This document shows positions 1 to 64,000 of a stretch of DNA of 64,000 nucleotides, one piece after another (the stretch's first letter is position 1; each line of letters opens with the position of its first letter). Both the position numbers and the translations under genes were made by a program. The stretch lies in NCBI RefSeq assembly GCF_007164725.1, contig NZ_AP019697.1, positions 726,001 to 790,000 of the forward strand, written 5' to 3'. The stretch comes from Dialister hominis (GTDB taxonomy: Bacteria; Bacillota; Negativicutes; Veillonellales; Dialisteraceae). The notes beneath the pieces are model-generated. The model was not told the origin of the DNA. It did no database searches and was given only the letters and a program-made list of their open reading frames with translations.

Positions 1-579
1 TACATGGGACAGCTCAGGAAGACTGTAAAGCCGGAACTTGTCAAGGAAATCACTGATGCCCTGAAAGATCTGCCGAAACAGATCGAAAAGGTACTGAAGG
101 AAAATGATTACATGGCAGAAGTAGCTGAACGTCTGATCAAGGCTCACGATATCTTCTATCTGGGACGTTCCATCGACTATGCGATTGCCATGGAAGGCGC
201 ATTAAAACTGAAGGAAGTATCTTATATCCATGCAGAGGCTTATGCAGCCGGAGAATTAAAGCACGGCACTCTTGCCCTGATTACCGAAGATACACCTGTC
301 ATTGCTGTAGCTACACAGGATAATGTCAGCTCGAAGATGTACAGCAACATCGAAGAAGTCCGCGCCCGCGGAGCTGAAGTTCTTGGCATCGGTTATGAAG
401 ATGATGCAGAAATCGGCAAGTACACGACGGAAACTGTCAGAATCCCGAGAGTGGATCCTTTCATTGCGCCGATCCTTTCCGTTATCCCCATGCAGCTTCT
501 GGCTTACTACACCAGCATCAAGAGAGGCAACAATGTAGATAAGCCCCGCAACCTTGCCAAGTCTGTAACGGTTGAATAA
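1..579 (+). CDS. glmS: Glutamine--fructose-6-phosphate aminotransferase, C-terminal part
   Basis: This is the last 192 residues of a protein whose start lies left of the window; the frame is open from base 1. It matches the second SIS (sugar isomerase) domain of GlmS, with the family-typical stretch YIHAEAYAAGELKHG near residue 75 and the conserved C-terminus NLAKSVTVE. GlmS converts fructose-6-phosphate and glutamine to glucosamine-6-phosphate in the cytoplasm, the entry step to peptidoglycan amino sugars. The N-terminal glutaminase domain and any glmS ribozyme would be upstream and cannot be judged here. A hairpin terminator follows the stop. Confidence 0.95.
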   Translation, partial: YMGQLRKTVKPELVKEITDALKDLPKQIEKVLKENDYMAEVAERLIKAHDIFYLGRSIDYAIAMEGALKLKEVSYIHAEAYAAGELKHGTLALITEDTPVIAVATQDNVSSKMYSNIEEVRARGAEVLGIGYEDDAEIGKYTTETVRIPRVDPFIAPILSVIPMQLLAYYTSIKRGNNVDKPRNLAKSVTVE

Positions 580-594
580 TTGAAAATATGACTG

Positions 595-639
595 GATTGC
601 AAAGAGGCAGGTGGAGAGCCCTGCTTCTGGCAATCTTTT
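595..639 (+). terminator. Intrinsic terminator after glmS
   Basis: GATTGC and AGAGGCAGG pair with CCTGCTTCT and GGCAATC to form a long, slightly interrupted hairpin with a short purine loop, followed by TTTTC. It lies 16 bp after the glmS stop codon and separates glmS from trpS. Confidence 0.7.
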
Positions 640-710
640 CATTTATGGATATTTTGTCAGTCACCCATTATAACCAAATCGATCATCAAATATCATAAGG
701 AGGCATCGTT

Positions 711-1706
711 ATGGATGTTATTTTTTCCGGAATTCAGCCCAGCGGCGACCTTACACTGGGAAATTATCTTGGGGCATTGAAGAATTTTATTCCGTTCCAG
801 GATAAGGCAGAATGCTTCTACTGCATTGTAAATCAGCATGCGATCACAGTGCCGCAGGATCCAAAGCTTCTTCATGAAAGAACAAGAAACCTGGCAGCAT
901 TATATATTGCAGCAGGACTGGATCCGAAAAAAGCAACAATTTTTGTTCAGTCTGAAGTGCCGGAACATGCCCTTCTCGGATGGATGATGATCTGCAGCGC
1001 CTATGTAGGCGAAATGGAAAGAATGACCCAGTATAAGTCCAAAGCGCAGAAACAGGAGAAGAAGAACGGCTTTATCCCTCTTGGACTTTTGACCTATCCT
1101 CCGCTGATGGCAGCTGATATACTGCTTTATCAGGCAACATTCGTGCCGGTAGGCGATGACCAGCGCCAGCATATGGAAATCACAAGAGACCTGGCAGAAA
1201 GATTCAACCGTAAATACGGGGAAGTCTTCACGCTGCCGGAAATGTGGGCTCCTGAAGGAGGCGCACGTGTCATGAGCCTTCAGGAACCGACAAAGAAGAT
1301 GAGCAAATCGGATGACAACGAATGGGCTACCATTCATATGCTTGATGAACCGGACGTTATTACAAAGAAGATCAAGAGAGCAGTGACCGACTCTATCGGA
1401 CACGTTCATTATGACAAGGAAAACCAGCCCGGCGTTTCCAACCTGATGAGCATCCATTCCGCTTTCTCGGGCAAGAACTTCGAAGAAATCGAGAAGATGT
1501 ATGAAGGACAGGGCTACGGCGTGTTCAAGAAAGACCTGATCGATCTCATTGTCGATCAGATGAGCCCTATCCTGAGCCGCTATAAAGAATTGATGGGTAG
1601 CCCGGAACTGGATTCCATTCTTGATGAAGGCGCAGCAAAAGCGCATGCAAGAGCAAGCATTACCTATAACAAGGCCATTCATGCCATGGGTCTGTACCGT
1701 AAATAA
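711..1706 (+). CDS. trpS: Tryptophanyl-tRNA synthetase
   Basis: This is a cytoplasmic class I aminoacyl-tRNA synthetase of 331 residues, the usual bacterial length, that charges tRNA-Trp. The HIGH-type signature is seen as TLGN at residues 15-18, within PSGDLTLGNYLGAL, and the second signature KMSKS is at about 196-200. The ATG is preceded by AAGGAGG at a good distance (aaggaggcatcgtt). The gene is monocistronic between two hairpin terminators. Unlike valS and cysS in this window, I see no T-box in its short upstream gap. Confidence 0.97.
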   Translation: MDVIFSGIQPSGDLTLGNYLGALKNFIPFQDKAECFYCIVNQHAITVPQDPKLLHERTRNLAALYIAAGLDPKKATIFVQSEVPEHALLGWMMICSAYVGEMERMTQYKSKAQKQEKKNGFIPLGLLTYPPLMAADILLYQATFVPVGDDQRQHMEITRDLAERFNRKYGEVFTLPEMWAPEGGARVMSLQEPTKKMSKSDDNEWATIHMLDEPDVITKKIKRAVTDSIGHVHYDKENQPGVSNLMSIHSAFSGKNFEEIEKMYEGQGYGVFKKDLIDLIVDQMSPILSRYKELMGSPELDSILDEGAAKAHARASITYNKAIHAMGLYRK

Positions 1707-1707
1707 G

Positions 1708-1757
1708 AAAAAAGGGTCTGTGACGAAATGTGCAGTCATTTCGCCACAGGCCCTTTT
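1708..1757 (+). terminator. Intrinsic terminator after trpS, resembling the IS1182 end
   Basis: AAAAAGGGTCTGTGACGAAATG pairs with CATTTCGCCACAGGCCCTTTT around a short loop. It begins 2 bp after the trpS stop. The stem sequence (GGxCTGTGACxAAATG ... CATTT) is strikingly like the right-end hairpin of the IS1182 element that starts 21 bp further on. Confidence 0.85.
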
Positions 1758-1807
1758 GCGTATGCAGATCATAATATAAAAGGGGATGTGACAAAATTCA
1801 TCCCAAC

Positions 1808-1852
1808 AAAAAGGGCTCTGCCCCGGATCATTTGGTCCGGGGCAGAGCCTTT
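1808..1852 (+). terminator. GC-rich hairpin at the left end of IS1182 copy 1
   Basis: GGCTCTGCCCCGGA pairs perfectly with TCCGGGGCAGAGCC around TCATTTGG and is followed by TTTCG. It lies between the left inverted repeat and the transposase start, where it would block read-through transcription from outside into the transposase gene. The same hairpin is at 24518-24557 in copy 2. Confidence 0.75.
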
Positions 1853-1871
1853 CGTGTTATAATTTTTTACA

Positions 1872-3449
1872 ATGAAAAATAACAACACTAGCAATCATTT
1901 TACCGCAGAACAAGGCATTTTGCCAATGTTTCCCTCTGAGATTCTCAATGTCGATGATCCTGTTTTAATGTATGACAGATTTATGGAGGAAATCGATCTT
2001 AAAAAGTACCTTCGTTACATACCGACGCGTGGCGCTGGCAGACCCAGGTATAATCCCGTCAACATGCTGAAAACGATCATCTATGGTTTCGCAGAAGAAG
2101 GATATTGCTCTTTTAGAAAACTTGAAGATAATTGCAGGGTTAATATCAGATATATGTACCTGATGAATTATGAAGCCCCATCCTATCGGACATTCTGTCA
2201 TTTCGTGAAGGGCTTTCTTAAGTATTCTCTCAAGGATATCTTTTATTCAATTACGAAAGAACTCTGCGGCAAACTCAACGTGGATTTGCAGCATATATAT
2301 ATTGACGGTTCCAAGTTTGAAGCGAACGCAAATAAATACAGCTGGGTATGGAAGAAATCCGCTGAAAAATCCCGCTACAAGCTTTTTGCCAAGATTACCA
2401 GCCTTTTTGAGTTACTCAATGATGATCTTAAGTATGACCATATGAGTGTAAACATCAATACAGAATACGCTCCGGACTATCTGCGTCTGGTATTGGATAA
2501 ATTAAAAGAAATCTGGCAGATTGATGAGACGGCCTTTGTTCATGGAAGCGGGCATCGCAAGTCCGATCATCAACGCAAGTATGAGCAGCTTAAGGCATAT
2601 ACATCAAAACTTGAAGAATATGTTGAGAAGATACAGATATGCGGTACTTCCAGAAACAGTTATTCGAAGACCGATACGGATGCAACATTCATGCGAATCA
2701 AGTCGGACTACATGGGAAATGATCAGCTTCTGCCTGCATACAATGTCCAAATAGGTGTTGCCGATGAATTTATTGCCGTAATTGATGTTAACCAGTATCG
2801 TTCAGATATGGATTGCTTCGTACCGCTGATGGAGGAATTCCACGAAGTCTATGGGGCTTATCCTAAGTATCCTGTGGCAGATGCAGGATATGGATCTTTC
2901 AACAATTACATCTATTGCGAGCAGCACGGTATGGAAAAGTATATGAAATTCCCCATGTACAAGAAAGAAACGAAAGACAAGAAATACCATACCAATCCGT
3001 TTCGGCCAATAAACTTTAGAGTTGATGAGAATGGAACCATCCGTTGTCCAAATGACAGGGCTTTCAAATTTATCTATAGACATCTGGTCAGAGGGAACTT
3101 ATACGGCAGGCAGGAGGAAGTATTTGAATGCGAAGACTGCCAAGGATGCCCGCTGGCAGAGCAATGTAAAAAGACCCCGAAGAACAAAAGAATCTCATTG
3201 AGCAGAGAACGGAATAACATGTACCAGGAGGTTCAGGATAATCTGGAAAGCATCCATGGAGCCCTGCTAAGAATGAACCGGTCAATCCAGGCTGAAGGAA
3301 CTTTTGGAATCATGAAACATGACAGATGGTACAAAAGAATCGTCAGAAAAGGGATAGATTCTGTAAAAGCCGAGTTATACCTGGTAGCACTTGGCTATAA
3401 TTTAAGGAAATACATCACAAAAATAATGCGTATAAGGATTGCCGCCTAA
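1872..3449 (+). CDS. IS1182-family transposase
   Basis: This DDE transposase of 525 residues has an N-terminal DUF772-type region (residues about 20-110, RYNPVNMLKTIIYGFAEEGY), the family marker YIDGSKFEANANKYSWVWKK near 139-158, a four-cysteine cluster (CEDCQGCPLAEQC) near 420, and the C-terminal block EGTFGIMKHDRWYKRIVRKG. The ATG lies only 8 bp after a TATAAT-like hexamer (1858-1863), and I see no Shine-Dalgarno sequence. Translation is therefore likely leaderless or very weak, which fits a tightly controlled transposase. It is intact, whereas the second copy at 24578 is frameshifted. Confidence 0.93.
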   Translation: MKNNNTSNHFTAEQGILPMFPSEILNVDDPVLMYDRFMEEIDLKKYLRYIPTRGAGRPRYNPVNMLKTIIYGFAEEGYCSFRKLEDNCRVNIRYMYLMNYEAPSYRTFCHFVKGFLKYSLKDIFYSITKELCGKLNVDLQHIYIDGSKFEANANKYSWVWKKSAEKSRYKLFAKITSLFELLNDDLKYDHMSVNINTEYAPDYLRLVLDKLKEIWQIDETAFVHGSGHRKSDHQRKYEQLKAYTSKLEEYVEKIQICGTSRNSYSKTDTDATFMRIKSDYMGNDQLLPAYNVQIGVADEFIAVIDVNQYRSDMDCFVPLMEEFHEVYGAYPKYPVADAGYGSFNNYIYCEQHGMEKYMKFPMYKKETKDKKYHTNPFRPINFRVDENGTIRCPNDRAFKFIYRHLVRGNLYGRQEEVFECEDCQGCPLAEQCKKTPKNKRISLSRERNNMYQEVQDNLESIHGALLRMNRSIQAEGTFGIMKHDRWYKRIVRKGIDSVKAELYLVALGYNLRKYITKIMRIRIAA

Positions 3450-3546
3450 GACAATATAATTAAAAGTCTTATGGGGGTAAGGGGGCTTACGCGCATTTTT
3501 ACGTAAAAGGCTTACAGCAGAGCTAAAAATGATGAAATAAAGACGC

Positions 3547-3596
3547 AAAAAAGAGGCTGCAACAAAATGATTAACCATTTTGTCACAGCCCCTTTT
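3547..3596. terminator. Right-end hairpin of IS1182 copy 1, acting as ptsI terminator
   Basis: GAGGCTGCAACAAAATG pairs with CATTTTGTCACAGCCCC, with an A-run on one side and a T-run on the other, so it looks like an intrinsic terminator on both strands. On the minus strand it starts 3 bp after the ptsI stop codon and ends in T6. It is therefore the first terminator that ptsI transcripts meet. Confidence 0.8.
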
Positions 3597-3599
3597 ATA

Positions 3600-5228
3600 T
3601 TATTTTGAAAGATCGATGGAACGGATCTGCTGGCGGAGCGGAAGAACGGAGTAGGGGGCAACGGAGATTTCATCAATGCCCATTCTGAGGAATGTTTCCG
3701 TGATGGAAAGGTCAGAACTCAATTCACCGCACATGCCTACCCAGATGCCTGCTTTATGGCCGTTGTCGATGGTCATCTGAATCAGCTTGAGGACAGCCGG
3801 ATGATGGGGGTTGAAGAAATCAGAAAGGACGCGGCTTGAACGGTCTACAACGAGCGTGTACTGGGAAAGGTCATTGGTACCGATCGAGAAGAAGTCGACT
3901 TCCTTAGCCAGCTTGTCGCTGATGAGAGCGGCGGCCGGAGTTTCAATCATGATGCCGATCTGGATCTGATGGTCATAGGCAATGCCTTTCTTATCCAGAT
4001 CCAGTTTGACCTCATCCAGGATTTCCTTTGCTTTCCATACTTCCCATACCGAAGTGATGAGCGGGAACATGATTGCAATCTTGCCGAATGCGCTGGCACG
4101 GAGAATAGCGCGAAGCTGTGTCTTGAATATTTCCGGCCTTTTAAGGGAAATACGGATAGCTCTCATGCCCAGAGCCGGGTTTTCTTCTTTAGGAAGATGG
4201 AAGGCAGAGGCATCTTTGTCGCCGCCGATATCAAGGGTACGGATGATGACGCGCTTACCAGTCATCGTTTCAACAGCAAGTTTGTAAATGTTGAACTGTT
4301 CTTCTTCGCTTGGAAGGGTATCTCTTCCCATGTAAATGAATTCACTGCGGAAAAGACCGATGCCTTCAGCGTCGTTCTTAAGGACAGCAGCCAGATCGGC
4401 GGCAGAGGAGACGTTGGCAGCGACTTCAATCCTGCGTCCGTCTTTCGTTTCACTCGGGACGCCTTTTAGCTCCTGCAGGAGCTGTTTGAGTCTTATGCTC
4501 TGATCCTGTTTTTCTTTCATGACAGAAAGCACACCTGGTGTCGGTTCAAGATAAACTGTCCCGGAGAAGCCGTCTATAACAGCGGTCTTTCCATCATAAG
4601 CATAGTCTACATCTTCGCCAGTAGCTACAATGGCAGGAACACCCAGAGCGCGGGCAAGGATGGCCGTATGAGATGTCGGTGTGCCTTCTTTTGTGACGAA
4701 GCCCAAGATCTTGCTGGTATCCATCTGTATGGTTTCACTTGGTGTCAGGTCGTCAGCATAGAGAATGCATGGTTCATCGGTGGAGAAAAGGACCTTCTTC
4801 TGGCGGAGTACGCGCAGAAGAATACGGGAAACTTCCTTCATGTCAGAAACATGAGCCTGCATGTAGGTATCCGAGCCAGCGCTGTAAATCTGGATAAAGT
4901 TCTGCTCAGCCTGTCCGATCGCATATTCTGCGTTGACGCTCTGGTTTCTGATAATAGAGCGGATGGAATCAATAAAGGAAGAACTTGTCAGCATATGCTG
5001 ATAGACCTTGAAAATGAAGGCGTTGTCCAGACCTACATGGGATACGGCTTCCTGATAGAACTGCTCCATTTTGGCACATGCTGTGTTTCTTGCAGAATCA
5101 AAACGAGCCACTTCAGTTTCAGGGCGGTCTACCGTGGTCTGAACGATATCAAATTCCTGATGACGGAAAATTTTCAAAGGTCCGATGGTTACCATTCCCG
5201 AAATACTTTTACCACTAATTTTTAACAT
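3600..5228 (-). CDS. ptsI: Phosphoenolpyruvate-protein phosphotransferase (PTS enzyme I)
   Basis: Enzyme I takes phosphate from phosphoenolpyruvate and passes it to HPr, starting sugar uptake and phosphorylation by the PTS. The protein has 542 residues, close to the family length. The phosphohistidine site is His187 in GTPTSHTAILARAL, and the C-terminal PEP-binding barrel carries GLFRSEFIYMGR and the active-site cysteine in GMCGEL. I chose ATG at 5228 because AAAGGA stands 9 bases upstream; a TTG three codons earlier overlaps that ribosome site. The gene follows cobO closely. No ptsH or PTS permease gene is nearby. The IS1182 end abuts its stop codon. Confidence 0.95.
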   Translation of the reverse strand: MLKISGKSISGMVTIGPLKIFRHQEFDIVQTTVDRPETEVARFDSARNTACAKMEQFYQEAVSHVGLDNAFIFKVYQHMLTSSSFIDSIRSIIRNQSVNAEYAIGQAEQNFIQIYSAGSDTYMQAHVSDMKEVSRILLRVLRQKKVLFSTDEPCILYADDLTPSETIQMDTSKILGFVTKEGTPTSHTAILARALGVPAIVATGEDVDYAYDGKTAVIDGFSGTVYLEPTPGVLSVMKEKQDQSIRLKQLLQELKGVPSETKDGRRIEVAANVSSAADLAAVLKNDAEGIGLFRSEFIYMGRDTLPSEEEQFNIYKLAVETMTGKRVIIRTLDIGGDKDASAFHLPKEENPALGMRAIRISLKRPEIFKTQLRAILRASAFGKIAIMFPLITSVWEVWKAKEILDEVKLDLDKKGIAYDHQIQIGIMIETPAAALISDKLAKEVDFFSIGTNDLSQYTLVVDRSSRVLSDFFNPHHPAVLKLIQMTIDNGHKAGIWVGMCGELSSDLSITETFLRMGIDEISVAPYSVLPLRQQIRSIDLSK

Positions 5229-5260
5229 ACTTTTCAATCCTTTCTTTGGCAGAGCTGTTG

Positions 5261-5836
5261 TCAGTCCTCTATGCCTTCGCGTCCTATAACACCCTTATCG
5301 TAGTAATGCCTGATTTTCTTCATTTCAGTAATCAGGTCAGCAGAGTCCAGAATCAGTTTCGGAACATTCCTTCCGGTAAAGACAAGCTCGACATTTGGCT
5401 TTCGTGCAGAAAGAATCCGCTTTGTATCTTCATCTGTGGCCAGGTCATACCAGCATGCCATATTGTATTCATCGAGGATGACAAGATCATAGCCATCAGA
5501 GACAGCTTTCACTGCTTCGTCAATGCCTTTCAGAATGAGCGCACGGTATTCAGCGGGCGGATTTCCTGCCGGATAAATCGTGACCTTGTCTCCCCATGCT
5601 TTAATTTCTTCTTCAGTCAGCATGCCTTCTTTTGCAATAAAGTAAGGTTTGCCGAGAGTGATCAGTGTAATTCCGGGAAGCGATTTCAGAATTTTCTGTT
5701 CTGAATAGGCCAATGACTTCATGAACTGGATAATGCATACACGATGCCCGGCTCCGATGGAGCGGATTGCCAGGCCAATGGCAGCTGTCGTTTTTCCCTT
5801 ACCATCACCTGTATATACTTGAATGTAGCCTTTCAT
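5261..5836 (-). CDS. cobO: Cob(I)yrinic acid a,c-diamide adenosyltransferase
   Basis: This protein of 191 residues belongs to the CobA/BtuR/CobO family, which transfers the adenosyl group of ATP to reduced corrinoids to make adenosylcobalamin. The P-loop GDGKGKTT is at residues 10-17, at the family's usual place next to the N-terminus, and DLVILDEYNMACWYD lies near 120. An AAGGAGG ribosome site precedes the ATG by 7 bases. It is upstream of ptsI on the same strand with a gap of about 32 bp to the ptsI ATG, so the two are probably cotranscribed although their roles are unrelated. No other cobalamin gene is adjacent; the cobA/hemD fusion is 44 kb away. Confidence 0.95.
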   Translation of the reverse strand: MKGYIQVYTGDGKGKTTAAIGLAIRSIGAGHRVCIIQFMKSLAYSEQKILKSLPGITLITLGKPYFIAKEGMLTEEEIKAWGDKVTIYPAGNPPAEYRALILKGIDEAVKAVSDGYDLVILDEYNMACWYDLATDEDTKRILSARKPNVELVFTGRNVPKLILDSADLITEMKKIRHYYDKGVIGREGIED

Positions 5837-6060
5837 GAGAAGCCCTCCTTTTCAAGCAAATCTGGAAATCGGCCGTGCTTAGGCCAATCTGGCAGAGTAA
5901 TATGATTCAACTATGATTTAAGCTTATTGATCAAGCTTAATCCTATAAGTCTGATATGAATCTATGAATATTATACAATACCTATGAAAATTTTTCGTCT
6001 AATCTCTGAAAGATGCATTTTTATCCTTATCAGTAATTGGAGTGAAATATTTCATCGTCT

Positions 6061-6089
6061 AAAAAAGGCCCGCAAAAAAGCAGGCCTTT
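6061..6089 (-). terminator. Intrinsic terminator after the TVP38-family gene
   Basis: On the minus strand GAAAGGCCTGC and GCGGGCCTTTTTT form a hairpin with a T-rich tail, just after the stop codon of the gene at 6094-6777. Confidence 0.75.
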
Positions 6090-6093
6090 CTAA

Positions 6094-6777
6094 TTAAACT
6101 TCGTCACAATGTCTTTTCTTATGCCAGCGGTGTACAGCACAAATACCAATAACAAGAAGCAGCATAAGTACAAATCTGTCGCCATGCTTGGAGAAATAAA
6201 TCAAGTCATGTCCTAGGAGAACTTCAATCAAAACAGAAGGAATCTTCCCAATCAGAGTTGCCTTTAAATGTTCTTTGATGGAAAGCTTGCTGAGAACAGC
6301 AAGCGCAGTGATCAGAATATTAGGAGAGTAAGGAATGGATCTTGCCAGAGCCATATTCTTCACGCTGCCGTATTTGTCCAGCTTGGTAAGCATGTGTTTC
6401 TGCTCGATAAATTCACGTGCTTCTTTTCTGAAGAATACGCGTCCTATGTGGAAGCTCAGCTCTATTCCGATGACCTCGCCAAGATAAGAGACAAGAAGTC
6501 CTGGAATCAGTCCGAATAATGCACCGTTAATTGTCAAAAATAGGATGGTTGGAATGCAAAAAATGTTGCAAAAAACAAGCAGCCCCAGACTTACGGCAAA
6601 TGCTCCGTAGCCAAAGGATGATATATATTTTGACAGGCCATTAATGTCACCAGCCATCGTTAGAGATACCGTATGATAGTAAAATTCGGGGTAGTAGGTT
6701 TTCACAATGAAAAACGATACCGCGCAGATTAGGATCAGTCCGATAAGTCCAAGAACCTTCTTAAGTTTATCGATCAT
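6094..6777 (-). CDS. TVP38/TMEM64 (VTT-domain) family membrane protein
   Basis: This protein of 227 residues has about five hydrophobic segments, beginning with one at residues 9-26. It carries the VTT/DedA-like core: a central glycine-rich helix (SYLGEVIGIELSFHIGR, about 98-114) and the later block ARSIPYSPNILITALAVLS (about 145-163). VTT proteins act in the cytoplasmic membrane, and several are proposed lipid scramblases or undecaprenyl-phosphate carriers. The exact substrate cannot be told here. The C-terminus is basic. It has its own terminator and no close same-strand partner. Confidence 0.85.
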   Translation of the reverse strand: MIDKLKKVLGLIGLILICAVSFFIVKTYYPEFYYHTVSLTMAGDINGLSKYISSFGYGAFAVSLGLLVFCNIFCIPTILFLTINGALFGLIPGLLVSYLGEVIGIELSFHIGRVFFRKEAREFIEQKHMLTKLDKYGSVKNMALARSIPYSPNILITALAVLSKLSIKEHLKATLIGKIPSVLIEVLLGHDLIYFSKHGDRFVLMLLLVIGICAVHRWHKKRHCDEV

Positions 6778-7117
6778 GGTTTATCCTTATGCTGTATTTG
6801 TAGAGGACAGTTCTGATTTGCCAGTCTGATAAAGTAAGATAAGTGCCGCTTTGCCTCAGGCTTGTTCTGAAAGCCTGAAGTGATGTATCGGCATATGACT
6901 GGCAAAATATGAAAAAACTTGTATTATATGTTTAGCAGGAATAGTCAGTTATTGAAAAATACTTTGCAAAACTATTACACCATTTATATATTATATTACA
7001 TCAGAGACGGAGTTTCCAATTTACATAGATATCTATGTAAATGATTTAAGCAGTATTTTCCTGCTGGAAGGAAGAGATATCCATTATTTTATTCCTTTTC
7101 TCATGATAAGAATATTC
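6778..7117. other. Non-coding gap before the valS leader
   Basis: I see no gene in these 340 bases. They hold the upstream region of the minus-strand membrane-protein gene and a perfect 8-bp stem at 6856-6878 (TCAGGCTT / AAGCCTGA, loop GTTCTGA) that lacks a T-run. The rest is AT-rich. Confidence 0.6.
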
Positions 7118-7146
7118 TTGCATAAAGAAATAAATCCTGCTATTAT
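7118..7146 (+). promoter_or_regulatory. SigA-type promoter of the valS T-box leader
   Basis: TTGCAT (7118-7123), a 17-bp spacer and TATTAT (7141-7146). Transcription would begin near 7153, just before the first T-box stem. Confidence 0.7.
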
Positions 7147-7152
7147 ATACCA

Positions 7153-7368
7153 TATATAAAAGCTGTGAAGGGAAGAAGTCGTGGATTTCTTTACAGAGAG
7201 CCATTGGTGCTGGAAAATGGCAGGAAAGAATCGATAAGTCACCCCGGAGCTGACTCTAAGTCCGCCGCGCACGTTACGCGCTAATGAGAGATCATTTCTT
7301 AATGATTATTTAGGTGGTACCGCGGAAGCACTCTTTCGTCCTATAGATGGATGGAAGAGTTTTTTTAT
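7153..7368 (+). ncRNA. T-box leader specific for tRNA-Val
   Basis: This is a classical T-box regulatory RNA ahead of valS. Stem I contains AGAGAG (7194-7199), the distal GGTG loop and a specifier region in which GTC at 7238-7240, followed by A, reads as a valine codon. The T-box bulge AGGTGGTACCGCGG is at 7312-7325; its TGGT would pair with the ACCA end of uncharged tRNA-Val. A terminator hairpin ACTCTTTC ... GGAAGAGT plus T7 is at 7330-7367. Uncharged tRNA-Val should stabilise the antiterminator and let valS be transcribed. Confidence 0.95.
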
Positions 7369-7388
7369 TTTAACAGGAGTTGAAAAAC

Positions 7389-10046
7389 ATGGCCGATTTA
7401 AAAGATCAAAAGCTGGACAAGTATGATCCAAGCGAAATTGAACAGGGTTGGTATCAGTATTGGGAAGATCATGGCGTTTTTCATGATGAACCGGATCCGG
7501 AGAAAGAACCGTACAGCATCGTTCTTCCGCCGCCGAACGTTACCGGCCAGCTTCACATGGGACATGCCCTTGATAACACACTGCAGGATATCCTTATCCG
7601 TTACAAGAGAATGCAGGGATATAACGTCCTCTGGCTGCCGGGCAAGGATCATGCCGGCATAGCAACTCAGGTTAAGGTAGAAAAGCAGATTGCTGAAGAA
7701 GGCCTCAGCAAGTATGATCTCGGCCGTGAAAAATTCCTGGAACGCGTTTGGCAGTGGAAAGAAAAGTTTGGAAACCGTATCGGCCTTCAGATCAGAAGGC
7801 TGGGTTCTTCCTGCGACTGGCAGAGAGAACGTTTCACGATGGATGATGTCTGTGCACGTGCGGTAAGGGAAGTTTTCTTATCCTTATATGAAAAGGGCCT
7901 GATTTATCAGGGATTCAGAATTACAAACTGGTGCCCGAGATGCCAGACTGCCCTTTCTGATATCGAAGTAGAACATGAGGATGAAGTCGGACATCTTTGG
8001 TATTTCAATTACCCGATCGTCGGTGAAGACGGATATGTCCAGATTGCAACGACACGTCCTGAAACAATCCCGGGGGATACAGCCGTTGCTGTCAATCCAA
8101 ATGATGAAAGATATGCCCATCTTGTAGGCAAGAAGGTAAAACTTCCGACAACAGACCGTGAAATTCCGATCATTGCTGATGATTATGTAGATATGGCATA
8201 CGGCACAGGCTGCGTCAAGATTACTCCGGCGCATGACCCGAACGACTTTGAGGTGGGAAGCCGCCACAATCTTGAGACCATCGTCATCATGAACAAGGAC
8301 GGCACGATGAACGAAAAGGCCGGCAAGTACAACGGCATGGACCGTTATGAAGCCAGAAAAGCCATCGTTCAGGATCTGAAGGATGCCGGTCTTCTGGTAA
8401 AGATTGAAGAAACAAAGCATGCTGTCGGACACTGCTCCCGCTGCAAGACGATCGTAGAACCGATGACAACCAAGCAGTGGTTCGTCAAGATGAAACCGCT
8501 TGCCGGCCCTGCCATGGAAGCCGTTACATCCGGCAAAACAAAGTTTGTTCCGGAACGCTTCTCCAAGACATACATTCAGTGGCTTGAAAACATCCATGAC
8601 TGGTGCATTTCCAGACAGCTCTGGTGGGGTCACAGAATTCCGGTATGGTACTGTGATGACTGCGGCGAAGTAAGCGCATCCCGCACGGATCTGACAAAGT
8701 GCCCGAAATGCGGAAGCGAACATATTCATCAGGATCCGGATGTCCTTGATACCTGGTTCTCCTCTGCACTCTGGCCATTCTCAACAATGGGCTGGCCGGA
8801 ACAGACACCGGTTCTCAAGCAGTGGTATCCGACATCCACGATGGTCACCGGTTATGACATCATTTTCTTCTGGGTTGCCAGAATGATGTTCATGTCTATG
8901 GAATTCATGCATGAGATTCCGTTCAAGTACGTATTCATTCACGGTCTGGTCAGGGATTCCCAGGGCAGAAAGATGTCCAAATCCCTTGGCAACGGCATCG
9001 ATCCGCTTGAAGTCATTGAGAAGTACGGCGCTGATGCACTGCGCTTTACCCTCGTTACCGGAAACACACCGGGCAATGATATGCGCTTCTACTATGAGAG
9101 AGTAGAAGGAAATAGAAACTTTGCCAACAAGCTCTGGAACGCAACAAAGTTCACACTGATGAACCTGGATGACTATGACAAGGATTTCGTCCCGTCCAAA
9201 GACCAGCTGACACTGGCAGACAAATGGATTCTTGACCGCCTTGCTTATACAGAAGATTATGTAAGCAATAACCTTGACAAATTCGAACTGGGTGAAGCTG
9301 CTGACAGCATTTACAATTTCGCATGGAACTATTTCTGCGACTGGTACATTGAAACTGCAAAAGCCCGTCTCTATGGCGAACACAATGATGACAGAAAAGT
9401 CACGCAGTATGTCCTTGTTTATACATTGACACGCATGCTTGCCCTGCTGCATCCGTTCATGCCGTTCATTACAGAACACCTCTGGCAGCATCTGCCGCAT
9501 GAAGGAGAAACACTGGCAAGAGCTCCATGGCCGAAGGCTGATGAAAACTTAAAATTCCCGGTTGAATCGGAACAGTTTGACCGCATTATGGATGCCATCA
9601 AAGCAATCCGCAATATGCGTGCCGAAGCAAATGTAGCGCCAAACAAGCAGTGCCATATCCAGAATGTTGTCCTTCGTGATGACCTGAAGAAGTGCCTTGA
9701 AGAGAATAAGGGATACTTCGAAAAACTGGCTCATGTTGAAACCATGGATATCCTGCCGGCAGATGCAGACAAGCCTGAAAATGCGCTGACTGCAGTCGTT
9801 ACAGGCATGGAAATCTATCTGGAACTGAAGGGCCTGATTGATACTGCCAAGGAAAAGGAAAGAATCGAGAAGAGCAAAGCATCTCTTGAAAAGGAAATTG
9901 CCAGAACATCCGGCAAGCTCAATAACAAGGGATTCCTGGCCAAAGCTCCGGAAGATGTTGTAAAGAAGGAACAGGACAAACTGGCTGAATTCGAAGAAAA
10001 GATGAAATCTTTGAATGAACGCCTTGCCTTCCTTGAAAACCTTTAA
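7389..10046 (+). CDS. valS: Valyl-tRNA synthetase
   Basis: This class I synthetase of 885 residues charges tRNA-Val and edits mischarged threonine. HIGH appears as HMGH at residues 56-59, and KMSKS is at 528-532 ([13 protein letters not shown]). The editing (CP1) domain lies between them ([18 protein letters not shown]), and a C-terminal coiled-coil tRNA-binding arm rich in K and E spans about 815-885. I chose ATG at 7389 because AGGAG at 7375-7379 is 9 bases upstream; the in-frame TTG at 7380 touches that site. Expression is under the T-box at 7153-7368. Confidence 0.97.
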
Positions 10047-10211
10047 TCAATGATTGACACTGACACTGCCTCTTGGGAATACCGACTGGCAGTATTATGG
10101 TGTCTTATCCAGGGAGAATAAAGCATTACAGCAGGCAATGATTTTCTTTCGACTTTATTTATTTCAATCCGGAAGGGATGAGTCAGATCCACGGCCGGAA
10201 AAGGAGAATCG

Positions 10212-11549
10212 ATGAATTATCAGGAATCAGTAACTTACTTGGAACAGGCTGCTTCTTTCGGCATCAAGCCGGGTCTTGAACGTATTCAGGCAATTCTGGA
10301 AAAGCTTGGACATCCGGAAACAGCTTACAGAACAATCCATGTAACAGGAACAAATGGCAAGGGCAGCGTTGTTGCCATGATTACCAGCGTTCTGGAAAAT
10401 GCACAGCTGAAAATAGGCAGATATGTGTCACCGCACCTGATTGACTACACGGAACGCATCTATGTAGGCGGCCACGACGTGACAAAGGAAACTTTTGCAA
10501 AAGCGGCTACTGTTGTCAAAGAAGCTGCCAATCAAGTTATTGCTGAAGGCGTTGAAGCTCCGACTGAGTTTGAACTGCTGACAGCGATGGCCTTCTGGAT
10601 CTTCCGCGAAGAAAAGGTGGATTATGCGGTTGTCGAAGTGGGCATGGGAGGACTTTATGACTCCACCAATGTCATTCTTCCAGTCGTCTCAATCATTACG
10701 AATGTGGCAATGGATCACATGAAGTATCTGGGAAATACCCTGGAAGAAATCGCCCATCAGAAAGCCGGCATTATCAAGACGGGAATCCCTGTAGTTACCG
10801 CTGCGCAGCATGTTGCCTTGAAGAAACTCAAGAAAGAAGCTCACGAAAAGGGCTCCAGAATCTACTTCTACGGAAGAGACTTTGAAATTGATTCCAGAAG
10901 CAAATGGAAAAACGGACAGGTTGTTGTCGTCAAGAGAAAAGACATGCCGAAGGAACTGGAAAAGAGTCTGCTTTACGTTCCTTTTGTCGGTGCGCATCAG
11001 GCTGTCAATGCAGCCGTTGCCACAATGGCAATTTCTGTTGTCATGAAGCAGGATGACCGCATCAATGAAAATGACTTGAGAGAAGGCCTGGCAAGAAGCC
11101 AGTGGAAGGGACGCTTCGAAATCCATGATGTCAAGGGTGTTACCTATGTCATGGACGGCGCCCATAACCCGGCAGGCGCAGAAGCTCTTGGCGAAGCTTT
11201 GGATGAACAGTATCCTGGAAAACGCAGAATTTTCGTATTTGCCTCCCTGGCAGATAAAGATACGGAAACCGTTCTCCAGCTCCTGGTACGCAAGGGTGAT
11301 ATGGTATTTGCATGTGAAGCACCAACACCGAGAACACGCAAGGCAGAAGAAATCGGAACCATGCTTGAATCACAGAAAATCAAAGCTGAGTTCAAGGCAG
11401 AACACAGTGTAGATGAAGCACTTTCCGACGCTGCCGCGGCCGCTGGTGAAAACGATATCGTCATGATCTGCGGATCCCTGTATATCCTGGGAGATGCAAT
11501 CCGCTTCATTGAGGAAAAAGAAGCATCCGCTGCAGAAGAGACTAAATAA
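10212..11549 (+). CDS. folC: Bifunctional folylpolyglutamate synthase/dihydrofolate synthase
   Basis: This Mur-ligase-family enzyme of 445 residues adds glutamate to dihydropteroate and to reduced folates in the cytoplasm. The ATP-binding loop GTNGKGSV is at residues 46-53. The central ligase motifs VEVGMGGLYDSTNVI and ITNVAMDHMKYLG follow, and the C-terminal Rossmann domain carries MDGAHNPAGAEAL. AAAAGGAG stands at a proper distance before the ATG. It follows valS after 165 bp, an order known from other Firmicutes, and probably shares its transcript. A strong terminator ends the unit. Confidence 0.95.
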   Translation: MNYQESVTYLEQAASFGIKPGLERIQAILEKLGHPETAYRTIHVTGTNGKGSVVAMITSVLENAQLKIGRYVSPHLIDYTERIYVGGHDVTKETFAKAATVVKEAANQVIAEGVEAPTEFELLTAMAFWIFREEKVDYAVVEVGMGGLYDSTNVILPVVSIITNVAMDHMKYLGNTLEEIAHQKAGIIKTGIPVVTAAQHVALKKLKKEAHEKGSRIYFYGRDFEIDSRSKWKNGQVVVVKRKDMPKELEKSLLYVPFVGAHQAVNAAVATMAISVVMKQDDRINENDLREGLARSQWKGRFEIHDVKGVTYVMDGAHNPAGAEALGEALDEQYPGKRRIFVFASLADKDTETVLQLLVRKGDMVFACEAPTPRTRKAEEIGTMLESQKIKAEFKAEHSVDEALSDAAAAAGENDIVMICGSLYILGDAIRFIEEKEASAAEETK

Positions 11550-11559
11550 TGACCGCAAT

Positions 11560-11600
11560 AAAAAGCTGTGAAAATGAACAATCATTTTCACAGCTTTTTT
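11560..11600 (+). terminator. Intrinsic terminator after folC
   Basis: AAAAAGCTGTGAAAATGA pairs with TCATTTTCACAGCTTTTTT around ACAA. The stem is nearly the same as the terminator after rnc (42623-42664) and similar to the IS1182 end hairpin. Confidence 0.92.
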
Positions 11601-11665
11601 GCATATCCATCAAAATACACATATTTGATTTAGTAATCATCAAATGATAAATAATCATCATTATC

Positions 11666-11694
11666 TTGCCGCTGATTCGCTTATGTGCTATAAT
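11666..11694 (+). promoter_or_regulatory. Promoter of citC
   Basis: TTGCCG (11666-11671), a 17-bp spacer ending in TGTGC, then TATAAT (11689-11694), an almost consensus SigA promoter about 75 bp before the citC start. Confidence 0.7.
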
Positions 11695-11769
11695 ACTTAT
11701 ATAAAAATAGTAAATAGTATACTCTTGTTATGATATGTCGAGTATTATTTCAAATAAAGGAGCTGTCAA

Positions 11770-12858
11770 ATGATTACAGAACGTGAAATCTTCTTAACGA
11801 ATCCAGATGAAAAGGCTGCAGTCATAGAATTTTTAAATGGATTTGGACTTACCTTTACAGGCAATATTGATTATACGATGGGACTTTTTGAGGACGGAAA
11901 GCTGATCGGGACAGGCTCACTCGGCGGCAGAGTCATGCGTGATATTGCCATCAGCAAAGATTACCAGAAGAAGGGGCTGACAAGAAGAATCATCCGCAAC
12001 CTTCAGGGAGAATCATACCGCCGCGGAATTACGGGAAATCAGATTTTCACAAAACCTGCCAATGTACCGGTCTTTGAGCATATGGGATTCAAATGCGTTG
12101 CTGTCGCTGAACCATATGCAGCGCTTCTTGAACATGGCACGGATACACTGGAGGATTACCTGGGGAGGGTACGCGCCATCCTTGGCTCCGGCGAAGGCAA
12201 GAACCGCGGCGCTATTGTCATGAACTGCAATCCTTTCACATTAGGCCACAGGAGCCTTGTCGAATATGCTCATAACAACTGCGATGAAGTCATCATCTTT
12301 GCTGTCAGGGAAGACAGGAGCGTATTCCCATTCTCCGACAGATTTTCCCTTCTCAAGCAGGGCGTAAGGGATATGAAGGGCGTAGAAGTCATCAGCGGCG
12401 GAGATTATATTATTTCCAATGCTACATTCCCGACATACTTCATTAAGGGCACCGATGAACTCGCTGCCCAGACAAAGCTGGATGCAACAGTTTTTGCAAC
12501 CAGGATTGCTCCGGCCCTCAACATCAGCGTCAGATTTGTCGGGGAAGAACCGACAGATAAAACAACACTTGCTTATAATAAGGCAATGAAAGAAGTGTTC
12601 AACGAAAGCGGCATCGAGCTGAAGGAAATCCCCAGAGAGCAGAAGGGAAATCAGATCGTATCTGCTTCCACCGTCAGAAAGGCACTTGCCGAAGATGACT
12701 GGGAAACGGTATACCGCATGGTTCCAAAGACGACGCTTGTTTATCTGAAGAGTGATGCAGGACAGGAAGTCATACGCCGCATCAAGATGATGGACAAGAT
12801 CAAGAAGATGGAGGCAGAAGAAGCGGCAAAGAAAACAGAACCGGAAAAAGAAAAGTAA
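11770..12858 (+). CDS. citC: [Citrate (pro-3S)-lyase] ligase
   Basis: This protein of 362 residues matches citrate lyase ligase, which acetylates the thiol of the prosthetic group on the acyl-carrier subunit of citrate lyase and so switches the enzyme on. The N-terminal 120 residues form a GNAT-like domain (GSLGGRVMRDIAISKDYQKK). The nucleotidyltransferase domain follows with NPFTLGHRSLVEYA at about 154-167, a variant of the HxGH motif, and a late SASTVRKAL. AAAGGAG precedes the ATG. It is notable that citD, citE and citF are not adjacent and the gene stands alone between its own promoter and terminator. The substrate carrier must lie elsewhere, or the protein has been put to another use. Confidence 0.9.
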   Translation: MITEREIFLTNPDEKAAVIEFLNGFGLTFTGNIDYTMGLFEDGKLIGTGSLGGRVMRDIAISKDYQKKGLTRRIIRNLQGESYRRGITGNQIFTKPANVPVFEHMGFKCVAVAEPYAALLEHGTDTLEDYLGRVRAILGSGEGKNRGAIVMNCNPFTLGHRSLVEYAHNNCDEVIIFAVREDRSVFPFSDRFSLLKQGVRDMKGVEVISGGDYIISNATFPTYFIKGTDELAAQTKLDATVFATRIAPALNISVRFVGEEPTDKTTLAYNKAMKEVFNESGIELKEIPREQKGNQIVSASTVRKALAEDDWETVYRMVPKTTLVYLKSDAGQEVIRRIKMMDKIKKMEAEEAAKKTEPEKEK

Positions 12859-12870
12859 TATTGGTCAATA

Positions 12871-12904
12871 AAAAAGGAAGGCTCTTTCGGGCTCTCCTTT
12901 TTAT
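12871..12904. terminator. Bidirectional terminator between citC and the HD-domain gene
   Basis: AAAAAGGA and TCCTTTTT form the outer stem, with an imperfect inner stem (GGCTC/GGGCTC side) around TTTC. A- and T-runs on both sides suit the two convergent genes. Confidence 0.7.
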
Positions 12905-12916
12905 TATCTATTCAGA

Positions 12917-13480
12917 TTATTTCAATCCGAGTTCATCCTTGTGCTCAGTCATGCCGTCAATGCAGGCCTGCATGACAACATTCTGGTCAAGGCCGAGCAT
13001 CTCAAAGCCTTTCTTGATGACGTCACGATTGCATCCGGCAGCAAATCTTTTATCCTTGAATTTTTTCTTCAGGCCTTTGACATCCATGCCTGTAATGCCT
13101 TCAGGACGCATGAGGGCGTATGCATGGACGACACCGGTCAATTCATCTACCGTAAAGAGACTTTTTTCAATGTCAGTCGTCGGAATGACTTCATCCGTGC
13201 ATAATCCATATCCATGAGAAATGATTGTCTTGATATCATCCTCATCGACACCTTCGGGGGCCAGGAATTCCCTGACATGATGGCAGTGCTCATTCGGGTA
13301 TTTTTCATAGTCTACATCGTGAAGATAACCGATTGCTTCCCAGTGATCCTTGTCACCGCCGTAGATGGCAGCCATAGCGCCCATAGCAGCGCTGACGGCA
13401 GCCGCATGAGTGAAAAGATGATCCTCTGTCGTGTATTTCGGCAGTATTTCCTTTGCTTTTGCTAACGTTAACTGACCCAT
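12917..13480 (-). CDS. HD-domain phosphohydrolase-like protein
   Basis: This protein of 187 residues has the metal-binding pattern of HD hydrolases: an early His (HLFTHAAAVSAAM, about 21-33), the HD pair in IGYLHDVDYEKYP (about 51-63), HCHHVREFL, and a later IISHGYG. HD proteins hydrolyse phosphate esters, often of nucleotides; the substrate is unknown here. The C-terminal quarter (RDVIKKGFEMLGLDQNVVMQACIDGM) is typical of a conserved uncharacterised Firmicute HD family. AAGGAGG precedes the ATG. It is convergent with citC, and nothing nearby hints at a pathway. Confidence 0.8.
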   Translation of the reverse strand: MGQLTLAKAKEILPKYTTEDHLFTHAAAVSAAMGAMAAIYGGDKDHWEAIGYLHDVDYEKYPNEHCHHVREFLAPEGVDEDDIKTIISHGYGLCTDEVIPTTDIEKSLFTVDELTGVVHAYALMRPEGITGMDVKGLKKKFKDKRFAAGCNRDVIKKGFEMLGLDQNVVMQACIDGMTEHKDELGLK

Positions 13481-13638
13481 AAAGAACCCTCCTTAAAATG
13501 CAGGCTTTAAAGTTTTGAATTATAATAAACAATAGAACAAAGAACGCCGTGTGTCAATGCTTTGAGAAGTATAATCCAGGGGAAAGACTGCCCGGATAAG
13601 ACTTTCAAATTTATCATGTAAGAGAGGAGAGAGGAGAA

Positions 13639-14397
13639 ATGGCTGAAGAGAATAGCAGTATTGAAAAGCTGGCTGAGATGATAAAGGACCACCAGCATAT
13701 TGTTTTCTTTGGCGGAGCAGGTGTTTCTACGGAATCTGCAATCCCGGATTTTCGCGGCAAGAACGGATTGTATTATCAAAAGGTAAGCGAGAAATGGTCT
13801 CCGGAAGAAATGCTTTCCCACCATTTTTACAGGGAGCATCCGGATTTGTTTTTCACTATGTACAAGAAAATGGCGGAAACAATCAGCCATGCGGAGCCTA
13901 ATGCGGCGCACAGGGCATTGGCAGAGCTTGAGAAGATGGGAAAACTTTCCGGTGTCGTCACTCAGAATATTGACGGGCTCCATCAGAAAGCAGGGAGCAT
14001 GAATGTAGTGGAACTTCACGGCTCCACGCTTCACAATACCTGTGAAAAGTGCAGAAAGCAGTATGATCTTCCTGAATTCATCTCCCGCCCAAATCCAGTG
14101 CCGCATTGCGACTGCGGCGGCATCATAAAGCCGGATATAGTGCTTTATGAAGAGTCGCTCGATATCAATGCCATAGATGATGCTGTATGGCTCATACGCG
14201 GCGCGGATATGCTGATCATCGGGGGAACCAGTCTTGCCGTTTATCCTGCCGCAGGATTTATCAATGAGTTCAGTGGGGATGCACTGGTCATTATCAACAG
14301 GGATGCTACATCCAAAGATAACGCTGCTGATCTTGTCTTCCGTGATAATATAGGGGAAGTCCTGGGAAATACTGTCAGGATTCTCAGGGGAGAATGA
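13639..14397 (+). CDS. cobB: NAD-dependent protein deacylase (Sir2 family)
   Basis: This sirtuin of 252 residues would remove acetyl or other acyl groups from lysines using NAD. Visible motifs are the NAD loop FFGGAGVSTESAIPDFRG (about 24-40), TQNIDGLHQKAG (about 108-119), the catalytic histidine in VELHGS (about 124-129), and four zinc ligands in CEKC (135 and 138) and CDC (157 and 159). The ATG follows GAGGAG. It is flanked by a divergent HD-domain gene and the ammonium-transport leader, with no operon partner. Confidence 0.95.
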   Translation: MAEENSSIEKLAEMIKDHQHIVFFGGAGVSTESAIPDFRGKNGLYYQKVSEKWSPEEMLSHHFYREHPDLFFTMYKKMAETISHAEPNAAHRALAELEKMGKLSGVVTQNIDGLHQKAGSMNVVELHGSTLHNTCEKCRKQYDLPEFISRPNPVPHCDCGGIIKPDIVLYEESLDINAIDDAVWLIRGADMLIIGGTSLAVYPAAGFINEFSGDALVIINRDATSKDNAADLVFRDNIGEVLGNTVRILRGE

Positions 14398-14429
14398 TTG
14401 CGGAAGGATATTGAATTTATGATATGGGC

Positions 14430-14458
14430 TTGTTTTTTGAAAAAAGGCAGGCTATAAT
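14430..14458 (+). promoter_or_regulatory. Promoter of the amtB-glnB leader
   Basis: TTGTTT (14430-14435), a 17-bp spacer and TATAAT (14453-14458), located after the cobB stop. It would give an RNA leader of about 250 nt before amtB. Confidence 0.6.
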
Positions 14459-14486
14459 TAGAAACATAATTTTACATATGGTGATG

Positions 14487-14523
14487 AGGCCCGCATACGA
14501 TACGTATGCGGGCCTTTGACTTT
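14487..14523 (+). terminator. Strong hairpin in the amtB leader
   Basis: AGGCCCGCATACG pairs perfectly with CGTATGCGGGCCT around ATA and is followed by TTGACTTTT. It could end cobB read-through, but it also lies inside the transcript predicted from the 14430 promoter, so it may take part in attenuation. Confidence 0.65.
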
Positions 14524-14652
14524 TGGGAGGTGGGAATTGTGATAACATTCATTTTTTGTGGAACTGCTTCTAAGAATGAAAGAAACTATAAAGCATATGT
14601 GCATACGGGTTATCGACAGTGAGTAAAATCCGGATAATGAATAATTTTATAG

Positions 14653-14694
14653 ATGGCAAAGATGTCATGACGAAGACTGCGTCATGATTTTTTT
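14653..14694 (+). promoter_or_regulatory. Attenuator-like terminator with overlapping alternative hairpin before amtB
   Basis: TCATGACG (14665-14672) pairs with CGTCATGA (14680-14687), followed by T7, just upstream of the amtB ribosome site. An alternative hairpin, ATGGCA / TGTCAT with loop AAGA (14653-14668), uses part of the terminator's 5' arm, so the two cannot form together. This is the layout of a conditional terminator. The signal that would choose between them is not evident. Confidence 0.5.
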
Positions 14695-14712
14695 ATTGGA
14701 GGGAATCTATAT

Positions 14713-16017
14713 ATGAAAAAGTATCTTTTACCCCTGTCATTTCTCTTAATGACACCAGGCGCTGCCCTGGCAGCAGATGGAGAAAACGCCCTGAATGGGG
14801 CAGACACTGCTTACGTAGCAATAGCTGCGCTTCTGGTCCTGATCATGACGCCGGCGCTGGGATTTTTTTATGGCGGCCTCGTAAGAAGAAAGAATACAAT
14901 CAATACGATCATGATGCCCATGATATGCCTGGCTATCTTCACCGTACAGTGGTTCCTCTACGGGTATTCCCTGTCTTTCGGACCGGATGTCGGAGGTATT
15001 ATCGGGAATCTTGACTGGGCATTCTTCAAGAATGTAGGCATGGCAGCCGAACCAGAGTATTCTGAAACGATTCCGCATATACTCTTCGCCTTGTTCCAGA
15101 TGGCATTTGCTATCCTGACACCGGCAATCATAAGCGGCGGAATTGCTGAAAGAATGAGATTTCCTGCTTACTGCCTGTTTGTCCTTCTTTGGGGGACTCT
15201 GGTTTATGATCCGATGGCCCACATGGTCTGGGGCGTGGGCGGCCTAATCCGCGATATGGGCGGACTTGATTTTGCTGGTGGAACGGTTATCCATGTAACA
15301 TCAGGCTTCTCCGCACTGGCTGCTGCTGTTATCATTGGAAAGAGAAGAGGATACGGAATCCTGACCATGCATCCTCATAATATCCCCTATGTATGCCTTG
15401 GCGGCAGTTTCTTATGGCTTGGCTGGTTTGGATTCAACTCCGGTGCAGCTCTCAATGCATCGGATGTCATGGCGCAGGCTCTGGCCAACACGGGCATTGC
15501 TTCCTGCACGGCCGGATTGGTCTGGGTGCTGATTGAACAGATCCTTCATAAAAAGATGACGGCACTGGGCCTTATGACTGGCATCCTGACCGGGCTGGTA
15601 GGTATTACGCCGGCAGCCGGATTCGTAGATGCTTCGGCCTCTTTCCTGATCGGCATAACAACTCCTCTTGTCTGCTATTTCTTTGTTTCCTATGTAAAGG
15701 CAAAACTTGGGTATGATGATACGCTTGATGCATTTGGCTGCCATGGTGCAGGCGGCGTATGGGGTGCATTAATGACTGGCGTATTCTGCACGAAGGCAGT
15801 CAATCCTGCCGGGGCTGACGGACTTCTTTATGGAAATCCGGCCCAGATGATTCCGCAGATTACAGGAATTGTTACAGGGATTATCGTTGCCGTTGTCATG
15901 ACCGTATTAATTCTGAAGATTCTTGGCGCATTCATGCAAATCCGTGCGACGGCTTCCGAAGAAGCACAGGGGCTTGACCTGATCGACCATGGCGAACGTG
16001 CTTATTTCAAGTTATAA
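14713..16017 (+). CDS. amtB: Ammonium transporter
   Basis: This Amt/MEP/Rh channel of 434 residues has a cleavable signal peptide (MKKYLLPLSFLLMTPGAALA) and about eleven membrane segments. The twin pore histidines are in GGTVIHVTSGFSALAAA and in GCHGAGGVWGALMTG, and the conserved TPALGFFYGGLVRRKN opens the first helices. It conducts ammonium or ammonia across the cytoplasmic membrane. GGAGGGAATC precedes the ATG. It is followed after 10 bp by glnB, the standard pairing in which P-II plugs the channel when nitrogen is ample. The upstream leader looks attenuated. Confidence 0.97.
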   Translation: MKKYLLPLSFLLMTPGAALAADGENALNGADTAYVAIAALLVLIMTPALGFFYGGLVRRKNTINTIMMPMICLAIFTVQWFLYGYSLSFGPDVGGIIGNLDWAFFKNVGMAAEPEYSETIPHILFALFQMAFAILTPAIISGGIAERMRFPAYCLFVLLWGTLVYDPMAHMVWGVGGLIRDMGGLDFAGGTVIHVTSGFSALAAAVIIGKRRGYGILTMHPHNIPYVCLGGSFLWLGWFGFNSGAALNASDVMAQALANTGIASCTAGLVWVLIEQILHKKMTALGLMTGILTGLVGITPAAGFVDASASFLIGITTPLVCYFFVSYVKAKLGYDDTLDAFGCHGAGGVWGALMTGVFCTKAVNPAGADGLLYGNPAQMIPQITGIVTGIIVAVVMTVLILKILGAFMQIRATASEEAQGLDLIDHGERAYFKL

Positions 16018-16027
16018 GGAGCCTGCT

Positions 16028-16399
16028 ATGAGTGAAGAAAAGAAGATATACAAGGTAGATGCAGTGATTCGTCCGGAAAAACTGGAAGAATTAAAAGACA
16101 AGCTTTACGAAATTGGTGTTACTGGAATTACAGTGACCGAAGTCTATGGGTGCGGACTCACCAGAGGGCAGGAGGAAATTTATAGAGGAAGCGTACTCTA
16201 TGTGAATCTTCTTCCCAAAATCAAAGTGGAAATCGTCATCTACGAAACACCGCTTGATACATTGATTGATACCATCCGCGGCGTCTGCAATACAGGGCAT
16301 GTCGGGGATGGAAAGATTTTCGTCTCTGAATTGTATACAGCGGTCAAAATACGTACAGGAGAAAGAGGCGGCGCAGCCATTATCGATGATAAGGCCTAG
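16028..16399 (+). CDS. glnB: Nitrogen regulatory P-II family protein
   Basis: This trimeric signal protein of 123 residues binds ATP, ADP and 2-oxoglutarate and controls AmtB. I chose ATG at 16028, which has AAGGAG just upstream; longer readings run back into amtB. The P-II signatures are VTGITVTEVYGCG (31-43) and the B-loop TGHVGDGKIFV. In the T-loop the residue at the uridylylation site of enteric GlnB (Tyr51) aligns with Leu57, while a tyrosine is at 58. Enteric-type uridylylation is thus unlikely, and binding of small molecules is the probable input. GlnB and GlnK cannot be told apart from sequence alone; the amtB link favours a GlnK role. Confidence 0.93.
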   Translation: MSEEKKIYKVDAVIRPEKLEELKDKLYEIGVTGITVTEVYGCGLTRGQEEIYRGSVLYVNLLPKIKVEIVIYETPLDTLIDTIRGVCNTGHVGDGKIFVSELYTAVKIRTGERGGAAIIDDKA

Positions 16400-16512
16400 G
16401 AACGCGGACAAATTTATTTATTCCTCAATCGGCATATTTGATGTCATTTTCAGCACGGAAAAAGGGAATTGACGATTCGTCTGTATTGTCGTATCTTATC
16501 CCTCTTTTGCTG
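16400..16512 (+). other. Gap after glnB with a possible weak terminator
   Basis: I see no gene here. AAAAAGGGA near 16458 can pair with TCCCTCTTTT near 16499 (inner GACGAT with ATTGTC), which may end the amtB-glnB transcript. Confidence 0.4.
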
Positions 16513-16542
16513 TTGACAGCTTTGGCGTATTGCATCTATAAT
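16513..16542 (+). promoter_or_regulatory. Consensus promoter upstream of the structured RNA and cysS leader
   Basis: TTGACA (16513-16518), an 18-bp spacer and TATAAT (16537-16542). Both hexamers match the SigA consensus exactly. Transcription would begin near 16548, inside the base of the long terminal stem of the RNA described next. Confidence 0.85.
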
Positions 16543-16545
16543 GAT

Positions 16546-16761
16546 AAATAAGCATCACAGGTCTGTGGCTGAAAATCGATGGCAGTCGCAGCCAAAACGA
16601 TCCACGTAACGCAGAAAAAATTTCTGCTGAGCATGGTGCGGTTTAGAAGTAAGTCCTGCCGGTAAACCGAGAGGGTTAGTAGTGAGAGGGAACACCGGGT
16701 AGCGAAAGCTCCAGCAGGCGAGTGTGGGGTCAAAAGCCAGGTCAGCTGAGGATGCTTATTT
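16546..16761 (+). ncRNA. Structured RNA of unknown class (about 215 nt)
   Basis: The region has no reading frame of note but strong RNA-like pairing. The ends form an 11-bp perfect stem (AAATAAGCATC 16546-16556 with GATGCTTATTT 16751-16761). Inside are GGCTG/CAGCC (16567-16571/16589-16593), GCAGAAA/TTTCTGC with loop AAA (16611-16627), CCTG/CAGG (about 16655/16715), CCGGT/ACCGG (16659-16663/16694-16698) and a GNRA-capped AGC-GAAA-GCT (16701-16710). It starts at a consensus promoter and ends only about 12 nt before the cysS T-box, with no terminator between. I could not match it to RNase P, tmRNA, SRP, 6S or a riboswitch I know. A raiA-type or other orphan RNA is possible but unverified. Confidence 0.6.
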
Positions 16762-16773
16762 AAAAAAGTCATA

Positions 16774-16986
16774 TGGGCGATGAACAAAAGAAGTACCTCA
16801 GGTTTGTCATACAGAGAGGACAGGAATCGGTGAAACTGTCTTGATTAAACGGAGCGAAATGCATTTGTGAGCTGAAAAGGGGAAACGTAGTATCCTTTTC
16901 CGTATGTTTGCGATAAAAACATTTTGAGCGGCTTATGCCGACAGAGTGGATAACGGGCCACCGTCTCTGTGAGGCGGTGGTTTTTT
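16774..16986 (+). ncRNA. T-box leader specific for tRNA-Cys
   Basis: Stem I has AGAGAG (about 16813-16818), the distal GGTGAAAC and the specifier TGC at 16860-16862 in GCGAAATGCA, a cysteine codon. The T-box bulge is a variant, AGAGTGGATAACGGGC (about 16943-16958). Its TGGA can pair with UCCA, which suits tRNA-Cys because that tRNA normally has U as discriminator. The terminator CCACCGTCTC ... GAGGCGGTGG plus T6 is at 16958-16986. Uncharged tRNA-Cys should turn on cysS. The leader appears to be transcribed from 16513, through the upstream structured RNA. Confidence 0.9.
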
Positions 16987-17078
16987 AATGGAAGCTGGCA
17001 GACAGTTCAATTAAAAGAAAGCAGTGTCTCACTGGTATTAAGGGCTGCGGATTCCAAATAGTCATTGGAGGAATTTTT

Positions 17079-18524
17079 ATGGAAGAAATCAAAGTTTATA
17101 ACACACTGACAAAGGAGAAAGAAGTTTTCAAGCCGATCACTCCTGGCGAAGTCAAGATTTATGTCTGCGGAGTAACGCCATACAATCATCCGCATATCGG
17201 AAATGCGCGTCCGGCAGTTACATGGGATATCATCCGCCGTTATCTTGAATACATCGGCTACAAAGTAAAATTCGTACAGAATTTCACGGATGTCGATGAT
17301 AAGATCATCAATAAAGCGAATGCAGAAGGCACCGACTGGAAGACAATTTCCGACCGTTACATTGATGCATACTTCAAGGTCATGGATGCGCTGCATGTAC
17401 GCCGTACAGACGTTTATCCAAGAGTTTCCGATCATATGGATGATATCATTCATATGGTGGAAGAACTGATCAAAAGCGGACATGCCTATGTTTTAGGCGG
17501 CGATGTTTATTATGACATTTCCACATTCAAGGACTATGGCAAATTGTCCGGAAGAAAAGTGGAAGATATGCTCGCCGGCGCCCGCATTGAAGTCAACGAT
17601 GAAAAGAGAAACCCGGGCGACTTTGCCCTTTGGAAGGCAGCAAAGCCGGGTGAACCGTTCTGGGAAAGCCCGTGGGGCAAGGGAAGACCAGGCTGGCATA
17701 TTGAATGCTCTGCCATGTCTACCCACTACCTGGGAAATACCATTGATTTCCATGGCGGCGGATCCGATCTTATTTTCCCGCACCATGAAAATGAAATTGC
17801 CCAGTCCGAAGGATGCACAGGCTGCCATTTCGTAAATTACTGGCTGCACAATGGATTTATTACCATTAATTCTGAAAAGATGAGCAAGTCTCTCAACAAC
17901 TTCTTCCTTGTGAAGGATGTCCTTGAAAAGTATTCCGGAGATGCTCTCCGTTTCTTCCTCCTGTCTACTCATTACAGAAGCCCGCTTGACTTCTCCGATG
18001 ACCGTCTGGAAGAAGCAGAAAAGAATATGGACAAGCTGAAAGATGTCATTGCCCGCATCAAGGAAATGTCCTCCATCGAAGGCAGCGAGGAAACAGAAGC
18101 TTCCAGGAAACTTGCTGAAGCAGCAGACCATGCCATGAAGGTATTCCATGAAGCCATGGATGATGACTTCAATACAGGCCTCACAACCGGTGCCATGTTT
18201 GAACTGGCAAAGGCAATCAATGTATATTACAACGAAGTACATGCAGGCACTGCATTCAACAAGGAAGCTGCCGATAAAGCAGGACAGACATTCAAGACAA
18301 TTCTCGACGTCCTTGGCATTCTGGAAAAGGAATGGAAGAAAGAAGAAGCCTATGACGACAAAGACTATAATGATCTCATGAATGTTCTTCTTGAAATCAG
18401 ACAGTCGGCAAGAAAAGCCAAACAGTATCAGATTGCTGATGAAATCCGCGACAAGCTTGGCGAAATCGGTATTGTGATTGAAGATACTCCGACGGGAGCA
18501 AGGTGGAAAAAACGTGGAGTTTAA
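17079..18524 (+). CDS. cysS: Cysteinyl-tRNA synthetase
   Basis: This class I synthetase of 481 residues charges tRNA-Cys. Zinc and substrate ligands are visible: Cys30 in IYVCGVTPY, WHIECSAMS in the middle, and HHENEIAQSEGC. HIGH is PHIG at residues 38-41 and KMSKS is at about 266-270. ATTGGAGGAATTTTT precedes the ATG. It heads the conserved Firmicute order cysS-mrnC-rlmB-yacP and is controlled by the T-box directly upstream. Confidence 0.97.
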   Translation: MEEIKVYNTLTKEKEVFKPITPGEVKIYVCGVTPYNHPHIGNARPAVTWDIIRRYLEYIGYKVKFVQNFTDVDDKIINKANAEGTDWKTISDRYIDAYFKVMDALHVRRTDVYPRVSDHMDDIIHMVEELIKSGHAYVLGGDVYYDISTFKDYGKLSGRKVEDMLAGARIEVNDEKRNPGDFALWKAAKPGEPFWESPWGKGRPGWHIECSAMSTHYLGNTIDFHGGGSDLIFPHHENEIAQSEGCTGCHFVNYWLHNGFITINSEKMSKSLNNFFLVKDVLEKYSGDALRFFLLSTHYRSPLDFSDDRLEEAEKNMDKLKDVIARIKEMSSIEGSEETEASRKLAEAADHAMKVFHEAMDDDFNTGLTTGAMFELAKAINVYYNEVHAGTAFNKEAADKAGQTFKTILDVLGILEKEWKKEEAYDDKDYNDLMNVLLEIRQSARKAKQYQIADEIRDKLGEIGIVIEDTPTGARWKKRGV

Positions 18525-18549
18525 AAGAGTCCTCTTTTTAAAAAAACAG

Positions 18550-18984
18550 ATGACGCGCAAAATAGGAAAGGCATCTCCTGCTCTTAGTGAGCAGGAGGTT
18601 TTTTCCATGGATGCGCTGACACTGGCTTATATCGGCGACGTATGCTGGTCTTTCTTCATCAGGAAAGCTTTGATTGATACAGGAATTTATAATGTTCAAA
18701 TTTTAAACAGCCTGGCCTCTGAAATGGTATCGGCCAAATGGCAGAGCCGTATCCTCTTTGATATCATGGAACTTCTGTCAGACAGGGAGCTCAAGGTCTG
18801 CAAACGTGCAAGAAATACACATTCCAATGTGCCGAAGAGTGCAACTGTCGAGGAATATCGAGAATCGACAGCTTTTGAAGCTCTGATCGGTTATCTGTAT
18901 CTTTCGGGCCAGACGGAACGACAGAATTTTATCATGGACAGGGGACTGCGCTTTTTAGCGGAGGAAATGAATGATGAAGGATAA
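18550..18984 (+). CDS. mrnC: Mini-ribonuclease 3 (Mini-III)
   Basis: Mini-III trims the ends of 23S rRNA precursor. The protein is a lone RNase III catalytic domain without a dsRNA-binding domain: LAYIGDVCWSFFIRKALI carries the catalytic acidic signature and STAFEALIGYLYLSG the second conserved block. The start is uncertain. ATG 18550 gives 144 residues and a family-like lead-in (LSEQEVFSMDALTLAYIGD). GTG 18514, with AAGGTGG before it, overlaps the cysS end. ATG 18607 has the best ribosome site (AGGAGG), but that site sits in a terminator-like hairpin. The stop overlaps rlmB. Confidence 0.88.
   Translation: MTRKIGKASPALSEQEVFSMDALTLAYIGDVCWSFFIRKALIDTGIYNVQILNSLASEMVSAKWQSRILFDIMELLSDRELKVCKRARNTHSNVPKSATVEEYRESTAFEALIGYLYLSGQTERQNFIMDRGLRFLAEEMNDEG
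18575..18604 (+). promoter_or_regulatory. Terminator-like hairpin at the start of mrnC
   Basis: CTCCTGCTC (18575-18583) pairs with GAGCAGGAG (18589-18597) around TTAGT and is followed by GTTTTTT. It lies within or just before mrnC and hides an AGGAGG ribosome-binding sequence. It may lower read-through from cysS or gate translation. Confidence 0.5.
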
Positions 18985-19852
18985 AAGAGCATCTCATACA
19001 ACCAGGGAAAAAGATTCCTCGTATAAGCAGAACAAAGACACAGGCAGAAACGAAAAGCGTCCGAAGAGCATGCAGGCAAAAAGGAGAAATCCCGCCCAGC
19101 ACAGGGGAGAAAGAAAGCCCGACATTGATACTTCCCTTGTGACATACGGAAGAAACAGTGTCATGGAATTTCTGCGTGCCGGAAAGGTCAGGCAGATCTA
19201 TCTTAAAAGCGGCAGACATGATGAAAGGCTTCAGGAAATCCTTGAAGAAGCAAAATCACGTGCTGTTCCGATAAAGGAAGTGGAGGAAGAAGAACTTGAC
19301 TCCATGTCCGGCGGTGTTGTCCATCAGGGAATCGCTGCGCTTCTCTTCCCTTATGAGTATCAGGATATGAACGCTGTCATTAAGAAATGGGAAGGAAAGG
19401 ATCCGATTTTCATTCTTTTTGATGGAGTGGAGGATGTCAGGAATTTAGGCGCCATTGTCCGCACAGCTGAATGCGCCGGTGCTGCCTGTGTGCTTCTGCC
19501 GAATCATAAAAGCTCTCCTGTCACAGCAGCCGCTATGAAAACAGCAGCAGGCGCTTTCGCATATCTTCCTGTCTGCAGGATCGGCAACATACAGCAGACG
19601 TTGAAGTATCTGAAAGAAAAAGGTTTCTGGGTTGTGGGAACAGACATGGACGGGGAAAGCTTGTATTATGAAGCCAACCTCAAAGGGCCTCTTGTCATTG
19701 TCATGGGCGCGGAAGGAAAAGGGATGAGTCCTCTTACGCGCAGGATGTGTGATTTCTGTGTCCGTATCCCCATGAAAGGAAAGGTCTCGTCACTGAACGT
19801 TTCCGTGGCGGCGGCTTTATTGCTGTATGAGGCGGTAAAACAGAGGAATTAA
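18971..19852 (+). CDS. rlmB: 23S rRNA (guanosine-2'-O-)-methyltransferase, TrmH/SpoU family
   Basis: This knotted SPOUT methyltransferase of 293 residues uses SAM to methylate a 2'-hydroxyl, in RlmB that of G2251 in 23S rRNA. The first 55 residues are a lysine/arginine-rich extension. An RNA substrate-binding domain starts at about 57 (TYGRNSVMEFLRAGKVRQIY). SPOUT motifs are GVEDVRNLGAIVRTAE (about 156-171), VIVMGAEGKGMSPLTRR, and the C-terminal IPMKGKVSSLNVSVAAALLL. It overlaps mrnC by 14 bp, so the two are translationally coupled, and it precedes yacP as in Bacillus. Confidence 0.93.
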   Translation: MMKDKRASHTTREKDSSYKQNKDTGRNEKRPKSMQAKRRNPAQHRGERKPDIDTSLVTYGRNSVMEFLRAGKVRQIYLKSGRHDERLQEILEEAKSRAVPIKEVEEEELDSMSGGVVHQGIAALLFPYEYQDMNAVIKKWEGKDPIFILFDGVEDVRNLGAIVRTAECAGAACVLLPNHKSSPVTAAAMKTAAGAFAYLPVCRIGNIQQTLKYLKEKGFWVVGTDMDGESLYYEANLKGPLVIVMGAEGKGMSPLTRRMCDFCVRIPMKGKVSSLNVSVAAALLLYEAVKQRN

Positions 19853-19855
19853 ATC

Positions 19856-20368
19856 ATGAGAGATCTCTATCTGGTTGATGGATATAATGTGATATTCTGG
19901 GTGCCGGATGTATTTGGCAGAGATGATCTGGAATCCAGCCGGAAAAAGCTGATCGACCTTCTTCAGGATTACGGAGCCCATAACAATATAGAAATGATTG
20001 TTGTGTTTGATGGCATGGGCACATCGACAAAAGTGAAGAAGGAAGTATTGTCGGATTCTTTTGCCATTGTCTTTACTCCGAGCAGGATGACAGCAGACAG
20101 CTATATAGAAAAGGAATCGTATATCAGGCGGAATGAGTACAGGTCCATCTACGTTGTCACCTCTGACGGGCCTGAACAAAGACAGGTCCTGGGAAACGGA
20201 TCCTACCGCGTGGCTGTTGATGATCTGATGTGGTCCTTGAAGCATGACAAGAAGGATCAGCATACATTCATCAAAAAGAATAATCAGACAAACCGCAGAA
20301 GCGAAATAGGACATTCACTTCCTCCATCCGTTCAGGAAAAACTTGATAAACTCAGAGGCAAAAAATAG
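19856..20368 (+). CDS. yacP: NYN-domain RNase, YacP/Rae1 family
   Basis: This protein of 170 residues has the PIN-like NYN fold: LYLVDGYNVIFWVPD at residues 4-18, IVVFDGMGT at about 48-56, TADSYIEKES at about 79-88 and VVTSDGPEQRQVLG at about 99-112. All four bear acidic residues expected to bind metal. Bacillus Rae1 cleaves mRNA inside the ribosome; the same role is inferred here from family and operon position directly after rlmB (3-bp gap). The C-terminal tail is basic. Confidence 0.88.
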   Translation: MRDLYLVDGYNVIFWVPDVFGRDDLESSRKKLIDLLQDYGAHNNIEMIVVFDGMGTSTKVKKEVLSDSFAIVFTPSRMTADSYIEKESYIRRNEYRSIYVVTSDGPEQRQVLGNGSYRVAVDDLMWSLKHDKKDQHTFIKKNNQTNRRSEIGHSLPPSVQEKLDKLRGKK

Positions 20369-20446
20369 ACGGCAGTGCTTCCGGCTATGATCATGCACCA
20401 TGTGAAACAATACATTGTATTTTTAACCGGGATTATAGTGTTGGTA

Positions 20447-20475
20447 TTGACCCGCATGCAAGAGTAGTATAAAAT
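20447..20475 (+). promoter_or_regulatory. Promoter of secG-rnr-smpB
   Basis: TTGACC (20447-20452), a 17-bp spacer and TAAAAT (20470-20475), about 85 bp before secG. Confidence 0.65.
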
Positions 20476-20560
20476 AAAGGTTAATGTTAGGTTTATTATC
20501 TTAAGAAGGGCCGTGTCTGCTTTTAGGTATTGAAAAAGCGGATATAGAGGAGGATTTACA

Positions 20561-20797
20561 GTGAAGTACTTTTTGATCGGAACTACATTATTGGTATCTA
20601 TTTTATTGATTGTCGTTGTTGTTGCCCAGGAATCCAAACAGCCGGGCATGGGTTCAGCTATCGGCGGCGGTGCTGAAGCAGTAGCAGGCGGCAAGACCAG
20701 GGGCAAGGATGCAGTTCTCTCTAAGTTTACTGTGGTATTTGGCATTATCTTTGCGGTGCTCTGCCTCGTACTTGGGAGATATATGAATACTTTCTGA
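20561..20797 (+). CDS. secG: Preprotein translocase subunit SecG
   Basis: This membrane protein of 78 residues starts with GTG after GAGGAGG. It has the SecG layout: a first hydrophobic segment (residues 3-21), the glycine-rich cytoplasmic loop ESKQPGMGSAIGGGAEAV, and a second segment (about 54-72). SecG joins SecYE in the cytoplasmic membrane and helps protein export. The order secG-rnr-smpB is conserved in many Firmicutes. Confidence 0.95.
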   Translation: MKYFLIGTTLLVSILLIVVVVAQESKQPGMGSAIGGGAEAVAGGKTRGKDAVLSKFTVVFGIIFAVLCLVLGRYMNTF

Positions 20798-20803
20798 TTG
20801 ATG

Positions 20804-20838
20804 AAAGGAGGCTTGCATAAACTGCAGGCCTTCTTTTT
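20804..20838 (+). terminator. Intrinsic terminator after secG
   Basis: AAGGAGGC...TGCA pairs with TGCA...GCCTTCTT around TAAAC and is followed by TTTTT. It may only reduce, not stop, transcription into rnr, for which I see no strong separate promoter. Confidence 0.75.
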
Positions 20839-20914
20839 ATTCACAGGGAAATATTCCGGCCTGGATAACGGATAAGCGAAGTATAAAGTGCGGTTTGGAT
20901 AATTGGAGAGAAGA

Positions 20915-22951
20915 ATGGAAAAGACAGAGAAACTAGTTTATAAGCCAGGCGTAACGCTTGAGGGGATTTATAAGGCATACAGTCCGCGTTTTGGTTTTCT
21001 CATTACAGATGATGACCATGAAGACGTATATATCGGGGAAGATAATCATCTGAACGCTGTTAATAATGACAAAGTCGAAGTGAAGACAATCAAGGGCGAG
21101 ACCGGAAGGCATAATACGGAAGGCCGCATTACCCGTGTCATTGAAAGAGCAAATGATACGTTTGTATGCACGTATGAAATGCTGAAAGACGGCGGAGAGG
21201 CTGTGCCGATCGATGAAAAGGTCGATATGGTCATTGAAATTCCTGAAGGCCAGGAAATGGAAGCAACAACTGGCGCAAGGGTCATCGTTGAAGTAACGGA
21301 ATGGCCGGGGAAATGGACGGATGCAAAGGGCCATGTCACGGAAGTTATCGGTTATGAAGGGGACAAGGGCCTTGATATCGATATCATCATTGCCCAGCAC
21401 AGGCTGCCGCATGTATTCTCCGATGAACTCATGAAGGAAGCCGATGCGCTGCCGCGTGAAGTCGTTCCGGAAAATGGCGTAGCGGATTTCAGGGATCTTC
21501 CTATCGTTACCATCGACGGACCAGATTCCAAGGACCTTGATGATGCGGTATACTGTATCCGCAAGGAAAACGGTCATTTTGAACTGGGCGTTCATATTGC
21601 CGACGTATCCCGGTACGTGAAAAAGGGAATGCTCCTTGATGAGGAAGCTTACAGACGCGGAAACAGTGTGTACCTGGCAGACCGCGTAATTCCTATGCTC
21701 CCGTTCCAGCTGTCCAATGATCTTTGCAGTCTGAATCATGACGAAGACCGCTATGCGATGTCCTGTGTCATGGATGTGGATCAGAACGGAAATGTTCACA
21801 CAGAGAAAATCACGCCATCCATGGTCCGCGTGGCACGCCGCTGCAATTATCCTGAAATAAACAAAGCATTCGAGGAAGGAATTGAACCGGATGATCTGAA
21901 ACCGTTCCTCCCGATGCTGAAGGAGCTTAAAGCCTGCGCTGACTGCCTGCGCAAAAACAGATCCGAGCGCGGCGCATTGAATTTCGATTTCCCTGAATAC
22001 AAGGTAGTCCTCGATCTTGACGGAACGCCCCTGCGTATCGAAAAACGCATCAGAGGCGCTGCCGAGATGATGATTGAAGACGCTATGATTGCGGCCAACG
22101 AAGCTGTTGCACGTTTCCTTGAAAAGACAGGAAACACATCAGTATACAGAGTCCATGACCATCCGGATGAAGAAAAACTCAATGCACTGAAGCGGCTGGT
22201 ATCCATTATGGGACTTCCCATTCATATTCCGGAAGATCCCACGCCAAAGGATATACAGAAGCTTCTTGAAAGTGTAGAAGGCGAAGATATTGAACCTGTC
22301 GTACAGGTAATGACACTCCGCTCACTGCCGCAGGCATGCTACAAGACGGAAAATGCCGGCCATTTCGGTATCGCAAGCAAGTGCTATACCCATTTCACTT
22401 CGCCGATCCGCAGATATCCTGACCTCATGGTTCACAGGCTGATCCGCCAGGCACTGAGCGAGCAGCTCAAGAAGAATCAGCTCAAAGCGCAGACAGATTT
22501 CCTGGTAAGAGCCTGCGACCACTGTTCTGAAACAGAGCAGAATGCAACACAGACTGAAAGAGATGTCGATGATCTGAAGATGACAGAATATATGATTCCT
22601 TTCGTAGGGGAACCATTTGATGCCCATATTACGGGCATCACACGTTTCGGTATATTTGTTGGACTTGATAATGGTGTTGAAGGTCTGATCCATATCGATA
22701 CCATGGAAGATGATGAATACGTCTATCAGGAAGACAGCATGACGCTCAAAGGCCGTTTCTCCGGAAAGACATATTCCATGGGCATGCCCGTCAGGGTAAC
22801 GCTGGTAAAAGCGGACAAGGAAAGAAAAGAAGTCGACTTCTTCATGGGAGAAATCCATTCACCGCTGAACCTTGAGAAAAAAGTCAGATCATCCTCGAAA
22901 TCACATTCCAAAAAGGGAAAGAAAAACAAGAAATCAAAAGGAAGAAGGTAA
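20915..22951 (+). CDS. rnr: Ribonuclease R
   Basis: This 3'-to-5' exoribonuclease of 678 residues digests structured RNA and works with SmpB in trans-translation. It starts directly in a cold-shock domain (GVTLEGIYKAYSPRFGFLI), has the RNB catalytic centre TIDGPDSKDLDDAV at about 198-211, FTSPIRRYPDLMVHR at about 487-501, an S1 domain (FVGEPFDAHITGITRFGIFV, about 563-582) and a lysine/serine-rich tail. ATG 20915 is used because GGAGAGAAGA directly precedes it. At 678 residues it is shorter than the usual 760-810 because the N-terminal winged-helix region is absent. Confidence 0.95.
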   Translation: MEKTEKLVYKPGVTLEGIYKAYSPRFGFLITDDDHEDVYIGEDNHLNAVNNDKVEVKTIKGETGRHNTEGRITRVIERANDTFVCTYEMLKDGGEAVPIDEKVDMVIEIPEGQEMEATTGARVIVEVTEWPGKWTDAKGHVTEVIGYEGDKGLDIDIIIAQHRLPHVFSDELMKEADALPREVVPENGVADFRDLPIVTIDGPDSKDLDDAVYCIRKENGHFELGVHIADVSRYVKKGMLLDEEAYRRGNSVYLADRVIPMLPFQLSNDLCSLNHDEDRYAMSCVMDVDQNGNVHTEKITPSMVRVARRCNYPEINKAFEEGIEPDDLKPFLPMLKELKACADCLRKNRSERGALNFDFPEYKVVLDLDGTPLRIEKRIRGAAEMMIEDAMIAANEAVARFLEKTGNTSVYRVHDHPDEEKLNALKRLVSIMGLPIHIPEDPTPKDIQKLLESVEGEDIEPVVQVMTLRSLPQACYKTENAGHFGIASKCYTHFTSPIRRYPDLMVHRLIRQALSEQLKKNQLKAQTDFLVRACDHCSETEQNATQTERDVDDLKMTEYMIPFVGEPFDAHITGITRFGIFVGLDNGVEGLIHIDTMEDDEYVYQEDSMTLKGRFSGKTYSMGMPVRVTLVKADKERKEVDFFMGEIHSPLNLEKKVRSSSKSHSKKGKKNKKSKGRR

Positions 22952-22991
22952 TCTGATAAGGATTACCAGATAAAATATCCAGGAGGCGAGT

Positions 22992-23462
22992 ATGGACGGA
23001 AGCAAGAATGCACCGCCTATTGTGAGTAATCGGCAGGCGTATCATAATTATTTCATTCATGATACTTATGAATGCGGGATCGCGTTGACTGGGACAGAAG
23101 TAAAATCGATCCGGGCCGGAAAAGTAAACCTGAGGGACAGCTTTGCGAGAATCCAGAATGATGAAGTATATTTATGGAATGCGCATATCAGTCCGTATGA
23201 ACAGGGAAATATATTCAACCATGATCCGCTTAGAACCAGGAAGCTGCTTCTGCATAAAAAAGAAATCATGAAAATTGAAATGCAGCTTAAGACAAAGGGA
23301 TATACACTGATACCGCTTAAAATGTACTTCAGGCATGGAAAGGTCAAAGTGGAGATCGGAACTGCTACAGGCAAAAAGCTGTATGACAAGCGGCAGGATA
23401 TGGCGGCAAAAGCTGCAAAGCGGGATTTAGACAGAAGAATTAAAGAACAGAGATATGACTAG
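22992..23462 (+). CDS. smpB: SsrA-binding protein SmpB
   Basis: This protein of 156 residues binds tmRNA and carries it to stalled ribosomes. Family motifs are the early [20 protein letters not shown] (about 20-39), [22 protein letters not shown], and the basic C-terminal tail [14 protein letters not shown] that enters the empty mRNA channel. CCAGGAGG precedes the ATG. It follows rnr after 40 bp. The ssrA (tmRNA) gene was not found in this window. Confidence 0.97.
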
Positions 23463-23475
23463 AAGGGATTAGAAA

Positions 23476-24411
23476 ATGGACGAAAACAATAACCGCAAAG
23501 GACATTCCTATACATCGAAAGGCCCTCGCGGGAAGCGCGATTTTTCCAAGCGCGGCCATGGGAAACCAGGATTCTCCGGCGGCAGGGGAGCAGGACACGG
23601 TAAAGACTTCAAGGACGGAAAAAGGGAATTCCGCAGGAAACTGGAACCCGGTGTTGAATTCATAGACAGAAAACTTGGGGTCGGCATTGTACGCAAGGTT
23701 TCCGAGGATGGAATCACCGTAGTCTTTGGCGATCTTGAAAAAGTCATTCCCCGCAGAAAACCTGAAGACAGGAAGCCGGGAGGAAGATTTGCCGATAAGG
23801 ACAGAAGAGGAGGAAGATTCGAAAAGAGCGGCAGACCTCCGCTGAAGAGAACAAATGCGAAGGGCGAACCGATTGAGAAGAAAATATTCTCATTCGATCC
23901 GAGCGAAATGAAGCCCGCTCCGGTGAAGAAGGAAGAAAAGGATCAGCAGCTTCTCGGTCTCGTTGTCATTGATGATGTCTTGGGAAAGGGAACGGCCAGC
24001 CGTATTACTGAAAGAGGCACTTATGTGACCTATGAAGCCACGGGCGAACACGTTATGTATCCGACCGGACTTCCGCAGAAGCTCCTGCACTCTGCCTCTC
24101 CTTCCAATAAGAAAGCGAAGAAAGATGCATTGCCCAGGGGCAAGGGAAGAACGTATACAGTGCCGGAAGGGGAAACAAGGAAAGAGAAAGCGGCACCAAG
24201 CACGGGTTCTCCCAAAGAAACCAGACACGGAAATACCGTATACTTCGAACTTGGAATTGGAACACTTGTCCATTCTCCTCTTTATGGAAACGGAAAGATT
24301 TCTGAAATCGGCAGCGGCCGCCTGACAGTTGCTTTTGACAGCGGGGATCAGGAATTCAGATATCCGCAGGCATTTGCAGATGGTGAGATAGCAGTAATTA
24401 CAGAAGACTAA
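23476..24411 (+). CDS. Basic protein with three related Tudor/SH3-like repeats, unknown function
   Basis: I do not recognise a named family for this protein of 311 residues. It has three related blocks: residues 59-92 (EFIDRKLGVGIVRKV), 161-197 (LVVIDDVLGKGTASRI) and 262-300 (TLVHSPLYGNGKISEI). Each follows the pattern hydrophobic-x-D/H-x-x-G-x-G-x-hydrophobic, then a turn, then V-x-F/Y and V/F-x-YP. This recalls small beta-barrels such as the C-terminal Tudor-like domain of PcrA/UvrD. The linkers and the first 55 residues are rich in K, R and G (RGGRF), as in RNA-binding tails. It begins 13 bp after smpB with a good ribosome site, so it belongs to the RNase R/SmpB operon. A role with RNA, ribosomes or RNA polymerase is inferred from context only. 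Confidence 0.75.
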   Translation: MDENNNRKGHSYTSKGPRGKRDFSKRGHGKPGFSGGRGAGHGKDFKDGKREFRRKLEPGVEFIDRKLGVGIVRKVSEDGITVVFGDLEKVIPRRKPEDRKPGGRFADKDRRGGRFEKSGRPPLKRTNAKGEPIEKKIFSFDPSEMKPAPVKKEEKDQQLLGLVVIDDVLGKGTASRITERGTYVTYEATGEHVMYPTGLPQKLLHSASPSNKKAKKDALPRGKGRTYTVPEGETRKEKAAPSTGSPKETRHGNTVYFELGIGTLVHSPLYGNGKISEIGSGRLTVAFDSGDQEFRYPQAFADGEIAVITED

Positions 24412-24413
24412 AT

Positions 24414-24452
24414 AAAAATACTGGCGCTAGATCCGGGCGCCAGTATTTTTTT
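24414..24452 (+). terminator. Intrinsic terminator of the secG-rnr-smpB operon
   Basis: AATACTGGCGC pairs with GCGCCAGTATT around TAGATCCGG and is followed by T-rich sequence. It starts just after the stop of the repeat protein. Confidence 0.9.
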
Positions 24453-24577
24453 ACGAATTTGTAAAGGTTATGAAGGCAATAAAAAAGGGGATGTGACAAA
24501 ATTCATCCCAACAAAAAGGGCTCTGCCCCGGATCATTTGGTCCGGGGCAGAGCCTTTCGTGTTATAATTTTTTTGCA

Positions 24578-26156
24578 ATGAAAAATAACAACACTAGCAA
24601 TCATTTTACCGCAGAACAAGGCATTTTGCCAATGTTTCCCTCTGAGATTCTCAATGTCGATGATCCTGTTTTAATGTATGACAGATTTATGGAGGAAATC
24701 GATCTTAAAAAGTACCTTCGTTACATACCGACGCGTGGCGCTGGCAGACCCAGGTATAATCCCGTCAACATGCTGAAAACGATCATCTATGGTTTCGCAG
24801 AAGAAGGATATTGCTCTTTTAGAAAACTTGAAGATAATTGCAGGGTTAATATCAGATATATGTACCTGATGAATTATGAAGCCCCATCCTATCGGACATT
24901 CTGTCATTTCGTGAAGGGCTTTCTTAAGTATTCTCTCAAGGATATCTTTTATTCAATTACGAAAGAACTCTGCGGCAAACTCAACGTGGATTTGCAGCAT
25001 ATATATATTGACGGTTCCAAGTTTGAAGCGAACGCAAATAAATACAGCTGGGTATGGAAGAAATCCGCTGAAAAATCCCGCTACAAGCTTTTTTGCCAAG
25101 ATTACCAGCCTTTTTGAGTTACTCAATGATGATCTTAAGTATGACCATATGAGTGTAAACATCAATACAGAATACGCTCCGGACTATCTGCGTCTGGTAT
25201 TGGATAAATTAAAAGAAATCTGGCAGATTGATGAGACGGCCTTTGTTCATGGAAGCGGGCATCGCAAGTCCGATCATCAACGCAAGTATGAGCAGCTTAA
25301 GGCATATACATCAAAACTTGAAGAATATGTTGAGAAGATACAGATATGCGGTACTTCCAGAAACAGTTACTCGAAGACCGATACGGATGCAACATTCATG
25401 CGAATCAAGTCGGACTACATGGGAAATGATCAGCTTCTGCCTGCATACAATGTCCAAATAGGTGTTGCCGATGAATTTATTGCCGTAATTGATGTTAACC
25501 AGTATCGTTCAGATATGGATTGCTTCGTACCGCTGATGGAGGAATTCCACGAAGTCTATGGGGCTTATCCTAAGTATCCTGTGGCAGATGCAGGATATGG
25601 ATCTCTCAACAATTACATCTATTGCGAGCAGCACGGTATGGAAAAGTATATGAAATTCCCCATGTACAAGAAAGAAACGAAAGACAAGAAATACCATACC
25701 AATCCGTTTCGGCCAATAAACTTTAGAGTTGATGAGAATGGAACCATCCGTTGTCCAAATGACAGGGCTTTCAAATTTATCTATAGACATCTGGTCAGAG
25801 GGAACTTATACGGCAGGCAGGAGGAAGTATTTGAATGCGAAGACTGCCAAGGATGCCCGCTGGCAGAGCAATGTAAAAAGACCCCGAAGAACAAAAGAAT
25901 CTCATTGAGCAGAGAACGGAATAACATGTACCAGGAGGTTCAGGATAATCTGGAAAGCATCCATGGAGCCCTGCTAAGAATGAACCGGTCAATCCAGGCT
26001 GAAGGAACTTTTGGAATCATGAAACATGACAGATGGTACAAAAGAATCGTCAGAAAAGGGATAGATTCTGTAAAAGCCGAGTTATACCTGGTAGCACTTG
26101 GCTATAATTTAAGGAAATACATCACAAAAATAATGCGTATAAGGATTGCCGCCTAA
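24578..26156 (+). pseudogene. IS1182 transposase interrupted by a +1 frameshift
   Basis: Compared with copy 1, a run of five T (2383-2387) has become six T (25089-25094). The first part therefore ends after 179 codons at 25117, and the rest continues in another frame to 26156. Apart from this, only a synonymous change and one F-to-L change (GGATCTTTC to GGATCTCTC, near 25605) are seen in the coding part. The near identity means the break is recent. Slippage on the T-run or a sequencing error are other explanations. Confidence 0.85.
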
Positions 26157-26254
26157 GACAATATAATTAAAAGTCTTATGGGGGGTAAGGGGGCTTACGC
26201 GCATTTTTACGTAAAAGGCTTACAGCAGAGCTAAAAATGATGAAATAAAGACGC

Positions 26255-26304
26255 AAAAAAGAGGCTGCAACAAAATGATTAACCATTTTGTTGCAGCCCC
26301 TTTT
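26255..26304. terminator. Right-end hairpin of IS1182 copy 2, terminator for the lipoprotein gene
   Basis: GAGGCTGCAACAAAATG pairs perfectly, apart from the outermost bases, with CATTTTGTTGCAGCCCC around ATTAAC. An A-run lies on the left and TTTT on the right. Read on the minus strand it directly follows the lipoprotein stop codon and ends in T6. Confidence 0.85.
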
Positions 26305-26848
26305 AAGTCTTGGTCTGCTGGATGTAACTTTCATCTCTCATGAACTGCTTGGTCATATCCATCTGGAACTGGAGCGGTTTTCCTTCTGCCCGGAATTCCA
26401 CGCGTTTTATATTGGGGAATTCGGTCAGCGTATCAACCGTCATAGCGATGAAAAGGGATTCCGATGTTCCGCCTTTGATCTGGTTGACCTCACCCGTGAA
26501 GTTGGCGATAGCCGTTCCGTCCTGAATGGACAGGTCTTTCAGATGAGTGCCGGCAGGGATGAACGGATACTTGGCTTTCCTGTCATACCTGATCATCTCT
26601 TCGACTGCATTCTTGGCTGTGTGATCTTCCGCCTTCACCTTGATGGAAACAGGGAGAATATGAAGAGCATCATCTGTCGGCCTGTAAAATACGAGTGTCG
26701 AAGATTCCTTGGCCGGAACAGATGACGAATTGGCCGATGCAGAAAGAGCTGATGCATTGGAAGCTGGTTTCGATCCGCTGTCAGGGGAACATCCGGCAAG
26801 AACCATGGATAAAATGAGCGCTGAAGCTAAGGCTATTTTTTTTCTCAT
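26303..26848 (-). CDS. GerMN-domain lipoprotein
   Basis: This protein of 181 residues has a lipoprotein signal peptide with lipobox LAGC, the lipidated cysteine being residue 20. A low-complexity A/S/K linker (about 22-50) is followed by a GerMN domain (about 52-170; ENHT-like AEDHTAKNAVEEMIRY, then FTGEVNQIKGGTSESLFIAMTVDTL trimmed in the middle). GerMN domains occur in cell-wall and spore-germination proteins and are thought to bind peptidoglycan or proteins outside the membrane. It is 10 bp downstream of an amidase gene, so a cell-wall role is likely. Two of the three bases of its stop codon (TAA) come from the IS1182 end, so the natural C-terminus may have been longer. Confidence 0.85.
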   Translation of the reverse strand: MRKKIALASALILSMVLAGCSPDSGSKPASNASALSASANSSSVPAKESSTLVFYRPTDDALHILPVSIKVKAEDHTAKNAVEEMIRYDRKAKYPFIPAGTHLKDLSIQDGTAIANFTGEVNQIKGGTSESLFIAMTVDTLTEFPNIKRVEFRAEGKPLQFQMDMTKQFMRDESYIQQTKT

Positions 26849-26858
26849 GGGACCTCCT

Positions 26859-27980
26859 TTATTCTATAGCAGAGAAATAACTTACAAGGCCGTCAAACAG
26901 GCTCTGAGCCATGCTCTTGGGCGCCCAGCTCGAAGTCAGCATCTGGACCCTGTGATTGTTTGTAATGAAACCGACTTCCATCAGGACAGACGGCATGGCG
27001 GTATGAACATTGACATAAAAGTCATTGGAACGTACGCCTCTGTCCGGGATGGATAAAGAGTTGATGGTTGCCTGATGCATCATTTGCGCCAGAAGCAGAT
27101 CGTTGGCGCTTTTTCCATTGTAGTAAGCAGTGATTCCATCAATGCTGGAATTGGCAAAAGAATCAATGTGGATGGATACGAAGGCGTCTGCATGGGCTTC
27201 ATTAGCGACATCGCAGCGAGCCTGAAGTTCTGTCGTTGCATCAGCCCATGGACCGTAGACATCTTTGTCTGCGGAACGTGTCATGACAACCTTGGCGCCA
27301 GCGGATGTCAGAAGATCCCTGAGCGGAAGAGCGATGGAGAGGGTGATATCCTTCTCATAAATATCCTTTTTGCCAAGGTGTCCGATAGCACCGGTATCTG
27401 TTCCGCCATGTCCCGGGTCAAGACAAATAATTTTACCTTTCAGGACGTTTTTCGCTTTGTCAGAGACATCATACGTCTTGGCAGAAGGAGCAGCCACAGC
27501 AGGTGTTGAAACACTCTTGGCCGGTTTTGTGTAAGTCTGTTTTGCTCCCGGAATCGGTATATCTACGACTAAACGATGAGGCTTGTTCAATTTGCTGTCC
27601 GGACGAAGCGCAAAAACACGGATGTCATCCATCTTCTGTGATTTGGATAAGGCGACATCCAGGTATGTGTCTCCATCCTTTTCGGACAATGTCGCAAAAT
27701 CAACTGCCCTTTTATCCATATTGTCAAACTGGGAAGCCGTGCCGCCTTTACTGGTATTTCTTAAGATGACCTCTAAATTTTTGCCGGAATCATCCATTGC
27801 GGCTTCTGCATGAACCGCTTTGGATAAATCCATGACGATCCGGACGAAAGGCGGATTTCCATCATTCCTGGATGTCCAGCGGAAATCGGTCAATTGCGCA
27901 TCCTTTGCCAAAGATGTGGATCCGAACGGTATCAGAAGAAGTACCAAGAGAGGAATAAGTAACTTAAACAGATTCTTCAT
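26859..27980 (-). CDS. N-acetylmuramoyl-L-alanine amidase with AMIN domain
   Basis: This secreted protein of 373 residues has a signal peptide (residues 1-24), an AMIN domain (about 28-140; FRWTSRNDGNPPFVRIVMDLS) for targeting to the cell wall or septum, and an Amidase_3 catalytic domain (about 185-370). Zinc ligands are in LDPGHGGTDTGAIG, in YEKDITLSIA and in FVSIHID; the catalytic Glu is in LMEVGFITN. It cuts between muramic acid and the stem peptide. I chose ATG 27980 because AAAGGA lies 6 bases upstream. It is probably cotranscribed with the GerMN lipoprotein. Confidence 0.93.
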   Translation of the reverse strand: MKNLFKLLIPLLVLLLIPFGSTSLAKDAQLTDFRWTSRNDGNPPFVRIVMDLSKAVHAEAAMDDSGKNLEVILRNTSKGGTASQFDNMDKRAVDFATLSEKDGDTYLDVALSKSQKMDDIRVFALRPDSKLNKPHRLVVDIPIPGAKQTYTKPAKSVSTPAVAAPSAKTYDVSDKAKNVLKGKIICLDPGHGGTDTGAIGHLGKKDIYEKDITLSIALPLRDLLTSAGAKVVMTRSADKDVYGPWADATTELQARCDVANEAHADAFVSIHIDSFANSSIDGITAYYNGKSANDLLLAQMMHQATINSLSIPDRGVRSNDFYVNVHTAMPSVLMEVGFITNNHRVQMLTSSWAPKSMAQSLFDGLVSYFSAIE

Positions 27981-28334
27981 ATTTAATCCTTTCTGGTAAT
28001 AAACCACGTTCCCGTAATCCGGGATTCATTACTTTCATTTGCGTGACATAATTTATTATAGCACGATTGATGTTGATTCCCAAAAACCAATCTTTAAAAA
28101 GAGCCCGCGGCATATAGTATTTTACGATTAAAGAGGAGCATCCAATACAAAATATTTCTTGCTGAATCGTGCAATTAAGGGTGCTCCATTCTGGATTGAT
28201 AAGGCTGAATATGCAGAGTTTATGGAAAATTTCATGAAAGAATTTTGTTTTATTATTGAATTCGTAGTAAAATGTACTATGTATTGTCAAAATAGGTGTA
28301 ATGTAAGTTTCAATACCAGAAGGAGACTTAGAAA
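27981..28334. other. Divergent intergenic region between amidase and deacetylase genes
   Basis: I see no gene. It holds a minus-strand promoter for the amidase (TTGGGA and TATAAT, spacer 16 bp, covering 28055-28082) and a plus-strand promoter for the deacetylase operon (TTGTTT 28245-28250, 17-bp spacer, TAAAAT 28268-28273). GGAGCATC and GGTGCTCC (about 28133 and 28180) form a loose long-range repeat of unknown meaning. Confidence 0.6.
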
Positions 28335-29240
28335 TTGAAGATATCTTTGAAAAGCTGGCAAAAGGCAGCGCTCGTTGCCGCAGCAGCTTTGCTGTCTGTA
28401 TCCTGTTTTGCTCTGGATGGTTTTAGCGGAAATGCTGCAGGAAAACCTGAAGCTGTTGCAGCATCTACAGTGCCGGCTGCTGCATCTAAAAGTACGGCGG
28501 CATTAAAGCCTGGAGAAGCGGTTGTCCACAGAGGACCGGATGTCAAGTATACGGTTCCCGAGGGCGTTTCCATCCTGATGTACCATATGATCGGGAACCA
28601 GTCAGGCAACGCAGCTATTATGAGTGAAGCAAACCTGAGAATTCAAATGAATTATCTTCGTGATCATGGATATCATCCGATTACCATGAAGGAACTGTAT
28701 GACTATGTCACAAAGGGCGCTCCACTTCCGGAAAAGCCGGTCTGCATCACTTTTGATGATGGGTATCTGGACAGTTATACGGTCGTTTATCCTCTGATGA
28801 AAGAGTACGGATTCCCATGGACACTCTTCCTTGTTACTGATGACGTGGGCAAGCCCTATAACCGCATGACCTGGGATCAGCTGCGCGAAATGGCAAACAG
28901 CCACACTGTTACGATTGCCAACCATACGCTTTCTCATCCAAAGCTGCACAATCTCAAGACCAGAGCGGAAAAAGAACGTGAAATCGTAGGTGCCAATCAG
29001 GCTCTGAAGTATCAGCTTGGGATAGATAATGTCTGGCTTGCATATCCGTATGGCGATTATGATGATGAAGTCATTGATGTATGCAAGAAAGCAGGCATCA
29101 AGATGGCAGTTACTACAGATGCAGGGCGCGCACATGTAGGCAGCTATCCGTTTGAATTAAAACGCGCTTATATCGGAAATGACATTTCACTGGCACGCTT
29201 CTCGGAACGCTTGAGTAAGGATAATTATTCTACTGTTTAA
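28335..29240 (+). CDS. Polysaccharide deacetylase family protein
   Basis: This protein of 301 residues starts at TTG after AGAAGGAGAC. It has an N-terminal hydrophobic signal or anchor (residues 6-28) and an A/S/K-rich linker to about 65. The NodB-type deacetylase domain shows VSILMYHMIG (motif near 79-88), the metal Asp pair in CITFDDGYLDSY (about 136-147), two metal His in NHTLSHPKL (about 195-203) and WLAYPYGDYDD. It would remove acetyl groups from a surface polysaccharide or peptidoglycan outside the membrane. It heads a three-gene unit with the next two genes. Confidence 0.9.
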   Translation: MKISLKSWQKAALVAAAALLSVSCFALDGFSGNAAGKPEAVAASTVPAAASKSTAALKPGEAVVHRGPDVKYTVPEGVSILMYHMIGNQSGNAAIMSEANLRIQMNYLRDHGYHPITMKELYDYVTKGAPLPEKPVCITFDDGYLDSYTVVYPLMKEYGFPWTLFLVTDDVGKPYNRMTWDQLREMANSHTVTIANHTLSHPKLHNLKTRAEKEREIVGANQALKYQLGIDNVWLAYPYGDYDDEVIDVCKKAGIKMAVTTDAGRAHVGSYPFELKRAYIGNDISLARFSERLSKDNYSTV

Positions 29241-29267
29241 TGGTTGCAGAAACGTTTAGGAGAGAGA

Positions 29268-30215
29268 ATGAAACGTATTTTTAATAATATTGTTGTAAAG
29301 TTCGTCATAATCACACTTTTGTTTTTCCTGTTCACATCGCCGATCGTCGTACTGTTCGGACCTTTCCCGAATCTGAAGAGGGCCGTAGTCGGTGCAATCA
29401 TGCGCTCCCGCCATCCGCAGTACATTACCTGGCTGTATAACAAGGATGAACTGAACCAGATTCTCGGAACTGTGACAACGACAGACACGCAGAAAGTTTT
29501 CTCGTTCAAGCTTCGTACGGATCCCACTTTGAATTTGAAGAAGATTGAAACGTCAAGATTTGTCGGATACCTTCTTGAAATTCCGAACCCGACGCGCGTT
29601 CAGGTGGCAATGGCTGAGGATATCAACGAGAAGGGGGATACGACAAGCAATATTGCAAAGAAGAATAATGCCGTGGCAGCCATTAACGGCGGCGGATTCT
29701 ATGATCCGAACGGCACGGGGACAGGCAGGCTTCCTTACGGATTTATTCTCCATGAAGGGAAGTACCTTTTAGGACAGCAGGTCGATGATAAGGAAAAGGT
29801 CGATTTTGTTGGCCTGACCAAGAGCGGAAACCTGATAGCCGGCAACTACAATAAGAAGCAGCTGAGTGATCTGGGGGCTGTTGAAGGACTGACCTTCGGA
29901 CCGCCGCTTATCATTAACGGTGAAAAAGTAATTAAAAACGGCGATGGCGGATGGGGTATTTCACCACGATCTGCTATCGGGCAGAAGAAAGACGGAACAA
30001 TCATGTTCCTCGTTATTGATGGAAGACAGCCAGGATACAGCATAGGGGCAACACTCGTGGATGCGCAGAACATGATGTATGAAAACGGCGCTTATATTGC
30101 CGCCAACCTTGACGGCGGTTCTTCTACCACGCTCTACTATAATGGCAAGGTAGTCAATAAACCTGCCGACCTTTTAGGCGAAAGAATGATTCCGACCGCG
30201 TTTATCGTTAAATAA
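29268..30215 (+). CDS. NAGPA-domain (phosphodiester glycosidase family) membrane protein
   Basis: This protein of 315 residues has one N-terminal transmembrane segment (about 11-30). Its outer domain matches the family that includes the uncovering enzyme for GlcNAc-phosphomannose: AAINGGGFYDPNGTG, GLTFGPPLIINGE, SPRSAIGQKKDGT, FLVIDGRQPGYSIGAT and NLDGGSSTTLYYNGK. Many bacterial members act on exopolysaccharides, and the true substrate is unknown. AGGAGAGAG precedes ATG 29268; the frame is open 8 codons further back but without a ribosome site. It lies 27 bp after the deacetylase gene. Confidence 0.87.
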   Translation: MKRIFNNIVVKFVIITLLFFLFTSPIVVLFGPFPNLKRAVVGAIMRSRHPQYITWLYNKDELNQILGTVTTTDTQKVFSFKLRTDPTLNLKKIETSRFVGYLLEIPNPTRVQVAMAEDINEKGDTTSNIAKKNNAVAAINGGGFYDPNGTGTGRLPYGFILHEGKYLLGQQVDDKEKVDFVGLTKSGNLIAGNYNKKQLSDLGAVEGLTFGPPLIINGEKVIKNGDGGWGISPRSAIGQKKDGTIMFLVIDGRQPGYSIGATLVDAQNMMYENGAYIAANLDGGSSTTLYYNGKVVNKPADLLGERMIPTAFIVK

Positions 30216-30226
30216 GGAGGAGCAGA

Positions 30227-31171
30227 TTGAAAAATAAAATTACGAAATTTATGATTTGCTTTGCTCTTGGATTAACGGTTCAGGCAGGCGCCTACCTTTA
30301 CATGGACAGGGTCTTATTTGCACCGCTTGCAAGCGGAGACTACGACATGTCCGATGTAAAGGATAAAGTAGCAGAAGCAGCAGAAAAAGAAGGGAAAAAG
30401 ACTTTCTCCAAGGTAAACGTCAAGGGGAAAGCGTATTATTCCTACGATTACAAGTACATGGCTGACGTAACAGCTGACTCGGTCACCATTTATAAAGCTG
30501 AAAACCTCAGCAATCCGCAGAAGGTGGATCTGAAGAATCAGGGCGTATCCTTCTTCGAATGGATGCCTGACCGCAATCTGGCACTGATGGCGCTGTATCC
30601 TATTCACTGGAATGGCGGACGCTGGGACGTGACGCTGGCCCGTTACAATCCTGAAGGTACGACTCATGAGTCAGATGCACCGATCAGGGATCTTCCGCGT
30701 GATGCCAAAATCGTTTCCGTTGCTTATTCTACAGCGACCAATGCAGTTTACATGAAGATGGAAGTCGGAAAGGGACTGTACCGTATTTACCGTACGGATG
30801 CCAACTATGACACACGCCGTATTTACGTGCAGACCTCCCATATCGGCAAGATTGCTGTATTCTATGATGAAGACAGACTCTTCTACGACGACAGCCAGAA
30901 GGGCATCATGTATACATTTAACGGCGATGACAGCTCCTGGCGCGTCATTTCACCTCCTGGTGCCTTCCGCCTCGTAGGTCTTGGCGATGACAAGACAATT
31001 TATGCCGCCAAAATTAATTCAAAGGGAGAAGCCGTCGCGTATTATACGGGCAAGCTCGGAGTAGGCTTCAAAGAAGTAAAGGCACTCCCGTCACCTGTTG
31101 ATTTCAACTCTGTCACAGTGCATATGATCCATGAAGCAGCTCTTCAGGCGGCTTCCGCTTCGACAAAATAG
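30227..31171 (+). CDS. Membrane-anchored protein of unknown function in the surface polysaccharide operon
   Basis: This protein of 314 residues starts at TTG behind AAGGAGGAG. It has a single N-terminal hydrophobic segment (about 8-25), so the rest is outside the membrane. A charged stretch (DVKDKVAEAAEKEGKK, about 43-58) leads to a domain rich in beta strands with repeated short blocks ending in aromatic and aspartate residues (KYMADVTADSVTIYKAEN, RLFYDDSQKGIMYTFNGDD), which suggests a beta-propeller-like fold. I do not recognise a family. Its place after a deacetylase and a glycosidase-like gene, before a shared terminator, argues for a role in the same envelope polymer. Confidence 0.7.
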   Translation: MKNKITKFMICFALGLTVQAGAYLYMDRVLFAPLASGDYDMSDVKDKVAEAAEKEGKKTFSKVNVKGKAYYSYDYKYMADVTADSVTIYKAENLSNPQKVDLKNQGVSFFEWMPDRNLALMALYPIHWNGGRWDVTLARYNPEGTTHESDAPIRDLPRDAKIVSVAYSTATNAVYMKMEVGKGLYRIYRTDANYDTRRIYVQTSHIGKIAVFYDEDRLFYDDSQKGIMYTFNGDDSSWRVISPPGAFRLVGLGDDKTIYAAKINSKGEAVAYYTGKLGVGFKEVKALPSPVDFNSVTVHMIHEAALQAASASTK

Positions 31172-31197
31172 TGAAATATGAGCCTTTCTCAGGCAGC

Positions 31198-31239
31198 AAA
31201 AACCGTACCGGCAAAAAATCAAAGCCGGTACGGTTTTTT
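31198..31239 (+). terminator. Intrinsic terminator of the surface polysaccharide operon
   Basis: AAAAACCGTACCGGC pairs perfectly with GCCGGTACGGTTTTT around an 11-base A-rich loop and ends in a T-run. Confidence 0.95.
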
Positions 31240-31349
31240 ATTGAAATCTTGTGAATCGGTATGTGCGTAGAAAGAAAATAACAAAAGAAAATGAATTTAT
31301 TTTATTAAGATTAAAAATGAGTGCAAAAGAAAACCCGAATTGCAATAAT

Positions 31350-32507
31350 AAGTTGAACACCCGGCGAATCTTTATACAGTAAGTGCTGCAAGCATTTCTT
31401 CCCTAAAACACTCCTCGGGTGTCTTATAGCCGAGTATTTTTCTTGGCAGGGTGTTGGCCCAGCACTCTACTCTGGAAATGTGTTCCACTGGGTAATCCTG
31501 GATTTTCTTCCCTTTGGGAAGAAATCGACGGAATAAGCCGTTGTGATTCTCATTCGTACATTTGTCGCTGGAGCAGTACGGATGCGCATAATAGATCCGT
31601 GTGTGACTTAGTTTCTCTAGCTCCGACAGGCTAGAAAACTCACTGCCATTGTCTGTCGTAATGCTGAGGAACACTCGGCTGAAACAGCCGCGGAACATTC
31701 CATCCTTCAATTTTCTGAAGGCTGCTATTACAGAGGCACTTTCCTTGTTGGGCAGTTTTCTGATGAGGGAACAGCGTGTCTTGCGCTCAACCAGAGTCAG
31801 CAGTACTTCGTCCTTTGAGCGAGATCCCAGTACAAGGTCACACTCCCAATGCCCGAAATCCTGACGCTCATCCACAGAAGGATCGCGCTCATCTATACTG
31901 CGGCCGAACTTCTTCTTACGCTCACGAACCCGCTTCCTGGCGTTTTTTCGCTTGACGCGCAAGGGCAGGTCAATACTCTTGATTTTTCCTAGGAGCCCCA
32001 GCGTGACATAGTTGTACAGGGTTTTCGTACAGACCATCTCGCCACGTTGAAATTCTCCCGTAACCAGTGCCCTGCCAAAGCAGGCATCGAGCGACCAGTG
32101 ATGTTCCTGAAGTCTCTTCTGCACATAGTCGAGGAATGCTCCCTTTGCTATGGCGTCGCATTTGCGACCACAGTTTTCGCGATGCGCCTCATAGGTGCTT
32201 TGCCCGTCTGCTGCGCGATAGCGTTCCACCTTGCCGTTATAGCAAAGAACCTTGCCACGCTTCACCTCGTTGCGTACCGTATTGACACAGCACCCAATCT
32301 CACGGGCTATGCTCCGATACGATTGCTTGTCGCGGAGACGCGTTTGGATAATGACTCGTTCCTCAAAAGTTAAATGAGCCCCTTTTTTGCGTAACGTATC
32401 CGTGGTAAAATGATTTTGATCCATAGTGATTCTCCTTTGTGGTTGTGTTTTTTGTGCAACTACATTTTACCACAAGGGTTCGCTATGGATTTTTAAGTGT
32501 TCAACTT
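31350..32507 (-). mobile_element. IS30-family insertion sequence
   Basis: The 1158-bp element has ends AAGTTGAACAC ... GTGTTCAACTT, a perfect 11-bp inverted repeat. It is flanked on both sides by AAT (31347-31349 and 32508-32510), a 3-bp target duplication of the size usual for this family. It carries one transposase gene on the minus strand. It sits between the surface polysaccharide operon terminator and the pyrF promoter, which it leaves whole. Confidence 0.92.
31372..32424 (-). CDS. IS30-family transposase
   Basis: This transposase of 350 residues appears intact. It has an N-terminal helix-turn-helix typical of IS30 (LTFEERVIIQTRL, then SYRSIAREIGCCVNTVRNEV, about 35-54). The DDE core shows the first Asp in FGHWECDLVLGS (about 193-204), the second in SITTDNGSEFSSL (about 252-264) and the Glu in CTNENHNGLFRRFLPKG (about 291-307). 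The ATG follows a GGAGA ribosome site. Its high lysine/arginine content fits DNA binding. No other copy is seen in the window. Confidence 0.95.
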   Translation of the reverse strand: MDQNHFTTDTLRKKGAHLTFEERVIIQTRLRDKQSYRSIAREIGCCVNTVRNEVKRGKVLCYNGKVERYRAADGQSTYEAHRENCGRKCDAIAKGAFLDYVQKRLQEHHWSLDACFGRALVTGEFQRGEMVCTKTLYNYVTLGLLGKIKSIDLPLRVKRKNARKRVRERKKKFGRSIDERDPSVDERQDFGHWECDLVLGSRSKDEVLLTLVERKTRCSLIRKLPNKESASVIAAFRKLKDGMFRGCFSRVFLSITTDNGSEFSSLSELEKLSHTRIYYAHPYCSSDKCTNENHNGLFRRFLPKGKKIQDYPVEHISRVECWANTLPRKILGYKTPEECFREEMLAALTV

Positions 32508-32576
32508 AATTATACAATCCGCCGTGCAAAAGAAAATATCCGGAGAAAATTAAGTGTCATTGCCGGGTTTAAATGG

Positions 32577-32582
32577 TATAAT
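32577..32582 (+). promoter_or_regulatory. Extended -10 promoter of pyrF-pyrE
   Basis: TGGTATAAT: a TATAAT hexamer with the upstream TG of extended -10 promoters, 41 bp before pyrF. The -35 position (GTGTCA, 32554-32559) is weak. The IS30 end is about 70 bp upstream of the -10. Confidence 0.55.
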
Positions 32583-32622
32583 GAATCGGATATATATTTA
32601 TAGTCAGGAAGGGAGAGCGAGC

Positions 32623-33363
32623 ATGGAAGAAGAAAAGGAAATCTATAAAGCGGATGATCGTCTGATCGTAGCGCTTGACGTAGATTCTTTTGACAGTATG
32701 AAAGCGCTTGTTGATGAGTTAGGTGATCTGGTTTCCTATTATAAAGTAGGAATGGAACTCTATTATAGTGCCGGCAGCGCAACGATCCATTATTTGAAGG
32801 AACATGGGAAAAAGGTGTTCCTGGATCTAAAGCTGCATGACATTCCGAATACGGTGGGACACAGCGTCGCTTCCGTTACCAGATTAGGCGTAAATCTTAT
32901 TACGGTCCATGCTGGAGGCGGAAGAGCCATGATGCAGGCTGCTGCGCGTTATGCCAAAATAACCGCTGATGAATTAGAAGTGGAAAGACCAAAGATTCTG
33001 GCAGTAACAGTTCTTACCAGCTTTGATGATAAAGGCTGGCAGGAAATCGGAGGACATCTTCCGATCCAGGATCATGTACTTGAACTGGCATCCCTTGCCA
33101 AGGAGGCAGGCGTTGACGGTGTCGTAGCATCCCCGAAGGAAGCAACTTCCATCCGTGAGATGGCTGGAGATGATTTTCTCATCGTTACGCCGGGCATACG
33201 TCCTGCATTTGCACAGACGGATGACCAGAAGCGTATAGCAACGCCATCCCAGGCATTTAAAGACGGAGCTTCAATGCTGGTCATTGGCCGTCCTATTACA
33301 CAGGCAATTGATCCGAAGGCAGCAACCCGCCTGATTTTAAAAGAGATAAAGGAGAATGCATGA
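32623..33363 (+). CDS. pyrF: Orotidine 5'-phosphate decarboxylase
   Basis: This barrel enzyme of 246 residues makes UMP from OMP, the last step of de novo pyrimidine synthesis. The catalytic Asp-Lys-Asp core is in FLDLKLHDIPNTV, near residues 64-76. The phosphate-binding end is TPGIRPA and VIGRPIT. ATG 32623 follows GGAAGGGAGAG; upstream in-frame codons lack a ribosome site. The stop overlaps the pyrE start (ATGA), so the pair is translationally coupled. Confidence 0.95.
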   Translation: MEEEKEIYKADDRLIVALDVDSFDSMKALVDELGDLVSYYKVGMELYYSAGSATIHYLKEHGKKVFLDLKLHDIPNTVGHSVASVTRLGVNLITVHAGGGRAMMQAAARYAKITADELEVERPKILAVTVLTSFDDKGWQEIGGHLPIQDHVLELASLAKEAGVDGVVASPKEATSIREMAGDDFLIVTPGIRPAFAQTDDQKRIATPSQAFKDGASMLVIGRPITQAIDPKAATRLILKEIKENA

Positions 33364-33950
33364 TGAATGAGAAGGAAGTAGAAACTTTACTAAAGGAAAC
33401 CAAAGCTATTTTAGAGGGACATTTTCTTCTGACCAGCGGCCTCCACAGCCCGCTTTATGTAGAAAAATTCAACGTTCTCCAGCATCCTGAATACACAGAA
33501 AAACTTTGCAGGGAAATTGCAGAACATTTCAAGGACCAGGGAATCGAAACAGTTATCGGACCGGCTACCGGCGGAATTATCCTCTCGCAGGTTACTGCAA
33601 GAATCCTTGGAGTCAGATCCATTTTTACAGAACGTGAAAATGGCAAGATGACACTCAGACGCGGATTCACCATTGCGCCAGGTGAAAAAGTGCTGATTGT
33701 TGAAGATATCGTTACCACCGGCAGCTCCATCAAAGAAGTCGTGGATGTAGTCAATAAGGCAGGCGGAGATATCGTAGGCATCGGCCTTCTGGTCAACCGC
33801 TCCGGCGGCAAGGCAGACTTTGGAGTTCCACAGGAAAAAGTGTTCCCGCTCCTGAATCTGACAGTCCCGACCTATGATCCGAAAGACTGCCCGCTGTGCA
33901 AGGCCGGAGTTCCTCTGACTGAACGCGGAAGCCATCACTTGAAAAAATAA
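33360..33950 (+). CDS. pyrE: Orotate phosphoribosyltransferase
   Basis: This enzyme of 196 residues joins orotate and PRPP to give OMP, the substrate of PyrF. The PRPP-binding motif is VLIVEDIVTTGSSIKEVVDV at about 115-134, with GPATGGIILSQVTARIL near 66-82. The C-terminus has an extra CPLCKAG segment seen in a Firmicute/Thermus-type subgroup. It overlaps pyrF by 4 bp and ends before a strong terminator. Other pyr genes are not in the window. Confidence 0.95.
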   Translation: MMNEKEVETLLKETKAILEGHFLLTSGLHSPLYVEKFNVLQHPEYTEKLCREIAEHFKDQGIETVIGPATGGIILSQVTARILGVRSIFTERENGKMTLRRGFTIAPGEKVLIVEDIVTTGSSIKEVVDVVNKAGGDIVGIGLLVNRSGGKADFGVPQEKVFPLLNLTVPTYDPKDCPLCKAGVPLTERGSHHLKK

Positions 33951-33974
33951 TCAGGACAGAAAAATCAAAGCAAT

Positions 33975-34006
33975 AAAAAATGTCCGGTCTGAGCCGGACG
34001 TTTTTT
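33975..34006. terminator. Bidirectional terminator between pyrE and the flavoprotein gene
   Basis: AAAAAATGTCCGG pairs with CCGGACGTTTTTT around TCTGAG. A- and T-runs on both sides serve the two convergent genes. Confidence 0.92.
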
Positions 34007-34013
34007 ATTTTCG

Positions 34014-35144
34014 TTATGCTTGTTTCTTTACCTGTTCAACAGGGATTGTCTTATCAGAGGCATCCGTCGGGATTGTTTCATCAACCGGATCCTGGGTGAG
34101 TTCCTGAATCAGATCGTGAACGGTTGTGATTTTGTCGATCTTCCACGAATTAGCACCGGAAAATACCAGACCATGATCGACATCTCCGCGGACGGCACGG
34201 ATCAGTGCCATGGAGATGCAGTAGGGGGTAGTAGCCGGATCGCAGGTCTTCAGGCAGTGGAAGCAGTTGGTGACCGGAATTCTGTGCTGGCGGAAAGCTT
34301 TGACAAAAGGATTCAGCAGAGCGCGTCCCGGCATATGGACCGGACTCTGAACGATGGTAACATCGCCTTCCTTTGCTTTGACGTACATATTCTTAAACGC
34401 ATCAGAAGCATCGCATTCCTTGGTAGCAACAAAGCGCGTAGCCATCTGTACGCCGGAAAGACCCAGCGAGAGGTAGTGTTCAATGTCCTTCTTATCGAAA
34501 ATGCCGCCGCCGAAAACAACGGGGATTTTCTTGTTGAATTTCTCTTCAAATTCTTTGACGACATCAAGAATTTCCTCGATTTCCTTTTCGTAGCCGTCAC
34601 TCTCATGCATTTTCACCTGCTCGCGGGTATAGCCGAGATGGCCGCCAGCCTTAGGTCCTTCAATAACAATCATATCGGCTGTGCGGTGATGATGTCTTTC
34701 CCAAAGATGGAGAATGACGCGTGCTGCCTTCGGGGAACCGATAATCGGTGCGATTTTGGTGGAAGTGCCTTCAACGCAGTCCGGAAGGTCAGATGGAAGG
34801 CCAGCACCGGAGAAAATGATATTGGCGCCGTTTTCAACAGCACAGCGTGCATAGTCTTCGTAATGCTGTCCGCGCCACATGATGTTGACACCTATGATAC
34901 CGTCCCCGGCAATTTCGCGTGCTTTCTTCAGCTGTTTGGCGAGAGCTCTCTTGTTGGCCTCAACAGTATTGGTCATGAAGTCTGGTTCATTAAAACCGAC
35001 CTGGGCAGCGGAAATGACACCTACGCCGCCTTCACGTGCGACTGCCCCGGCGAGACCGGAAAGGCTTACGCCGATTCCCATACCACCCTGGACGATCGGG
35101 ACTCTGGCGGTTAATTCGCCAATGTGTAATGCGGGTAATTGCAT
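34014..35144 (-). CDS. Nitronate monooxygenase / YrpB-like FMN oxidoreductase
   Basis: This FMN-binding barrel protein of 376 residues belongs to the 2-nitropropane dioxygenase family. It shows the N-terminal PIVQGGMGIGVS (about 16-27), GVGVISAAQVGF, the glycine-rich VIEGPKAGGHLGY (about 157-169), VVFGGGIFDKKD and GVQMATRFVATKEC. A cysteine cluster CFHCLKTCDPATTPYC (about 296-311) may hold a metal. AGGAG precedes the ATG. Family members oxidise nitronates, and the related FabK is an enoyl-ACP reductase. It is divergent from the fab operon, which here lacks a recognisable enoyl reductase, so a link to fatty-acid synthesis is possible but not shown. Confidence 0.85.
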   Translation of the reverse strand: MQLPALHIGELTARVPIVQGGMGIGVSLSGLAGAVAREGGVGVISAAQVGFNEPDFMTNTVEANKRALAKQLKKAREIAGDGIIGVNIMWRGQHYEDYARCAVENGANIIFSGAGLPSDLPDCVEGTSTKIAPIIGSPKAARVILHLWERHHHRTADMIVIEGPKAGGHLGYTREQVKMHESDGYEKEIEEILDVVKEFEEKFNKKIPVVFGGGIFDKKDIEHYLSLGLSGVQMATRFVATKECDASDAFKNMYVKAKEGDVTIVQSPVHMPGRALLNPFVKAFRQHRIPVTNCFHCLKTCDPATTPYCISMALIRAVRGDVDHGLVFSGANSWKIDKITTVHDLIQELTQDPVDETIPTDASDKTIPVEQVKKQA

Positions 35145-35775
35145 ATTATCACTCCTAAAAGATGCAAAAATACTTTCGAAATATATATACGATTAATAGA
35201 AAGCGTTTAACTAAGTTTAGCGATTAAAACTTGTGTTTTATATTCCGTGTTTATTGTAGTTTATGATAAGAAACGAAATAAGTCAATCATGATATTGAGA
35301 AAGAGACTGCCATAAAATTAAAACAAAAACAAAAATTAGTTTTAATTATCAAAATAAAATTTTCCCTTGAACCGCAGTGGGGCAAGGGAATTTTCTTCCT
35401 CCGCTAAGGATGACAGGTCCTCTATATTCAGGAAATCCAGGCAGATGAAAAGCATGCTGCCTGATGACTGTATATCTATTATACAATGAACCAGTTAAAA
35501 ATTCATCGAGTTATAGCAAGACTTTCTTTGATTCAGAACATGGTTTTCCAAATCATGGCAAAACGGTGCGGGAATATGGATTGGAGGATAAAATTGCCAA
35601 AATATATCTTAAAATATATCTTTAAGAAACGGGAGGGCATGGAGACGAAAAAGGCAGGATTTACGGGCTTTGATGAATGCAGATGCACACTAGTTTTCAA
35701 AATAAGTTATACAGGACTTGCGTGATTGTGGTATAGTATTATCGGCAGGTGATATAAGGTGGGTGAAAACGTAAA
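35145..35775. other. Non-coding region of 631 bp between the flavoprotein gene and fapR
   Basis: I find no convincing gene. It holds an AT-rich palindrome (AATTAAAAC 35316-35324 / GTTTTAATT 35339-35347), a hairpin of CCCTTG/CAAGGG with flanking AAAATT/AATTTT (35356-35395) and a third stem (CAGGCAG ... CTGCCTG near 35439-35464). A TATAGT hexamer with an upstream TG at about 35733-35738 is a likely fapR promoter. A 79-codon open frame at 35486 has no ribosome site and odd composition, so I leave it out. No certain FapR operator was seen. Confidence 0.55.
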
Positions 35776-36300
35776 ATGGATAAAAATGCCAGAAGAGAAG
35801 AAATGCAGAAAATACTGCGTCAAAATCCGTGCCTGACAGATGAAGATCTGGCAAAGCATTTTTCTGTGTCCTCAGCAACGATCCGTCTGGATAGGCAGAC
35901 GCTGGGGATTCCGCAAATGCGCGAACGGATGGAACAGCTCGTTTTCGGACATCCTTCCGAGTACGTTGAAGGTGTTCACGTATTGGATCTCGATGTCGGT
36001 GTGAAGGGTGTAGGCCTTTTCCGGACAACATCTGAAATGGCGGATTCAACAGGAGCAGTGGCAGGTGACAAACTTTATGGTGCAGCCTCAAATTTTGCAG
36101 AGAAGCTGGCTGGTGTCCCTTTTGCACCCACACAGGTCGGGAATATTAAATACAAAGTTCCGGTAAAGCCGAATACCGTTCTGGCCGTCAAGGGCAGAAT
36201 CGTACTGATGAGAGGCAAGAAAAAGTACATATATATTGGATTTTTTGACGGCGACATAGAAGTTTACCGCGCGAAATTCATTATGGAGATTTTAAACTGA
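35776..36300 (+). CDS. fapR: Transcription factor FapR
   Basis: This repressor of fatty-acid and phospholipid genes in Firmicutes is released by malonyl-CoA. The protein of 174 residues has an N-terminal DeoR-like helix-turn-helix (LTDEDLAKHFSVSSATIRLD, about 19-38) and a C-terminal hot-dog domain (VGVKGVGLFRTTSEMA and KYKVPVKPNTVLAVKG) that binds malonyl-CoA. AAGGTGGG precedes the ATG. It heads the fapR-plsX-fabHDG-acpP-fabF-rnc operon, as in Bacillus, so it probably controls it. Confidence 0.93.
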   Translation: MDKNARREEMQKILRQNPCLTDEDLAKHFSVSSATIRLDRQTLGIPQMRERMEQLVFGHPSEYVEGVHVLDLDVGVKGVGLFRTTSEMADSTGAVAGDKLYGAASNFAEKLAGVPFAPTQVGNIKYKVPVKPNTVLAVKGRIVLMRGKKKYIYIGFFDGDIEVYRAKFIMEILN

Positions 36301-36312
36301 TGGAGGCATTCC

Positions 36313-37377
36313 ATGGAAAAAATAGCCGTTGACGCAATGGGCGGCGATTTTGCGCCGCTTGAAATTGTATTGGGCTCCATACAAGCCGTTAGAGAATTCA
36401 AGATTCCGGTTGTGCTTGTAGGGGACAAAGAACAGATTTTAACGATTCTGAAAAATAATCATGAAGAGAACAATCCTCTGATAGAAATTCACCATGCGTC
36501 TGAAGTCATTGAAATGGGAGAACATCCCGGACTGGCTTATCGTAAGAAGAAGGATGCATCTGTATCAGTCGGAGCCCGTCTTGTGAGAGCCAAGGAATGC
36601 GGAGCTCTCGTCGCTCCGGGATCTACTGGTGCAGCTGTCACTGCCGGACTTCTTGGAATCGGACGAATCAAGGGAATTGAACGTCCTGCCATACTGACTC
36701 CAATTCCAAATGAAAAGGGAAGGTACACTTACCTGATTGATTCAGGCGCAAGTGCCCAGCCCAAGGTAGAAACGTATGTCCAGAATGCAATATTGGGATA
36801 TATTTATGCTTCTAAAGTGGCAGGCATCAAGAATCCGCGTATCGGTCTTTTGAACATCGGTGAAGAAGATACGAAGGGAAGCCCGCTTGTAACAGAAGCA
36901 AACAAAGTTCTTCAAAACCAGTCTATTATTCCTTTCTCGGGAAATGCAGAAGGAAGAGATATCATGACTGGAGAGTTTGATGTTGTCGTTACTGATGGAT
37001 TCACAGGAAATGTTGTCCTTAAATTTGGCGAAGGCGCAGGCAAGCTTGTCAAGACATTGCTGAAAGACGCAGTGACTAAAGGCGGAATCCGAGCAAAGAT
37101 CGGAGCGCTGCTTCTTGCTCCGGCACTGAAGAAATATCTGGCCAAACCTATGGATTACGCTGAATATGGCGGAGCTCCGCTTCTCGGTATCAACGGCGGA
37201 CTGATTATCTGCCATGGTGCATCCAAAGCGAAGGCAATCAAAAATGCTATCCGCATGGCTGAAGATGTCTGCAAAGAGAATTTGGACAAGGTAGTCACTG
37301 AAACGCTGGCACAGCTGAATGAAAGCACAAAGGCAGAAAGCGAAGAGGAAAAGTCAGTAACAGATAAGGAGATTTAA
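36313..37377 (+). CDS. plsX: Phosphate acyltransferase PlsX
   Basis: PlsX makes acyl-phosphate from acyl-ACP for phospholipid synthesis. The protein of 354 residues, near the usual 330-350, starts with the family block MEKIAVDAMGGDFAPLEIVLG and also has HPGLAYRKKKDASVSVGARL, APGSTGAAVTAGLLG and GFTGNVVLKFGEGAGK. A Glu/Lys-rich tail of about 20 residues extends the C-terminus. It begins 12 bp after fapR and is followed 3 bp later by fabH. Confidence 0.96.
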   Translation: MEKIAVDAMGGDFAPLEIVLGSIQAVREFKIPVVLVGDKEQILTILKNNHEENNPLIEIHHASEVIEMGEHPGLAYRKKKDASVSVGARLVRAKECGALVAPGSTGAAVTAGLLGIGRIKGIERPAILTPIPNEKGRYTYLIDSGASAQPKVETYVQNAILGYIYASKVAGIKNPRIGLLNIGEEDTKGSPLVTEANKVLQNQSIIPFSGNAEGRDIMTGEFDVVVTDGFTGNVVLKFGEGAGKLVKTLLKDAVTKGGIRAKIGALLLAPALKKYLAKPMDYAEYGGAPLLGINGGLIICHGASKAKAIKNAIRMAEDVCKENLDKVVTETLAQLNESTKAESEEEKSVTDKEI

Positions 37378-37380
37378 TAT

Positions 37381-38373
37381 ATGGCTGAGCTACGATTTGC
37401 CAGTATTCTTGGAACCGGCCACTACGCGCCAGAGAAAATCCTGTCAAATGCCGACTTGGAAAAGATGGTAGATACATCGGATGAATGGATCCGGACGCGG
37501 ACAGGGATCGCAACGAGGCACATTGCTTCTGCATCGGAAACCACATCGGACCTTTGCGTGAAAGCAGCTGAAAAAGCGTTGGAGGCTGCGGGAAAAACAA
37601 TTGATGATATTGATTTCATACTGGTCGCAACAGCTTCTCCTGACTACGTCGTGCCTTCTACAGCCTGCATGGTTCAGGACAAGATGGGTGCAAAACACGC
37701 AGGAGCCATGGATATCTCCGCAGGCTGCTCCGGATATATTTATGCGGTAGCATGCGCTTCAAACATGGTCAAGGCGGGCATGTATGATAATGTTCTGGTC
37801 ATAGGTGCTGAAATTCTTTCCAGGCTTGTTGACTGGCAGGACCGTTCTACATGTATTCTCTTCGGCGATGGCGCAGGAGCAGCGGTCATTGGACAGGTGG
37901 ATGAAGGCTACGGTCTTCTGGCATCTGAGCTTGGATCCGACGGAAGTCTTGGCAAGATTTTGAATATCCCGGCAAGCGGCGTGGCAGAACCTGTTACGCA
38001 CAGAGCCATCGATTCGAAACGTATTTATATCCATATGGAAGGCTCGGAAGTGTTCAAGGCGGCTGTCCGTCATATGGGACAGACAACACTCAGCACTTTG
38101 GAAAAAGCAGGAATTACGAAGGAAGATATCAATATGTTCATTGCCCATCAGGCCAATGACAGGATCATTCAGTCTCTTGCCAAGAAACTCTCGATCCCGT
38201 CTGACCGGATGTATGTCAATGTTGACCGCTACGGCAATACGTCTGCAGCATCGGTCGGCATTGCTTTGGATGAGGCCGTCCGGGCAGGCCTGGTAAAACA
38301 CGGGGACTATGTGGTCCTGACAGGCTTTGGAGCAGGTTTGACATGGGGCTGTGATGTCCTTCGCTGGATGTAA
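37381..38373 (+). CDS. fabH: 3-oxoacyl-ACP synthase III
   Basis: FabH condenses acetyl-CoA (or a branched acyl-CoA) with malonyl-ACP to start fatty-acid synthesis. The protein of 330 residues has the catalytic triad: Cys116 in DISAGCSGY, His256 in FIAHQAND and Asn286 in RYGNTSAAS. The C-terminus GFGAGLTWG is typical. AAGGAG precedes the ATG. It is followed by a 107-bp gap with AT-rich sequence before fabD, where a secondary promoter could lie. Confidence 0.97.
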   Translation: MAELRFASILGTGHYAPEKILSNADLEKMVDTSDEWIRTRTGIATRHIASASETTSDLCVKAAEKALEAAGKTIDDIDFILVATASPDYVVPSTACMVQDKMGAKHAGAMDISAGCSGYIYAVACASNMVKAGMYDNVLVIGAEILSRLVDWQDRSTCILFGDGAGAAVIGQVDEGYGLLASELGSDGSLGKILNIPASGVAEPVTHRAIDSKRIYIHMEGSEVFKAAVRHMGQTTLSTLEKAGITKEDINMFIAHQANDRIIQSLAKKLSIPSDRMYVNVDRYGNTSAASVGIALDEAVRAGLVKHGDYVVLTGFGAGLTWGCDVLRWM

Positions 38374-38480
38374 CAGGAATTCCCATGATCCATTCGTTGG
38401 ACTGATCGCCGCGATAATAAGACAATATTATATCTATAATATATAGTAAAAAGTAAGCTGTATTTACATGAGGTGATACG

Positions 38481-39419
38481 ATGAAAATTGCATTTCTTTT
38501 CCCGGGACAAGGCTCACAGAAAGTAGGAATGGTGCATGATCTTTATGAAAAGTACGATTCTGTAAAATCGCTGATTCATGAAGCTGATAATACCCTTGGA
38601 TTCTCCATTTCCAAAATGATGTTTGAAGGTCCGGACGCCGAACTGATGAAGACAGAATTTACACAGCCGGCCATTCTTGCTGCCAGTGTTGCAGTATGGC
38701 AGGTACTTAAGGAAAACGGGATTGAAGCAGATATTGCTGCCGGACACAGTCTTGGCGAATACTCTGCCCTGGTAGCAGCAGGCGCACTTTCCTTTGCTGA
38801 TGCCGTTCATACCGTTCATCTGCGCGGAAAATTCATGCAGGAAGCTGTACCGCTCGGAAAGGGTGCTATGGCTGCTGTCATCGGACTTACACCTGATGAA
38901 ATCGTTAAGATCTGCGGAGATGTTTCTACCGAGGATGCACCTGTGCAGGCGGTTAATTTCAACTGCCCGGGACAGGTCGTCATTGCAGGTGAAGCAGGCG
39001 CAGTGGAAAAAGCATGCGGCGCACTTAAAGAAGCCGGAGCAAGAAGAGCAGTCATGCTTAAAGTCAGTGCTCCATTCCATTCGACTTTGATGGAACCGGC
39101 AGCAAAACGCCTGAAGGAAGTACTTGACACAATCTCAATTCATGATACACTGATTCCTGTCTTTGCAAATGTAAATGCAAAGGAAGAAACAAAGGCAGAT
39201 GAGATCAGAAAGAATCTGGTGGATCAGGCTGCTCATGCAGTACACTGGGAAGAATCTGTAAGAAATATGATTGCCGGCGGTGTTGACTGCACTGTTGAAG
39301 TAGGACCTGGAACCGTGCTGTCCGGATTCATGAGAAAAATTGACCGCTCCGTCACCAATCTGCATGCTGAAGATATAGATACAATAAATGAAGTAGTTTC
39401 AACATTGAAGGGAGAATAA
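38481..39419 (+). CDS. fabD: Malonyl-CoA-ACP transacylase
   Basis: FabD moves malonyl from CoA to ACP. The protein of 312 residues has FPGQGSQKVGM at the N-terminus, the nucleophile Ser90 in AGHSLGEYSAL and the partner His in SAPFHSTLM (about 195-203). GAGGTG precedes the ATG. The TAA stop overlaps the first possible fabG start. Confidence 0.97.
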   Translation: MKIAFLFPGQGSQKVGMVHDLYEKYDSVKSLIHEADNTLGFSISKMMFEGPDAELMKTEFTQPAILAASVAVWQVLKENGIEADIAAGHSLGEYSALVAAGALSFADAVHTVHLRGKFMQEAVPLGKGAMAAVIGLTPDEIVKICGDVSTEDAPVQAVNFNCPGQVVIAGEAGAVEKACGALKEAGARRAVMLKVSAPFHSTLMEPAAKRLKEVLDTISIHDTLIPVFANVNAKEETKADEIRKNLVDQAAHAVHWEESVRNMIAGGVDCTVEVGPGTVLSGFMRKIDRSVTNLHAEDIDTINEVVSTLKGE

Positions 39420-40165
39420 TGATGGAGAATCTGGGAAAGACAGCACTTGTAACAGGAGCATCACGCGGTATCGGCAGAGCAATTGCTCTCATGCTCGCAT
39501 CAAGAGGATATGCAGTAGCTCTCAACTATGCAGGAAGCCGCGAAGCTGCAGAAGCAGTAAAGACTGAAATCGAAAATGCCGGCGGAAAAGCATTCACCAT
39601 TCAGGGAGATGTTTCAGTCAGCGAAGATGTCGATCGTATTTTCAAAACGATCAAGACAGAATTCGGCGGTCTCGATGTTCTTGTAAACAATGCAGGCATC
39701 AACAGAGATGCTCTTTTGATCCGCATGAAGGAAGAAAACTGGGATGCAGTCATTGCAACAGACTTGAAGAGCGTATTCCTTACGACTAAGGCTGCTGCTG
39801 CAATGATGATGCGCAAGAAAAATGGTGCAATCGTAAATATTTCTTCCGTCGTTGGTCTGACCGGAAACATCGGCCAGGCTAACTACGCTGCAGCCAAAGC
39901 AGGCATTGTAGGATTTACAAAAGCCTGCGCAAAGGAACTGGCAGCAAGAAATATCCGTGTAAATGCTGTGGCTCCAGGATTCATCGGTACAGATATGACC
40001 GACAAGATTCCTGAAGATCTCAAGGCTAATATGCTTCTGTCCATTCCACTGGGCCGTATGGGTCAGGCTGAAGACGTTGCAAAAGCGGTATGTTTCCTTG
40101 CATCTGATGAAGCAAGTTATATTACCGGACAAGTTTTGAATGTAGACGGCGGAATGGTTATGTAA
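39419..40165 (+). CDS. fabG: 3-oxoacyl-ACP reductase
   Basis: This NADPH-dependent short-chain reductase of 248 residues reduces 3-oxoacyl-ACP. The cofactor loop TGASRGIGRAIA is at about 14-25, NNAG at about 90-93, the catalytic Ser is in IVNISSVVG, and Tyr and Lys are in ANYAAAKAGI (about 154-163). The C-terminus GQVLNVDGGMVM is typical. ATG 39422 is an equally good start, one codon later, with GGGAG upstream. Confidence 0.97.
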   Translation: MMENLGKTALVTGASRGIGRAIALMLASRGYAVALNYAGSREAAEAVKTEIENAGGKAFTIQGDVSVSEDVDRIFKTIKTEFGGLDVLVNNAGINRDALLIRMKEENWDAVIATDLKSVFLTTKAAAAMMMRKKNGAIVNISSVVGLTGNIGQANYAAAKAGIVGFTKACAKELAARNIRVNAVAPGFIGTDMTDKIPEDLKANMLLSIPLGRMGQAEDVAKAVCFLASDEASYITGQVLNVDGGMVM

Positions 40166-40210
40166 TATAATCTAAAAGGTACGAATACTTTGAAAGGTGG
40201 TGAAATCTCA

Positions 40211-40444
40211 ATGAGCACATTTGACAGAGTCAAGAAAATCGTAGTTGATCAGCTCGGCGTTAACGAAGCTGACGTTACTATCGATTCCACTTTTATTGAC
40301 GACTTGGGCGCTGATTCCCTCGATATTGTTGAATTGATCATGGCATTCGAAGAAGAATTCGATATTGAAATTCCGGATGATGCTGCTGAAAAGATCAAGA
40401 CAGTAAAGAACGCTGTAGACTATATCGACAGCCAGATTCAGTAA
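40211..40444 (+). CDS. acpP: Acyl carrier protein
   Basis: This small acidic protein of 77 residues carries growing acyl chains on 4'-phosphopantetheine bound to Ser36 in the motif [16 protein letters not shown] 40211 has AAAGGTGGTG upstream and gives the usual ACP length. It lies 45 bp after fabG. Two hairpins follow before fabF and may set the ratio of ACP to FabF. Confidence 0.97.
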
Positions 40445-40473
40445 TAAGTAGTGAATTTGATATTCATAATGGA

Positions 40474-40580
40474 GCCGGGGAAGTATATTGCTTCCCCGGT
40501 AAACCAATATGATAAGGAAAATTGGGGAAAATGCCTCAAAAAAGCGGATTACGTATCTGCTGTCATCCGTTTTTTTGAGG
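40474..40580 (+). promoter_or_regulatory. Two hairpins between acpP and fabF, the second terminator-like
   Basis: The first stem is CCGGGGAAG / CTTCCCCGG (40475-40499), without a T-run. The second is a 16-bp stem, CCTCAAAAAAGCGGAT (40534-40549) with ATCCGTTTTTTTGAGG (40565-40580), whose 3' arm contains T7. The second may be a partial terminator and the first an RNA-end stabiliser for the abundant acpP message. Confidence 0.6.
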
Positions 40581-40636
40581 TTTTGTCCTGGGATCGAATA
40601 CATAATAATCATATTTTTTTAGTGAGGTGCTCCTTT

Positions 40637-41884
40637 ATGGAAAAGAGAAGAGTCGTTATTACAGGGATGGGTGCAGTAACCCCTGTTGGTATTGGAACAG
40701 AAGAATTTTGGGATGCGCTGCTGGCAGGAAAATCCGGCATCGCTCCGATTACTGAATTTGATGCAACAGATTTCCCTGTAAAGATCGCAGGCGAAGTCAA
40801 AGGCTTTGATCCTGAAAAATATGTTGGAGATAAAAAAGCTGTACGTCACATGGACAGAAATGCCCAGTTCGCTGTAGCAGCAGCTAAGATGGCAGTTAAC
40901 GATGCAAAGCTGGATATGGCTAATGAAGATCCAAACCGTGTAGGAACCATCATCGGAACGGGCATCGGCGGCATCAAGACAATGGAAGATACCGTACACC
41001 GCATCGATACCCGCGGTTCTGCAAAGGTCAACCCGTTTGCTGTACCGATGATGATTGCAAACATGGCTTCCGGCCAGATTTCCATTACATTCGGCCTGAT
41101 GGGACCGGTACTTGCTGATGTAACAGCATGCGCTTCCGGCAACAATGCAATTGGAAGAGCAACAAGAATGATCCAGTACGGTGATGCCGATGTCATGTTT
41201 GCCGGCGGCACCGAAGCTGCAGTAGCGAAGACACCGATGGCTGGATTTGCTGCCATGAAAGCACTCTCCTCAAGAGACTGCCCTCCGGAAGAAGCATCCT
41301 GCCCGTTTGATATCAGACGTGACGGATTTGTTCTCAGTGAAGGCAGCGGCGTCCTGATTCTTGAAGAACTGGAACACGCTAAAAACAGAGGCGCACATAT
41401 TTATGCTGAAGTTATCGGCTACGGCACAAATGGTGATGCATACCATATTACAGCTCCAAGACCGGATGGCGAACTTGCAGCACGCTGCATGCAGAAAGCT
41501 ATCGATGATGCAGGAATTTCTCCGGAAGACATCGATTACATCAATGCGCATGGCACATCCACAGGTCTTAACGACAAGAACGAAACCAAGGCAATCAAGA
41601 AAGTACTTGGAAAACATGCCTATGATATCGTTGTCAATTCAACAAAATCCATGACAGGGCATCTTCTTGGCGCTGCAGGCGCAGTTGAAGCAATCGTCTG
41701 CGTCATGTCCATTATGAACAATAAGGTTCATCAGACACTGAACCTGGTTACTCCGGATCCGGAATGTGATCTTGACTACGCTCCGGAAGGCCCGAGAGAC
41801 ATGAAGGTTGATGTAACCATGTCCAATGCATTCGGCTTTGGCGGACATAATGCTGTTGTTATCCTGAGGCGCTATGAAGAATGA
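40637..41884 (+). CDS. fabF: 3-oxoacyl-ACP synthase II
   Basis: This condensing enzyme of 415 residues extends acyl chains with malonyl-ACP. The nucleophile is Cys165 in DVTACASGNNAIG; the two active-site histidines are in YINAHGTSTGLND and STKSMTGHLLGAAG. The C-terminal NAFGFGGHNAVVI is conserved. I place the start at ATG 40637 behind GTGAGGTG; the frame is open further back but only through the intercistronic hairpins. The last bases overlap the rnc start (ATGA). Confidence 0.96.
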   Translation: MEKRRVVITGMGAVTPVGIGTEEFWDALLAGKSGIAPITEFDATDFPVKIAGEVKGFDPEKYVGDKKAVRHMDRNAQFAVAAAKMAVNDAKLDMANEDPNRVGTIIGTGIGGIKTMEDTVHRIDTRGSAKVNPFAVPMMIANMASGQISITFGLMGPVLADVTACASGNNAIGRATRMIQYGDADVMFAGGTEAAVAKTPMAGFAAMKALSSRDCPPEEASCPFDIRRDGFVLSEGSGVLILEELEHAKNRGAHIYAEVIGYGTNGDAYHITAPRPDGELAARCMQKAIDDAGISPEDIDYINAHGTSTGLNDKNETKAIKKVLGKHAYDIVVNSTKSMTGHLLGAAGAVEAIVCVMSIMNNKVHQTLNLVTPDPECDLDYAPEGPRDMKVDVTMSNAFGFGGHNAVVILRRYEE

Positions 41885-42615
41885 ATCATTCGGAAATAAG
41901 ACGGAAGGAACGTCTCGCAGAAGTGAGGGAATTTGCTGAAGAAAATCAGATTCCTGTGCAGAACATTCAGCTGCTAAATACTGCATTGACACATACGTCT
42001 TATGCGAATGAACATAAGAATGAAGTGATCCATGACAATGAGAGACTTGAGTTTTTAGGCGATGCAGTCCTGGATCTTGTTGTCGGTGAATATCTTTTTC
42101 TGCGTTTCCCGTCATGGCCGGAAGGCGAACTGACGAGAGCAAAAGCCAGTGCAGTATGCAAGCCGGCTTGTGCGGAATGTGCTGCCAAGTTTCAGGTAGG
42201 GAAGTACATGCGTCTTGGAAAGGGCGAAGAACTTTCCGGCGGGCGTACAAGGATTTCGATTCTTGGAGATGCCTTTGAAGCTGTTATCGGTGCCATCTAT
42301 CTGGATAATAATTATGAAGTCGCTGCCCGTTTTATCCTGGGGCATCTGAAAAAGTTCCTTGATCTGATTGATCAGGGCGATTATGATCATGATTACAAAT
42401 CCGATCTTCAGGAACTGGCGCAGAAGCACGGAGACGTGGATATTCGCTATGACGTTGTCAGGGATGAAGGCCCCGATCATGACAAGACCATTTGGATGAA
42501 GATCATGATTAATGGCAAAGACTTCGGTACGGGCGTTGGAAAAAATAAAAAGGAAGCAGCGCAGAAAGCTGCCAAGGAAGCAATAGAGCGTATCCATAAG
42601 GGAGAACGCTTTTAA
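41881..42615 (+). CDS. rnc: Ribonuclease III
   Basis: This enzyme cuts double-stranded RNA, including rRNA precursors. The protein of 244 residues has the RNase III signature NERLEFLGDAVLDLVVGEYL (about 55-74), a second acidic site in LGDAFEAVIGAIYLD, and a C-terminal dsRNA-binding domain (about 170-240, ending GVGKNKKEAAQKAAKEAI). It overlaps fabF by 4 bp. An acpP-fabF-rnc order is common in Firmicutes. Confidence 0.96.
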   Translation: MNHSEIRRKERLAEVREFAEENQIPVQNIQLLNTALTHTSYANEHKNEVIHDNERLEFLGDAVLDLVVGEYLFLRFPSWPEGELTRAKASAVCKPACAECAAKFQVGKYMRLGKGEELSGGRTRISILGDAFEAVIGAIYLDNNYEVAARFILGHLKKFLDLIDQGDYDHDYKSDLQELAQKHGDVDIRYDVVRDEGPDHDKTIWMKIMINGKDFGTGVGKNKKEAAQKAAKEAIERIHKGERF

Positions 42616-42622
42616 CGAAAAT

Positions 42623-42664
42623 AAAAAGCTGTGAAAACGAATCATCATTTTCACAGCTTTTTTT
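42623..42664 (+). terminator. Intrinsic terminator of the fab-rnc operon
   Basis: AAAAAGCTGTGAAAA pairs perfectly with TTTTCACAGCTTTTT plus extra T. The sequence is almost the same as the terminator after folC. Confidence 0.95.
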
Positions 42665-42711
42665 GTTACATTGATTCATATTTAAGTAAGAAATCGAAGG
42701 CAGACGAAATC

Positions 42712-43284
42712 TTAATAATTCTCAGCTTTGATTTCGAAGAAAGATCTTGGGTGACCGCAGACAGGACATTCAATAGGAGCTTCTACAGATTCAACCGTGT
42801 ATCCGCAGTTGGAGCAGATCCAGAGCTTCTTTTCACCTCTCTTGAACAACCTTTCGTTTTCTACATTGGCAAGCAGAAGCTAGTAGCGGGTTTCATGGGA
42901 CTTTTCAATTTCGCCGACCTTGGAGAAAAGGAATGCAATCTGCGGGAAGCCTTCTTTTTTAGCGGTTTCAGCAAATTCAGGATACATGGAGGTCCATTCA
43001 TCGTGTTCGCCTTCGGCAGCCATCTCCAGATGTTCAGCGGTCGATTTTCTCAGATCTCCGACAAGCCAGAACTAGATCTTGGCATGTGCTCTTTCATTAT
43101 TGGCTGTTTCTCTGAATAAGTCAGAAATCTGGCGGGAGCAGTCCGGATCCTTTTCAGCTTTATTGGCAAAAAGATTATATTTTACATGAGCCTGCGATTC
43201 ACCGGCATATGCTGCACGCAGATTCTTTTCTGTTTCTGTGCCTTTGAGGCGCACCATTTCTTTCGCAATCTTTTCTCTGTTCAT
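42712..43284 (-). pseudogene. Rubrerythrin interrupted by two in-frame TAG codons
   Basis: The minus strand encodes a full-length rubrerythrin frame of 191 codons, with no frameshift, broken only by TAG at codon 71 (43072-43074) and codon 135 (42880-42882). Before the first stop are LRAAYAGESQAHVKYNLFA and ETANNERAHAKI. After it come EHLEMAAEGEHDEWTSMY, then EIEKSHETRY, the second TAG, and a complete C-terminal rubredoxin knuckle pair CSNCGY / CPVCGH. Rubrerythrin reduces peroxide in anaerobes through a diiron centre and a rubredoxin site. The first TAG falls where the family usually has Trp after AKI. TAG is used as a normal stop elsewhere (glnB, smpB). A TAAAGGAGA ribosome site and a strong promoter remain. 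Confidence 0.88.
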
Positions 43285-43304
43285 GATATATTCTCCTTTA
43301 CCCT

Positions 43305-43341
43305 AAAAAAACGAGCGGCTTTGCATATCCGCTTTTTTTAT
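43305..43341 (-). promoter_or_regulatory. Hairpin with T-run in the rubrerythrin leader
   Basis: On the minus strand AGCGG (after A7) pairs with CCGCT and is followed by CG and T7, between the promoter and the ribosome site. It could act as an attenuator or merely as a terminator against read-through. Confidence 0.45.
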
Positions 43342-43346
43342 TTTCA

Positions 43347-43375
43347 GTATAGGTTCATTGGGTATTTATGTCAAT
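43347..43375 (-). promoter_or_regulatory. Near-consensus promoter of the rubrerythrin pseudogene
   Basis: On the minus strand: TTGACA (43375 down to 43370), a 17-bp spacer and TATACT (43352 down to 43347). Confidence 0.8.
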
Positions 43376-43533
43376 TCATATATGACTTGCGGCCGGTTTG
43401 ACAGGTGCATCGGCTATAAATTTGCCATTGGATGCTCTTAATTGAGACCTGAATACCATTATAGCTAAAAGGAATAGGTACATAACTTCCTAATACAAAA
43501 ATCATATAAAAACTTAACTTTGTAAGCACAAAA

Positions 43534-43550
43534 TTTACATACATTTTACA
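43534..43550 (+). promoter_or_regulatory. Pho-box-like direct repeat upstream of the phosphate uptake genes
   Basis: Two TTTACA hexamers are spaced exactly 11 bp start to start (43534-43539 and 43545-43550), with a further TTAACT at 43514. In Bacillus, PhoP binds TT(A/C/T)ACA repeats with this period. The position about 80 bp before a PiT system fits, but the site is only predicted. Confidence 0.4.
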
Positions 43551-43630
43551 CAGGTAAGGTAACATTGGAAATAGAGTAAATTTTTCATAAAATTAATAAT
43601 AATATTAAAAAATGGAGGATATCCGATATC

Positions 43631-44257
43631 ATGTTTAGTCTGGTTAACAAGCATGAAGAGTTCTTTGATTTTCTTGTGACAAATGCGGAATATTTCCACA
43701 AGGGAACTGTCATGGCAAAAGAGGTTCTTCAGGATCCTTCCAAGCTGGAACGTTATTCCAAAGAAGTAAAGAATCTGGAGCATTCCGCAGATCGTGTAAC
43801 TCATGAAATTACTACCAAGATGCGTCATGTATTCATTACTCCGATTGACAGGGAAGACTTCTTCCTCTTGACCAGTACACTTGATGACTGCGTTGATGAT
43901 GTACAGGATGTCGTATTGAGCCTGAAGCTTTATCATGCGGGAATTGGCTGGGAACTTCCGCTGCGTATGTCGGAAATCCTTATTGAAATGTCCAATGAAC
44001 TGATTATCCTCTTCCGTCTTCTGAAAGATATAGACAAGAATGAAACTGAAATAGGGGAACGTACAAGAAAGATCAATTCGCTGGAAAGTGAAGGCGATGC
44101 TGTTTACAGAAATGCGATTTCAGATCTTTTTGACGGTACCCATGAAGTCATGGAAATCATACGGTGGAAGGAAATCATGGAAGCGATGGAAGATACCGCC
44201 AATCGTGCAGAGAAGGTGGGGAACCTGATTAAAGAGGTGGTCATGAAATATGCCTGA
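43631..44257 (+). CDS. DUF47/PhoU-like phosphate transport regulator
   Basis: This mostly helical protein of 208 residues belongs to the PhoU-like DUF47 family (EFFDFLVTNAEYFHKGTVMA near the start, NLEHSADRVTHEITTKM at about 48-64, RKINSLESEGDAVYRNAI at about 140-157). These proteins pair with PiT carriers and are thought to control them. The PiT gene overlaps its 3' end by 8 bp. GGAGGATATC precedes the ATG. Confidence 0.92.
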   Translation: MFSLVNKHEEFFDFLVTNAEYFHKGTVMAKEVLQDPSKLERYSKEVKNLEHSADRVTHEITTKMRHVFITPIDREDFFLLTSTLDDCVDDVQDVVLSLKLYHAGIGWELPLRMSEILIEMSNELIILFRLLKDIDKNETEIGERTRKINSLESEGDAVYRNAISDLFDGTHEVMEIIRWKEIMEAMEDTANRAEKVGNLIKEVVMKYA

Positions 44258-45242
44258 TATCTACATGATTGGAGTCGTTATTGTATTGGCACTGTGCTTC
44301 GATTTCATCAACGGATTTCATGATACGGCCAATGCAATTGCCACCTGTGTTGCAACGCGCGCATTAAGTCCTCGTGTTGCGATCATTATGTCGGCTATAT
44401 TGAACTTTGTTGGTGCAATGATTTCAACGGGCGTTGCTAAAACTATCGGCGGAGAGATAGTTACATCTCCTCACATGGTCGATTCTGTTGTTCTGGCTGC
44501 GGCTCTGGCATCTGCCATCCTCTGGAATCTCTTTACCTGGAGAATTGGGATGCCTTCGAGCTCCTCTCATGCACTGATCGGCGGCGTTATCGGCGCAGTC
44601 ATCATTTCTTACGGAACGGGTGCCATTCATCTGGCCGGCGTTCTGACTATCGTTCTTGGCCTCGTCTGCTCGCCTGTAGTAGCACTTGTCATGGGTTACA
44701 TCTTAATGACTCTTCTATACCTTGTTTTCCGCAACGTAGGCAAGTCCAGAGTCAACTATGTCTCCACCCATATTCAGATCCTTTCTGCCGCACTTATGGC
44801 ATTTTCCCATGGTTCCAATGATGCTCAGAAATCCATGGGTATTATCACGCTGGCACTTCTTTCTGGCGGCTATATCGGAGCGCTTGAAGTTCCGTGGGAA
44901 GTAAAAGTTGCCTGCGCTCTTGCCATGTGCTTCGGAACAAGTATTGGCGGCTGGAAAATCATCCGTACTGTCGGCAATAAAATTTTCCGCATGCAGCCTG
45001 TCAACGGCCTTGCTGCAGACTTGAACTCTGCAACGATCATTTTTACAGCTACGATGCTTCATCTCCCGGTTTCCACAACGCATGTTGTTACCGGTTCCAT
45101 TATGGGGGTCGGCTGGGCTAAAAGATTCCGTGCTGTTCACTGGAGCGTTGCTTATCAGATGGTATCTGCCTGGGTAATGACGATTCCGTGTACGGCAGCC
45201 GTCGGAGCATTCGTATATCTTGTAATCAGACATATTTATTAA
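44250..45242 (+). CDS. pit: PiT-family inorganic phosphate transporter
   Basis: This membrane carrier of 330 residues has about ten hydrophobic segments and imports phosphate with a cation. The two family signatures are FDFINGFHDTANAIATCVAT (about 16-35) and MAFSHGSNDAQKSMGIITL (about 188-206). A further pair is PSSSSHALIGGVIGA and PVSTTHVVTGSIMGVG, a sign of the internal duplication of the fold. It overlaps the DUF47 gene and ends at a terminator. Confidence 0.95.
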   Translation: MPDIYMIGVVIVLALCFDFINGFHDTANAIATCVATRALSPRVAIIMSAILNFVGAMISTGVAKTIGGEIVTSPHMVDSVVLAAALASAILWNLFTWRIGMPSSSSHALIGGVIGAVIISYGTGAIHLAGVLTIVLGLVCSPVVALVMGYILMTLLYLVFRNVGKSRVNYVSTHIQILSAALMAFSHGSNDAQKSMGIITLALLSGGYIGALEVPWEVKVACALAMCFGTSIGGWKIIRTVGNKIFRMQPVNGLAADLNSATIIFTATMLHLPVSTTHVVTGSIMGVGWAKRFRAVHWSVAYQMVSAWVMTIPCTAAVGAFVYLVIRHIY

Positions 45243-45261
45243 ATACAGAAGTACTGATCAT

Positions 45262-45298
45262 AAAAGCACTGAGGCGTTCAAGTCACGGTGCTTTTTGT
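45262..45298 (+). terminator. Intrinsic terminator after the phosphate transporter
   Basis: AAAAGCAC...TGA pairs with TCA...GTGCTTTT and is followed by TTGTTTT. Confidence 0.8.
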
Positions 45299-45398
45299 TT
45301 TCATTGTAGTTACAGAAACCTGATGGATATATTGCCATTATAATAGTGCTGTTTATGATAAAATAAGTATAAAAGTAAAATACGCAGGAGGAAATAAA

Positions 45399-46259
45399 GT
45401 GCTTATTCAGTGGTTCCCCGGTCATATGACCAAAACGAAGAGAATGATAGAAGAGCATTTGAAAGCAGTGGATGTCGTCGCCGAATTGCTCGATGCCAGA
45501 ATCCCTGTTTCAAGTGCCAATCCCATGGTAGAAGAGCTTGTATCAGGAAAGCCCAGAATCATTATTTTAAACAAGGCGGATCTTGCCAACCCAAGAGCAA
45601 CTGACCAGTGGATTTCATATTATGAAAAAAAGGGCATCCCCGTTTTGCCCATGAGTGTAGGAAACAGCAAGAACAAGAAAAAACTGCTGCAGGTTATCCG
45701 TGATACAGCAGAACCGATTCTTGCAAAATGGAAGAGGAGAGGAATGAAAAGCCGCTCTGTCCGTCTGATGATTTTGGGGATACCGAACGTAGGCAAGTCC
45801 TCATTGATTAATTTTCTTGCAGGAACAGCAGCGACAAGAACAGCCAATACACCAGGCCAGACGAGAGGAAAACAGTGGGTGCGCCTTTCTGAAGGGCTGG
45901 ATCTCCTTGATACGCCAGGCGTGCTCTGGCCAAAGTTTGATGATCAGACTGCTGCACTGAGGCTGGCAGCTACAGGAGCGATTGCCGGGGATGTGTTCAA
46001 TGCCAGCGAAGTTGTGGCTGAACTCATGTCATCTCTGGGCAAGACTTCTCCGGAAATATTAAAGGAACAATATAATATAGAAAATCCGGATCAGGATCCG
46101 CAGGTTCTTCTTGAACAGGCCGGACGAAGGAGAGGCTGCCTGCTCCCCGGAGGGAATATAGATTTTGACCGGGCAGAGATGGTTGTTTTAAGAGATTTCC
46201 GAAATGGCAAGCTTGGAAGAATTACATTAGATCCAATACCGGAAGGGAAAGACGAATGA
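45399..46259 (+). CDS. rbgA: Ribosome biogenesis GTPase RbgA (YlqF)
   Basis: This circularly permuted GTPase of 286 residues is needed for late assembly of the 50S subunit. The G4 motif NKAD (about 58-61) comes before the G1 loop GIPNVGKSSLIN (about 127-138) and G3 DTPGVLWP (about 172-179), the order typical of this family. It starts with GTG after CAGGAGG. The stop overlaps rnhB by 4 bp (ATGA). An rbgA-rnhB pair is conserved in Firmicutes. Confidence 0.95.
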   Translation: MLIQWFPGHMTKTKRMIEEHLKAVDVVAELLDARIPVSSANPMVEELVSGKPRIIILNKADLANPRATDQWISYYEKKGIPVLPMSVGNSKNKKKLLQVIRDTAEPILAKWKRRGMKSRSVRLMILGIPNVGKSSLINFLAGTAATRTANTPGQTRGKQWVRLSEGLDLLDTPGVLWPKFDDQTAALRLAATGAIAGDVFNASEVVAELMSSLGKTSPEILKEQYNIENPDQDPQVLLEQAGRRRGCLLPGGNIDFDRAEMVVLRDFRNGKLGRITLDPIPEGKDE

Positions 46260-47038
46260 CAATTCAGGAAATCAGGAACATCCTGAAAAATGATGATGTG
46301 CCGGCGTCATTGATGGAAGAAATTCTGTCTGATGAGCGCAAAGGTGTCAAACAAGCCGTGGTTTCTTACATGAACAGGCTGAGACGCGAAAGCGAAGAAC
46401 GCCTGCGCGTGGAATCCATGTATGAGAAGGAAAGCGAGTTCTACAAAAAAGGAATCAACCTTATTGCAGGGATTGACGAAGTGGGAAGAGGCCCGCTTGC
46501 CGGACCCGTTACCGTAGCAGCTGTCATATTGCCGGCGCACTGGTTTGCATCCGGTCTTAATGATTCCAAAAAAGTAACGCCCAGACACAGGGAAGAGCTG
46601 TCCCGGAAAATCAGGGATGCAGCTGTAGACTACTCCATTGTAAGCATGTCTCCGGAAGAAATTGATTCGCTGAATATCTATGAAGCAACCATGCTGTGCA
46701 TGTACCGTGCGGTCAAAGAACTCAAGGTAAAACCGGAAGCTGTCATCGTAGATGCCATGCCGCTCCACTTTTCAATTCCTACGATTTCTTTGATTCATGG
46801 TGATGCTATCAGCGCTTCTGTCGCTGCGGCTTCGATTGTTGCCAAAGTATACAGGGATTCATTGATGGATGAATATGATGCCAGGTATCCTGGATATGGA
46901 TTCAAGCAAAATAAGGGATATGGCACAGCCGATCATATTTCAGCAATCCATCAGCTTGGCATTAATCCGATTCATAGAAAGAGCTTTGAACCCATAAAAA
47001 GCATGATTTTAGAAGGCACTTGCATTGAGCAGAAGTAA
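46256..47038 (+). CDS. rnhB: Ribonuclease HII
   Basis: This enzyme removes RNA from RNA-DNA hybrids and single ribonucleotides from DNA. The protein of 260 residues has an N-terminal helical extension of about 70 residues and then the catalytic core: IAGIDEVGRGPLAGPVTVAA (about 72-91, with the first Asp-Glu pair), GLNDSKKVTPRHRE, VDAMPL (Asp) and HGDAISASVAAASIVAKVYRD. The C-terminus has the family block GFKQNKGYGTADHISAI. Confidence 0.95.
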   Translation: MTIQEIRNILKNDDVPASLMEEILSDERKGVKQAVVSYMNRLRRESEERLRVESMYEKESEFYKKGINLIAGIDEVGRGPLAGPVTVAAVILPAHWFASGLNDSKKVTPRHREELSRKIRDAAVDYSIVSMSPEEIDSLNIYEATMLCMYRAVKELKVKPEAVIVDAMPLHFSIPTISLIHGDAISASVAAASIVAKVYRDSLMDEYDARYPGYGFKQNKGYGTADHISAIHQLGINPIHRKSFEPIKSMILEGTCIEQK

Positions 47039-47117
47039 TAGGAACACATTGTTCATTATTTCGCGTAATATTGATAAGTTATCCATGCATCTTTGTTGTT
47101 ATGAATGGCATTCAGTG

Positions 47118-47184
47118 TTACAATTTTAAAGATAGAATAATTATAATCAGCTTAAGAAATAAAAAGCTCTCAATGAGCTTTTAT
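47118..47184 (+). promoter_or_regulatory. Promoter and leader hairpin of the tetrapyrrole operon
   Basis: TTACAA (47118-47123), an 18-bp spacer and TATAAT (47142-47147) form a likely promoter. The transcript would then start close to a small hairpin, AAAAGCTC / GAGCTTTT (47162-47182), followed by ATCC. A role in control of the operon is only suggested by position. Confidence 0.5.
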
Positions 47185-47209
47185 CCTACTTATATTGAGG
47201 TGTATTTGT

Positions 47210-47848
47210 TTGTATCCTGTCAATCTAAAAGTGGAAGGTATTCCGTGTCTCGTAATCGGAGGAGGGCATATTGCACTTCGAAAGATTAGGAAACTGCTGA
47301 AGGAGAAAGCATTGATTACTGTACTGGCACCTGAAGCCTGCAGTGAAATTGGCGATATGGCCGTGAATAAGGATATTCAATGGGAAAAACGGACTTATAC
47401 CGCCAATGACTGGAACGGGTATCAGATTGTAATCACTGCGGCAGGCCGGCGGGATGTAGCGGAAGACATAAGAAAGGAATCCATCGCGCATGGATTCCTT
47501 TATAATGCGGCAGACTTTCCAGAGCTTGGGAATTATACGATTCCGGCAAGCTTTAGGACTGGAGGGATACAGATAGCCGTTTCCACCGACGGCAGATCAC
47601 CAGCTATGTCCAGGTATGTAAAAAAATGGCTTGAAAATAAAATACCTTCGGACTTTCCCCGATGGCTGGACAGGGTGGAGGCAATCAGGCTTGAAGTCAG
47701 GGCCGGCATTGCCGACAGCAAGGTACGCGAGGAATTTTGGCATGCTGCCTTTAACGATCAGATTATGGATCTTGTATTACAGGGAAATTTAGACGAAGCA
47801 GAGGAGTGTGTACGTCATGCGATTGGTAGTTTTGGGGTTAAATCATAA
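47210..47848 (+). CDS. Precorrin-2 dehydrogenase / sirohydrochlorin ferrochelatase family protein
   Basis: This protein of 212 residues matches the Met8/SirC family, which oxidises precorrin-2 to sirohydrochlorin with NAD. The Rossmann start is YPVNLKVEGIPCLVIGGGHIALRK (residues about 2-25, trimmed: glycine loop IGGGHIALRK), and NAADFPELGNYTIPASFR with ISTDGRSPAMSRYVKKWLE-like sequence follows. I use TTG 47210, which has GAGGTG 7 bases upstream and gives the usual YPV start. It overlaps hemA and heads the operon, giving the branch to sirohaem and cobalamin. Confidence 0.88.
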   Translation: MYPVNLKVEGIPCLVIGGGHIALRKIRKLLKEKALITVLAPEACSEIGDMAVNKDIQWEKRTYTANDWNGYQIVITAAGRRDVAEDIRKESIAHGFLYNAADFPELGNYTIPASFRTGGIQIAVSTDGRSPAMSRYVKKWLENKIPSDFPRWLDRVEAIRLEVRAGIADSKVREEFWHAAFNDQIMDLVLQGNLDEAEECVRHAIGSFGVKS

Positions 47849-49100
47849 GACTGTGCCCGTAACTATTCGCGAGCAGTTTGCCGTTTCGGAGGAAAGCGCC
47901 AGAAGCGGCCTGCGTCATCTGGATGAGCAGTCAGGGATCAATGAGGCCGTTATCCTTTCTACATGCAACAGAACCGAGATTTATGCAGTTCTCGGCGATG
48001 CAGGATCAAGGGAAGGATTAATGAAGTTTTTCCTGGCTCTGTCCGGAAATAGTGAATCCAGGGATGAATATTTCTTCTATTATGAAGGAGAGGAATGCAT
48101 CCGTCATTTGTTTGAAGTTGCTTCCGGCCTTGATTCCATGGTCATTGGCGAAGGCGGAATATTAAATCAGATCAAGACGGCTTATACGCTGGCACTGGCT
48201 GAAAAAGCAACAAAAACAATACTGAACACTTTATTCCACCGTGCAATTACAACCGGGAAACGTGTAAGAACAGAGACGCAGATTGCATACAGTGCCGTCT
48301 CAGTCAGCTATGCAGCGGTAAAACTGGCAGAGAAAATTTTAAACGGCCTGGAAGGCAGGAGCGCTATGGTATTTGGCGCAGGCGAAGCAGCTGAGCTTTT
48401 AGTTAAGAATCTTCAGGGAAAGGGACTCAGCCGCCTTGTCATTACAAACCGTCATTACGACAAAGCTCTGGAACTGGCAGGCAAGTTTGATGGGGAAGCT
48501 GTTCCGTTTGCCAATGCACTTTCACATGCTGATGATATTGATATCATCGTAACCGCTACCGGTGCATCCCAGTATATTGTAAAAGCATGGGATGTCAGGA
48601 ACCTGATGATGAGAAGAAGCGTCAAGCCGCTTGTTGCCATCGATATTGCAGTACCAAGCGATATAGAGCCTGAAGTTGGAAATATCCGTAATGTTTCCTT
48701 GTATAACATGGATGACCTTCAGGGAATCGTTGAAAAGAATATCCGTTTCAGAGAAGGCGAAGCGGAAAGAGCGGAAATTATCGTTGAGGAAGAAATCCGC
48801 TCCATTGAAGAGAGATTTACTTATCTCAGCACCCGGCCTGTCATGGTTTCCCTGTCAGACAAAGCAGAGGAAATCAGGCAGAGGGAAATGAGAAAAGGTA
48901 TGGCCAAAATTGATGGCCTTACCGATGAGGATAAAAGAGTACTGAATCATATGACTCATATGATCGTACGCAAAATACTTAGGGAACCAATGATCCATTT
49001 GAATGAGCATGCGGGGACAGAATGGGAAACCCCGGATAAAATTGCTTTGACACGCTTGTTCAAGCTGGACGTCAGAAAGGGGCAGGAACTTGAAAAATAG
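47817..49100 (+). CDS. hemA: Glutamyl-tRNA reductase
   Basis: This enzyme reduces glutamyl-tRNA to glutamate-1-semialdehyde, the first committed step of C5 tetrapyrrole synthesis. The protein of 427 residues has the N-terminal LGLNHKTVPVTIREQ, the catalytic Cys50 in ILSTCNRTEIYA, the signature HLFEVASGLDSMVIGEG and an NADPH domain (MVFGAGEAAELLVKNL). ATG 47817 is chosen over a GTG three codons earlier because the product then starts in the usual way. It overlaps the previous gene by 32 bp and the next by 11 bp. Confidence 0.96.
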   Translation: MRLVVLGLNHKTVPVTIREQFAVSEESARSGLRHLDEQSGINEAVILSTCNRTEIYAVLGDAGSREGLMKFFLALSGNSESRDEYFFYYEGEECIRHLFEVASGLDSMVIGEGGILNQIKTAYTLALAEKATKTILNTLFHRAITTGKRVRTETQIAYSAVSVSYAAVKLAEKILNGLEGRSAMVFGAGEAAELLVKNLQGKGLSRLVITNRHYDKALELAGKFDGEAVPFANALSHADDIDIIVTATGASQYIVKAWDVRNLMMRRSVKPLVAIDIAVPSDIEPEVGNIRNVSLYNMDDLQGIVEKNIRFREGEAERAEIIVEEEIRSIEERFTYLSTRPVMVSLSDKAEEIRQREMRKGMAKIDGLTDEDKRVLNHMTHMIVRKILREPMIHLNEHAGTEWETPDKIALTRLFKLDVRKGQELEK

Positions 49101-50019
49101 GATCGTCATTGCAACCCGTGAAAGTTTATTGGCACTTTGGCAGGCTCGTTATGTAGCCGGTAAAATTAAGGAAGCACATCCGGAAATCGATGTGGAGCTT
49201 CTTCCTGTAACGACCAAGGGGGATCAGATTCTCGACAGGCCGCTCGTTGAAATCGGAGGGAAAGGGCTCTTTATAAAAGAGCTCGAAGTGATGCTTCTGG
49301 AAGGGCAGGCGGATCTGGCGGTTCACTCCTTGAAAGACATGACGGCAGAACTGGCTGATGGACTGACTCTGGCAGCTGTGACTGCCCGTGAAGATCCAAG
49401 AGATGCATTTGTATCAGGGAAATATGCATCACTGGATGAACTTCCGCAGCATGCTGTTGTCGGTACATCAAGCTTGAGAAGACAGGCTCAGCTTCTTCAT
49501 TACAGACCGGATCTTACTGTTAAATCCCTTCGCGGCAATGTACAGACAAGACTGCGGCATCTTGATGAAGGAGAATATGATGCAGTCATACTTGCTGCAG
49601 CAGGCTTGAAGAGACTCGGGCTGGATAGAAGAATCAAATCGTATATTGATACGAATGACAGCATACCGGCTGCCGGACAGGGCGTCATGGCGATAGAGGC
49701 CAGAACGGATGATGCAGATACGCTGGAAGCGGTTTCTTTCCTGCATAATGCGAATATTGCTTACTGCATCAGGGCAGAGAGAGCCTTTCTTGCCAAAGTA
49801 GGCGGCGACTGCAAAGTTCCGGCCGGAATATTCGTGGTTCCTGATGGAAGAAAGAAAATTGTGGCCAAGGCCTTTATTGCTTCGCCGGATGGAAAAGAAT
49901 TGTACAGGGGCGAGGATGGAGCCTCGGATGCAGAAGCGGAAGCTCTTGGCGAAAGACTGGCGGAAAAACTGCTGAATGCCGGCGGCCGTGAAATCTTGAA
50001 AAATCTTCAAAAAATATAA
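49090..50019 (+). CDS. hemC: Porphobilinogen deaminase (hydroxymethylbilane synthase)
   Basis: This enzyme links four porphobilinogens into hydroxymethylbilane. The protein of 309 residues has IVIATRESLLALWQARYV at the start, the catalytic Asp region KDMTAELADGL, GTSSLRRQAQLL, and the dipyrromethane-bearing Cys241 in GGDCKVPAGIF. It begins with TTG 10 bp before the hemA stop codon ends, so it is coupled to hemA. Confidence 0.96.
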   Translation: MKNRIVIATRESLLALWQARYVAGKIKEAHPEIDVELLPVTTKGDQILDRPLVEIGGKGLFIKELEVMLLEGQADLAVHSLKDMTAELADGLTLAAVTAREDPRDAFVSGKYASLDELPQHAVVGTSSLRRQAQLLHYRPDLTVKSLRGNVQTRLRHLDEGEYDAVILAAAGLKRLGLDRRIKSYIDTNDSIPAAGQGVMAIEARTDDADTLEAVSFLHNANIAYCIRAERAFLAKVGGDCKVPAGIFVVPDGRKKIVAKAFIASPDGKELYRGEDGASDAEAEALGERLAEKLLNAGGREILKNLQKI

Positions 50020-50041
50020 CCATACTAGTGAGGAGACGTAC

Positions 50042-53839
<3,798 letters not shown>

Positions 53840-53930
53840 CTGGTACCTGCAAAGGGATTCAGCATGATCTGAGGATGATAAAATAGTTTATAAACTATAG
53901 ATATTTATAAATGAATAAGCGTATTTTCTC

Positions 53931-53959
53931 TTTACACTTTCCGTGTCCGGCGTTATAAT
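53931..53959 (+). promoter_or_regulatory. Promoter of the ferritin gene
   Basis: TTTACA (53931-53936), a 17-bp spacer and TATAAT (53954-53959). It is followed by an alternating TA tract with dyad symmetry (to about 53980) and a hairpin AAGGCTC / GAGCCTT (53981-54000). The TA-rich dyad could be an operator, but I cannot assign it to a regulator. Confidence 0.6.
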
Positions 53960-54034
53960 ATATATATATTATATATATATAAGGCTCGATAATGAGCCTT
54001 ACCATTGGTTATTGGATACAAAGGAGAATGCCTT

Positions 54035-54523
54035 ATGAAATTATCTGAAAAGCTTCTGAAGGCCCTTGTTGCACAGGTCAACATGGAATTCGCATCTGGC
54101 TATCTGTACCGCTCCATGTCTCATGACATGAAAAACCTGGCTCTGAACGGCTATGCTAAATGGCTCGACAAACAGTATGAAGAAGAAAGAACACATGCAC
54201 TGAAACTGATCGGCTACATTGAAGACAGAGATGGCGTTGTTGATTTCACCGATATTGCCGGCGTAAAGAAACACTACAGCAATCCTCTCGATGTTGCTAA
54301 AGATTCTCTTGCACATGAAGAAGCAGTATCTGCTTCCATCCGCAGCATTTTCAAACTTGCCCGCGAAGAAGGAGATCTGGAAACAGAAGTTTTCCTGCAG
54401 TGGTATCTGACTGAACAGGTTGAAGAAGAAGTCAACGCCAGAGACAATGTTGCAGGCTTCGAAAAAGCAAAAGACTGCGATGGACTGCTCTACATGTTCG
54501 ACGCTCATCTTGCTGATCGTTAA
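54035..54523 (+). CDS. ftn: Ferritin
   Basis: This iron-storage protein of 162 residues would assemble into a 24-subunit shell. The four-helix bundle carries ferroxidase ligands in NMEFASGYLY (Glu near 17), EEERTHALKLIGYI (Glu and His near 50-53) and LTEQVEEEVNARD (Glu near 127-131). ATG 54035 has AAAGGAG before it. It follows the haem operon and has its own promoter and terminator. Confidence 0.94.
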   Translation: MKLSEKLLKALVAQVNMEFASGYLYRSMSHDMKNLALNGYAKWLDKQYEEERTHALKLIGYIEDRDGVVDFTDIAGVKKHYSNPLDVAKDSLAHEEAVSASIRSIFKLAREEGDLETEVFLQWYLTEQVEEEVNARDNVAGFEKAKDCDGLLYMFDAHLADR

Positions 54524-54534
54524 TCGTATTATGG

Positions 54535-54572
54535 AAGAACGGCACCTTATTGGTGCCGTTCTTTTGTTTTTT
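54535..54572 (+). terminator. Intrinsic terminator after ferritin
   Basis: AAGAACGGCACC pairs perfectly with GGTGCCGTTCTT around TTATT and is followed by TTGTTTTTT. Confidence 0.95.
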
Positions 54573-54588
54573 AAAAAGGATAAATCTC

Positions 54589-55013
54589 GGCTTATAGGAC
54601 ATTTCGTGTTGTTTTTATAGTCGATGAGCCCCGCGTTTATCGGGCTCCATCGTCATTTTAAGATTTTCAGTAATTATTAAAGGGTGGACAAAACGTGTTG
54701 GTAAAAAGCCTCAAACCCCTGATAAATACAGGCTAAAATGGGATTTTATCTTTTCAGTGTGAATAATCTTCTGGAAAGATTATCGTTATGAAAAATAGAT
54801 GCCCTTATTGTGTCTTTATCTGCTGCTGATGCGGAAAAGTGCGCATTTGAACACAAACCTGGAAGTGCTGAGAATATGGGCGCTTTTACGCTTCCAGCTA
54901 ATTGTGATGAGATGGATTACAGTGCAGCTCGGGCGTATTTCAGTATGCCCCGTATTCTGCCCTTAATACAAGCATAATATAAATTTTTACCAACACGTTT
55001 TGTCCTATAACCC
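54589..55013. mobile_element. MITE-like element, copy A (425 bp)
   Basis: The element begins GGCTTATAGGACATTTCGTGTTG and, read inward from the right end, GGGTTATAGGACAAAACGTGTTGG, forming an imperfect inverted repeat. TAAATCTC flanks it on both sides (54581-54588 and 55014-55021), a perfect 8-bp target duplication. It codes for nothing complete; a short stretch, MKNRCPYCVFICC then stop (near 54788), looks like the zinc-ribbon start of a transposase. A second inner copy of the right-end repeat is at 54681-54707. An 8-bp duplication and a CPYC start suggest descent from an ISL3-like element. Confidence 0.85.
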
Positions 55014-55254
55014 TAAATCTCCTCCAATCGTTTTATTTGCCGTGTCATTCTTCTTTACAGAATTTTTATACTTTGGCATTGACTATTATCCAAATGGGAA
55101 TTTAAAATGAAAGACAAAGTATGTTCGTTATATACAGGACGGTATATAAATTTAAAATAAGTATAACAGGGCATGGGATCTTTCCTGCTCCCTGCGCCTG
55201 TTCTTACGCGGTCATAAAATTGCAAATATTGTATTTTCATGTTATGGAGGACTC
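55014..55254 (+). other. Non-coding gap between MITE copy A and yraN
   Basis: I see no gene. It contains the right target duplication and AT-rich sequence, and it ends with the yraN ribosome site (ATGGAGGACTC). No clear promoter hexamer pair was found. Confidence 0.5.
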
Positions 55255-55608
55255 ATGGGAACGACAACTTTTGGCCGGGAAGGTGAAAATTTAGCCAAGG
55301 TGTATCTCGAGAAAAAAGGGTATAAATTTCTCGACCGCAATTTTAAGCGGATACATGGCGAAGTAGATTTAATTATGATGGATGGAGATGTTATTGTTTT
55401 TGTAGAAGTGAAAAGCAGGCATAACAGAAAATATGGTGATCCGATTGAGGCAGTTAACAAATATAAGCAAAAGCATATCCGCTATTGCGCAAACTTATAC
55501 CTGTCATCACATCGTATCACTGATCAAAGTGTGAGATTTGATGTTGTAGAGGTACTGGCTTCAGCAGGAAGAGCAGTCCGGTACAGGCATACTCGAAACG
55601 CATTCTAG
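55255..55608 (+). CDS. yraN: UPF0102 (YraN) family endonuclease-like protein
   Basis: This protein of 117 residues has the YraN/nuclease-like fold: an N-terminal GREGENLAKVYLEKKGYKFLDRN helix region (residues about 6-28), the acidic site HGEVDLIMMDGDVIVFVEVKSR (about 36-57, with Glu, Asp and the EVK triad of restriction-like nucleases) and KQKHIRYCANLYL. Its biochemical role is not firmly known. A gene order yraN-comM-dprA is frequent in bacteria, which hints at DNA processing. Confidence 0.9.
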   Translation: MGTTTFGREGENLAKVYLEKKGYKFLDRNFKRIHGEVDLIMMDGDVIVFVEVKSRHNRKYGDPIEAVNKYKQKHIRYCANLYLSSHRITDQSVRFDVVEVLASAGRAVRYRHTRNAF

Positions 55609-55646
55609 AACTTGGTATGGAAATTTAATTGTTGAGGGAGACAATT

Positions 55647-57161
55647 ATGTATGCAGAAGTCTTAGGAACGACAACGTATGGGCTCAACGGGCATGTAATC
55701 GGGGTGGAAGTAGATATCAGGAGAGCGGCAGAAGCATTGGAAATAGTCGGACTTCCGGCCGCATCTGTCAAAGAATCTAAGGAAAGGGTCAATTCGGCAA
55801 TCAGAAATTCCGGGTACCGCTTCCCTGGAAATAAAGTCATCGTCAATCTGGCGCCGGCAGACTTGAAAAAGGACAGCTCGGGGCTTGACCTTCCGATTGC
55901 AATCGGACTTTTGGCGGCCAACGGCGGTATTCCGCTGGATCGTTTGAAAAATATGATTTTCATCGGAGAGCTTTCTCTTCAGGGGGAAATAAGGCCTGTT
56001 CCCGGCGTACTGTCCATGGTATTGACCGGCAAAGCCGCAGGGATAACCAGATATTTCATGGCACCTGAAGTCACGAACGAAGCACTGCTCTGTGATGATA
56101 TTGAAGTGTACGGGCCGAAGACGCTGCGGGAACTGGTTGAATTTCTGGTCGGAGAAAGAGACCTCCCTCAGGCAGTGAGAAAAGAAGACACAGAGGCAAA
56201 AGCCAGTGATGTCGATCTTTCTGAAGTTCAGGGCCAGGTCATCGCTAAACGCGCGCTTGAGATTGCGGCCGCAGGTGCCCATAATGTTCTGATGACAGGC
56301 GCACCGGGATCGGGCAAGACGATGCTTGCCAGAAGGATTACGACCATTCTTCCTCCCATGACTAGGGAAGAGGCGCTGGAAGTAACAAAGATATACAGTG
56401 TGGCTGGCCTTTATAAGGCGGATGACATTATCAGGGAAAGACCTTTCAGAAGCCCGCATCATACGATTTCCATGGCAGGCCTGATCGGAGGGGGAACGAT
56501 TCCGCGTCCGGGCGAAGTAACTCTTTCTCACAGGGGCGTCCTGTTTCTGGATGAACTTCCCGAATTTCCGCGTTCCGTCCTGGAGGTTTTAAGACAGCCG
56601 CTTGAGGACAGGGAAGTGCATATTTCAAGAGTGAATGCATCCTTTGTCTATCCCTCCGATTTTATTCTGATTGCGGCCATGAACCCCTGTCCCTGCGGAT
56701 ATCTCGGGGATCCGCAGCATCAGTGTACCTGCACGGATGGGGAAATCAGGAGCTACGGAAGAAAGATATCAGGACCGCTGCTTGACAGAATCGATCTTCA
56801 TGTAACGGTACAGCGTCCTAAATATAAAGAGCTCATTGCAACGACAAAGGGAGAATCCTCTGCCGAAATTGCAGCCCGTGTTTCAGCGGCCAGAGCAATC
56901 CAGACATCAAGACTTTCCAAATGGCATATGCAGAACAATGCACAGATGGGGCACAGGCAGCTGAAGGAAACCTGCCAGCTTGATAAGGAAGGCACTGAAC
57001 TGCTTCATGAAATATTCGAAAAGCTGCACCTGTCTGCCAGGAGCTATGACAGGATCATCAAAGTTTCCCGTACGATTGCCGATCTTGACGGGCAGCCGCA
57101 GATTCTTGCCAAGCATGTTGCTGAAGCGATAAGTTACAGGAATATGATTCCGCAGAGGTGA
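55647..57161 (+). CDS. comM: YifB/ComM-family Mg-chelatase-like AAA+ ATPase
   Basis: This protein of 504 residues has an N-terminal Lon-type fold (VEVDIRRAAEALEIVGLPAA, VNLAPADLKKDSSGLDLPIA), a Walker A loop GAPGSGKTMLARR (about 216-228), the block SPHHTISMAGLIGGG, Walker B GVLFLDELPEF and sensor IAAMNPCPCGYLG. In naturally competent bacteria ComM is a helicase that drives branch migration of incoming DNA. ATG 55647 follows GAGGGAG. It overlaps or abuts dprA, which supports a role in transformation. Confidence 0.93.
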   Translation: MYAEVLGTTTYGLNGHVIGVEVDIRRAAEALEIVGLPAASVKESKERVNSAIRNSGYRFPGNKVIVNLAPADLKKDSSGLDLPIAIGLLAANGGIPLDRLKNMIFIGELSLQGEIRPVPGVLSMVLTGKAAGITRYFMAPEVTNEALLCDDIEVYGPKTLRELVEFLVGERDLPQAVRKEDTEAKASDVDLSEVQGQVIAKRALEIAAAGAHNVLMTGAPGSGKTMLARRITTILPPMTREEALEVTKIYSVAGLYKADDIIRERPFRSPHHTISMAGLIGGGTIPRPGEVTLSHRGVLFLDELPEFPRSVLEVLRQPLEDREVHISRVNASFVYPSDFILIAAMNPCPCGYLGDPQHQCTCTDGEIRSYGRKISGPLLDRIDLHVTVQRPKYKELIATTKGESSAEIAARVSAARAIQTSRLSKWHMQNNAQMGHRQLKETCQLDKEGTELLHEIFEKLHLSARSYDRIIKVSRTIADLDGQPQILAKHVAEAISYRNMIPQR

Positions 57162-57163
57162 TT

Positions 57164-58252
57164 ATGGATATTTATGCTGCTGCTCTTCCCGGATGTCCGG
57201 GATTAGGTGCCAAAAATATCAGGGAACTGATTGACCACTTCAATACGCCTGAAGACGTATGGAATGCCTCTGAAAAAGATATCATCGATCTTCATGTGCT
57301 GACTCCTGCCAGAGAAAAGGCCTTCCTCAAGTACAGGCGCGAAACGGATCTGGAAAAACTGGGGAAAAAGCTGCTGGGACTTGGAATCCGCTGGTGTACA
57401 TGGGAAGACAGCACGTACCCTTCTCTTCTGGCAGAAACGTCCAATCCGCCGGCCGTGCTCTATTATATGGGAACTTCTCCGGTCTTTGAAAAGACGATAG
57501 GGATTGTGGGATCGAGAAAGGCAACCGCATACGGAATAGAAACAGCCGGACAGTTTGCCAGAGTGCTTTCAAAAGAAGGCGTTACGGTTGTCTCCGGCGG
57601 AGCTAGAGGGATTGACAGTGCTTCGCACAGCGGCGTCTTGCAGGAAAAAGGGAGTACGGTTGTCGTGATGGCATGCGGGCTGGATAAGGTCTATCCGCCG
57701 GAAAACAGGAATTTGTTCCAGCAGGTCATTGATAACGGAGGCACACTGCTTTCTGAATACCCGCCGGGAACGCCGCCTCTTGGACGGCAGTTTCCCGCCA
57801 GAAACAGGATTATTGCCGGAATGAGCCGGGGAGTTATCGTAGTGGAGGCTGCTGAGCGCAGCGGTTCATTGATTACTTCTGATTTCGCATTGGAAGAAGG
57901 AAGGGATGTCTTCTCCGTACCGGGAAGCATATGGATAGATTCCTGCAAAGGAACCAATCAATTGATCAGGAATGGAGCTATATGCTGCACATCGGCAGAA
58001 GATGTCCTTTCCGAATACAATTGGAAGGAAGAAAAAGGGAAGCCTGAGAGCAAGTATCTGGAGCCTTTAACGATTGAAGAGGAGTATGTATTCCATTTCT
58101 GCCAGACCGAAGGAGAAGTCAATTCCGAAGATATATTGCAGCATTCTGGATTTTCTGTGGTAAAATTGACTATGATTTTGCTCCAGCTCCAGCTGAAGGG
58201 ATATATCCAGGAGACTGAACAGGGCAGATATATAATAAAAACAGGATTGTAA
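57164..58252 (+). CDS. dprA: DNA processing protein DprA
   Basis: DprA loads RecA on single-stranded DNA taken up during transformation. The protein of 362 residues has an N-terminal helix-hairpin part (LPGCPGLGAKNIRELIDHF) and the extended Rossmann core GIVGSRKATAYGIETA (about 107-122), VSGGARGIDSASHSG, ACGLDKVYPPENRNLF, SEYPPGTPPLGRQFPARNRI and GVIVVEAAERSGSLITSDFA. A C-terminal winged-helix-like domain (about 300-362) ends the protein. ATG 57164 is chosen behind AGAGG; GTG two codons before is possible. Confidence 0.94.
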   Translation: MDIYAAALPGCPGLGAKNIRELIDHFNTPEDVWNASEKDIIDLHVLTPAREKAFLKYRRETDLEKLGKKLLGLGIRWCTWEDSTYPSLLAETSNPPAVLYYMGTSPVFEKTIGIVGSRKATAYGIETAGQFARVLSKEGVTVVSGGARGIDSASHSGVLQEKGSTVVVMACGLDKVYPPENRNLFQQVIDNGGTLLSEYPPGTPPLGRQFPARNRIIAGMSRGVIVVEAAERSGSLITSDFALEEGRDVFSVPGSIWIDSCKGTNQLIRNGAICCTSAEDVLSEYNWKEEKGKPESKYLEPLTIEEEYVFHFCQTEGEVNSEDILQHSGFSVVKLTMILLQLQLKGYIQETEQGRYIIKTGL

Positions 58253-58320
58253 CATTCTTTCATCAGCCCTTTAAATCGGCGGATCTTCGCATCATTTTAG
58301 GGCAGTTCGATTTTATTCTT

Positions 58321-58348
58321 TTTAGAAACTGCGCTGAAAGTGTATAAT
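58321..58348 (+). promoter_or_regulatory. Promoter of topA
   Basis: TTTAGA (58321-58326), a 16-bp spacer and TATAAT (58343-58348), about 100 bp before topA. Confidence 0.6.
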
Positions 58349-58446
58349 AAAGGAATTGATAAAAGTATTTAAATCATGTATCATTCTTGTTCATAGATCT
58401 GAAAGATGAAAGAACTTGTACTTTATTAAGTAAGTGGAGGAAGATT

Positions 58447-60807
58447 TTGCCAATTACAAGAACAATCACAATAGGAAGCAAACGCAAGACAAGAACAAAG
58501 GCTCCTGCTGAACCATCTTTTAAACGTAAACCAAATCCCAAGGGAAAGCATCTTGTTGTCGTAGAATCTCCGGCTAAAGCAAAAACAATAGAGAAAATTC
58601 TCGGACCGGATTACAAGGTCCTTGCTTCGAAAGGTCATTTGAGAGATCTGCCGCAAAAGACACTTGGCGTTGATATCGATGATAATTTCAAGCCTGAATA
58701 CGTCAATTCCAAGGACAAGGAAGACGTTATCAAGACACTCCAGAAGGAAGCAAACCATTGCAGGGACATTTATCTGGCAACGGACCCTGATCGCGAAGGA
58801 GAGGCCATTTCCTGGCATTTAGCGAAGCTTCTTGATGTGAATCCGGAAGATAATGTAAGAATTGCATTCCACGAAATCACGGCTCCTGCCATCAAGGAAG
58901 CCATTAAGCATCCGGGACCGATTGATTTGAACCGTGTCGATGCGCAGCAGGCCCGCCGCGTCCTTGACAGGCTGGTCGGCTACAAGCTTTCTCCCTGGCT
59001 CTGGAAGCAGGTATACCGCGGCCTTTCTGCAGGACGAGTGCAGTCTGTGGCAACGCGTCTGATCTGCAAACGCGAGGAAGAAATACGCGCCTTCAAACAG
59101 GAAGAATACTGGACAATCGAATGTGTCTATACGACTCCGGAAGGGGATGCGTTTAACGCAAAGCTGGCACAGATCAGCGGAAAACCTGCAGAGCTTCACA
59201 ATGAAGAAGAAGCAGAAAAAGCAGCAGCAGGCGTCCGGAATAAGAATGCGGATGTAGTTTCCGTAACAAAGACAAAGAAGCAGCGCAAGACGAAGCCGCC
59301 TTATACGACGTCCACTATGCAGCAGGATGCTGTCAATAAATTGAACTTCGGATCCAAGAAAACCATGCTTCTTGCGCAGGAACTCTATGAAGGCATCGAG
59401 CTTCCTGAACAGGGGCATGTAGGTCTGATCACTTATATGCGTACGGATTCCACGCGTATTTCTGATGAAATGGTCAAGCAGGCCAGAGAATATATCGGAA
59501 GGCTTTACGGAGACAAGTACCTGCCGGAAAAGCCGAATGTTTTTGCCAAGTCCAAAGAAGCGCAGGATGCCCACGAAGCCATAAGACCGACAAGTCTTGC
59601 ACTTCCGCCGGCCGCATTGAAAGGTGTTTTGAAAAGAGACCGGCTGCGTCTTTACACACTGATCTGGAACCGTTTCATTGCATCGCAAATGGCACCGCAA
59701 ATTGCCCAGAGTACGAATGTCACCCTTCAGTGTGGTGAATTCACCTTAAAGGCAAGCGGACTTCACATTCTCTTTGATGGTTTTACAATCATGCAGCCAG
59801 CCAAGGATGAGAAGAAGGATGAAGAAGAAGCAGCGATTATCCCGCCGCTCAAGAAGGGTGATTCTGTCCTCAATGTCAAGGCAGACGGGAATCAGCACTT
59901 TACTTCTCCGCCCCCCAGATATACAGAAGCAAGCCTGATCAAAGTACTCGAAGAAAAGGGAATCGGCCGCCCGTCCACATACGCTCCGATTCTTGATACC
60001 ATACAGAAACGCCGCTACGTGACCAAGGAAGGAAAGCAGTTTGTTCCAACGGAAATCGGTTTCAAGGTAACGGATCTTCTTAAGAAGTATTTCGATGGAG
60101 TCATCAATGTAGACTTTACGGCCAACCTTGAAAACTGGCTGGATAAGATTGCTGACGGCCATGCGACTTATACAAAGGTCATCACTGACTTCTACAAGGT
60201 CTTTTCAGACGAACTGAACGCAGCTAATGTGGAAGCTTCCAAAAACAAGAAGGAAGAAGCAGAGGTTTCTGATGTTGTCTGCGAAAAATGCGGCGCAAAG
60301 ATGATTGTAAAGCTGGGGCGCTACGGCAAGTATCTTGCCTGTCCGAACTATCCGGACTGCAAGAACATCAAGCCGTACAGCCTGGTCAACGGGCCGGAAG
60401 AGGTTTCTGATGTCCATTGCGATAAGTGCGGTACACTGATGGTTTACCGCATGGGACCGTATGGAAGGTATTTGAAATGTCCCAACTGCAATGCGAATAA
60501 GGCCATTGTCATTGACACTTCCATCGTCTGCCCGAAGTGTCATGAAGGACATATGATCCAGAGAAGAACCAAGAGAGGGCGTACCTTCTATGGATGCAGC
60601 CGGTATCCGGCGTGTGATATGGCACTCTGGAACGAACCGGTAGACCAGTTCTGCAAAGTATGCGGATCGATCATGGTCAAGAAGGTATCCAGAGACGGGA
60701 CAGAGACGATTGTCTGCTCGAACCCTGAGTGTCTGACAGCTCCCAAGAAGAGTACCACTAAAGGAAGAAGGGCAACAAAGAAAACAGCATCGAAAGATGA
60801 AACATGA
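58447..60807 (+). CDS. topA: DNA topoisomerase I
   Basis: This type IA topoisomerase of 786 residues relaxes negative supercoils. After a basic N-terminal extension of about 30 residues come the Toprim domain ([19 protein letters not shown] and [15 protein letters not shown]), the catalytic Tyr in [13 protein letters not shown] (near 329) and [14 protein letters not shown]. The C-terminus has four zinc ribbons with CxxC pairs (CEKC, CDKC, CPKC and CKVC) and a lysine-rich tail. I chose TTG 58447 because GTGGAGGAAG is just upstream and the protein then starts [14 protein letters not shown]. An earlier ATG lacks a ribosome site. Confidence 0.95.
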
Positions 60808-60820
60808 CAGGAGAAATAAA

Positions 60821-62125
60821 TTGACTGATAAAGTAACCGTAATAGGAGCCGGACTTGCAGGCAGCGAAGCTGCGTTTCAGCTTGCTGAACTTGGAATCCC
60901 GGTAGAATTGGTAGAGATGCGTCCCCTTAAGCAGACACCGGCGCACCATACCGGCTATTTTGCTGAACTTGTCTGCAGCAATTCGCTTCGCGCGGCTTCC
61001 GTGACAAATGCAGTAGGCCTGCTGAAGGAAGAAATGCGCCGCCTTCATTCGGTCATCATGGATGCTGCCGATCACCACTCTGTACCAGCTGGCGGAGCTC
61101 TGGCTGTCGACCGTATGGGATACGCGGAAGCCGTGACTGAAATCGTAAAGAACCATCCGCTGATTACATTTACGGAAAAAGAAGTGACTGAAATTCCGGA
61201 AGATGGCATTACGATCATTGCCACGGGTCCTCTGACAGAGGGAAAACTGGCAGAAGCGATTGAAGATTTTTGCGGCGGAGAGGGCTTTCATTTCTATGAC
61301 GCAGCTGCTCCGATCGTAACAAAAGAATCACTGGATCTGGACGTAGTTTATGCGATGTCACGCTACGGAAAAGGGGAAGCAGCTTATCTGAACTGCCCTA
61401 TGAATGAAGAAGAGTATGCGGCATTCCAGGAAGCGCTCTGTCATGCAGAAATGGCTCCGGTCCATGGGTTTGAAAACAAGAAGGTTTTTGAAGGATGCAT
61501 GCCGATTGAAGTCATGGCGCAGCGCGGAGCAGATACAATGCGATTCGGCCCGTTAAAACCGGTCGGGCTTCCTGATCCGAGAACCGGGGAAACTCCATAT
61601 GCAGTCGTCCAGCTTCGAAGAGACAATGAAGACGATACGATGTACAATATTGTCGGCTTCCAGACTCATCTGAAGTGGGGTGAACAAAAGCGGGTCTTTG
61701 GCATGATTCCTGGCTTATCGCATGCGGAATTCGTCCGTTATGGCGTTATGCACAGGAATACATACATCGATTCGCCCGATCTTTTGAACGAAACCATGGA
61801 AACGAGAAAAAGGAAAGGGCTCTTCTTTGCAGGACAAATGACCGGCGTCGAAGGGTATGTCGAATCCGCCGCATCAGGGATTGTTGCCGCTTACAGCGCA
61901 GCTGCAAGATTCCGCGGTGAAGAACCGGAAGCATTTCCGAGAGAAACCGCCATTGGCTCTCTTTGCTACTACATCTCTCACTTTGATGGCAAGAACTTCC
62001 AGCCGATGAATGTAAATTTCGGACTTATGCCGCAGCTGGAGAAAAGAGTGCCTAAGAAAGAAAAGAACCAGCGCATTGCTGACCGTGCATTAGAAGCAAT
62101 TGACAATTTTATAGAAAATCACTAA
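60821..62125 (+). CDS. trmFO: Methylenetetrahydrofolate-tRNA-(uracil-5-)-methyltransferase TrmFO
   Basis: This FAD and folate enzyme makes 5-methyluridine at position 54 of tRNA. The protein of 434 residues has the FAD-binding start [19 protein letters not shown] (about 5-23), the family block [20 protein letters not shown] (about 46-65), [11 protein letters not shown], and [20 protein letters not shown] use TTG 60821, 7 bases after AGGAG, which gives the standard length; ATG 60797 lies before this site, within the end of topA. topA-trmFO is a conserved Firmicute pair. Confidence 0.95.
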
Positions 62126-62132
62126 GAGAACT

Positions 62133-62163
62133 GGGCAGTCATATATGGCTGCTCTTTTCTTTT
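62133..62163 (+). terminator. Intrinsic terminator after trmFO
   Basis: GCAGTCAT and ATGGCTGC form a stem around AT, followed by TCTTTTCTTTT, 8 bp after the stop codon. Confidence 0.75.
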
Positions 62164-62173
62164 GCTGAAATGA

Positions 62174-62598
62174 GGCTTATAGGACATTTCGTGTTGTTTT
62201 TATAGTCGATGAGCCCCGCGTTTATCGGGCCCCATCGTCATTTTAAGATTTTCAGTAATTATTAAAGGGTGGACAAAACGTGTTGGTAAAAAGCCTCAAA
62301 CCCCTGATAAATACAGGATAAAATGGGATTTTACCTTTTCAGTGTGAATAATCTTCTGGAAAGATTATCGTTATGAAAAATAGATGCCCTTATTGTGTCT
62401 TTATCTGCTGCTGATGCGGAAAAGTGCGCATTTGAACACAAATCTGGAAGTGCTGAGAATATGGGCGCTTTTACGCTTCCAGCTAATAGTGATGAGATGG
62501 ATTACAGTGCAGCTCGGGCGTATTTCAGTATGCCCCGTATTCTGCCCTTAATACAAGCATAATATAAATTTTTACCAACACGTTTTGTCCTATAGCCC
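62174..62598. mobile_element. MITE-like element, copy B (425 bp)
   Basis: It is nearly identical to the element at 54589-55013, same length and orientation, with about six single-base differences. TGAAATGA flanks both ends (62166-62173 and 62599-62606), a perfect 8-bp target duplication different from that of copy A, so the two inserted separately. The inner repeat GGACAAAACGTGTTGGTAAAAA recurs near 62271. The hairpin GAGCCC/GGGCCC-type stem near 62210 follows the left end. It lies between the trmFO terminator and the HAD gene promoter. Confidence 0.85.
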
Positions 62599-62621
62599 TG
62601 AAATGAAAACCTTTTGGCGCA

Positions 62622-62650
62622 TTGATTCATTAATGGAATGTGAATATGAT
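62622..62650 (+). promoter_or_regulatory. Promoter of the HAD hydrolase gene
   Basis: TTGATT (62622-62627), a 17-bp spacer and TATGAT (62645-62650), just right of MITE copy B and 46 bp before the gene. Confidence 0.6.
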
Positions 62651-62695
62651 AAAATAAGGATAAATTATGAAAATGTTCCATTTCATGGAGGAAAA

Positions 62696-63835
62696 ATGAA
62701 AAAAGTCATATTTGACGTCGATGGCGTACTTCTTAGTGAAGAAAGATATTTTGATATAGCAGCACTGACTGTCTGGGAAATTTTATACAGCCCGAAGTAT
62801 ATGGGCATGCCGGCAGAAAAGGATAATTTTATTGTTGGCACGGTCAATGAAGGACGCATTGCAGAATGCAGGAAAAGCGTGTGGGGAAATGGCACGCTCA
62901 TATCCTGGCTGAAGGCAAGAGGGATCAACTCAAACTGGGATATGGTTCATGCTGCGCTGATTACGATTTTCTGGATCATGGCAGAAGTTTATTCTGCCCG
63001 CTCCGGCGGAGAAAAAGTGGCATTCCGTCTGGAATCGGAGAAAGATGTGCAGGAGACAGGGAAAATATTGATGGGGATTCCTGTTCCGTCTGCGGATAAG
63101 ATATTAGAGAAATGGGAGAAGACAGTGCCGGAGGGGATTTACGGAGAAGATGTCATTCATACACTGGCAGCAGCAATGGCTCCGTCTTTTGCCAATCCGG
63201 ATACATGGGCAGAATTGAGATCTTCTTTTTGGAAAATCCATACGTCAGCTTTTCAGGAATGGTACCTGGGGGATGATAATTATATCCGCTATCTCCATAA
63301 AGCGCCATACAGCGGCGGGAAGCCGGGATTCCTGGACAGGGAAACACCGCTTGCTCCGCCTTCTGGCATAAAGAATATGTTTGAAAGATTGAAAGAAAGC
63401 GGTTATGAGCTTGGGGTTGCGACGGGACGTGCCCGGATTGAAATGGAAGTCCCTTTTAAAACCTATGGCTGGTATGAAGAGTTTGAATCAAACTATTTAG
63501 CGACTGCGTCTGATGCGGTAGATGAATCAAAAATGTACGGAGGAAGTGTTCCTGATAAACCGCATCCTTTTATCTATTTGTGCGCTGCTTATGGCAGAAA
63601 TAAGGAAAATTATCCTGCATATATGGCAGGAACAATTGCGCGCGGCAGCGAAGATGAGATTTATGTCTGCGGGGATTCCTTCTCGGACCTGCTGGGAAGC
63701 AGAGCTGCAGGCTTCAGGTTCATAGGAGTGCTGTACGGAGCAGAGAAAGATAAGACTGCCAGCCTTTTTGAAAAAGAAGGCGTTCCTTACGTGCAGAACG
63801 TACTCGAAATCCCGGATTTATTATCCGGAATCTGA
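62696..63835 (+). CDS. HAD-superfamily hydrolase
   Basis: This protein of 379 residues has the HAD nucleophile motif I near the N-terminus (VIFDVDGVLLS, about 4-14), motif II-like GVATGRARIEMEV (about 239-251) and motif IV ICVCGDSFSDLLGS-type sequence (CGDSFSDL near 326-333). A long insert (about 20-190) forms an unusual, mostly helical cap. It would hydrolyse a phosphate ester, but the substrate is unknown. ATG 62696 follows TGGAGGAA; longer readings run into the MITE. It has no close partner except the partial gene downstream. Confidence 0.82.
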   Translation: MKKVIFDVDGVLLSEERYFDIAALTVWEILYSPKYMGMPAEKDNFIVGTVNEGRIAECRKSVWGNGTLISWLKARGINSNWDMVHAALITIFWIMAEVYSARSGGEKVAFRLESEKDVQETGKILMGIPVPSADKILEKWEKTVPEGIYGEDVIHTLAAAMAPSFANPDTWAELRSSFWKIHTSAFQEWYLGDDNYIRYLHKAPYSGGKPGFLDRETPLAPPSGIKNMFERLKESGYELGVATGRARIEMEVPFKTYGWYEEFESNYLATASDAVDESKMYGGSVPDKPHPFIYLCAAYGRNKENYPAYMAGTIARGSEDEIYVCGDSFSDLLGSRAAGFRFIGVLYGAEKDKTASLFEKEGVPYVQNVLEIPDLLSGI

Positions 63836-63933
63836 CATGCATTCTGGCAGAAGTGCTAACTTTTGCAGTCATTCTTCATGCATGGTAGAATTAAAGTGTA
63901 TTACTTAACTAACAGCGTATATGGAGGTACCAG

Positions 63934-64000
63934 GTGTCACTCTTTCTTCCGCATATTTATGGACAGGAAAAAGTTCAGAAGGAATGGAAATCCTTGCTGA
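63934..64000 (+). CDS. Start of a gene running off the window, function unknown
   Basis: GTG at 63934 has GGAGG 6 bases upstream and opens the frame MSLFLPHIYGQEKVQKEW, which stays open to the window end (22 codons). This is too short to assign a family. Confidence 0.5.
   Translation, partial: MSLFLPHIYGQEKVQKEWKSLL

Follow-up and report, generated by a model that had tools for sequence, protein, structure and literature searches.

A raiA (ModT) RNA directly ahead of the tRNA-Cys T-box and cysS in the Dialister family

In Dialister hominis, the T-box leader of cysS is directly preceded by another structured RNA, which raises the question of what this RNA is and whether it acts on cysS or has a function of its own. 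The locus lies within a stretch of 64,000 nucleotides (contig NZ_AP019697.1, positions 726,001 to 790,000 of the forward strand), called here the window, and all coordinates given without a locus name refer to it. The original prediction, made from the DNA letters, had described an orphan RNA of about 215 nt, working either as a sensor in series with the T-box or as an independent, abundant RNA processed from the leader.

Identity of the RNA and its occurrence in Negativicutes

The RNA is an ordinary raiA (ModT) RNA, a member of a known and very widespread bacterial RNA family. This identity is based on its match to the Rfam family RF03072, its presence in relatives, its covariation and the support for the pk-1 helix. 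The following elements define it:

16552..16755, + strand: full-length raiA (ModT) RNA, from the RF03072 match and covariation
16584..16590, + strand: 5' side of the helix taken as pseudoknot pk-1, from Rfam pairing and C-G to U-A changes
16637..16643, + strand: 3' side of the same helix, on the same evidence

The covariance model of RF03072 is matched over its whole length (positions 1-209 of 209) with 183.6 bits against a gathering cut-off of 101.3 (E 8.6e-47). The description of the RNA as an orphan that fits no class therefore falls, a confident match to a known family being the outcome that the original prediction had itself named as telling against it, and raiA, one of the candidates that it had listed for an Infernal search of Rfam, is what this search returned at full length. 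As the RNA is already in Rfam, no new class is claimed. That it could still represent an undescribed class unrelated to raiA is hardly credible at all, given a full-length match 82 bits above the gathering score and a family structure that covaries.

Covariation was analysed in 34 raiA sequences from the Negativicutes class, using a consensus structure obtained with RNAalifold to which the pk-1 helix was added. Standard pairs are formed by 98.3% of the cells of this alignment, a figure biased in favour of the structure, since the same 34 sequences had served in part to derive it, while slid controls reach at most 44.6%. Both sides have changed in 23 of the 56 pairs, and the observed values are not equalled in any of 500 shuffles. 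Projection of the raw Rfam pairs on a MAFFT alignment was dropped, because one hairpin was shifted by one base. C-G to U-A changes among relatives support the long-range helix 16584-16590/16637-16643, which is taken to correspond to pk-1 in the cryo-EM structure (PMC11751092). Cryo-EM structures of raiA RNA have been published in PMC11751092 and PMC12286853, and its genetics in PMC11706538.

Folding of the single sequence 16546-16761 gives -70.7 kcal/mol (z -3.1), and none of 200 shuffles folds as well, so that the predicted structured RNA ahead of the cysS T-box holds against chance. Its proposed GNRA tetraloop does not: the element AGC-GAAA-GCU near 16702 is an artefact of folding one sequence, because relatives read AGCGAACCTTCC there, a sequence unable to close a tetraloop, and because these bases have other partners in the consensus structure.

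Conservation was assessed by an Rfam family search, which finds one raiA copy each in 59 of 60 relatives, with all 52 near-complete genomes among the 59; together with the strong covariation, this bears out the test of conservation and covariation that had been suggested for the RNA. Across the class, raiA is present in 149 of 200 Negativicutes genomes (146 of them above the cut-off), always with one copy per genome. Unlike most other families of the class, family f14 has raiA in none of its listed genomes and is a candidate for a lineage-wide loss. According to the synteny figures quoted in PMC11706538, the commonest neighbours of raiA RNA are comFC upstream (74%) and the raiA gene downstream (66%), but neither of them adjoins the RNA in the window. 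The hibernation-factor gene (PF02482, raiA protein) is located at G000:C1:915833-916099 of the window's genome, about 173 kb from raiA RNA, and the usual neighbourhood of raiA RNA and raiA gene is therefore broken in this genome.

Promoter, junction and T-box

The surroundings of the RNA, from its promoter to cysS, are composed of these elements:

16513..16542, + strand: sigma-A type promoter TTGACA-N18-TATAAT, 12 of 12 consensus matches
16546..16761, + strand: stretch of DNA covered by the extended closing stem P1, from sequence and single-sequence fold
16762..16770, + strand: raiA-T-box linker, from sequence; possible cleavage site
16771..16971, + strand: T-box leader for tRNA-Cys, RF00230, 92.2 bits, E 8.7e-21
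16860..16862, + strand: specifier codon UGC (Cys), from the T-box alignment; UGC in all family members compared
16947..16950, + strand: UGGA bulge of the T-box core, from sequence and T-box alignment; core kept in the family
16958..16986, + strand: T-box terminator (hairpin 16958-16980, U run 16981-16986), from sequence; both parts kept in the family
17079..18524, + strand: cysS, cysteine--tRNA ligase, TIGR00435, 571 bits against 340

The consensus promoter of the original prediction is present, with TTGACA at 16513-16518, TATAAT at 16537-16542 and a spacer of 18 nt, and the raiA RNA is thus predicted from sequence to have a sigma-A promoter of its own. A consensus scan places a promoter with 10-12 of 12 matches at the same position in the Dialister-family relatives, and in the window it is the only strong promoter candidate for both raiA and the cysS T-box. 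Transcription normally starts 6-7 nt past the -10 box, which would probably set the start at about 16548-16550, inside the 5' strand of P1. The outer stem of 11 bp (AAATAAGCATC/GATGCTTATTT), in which 16546-16556 pairs with 16751-16761, is thus correct as DNA, but its outermost pairs may fall outside the transcript, and only about 7-9 of the 11 pairs would probably be transcribed.

Between raiA and the T-box there are 9-15 nt, depending on the chosen stem end. Promoter and terminator scans of the + strand of this interval recognise neither a terminator nor a second promoter, in agreement with the tandem of structured RNAs first described in the cysS leader, with the qualification that consensus scans can miss weak promoters, as relatives L061 and L002 have 9-of-12 sites near the junction. 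Terminator-scan matches in L002, L013 and L061 were discounted, as they reuse the 3' domain of raiA itself. As a control, the T-boxes of the window's genome were compared: 23 of the 29 other loci have, within 100 nt upstream, a promoter-like site with 10 or more of 12 matches, and the raiA-linked T-box is the only one of the 30 that lacks any promoter candidate in that distance. This leaves the raiA promoter as the best candidate for driving cysS.

The T-box scores just under its gathering score of 93 bits, and it is therefore missing from the default Rfam scan; at the same place in the Dialister-family genomes scanned, Cys T-boxes score 81-93 bits. Covariance match, specifier, core bulge and terminator are all found at this leader, and the UGGA bulge fits the UCCA end of tRNA-Cys. 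Its terminator is the first clear intrinsic one downstream of the raiA promoter. With the tRNA-Cys T-boxes of RF00230 it shares the UGC specifier, the UGGA core, the terminator/antiterminator and the aminoacyl-tRNA synthetase gene downstream. T-boxes usually have their own promoter, whereas this one has none directly upstream and is preceded by a complete non-coding RNA. In the same way, the raiA RNA resembles other members of RF03072, ModT of C. difficile among them, in its full-length match, conserved core and pairing, sigma-A promoter and single copy per genome, but it differs from them in that the copy in the window has no terminator of its own and is directly followed by the T-box and cysS.

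Mean identity within the Dialister family is 84.7% for raiA, 61.8% for the T-box and 27.6% for the linker, and the value for raiA is comparable with that of free-standing relatives (81.8%). This pattern would look like independent function of both parts, without a precise coupling through the linker.

In D. succinatiphilus, the gap between the T-box terminator and cysS is filled by short palindromic repeats, ACTAGTGTACTAG and ACTAGCTC (L053:1970-2012); a similar stretch occurs in L054 and is absent from the window. A second T-box of the window, at 7156-7346 (+) with 99.9 bits, is located ahead of a valyl-tRNA synthetase gene (7380-10046, named from sequence). Inside this gene there is an antisense tRNA-Glu call at 9049-9132 (-), which is probably spurious.

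Gene layouts in relatives

The order raiA, Cys T-box, cysS is found in all 11 Dialister-family genomes that hold raiA, and the only genome of the family without raiA, G004, has a completeness of 75%. The family of Negativicoccus massiliensis also has a T-box after raiA, with a separate promoter of 10-11 of 12 matches between them and with cysE before cysS. None of the 45 genomes of the other two families of the order has the tandem. In Veillonella-type (f4) and Megasphaera-type (f3) relatives, whose family names were inferred in this analysis, raiA mostly ends in a hairpin and U run of its own, and cysS was found away from raiA in all eight genomes checked. Six of these distant cysS genes have an upstream T-box with a promoter-like site in front of it, as judged by eye, while the leader in L165 is shorter and of uncertain type, and L168 lacks one. 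Elsewhere in the order, the terminator scan was blank for L056 and L069, yet a hairpin and a U run can be seen by eye.

In other Negativicutes, raiA precedes genes for a small treble-clef zinc protein or apparent transporter genes. The first of these arrangements, with raiA about 35 nt before the gene (PF13451) and no clear terminator between them in L092, L101, L075 and other loci of the class, is another recurrent close pairing of raiA with a gene. Upstream neighbours vary as well: Allisonella histaminiformans (L117:701-1354) and G006 (L057:2501-3135) carry an RNase P RNA (RF00010) that is co-oriented with raiA and precedes it by about 85-100 nt, so that rnpB, raiA, T-box and cysS are consecutive in both, and glnB and amt genes take this place in the window.

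A pattern scan of the whole collection gave no true tandems outside the order; it was limited to exact core motifs and to T-box cores spaced by 192-252 nt, tandems with longer leaders could escape it, and the true tandem of G001, missed by the pattern, was confirmed by sequence and cmscan. Apparent convergent tandems in Baileyella, in Youngiibacter and in one bin each of Family XIII, Nocardioidaceae, Firmicutes and Negativicutes were rejected, cmscan giving raiA without a T-box in them. A search pairing 'raiA motif' with 'cysS' found nothing in the literature covered, although the full synteny survey of the original raiA knockout paper may contain the layout. The fusion of raiA, T-box and cysS would be a modest but clean novelty, a Dialister-family-restricted variant of gene layout that contains an already known RNA; it can be regarded as a natural rearrangement of a broadly conserved one.

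Transcription and function of the tandem

It is proposed, and considered likely, that the single Dialister raiA gene forms the 5' part of the cysS transcript, that its trans role is kept and that the T-box terminator serves raiA. RNA polymerase would start at the sigma-A promoter, making raiA at every initiation, and this compact RNA would very probably keep its own trans-acting role. The polymerase would run from raiA straight into the tRNA-Cys T-box, where charged tRNA-Cys should cause a stop at about 16986, yielding a raiA-T-box RNA of about 440 nt, and uncharged tRNA-Cys should let transcription continue into cysS. Since raiA has no private terminator and that of the T-box comes first, the latter would replace it, just as the raiA promoter would stand in for the one expected at the T-box. 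Mature raiA, of about 205-215 nt, may be freed by cleavage in the A/U-rich linker or, alternatively, raiA may act while still attached. The distribution of the layouts, read without a rooted tree, suggests that it was the cysS T-box that lost its promoter in the Dialister family. In the family as a whole, raiA appears to have acquired a conditional T-box terminator and cysS to have become dependent on the raiA promoter. The layout predicts that raiA tolerates a structured 3' extension of 230 nt or is processed from it, and makes it simple to learn whether raiA depends on a free 3' end.

A 3' extension of raiA has a close precedent, by analogy, in the long ModT isoform of C. difficile, ModT(L), which arises by read-through to a downstream terminator (PMC11706538). 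Both are raiA transcripts extended to a downstream intrinsic terminator, but the extension is about 45 nt in C. difficile versus about 230 nt in Dialister, where the terminator is that of a T-box and is expected to respond to tRNA-Cys charging.

Alternatively, raiA could act in cis as a sensor placed in series with the T-box, its ligand altering T-box folding or transcription pausing, so that cysS answers two signals. The direct adjacency of both RNAs in one leader across the Dialister family would fit this, Rfam types RF03072 as a cis-regulatory riboswitch, and a ligand could be behind the growth-phase changes that ModT shows when probed in vivo (PMC11706538). Against this, raiA/ModT is highly abundant and acts in trans in C. 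difficile and C. acetobutylicum, and complementation from another locus restores its function in both, which excludes a cis riboswitch in these species and makes a cis role unlikely here (PMC11706538). In addition, the genes downstream of raiA vary by family, often behind a terminator that belongs to raiA itself, conservation does not extend to the linker, and MFE folds contain no consistent pairing between raiA and the T-box; neither a consistent gene target nor an expression platform linked to an aptamer was found, as a cis riboswitch would have. A sensor in series is hence disfavoured and highly unlikely, as this RNA ends at a terminator of its own among unrelated genes in sister families, and the other option of the original prediction, an independent abundant RNA that would be processed from the leader, is favoured. 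In that sense, a covariance-model match ahead of a gene need not mean a cis-regulator of that gene.

The two RNAs could also be separate units, raiA ending at a weak terminator formed by P1 and CUUAUUU, and the T-box being transcribed from a promoter unlike the sigma-A consensus. The 3' strand of P1 is indeed U-rich in the window and in several relatives, such as L061 and L002, and the short isoform of C. difficile ends near P1 (PMC11706538). In the window, however, this strand is followed by A residues and not by a U run, and L003, L029 and L058 of the Dialister family have no U run at the 3' strand of P1. Moreover, most other T-boxes of this genome have recognisable promoters, and a conserved one could not be hidden in a linker this short and variable. 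Separate units are thus unlikely, and the U-rich strand might cause partial termination right after raiA in some species.

Within the proposed co-transcription, there is a slim chance that the fusion is functional in itself, the raiA-T-box hybrid of about 440 nt accumulating with its 3' end, and perhaps its stability or activity, set by tRNA-Cys charging. If so, the part that raiA/ModT plays in growth transitions would be tied to the status of amino acids or tRNA. In C. difficile, ModT deletion has been reported to raise tRNA levels (PMC11706538).
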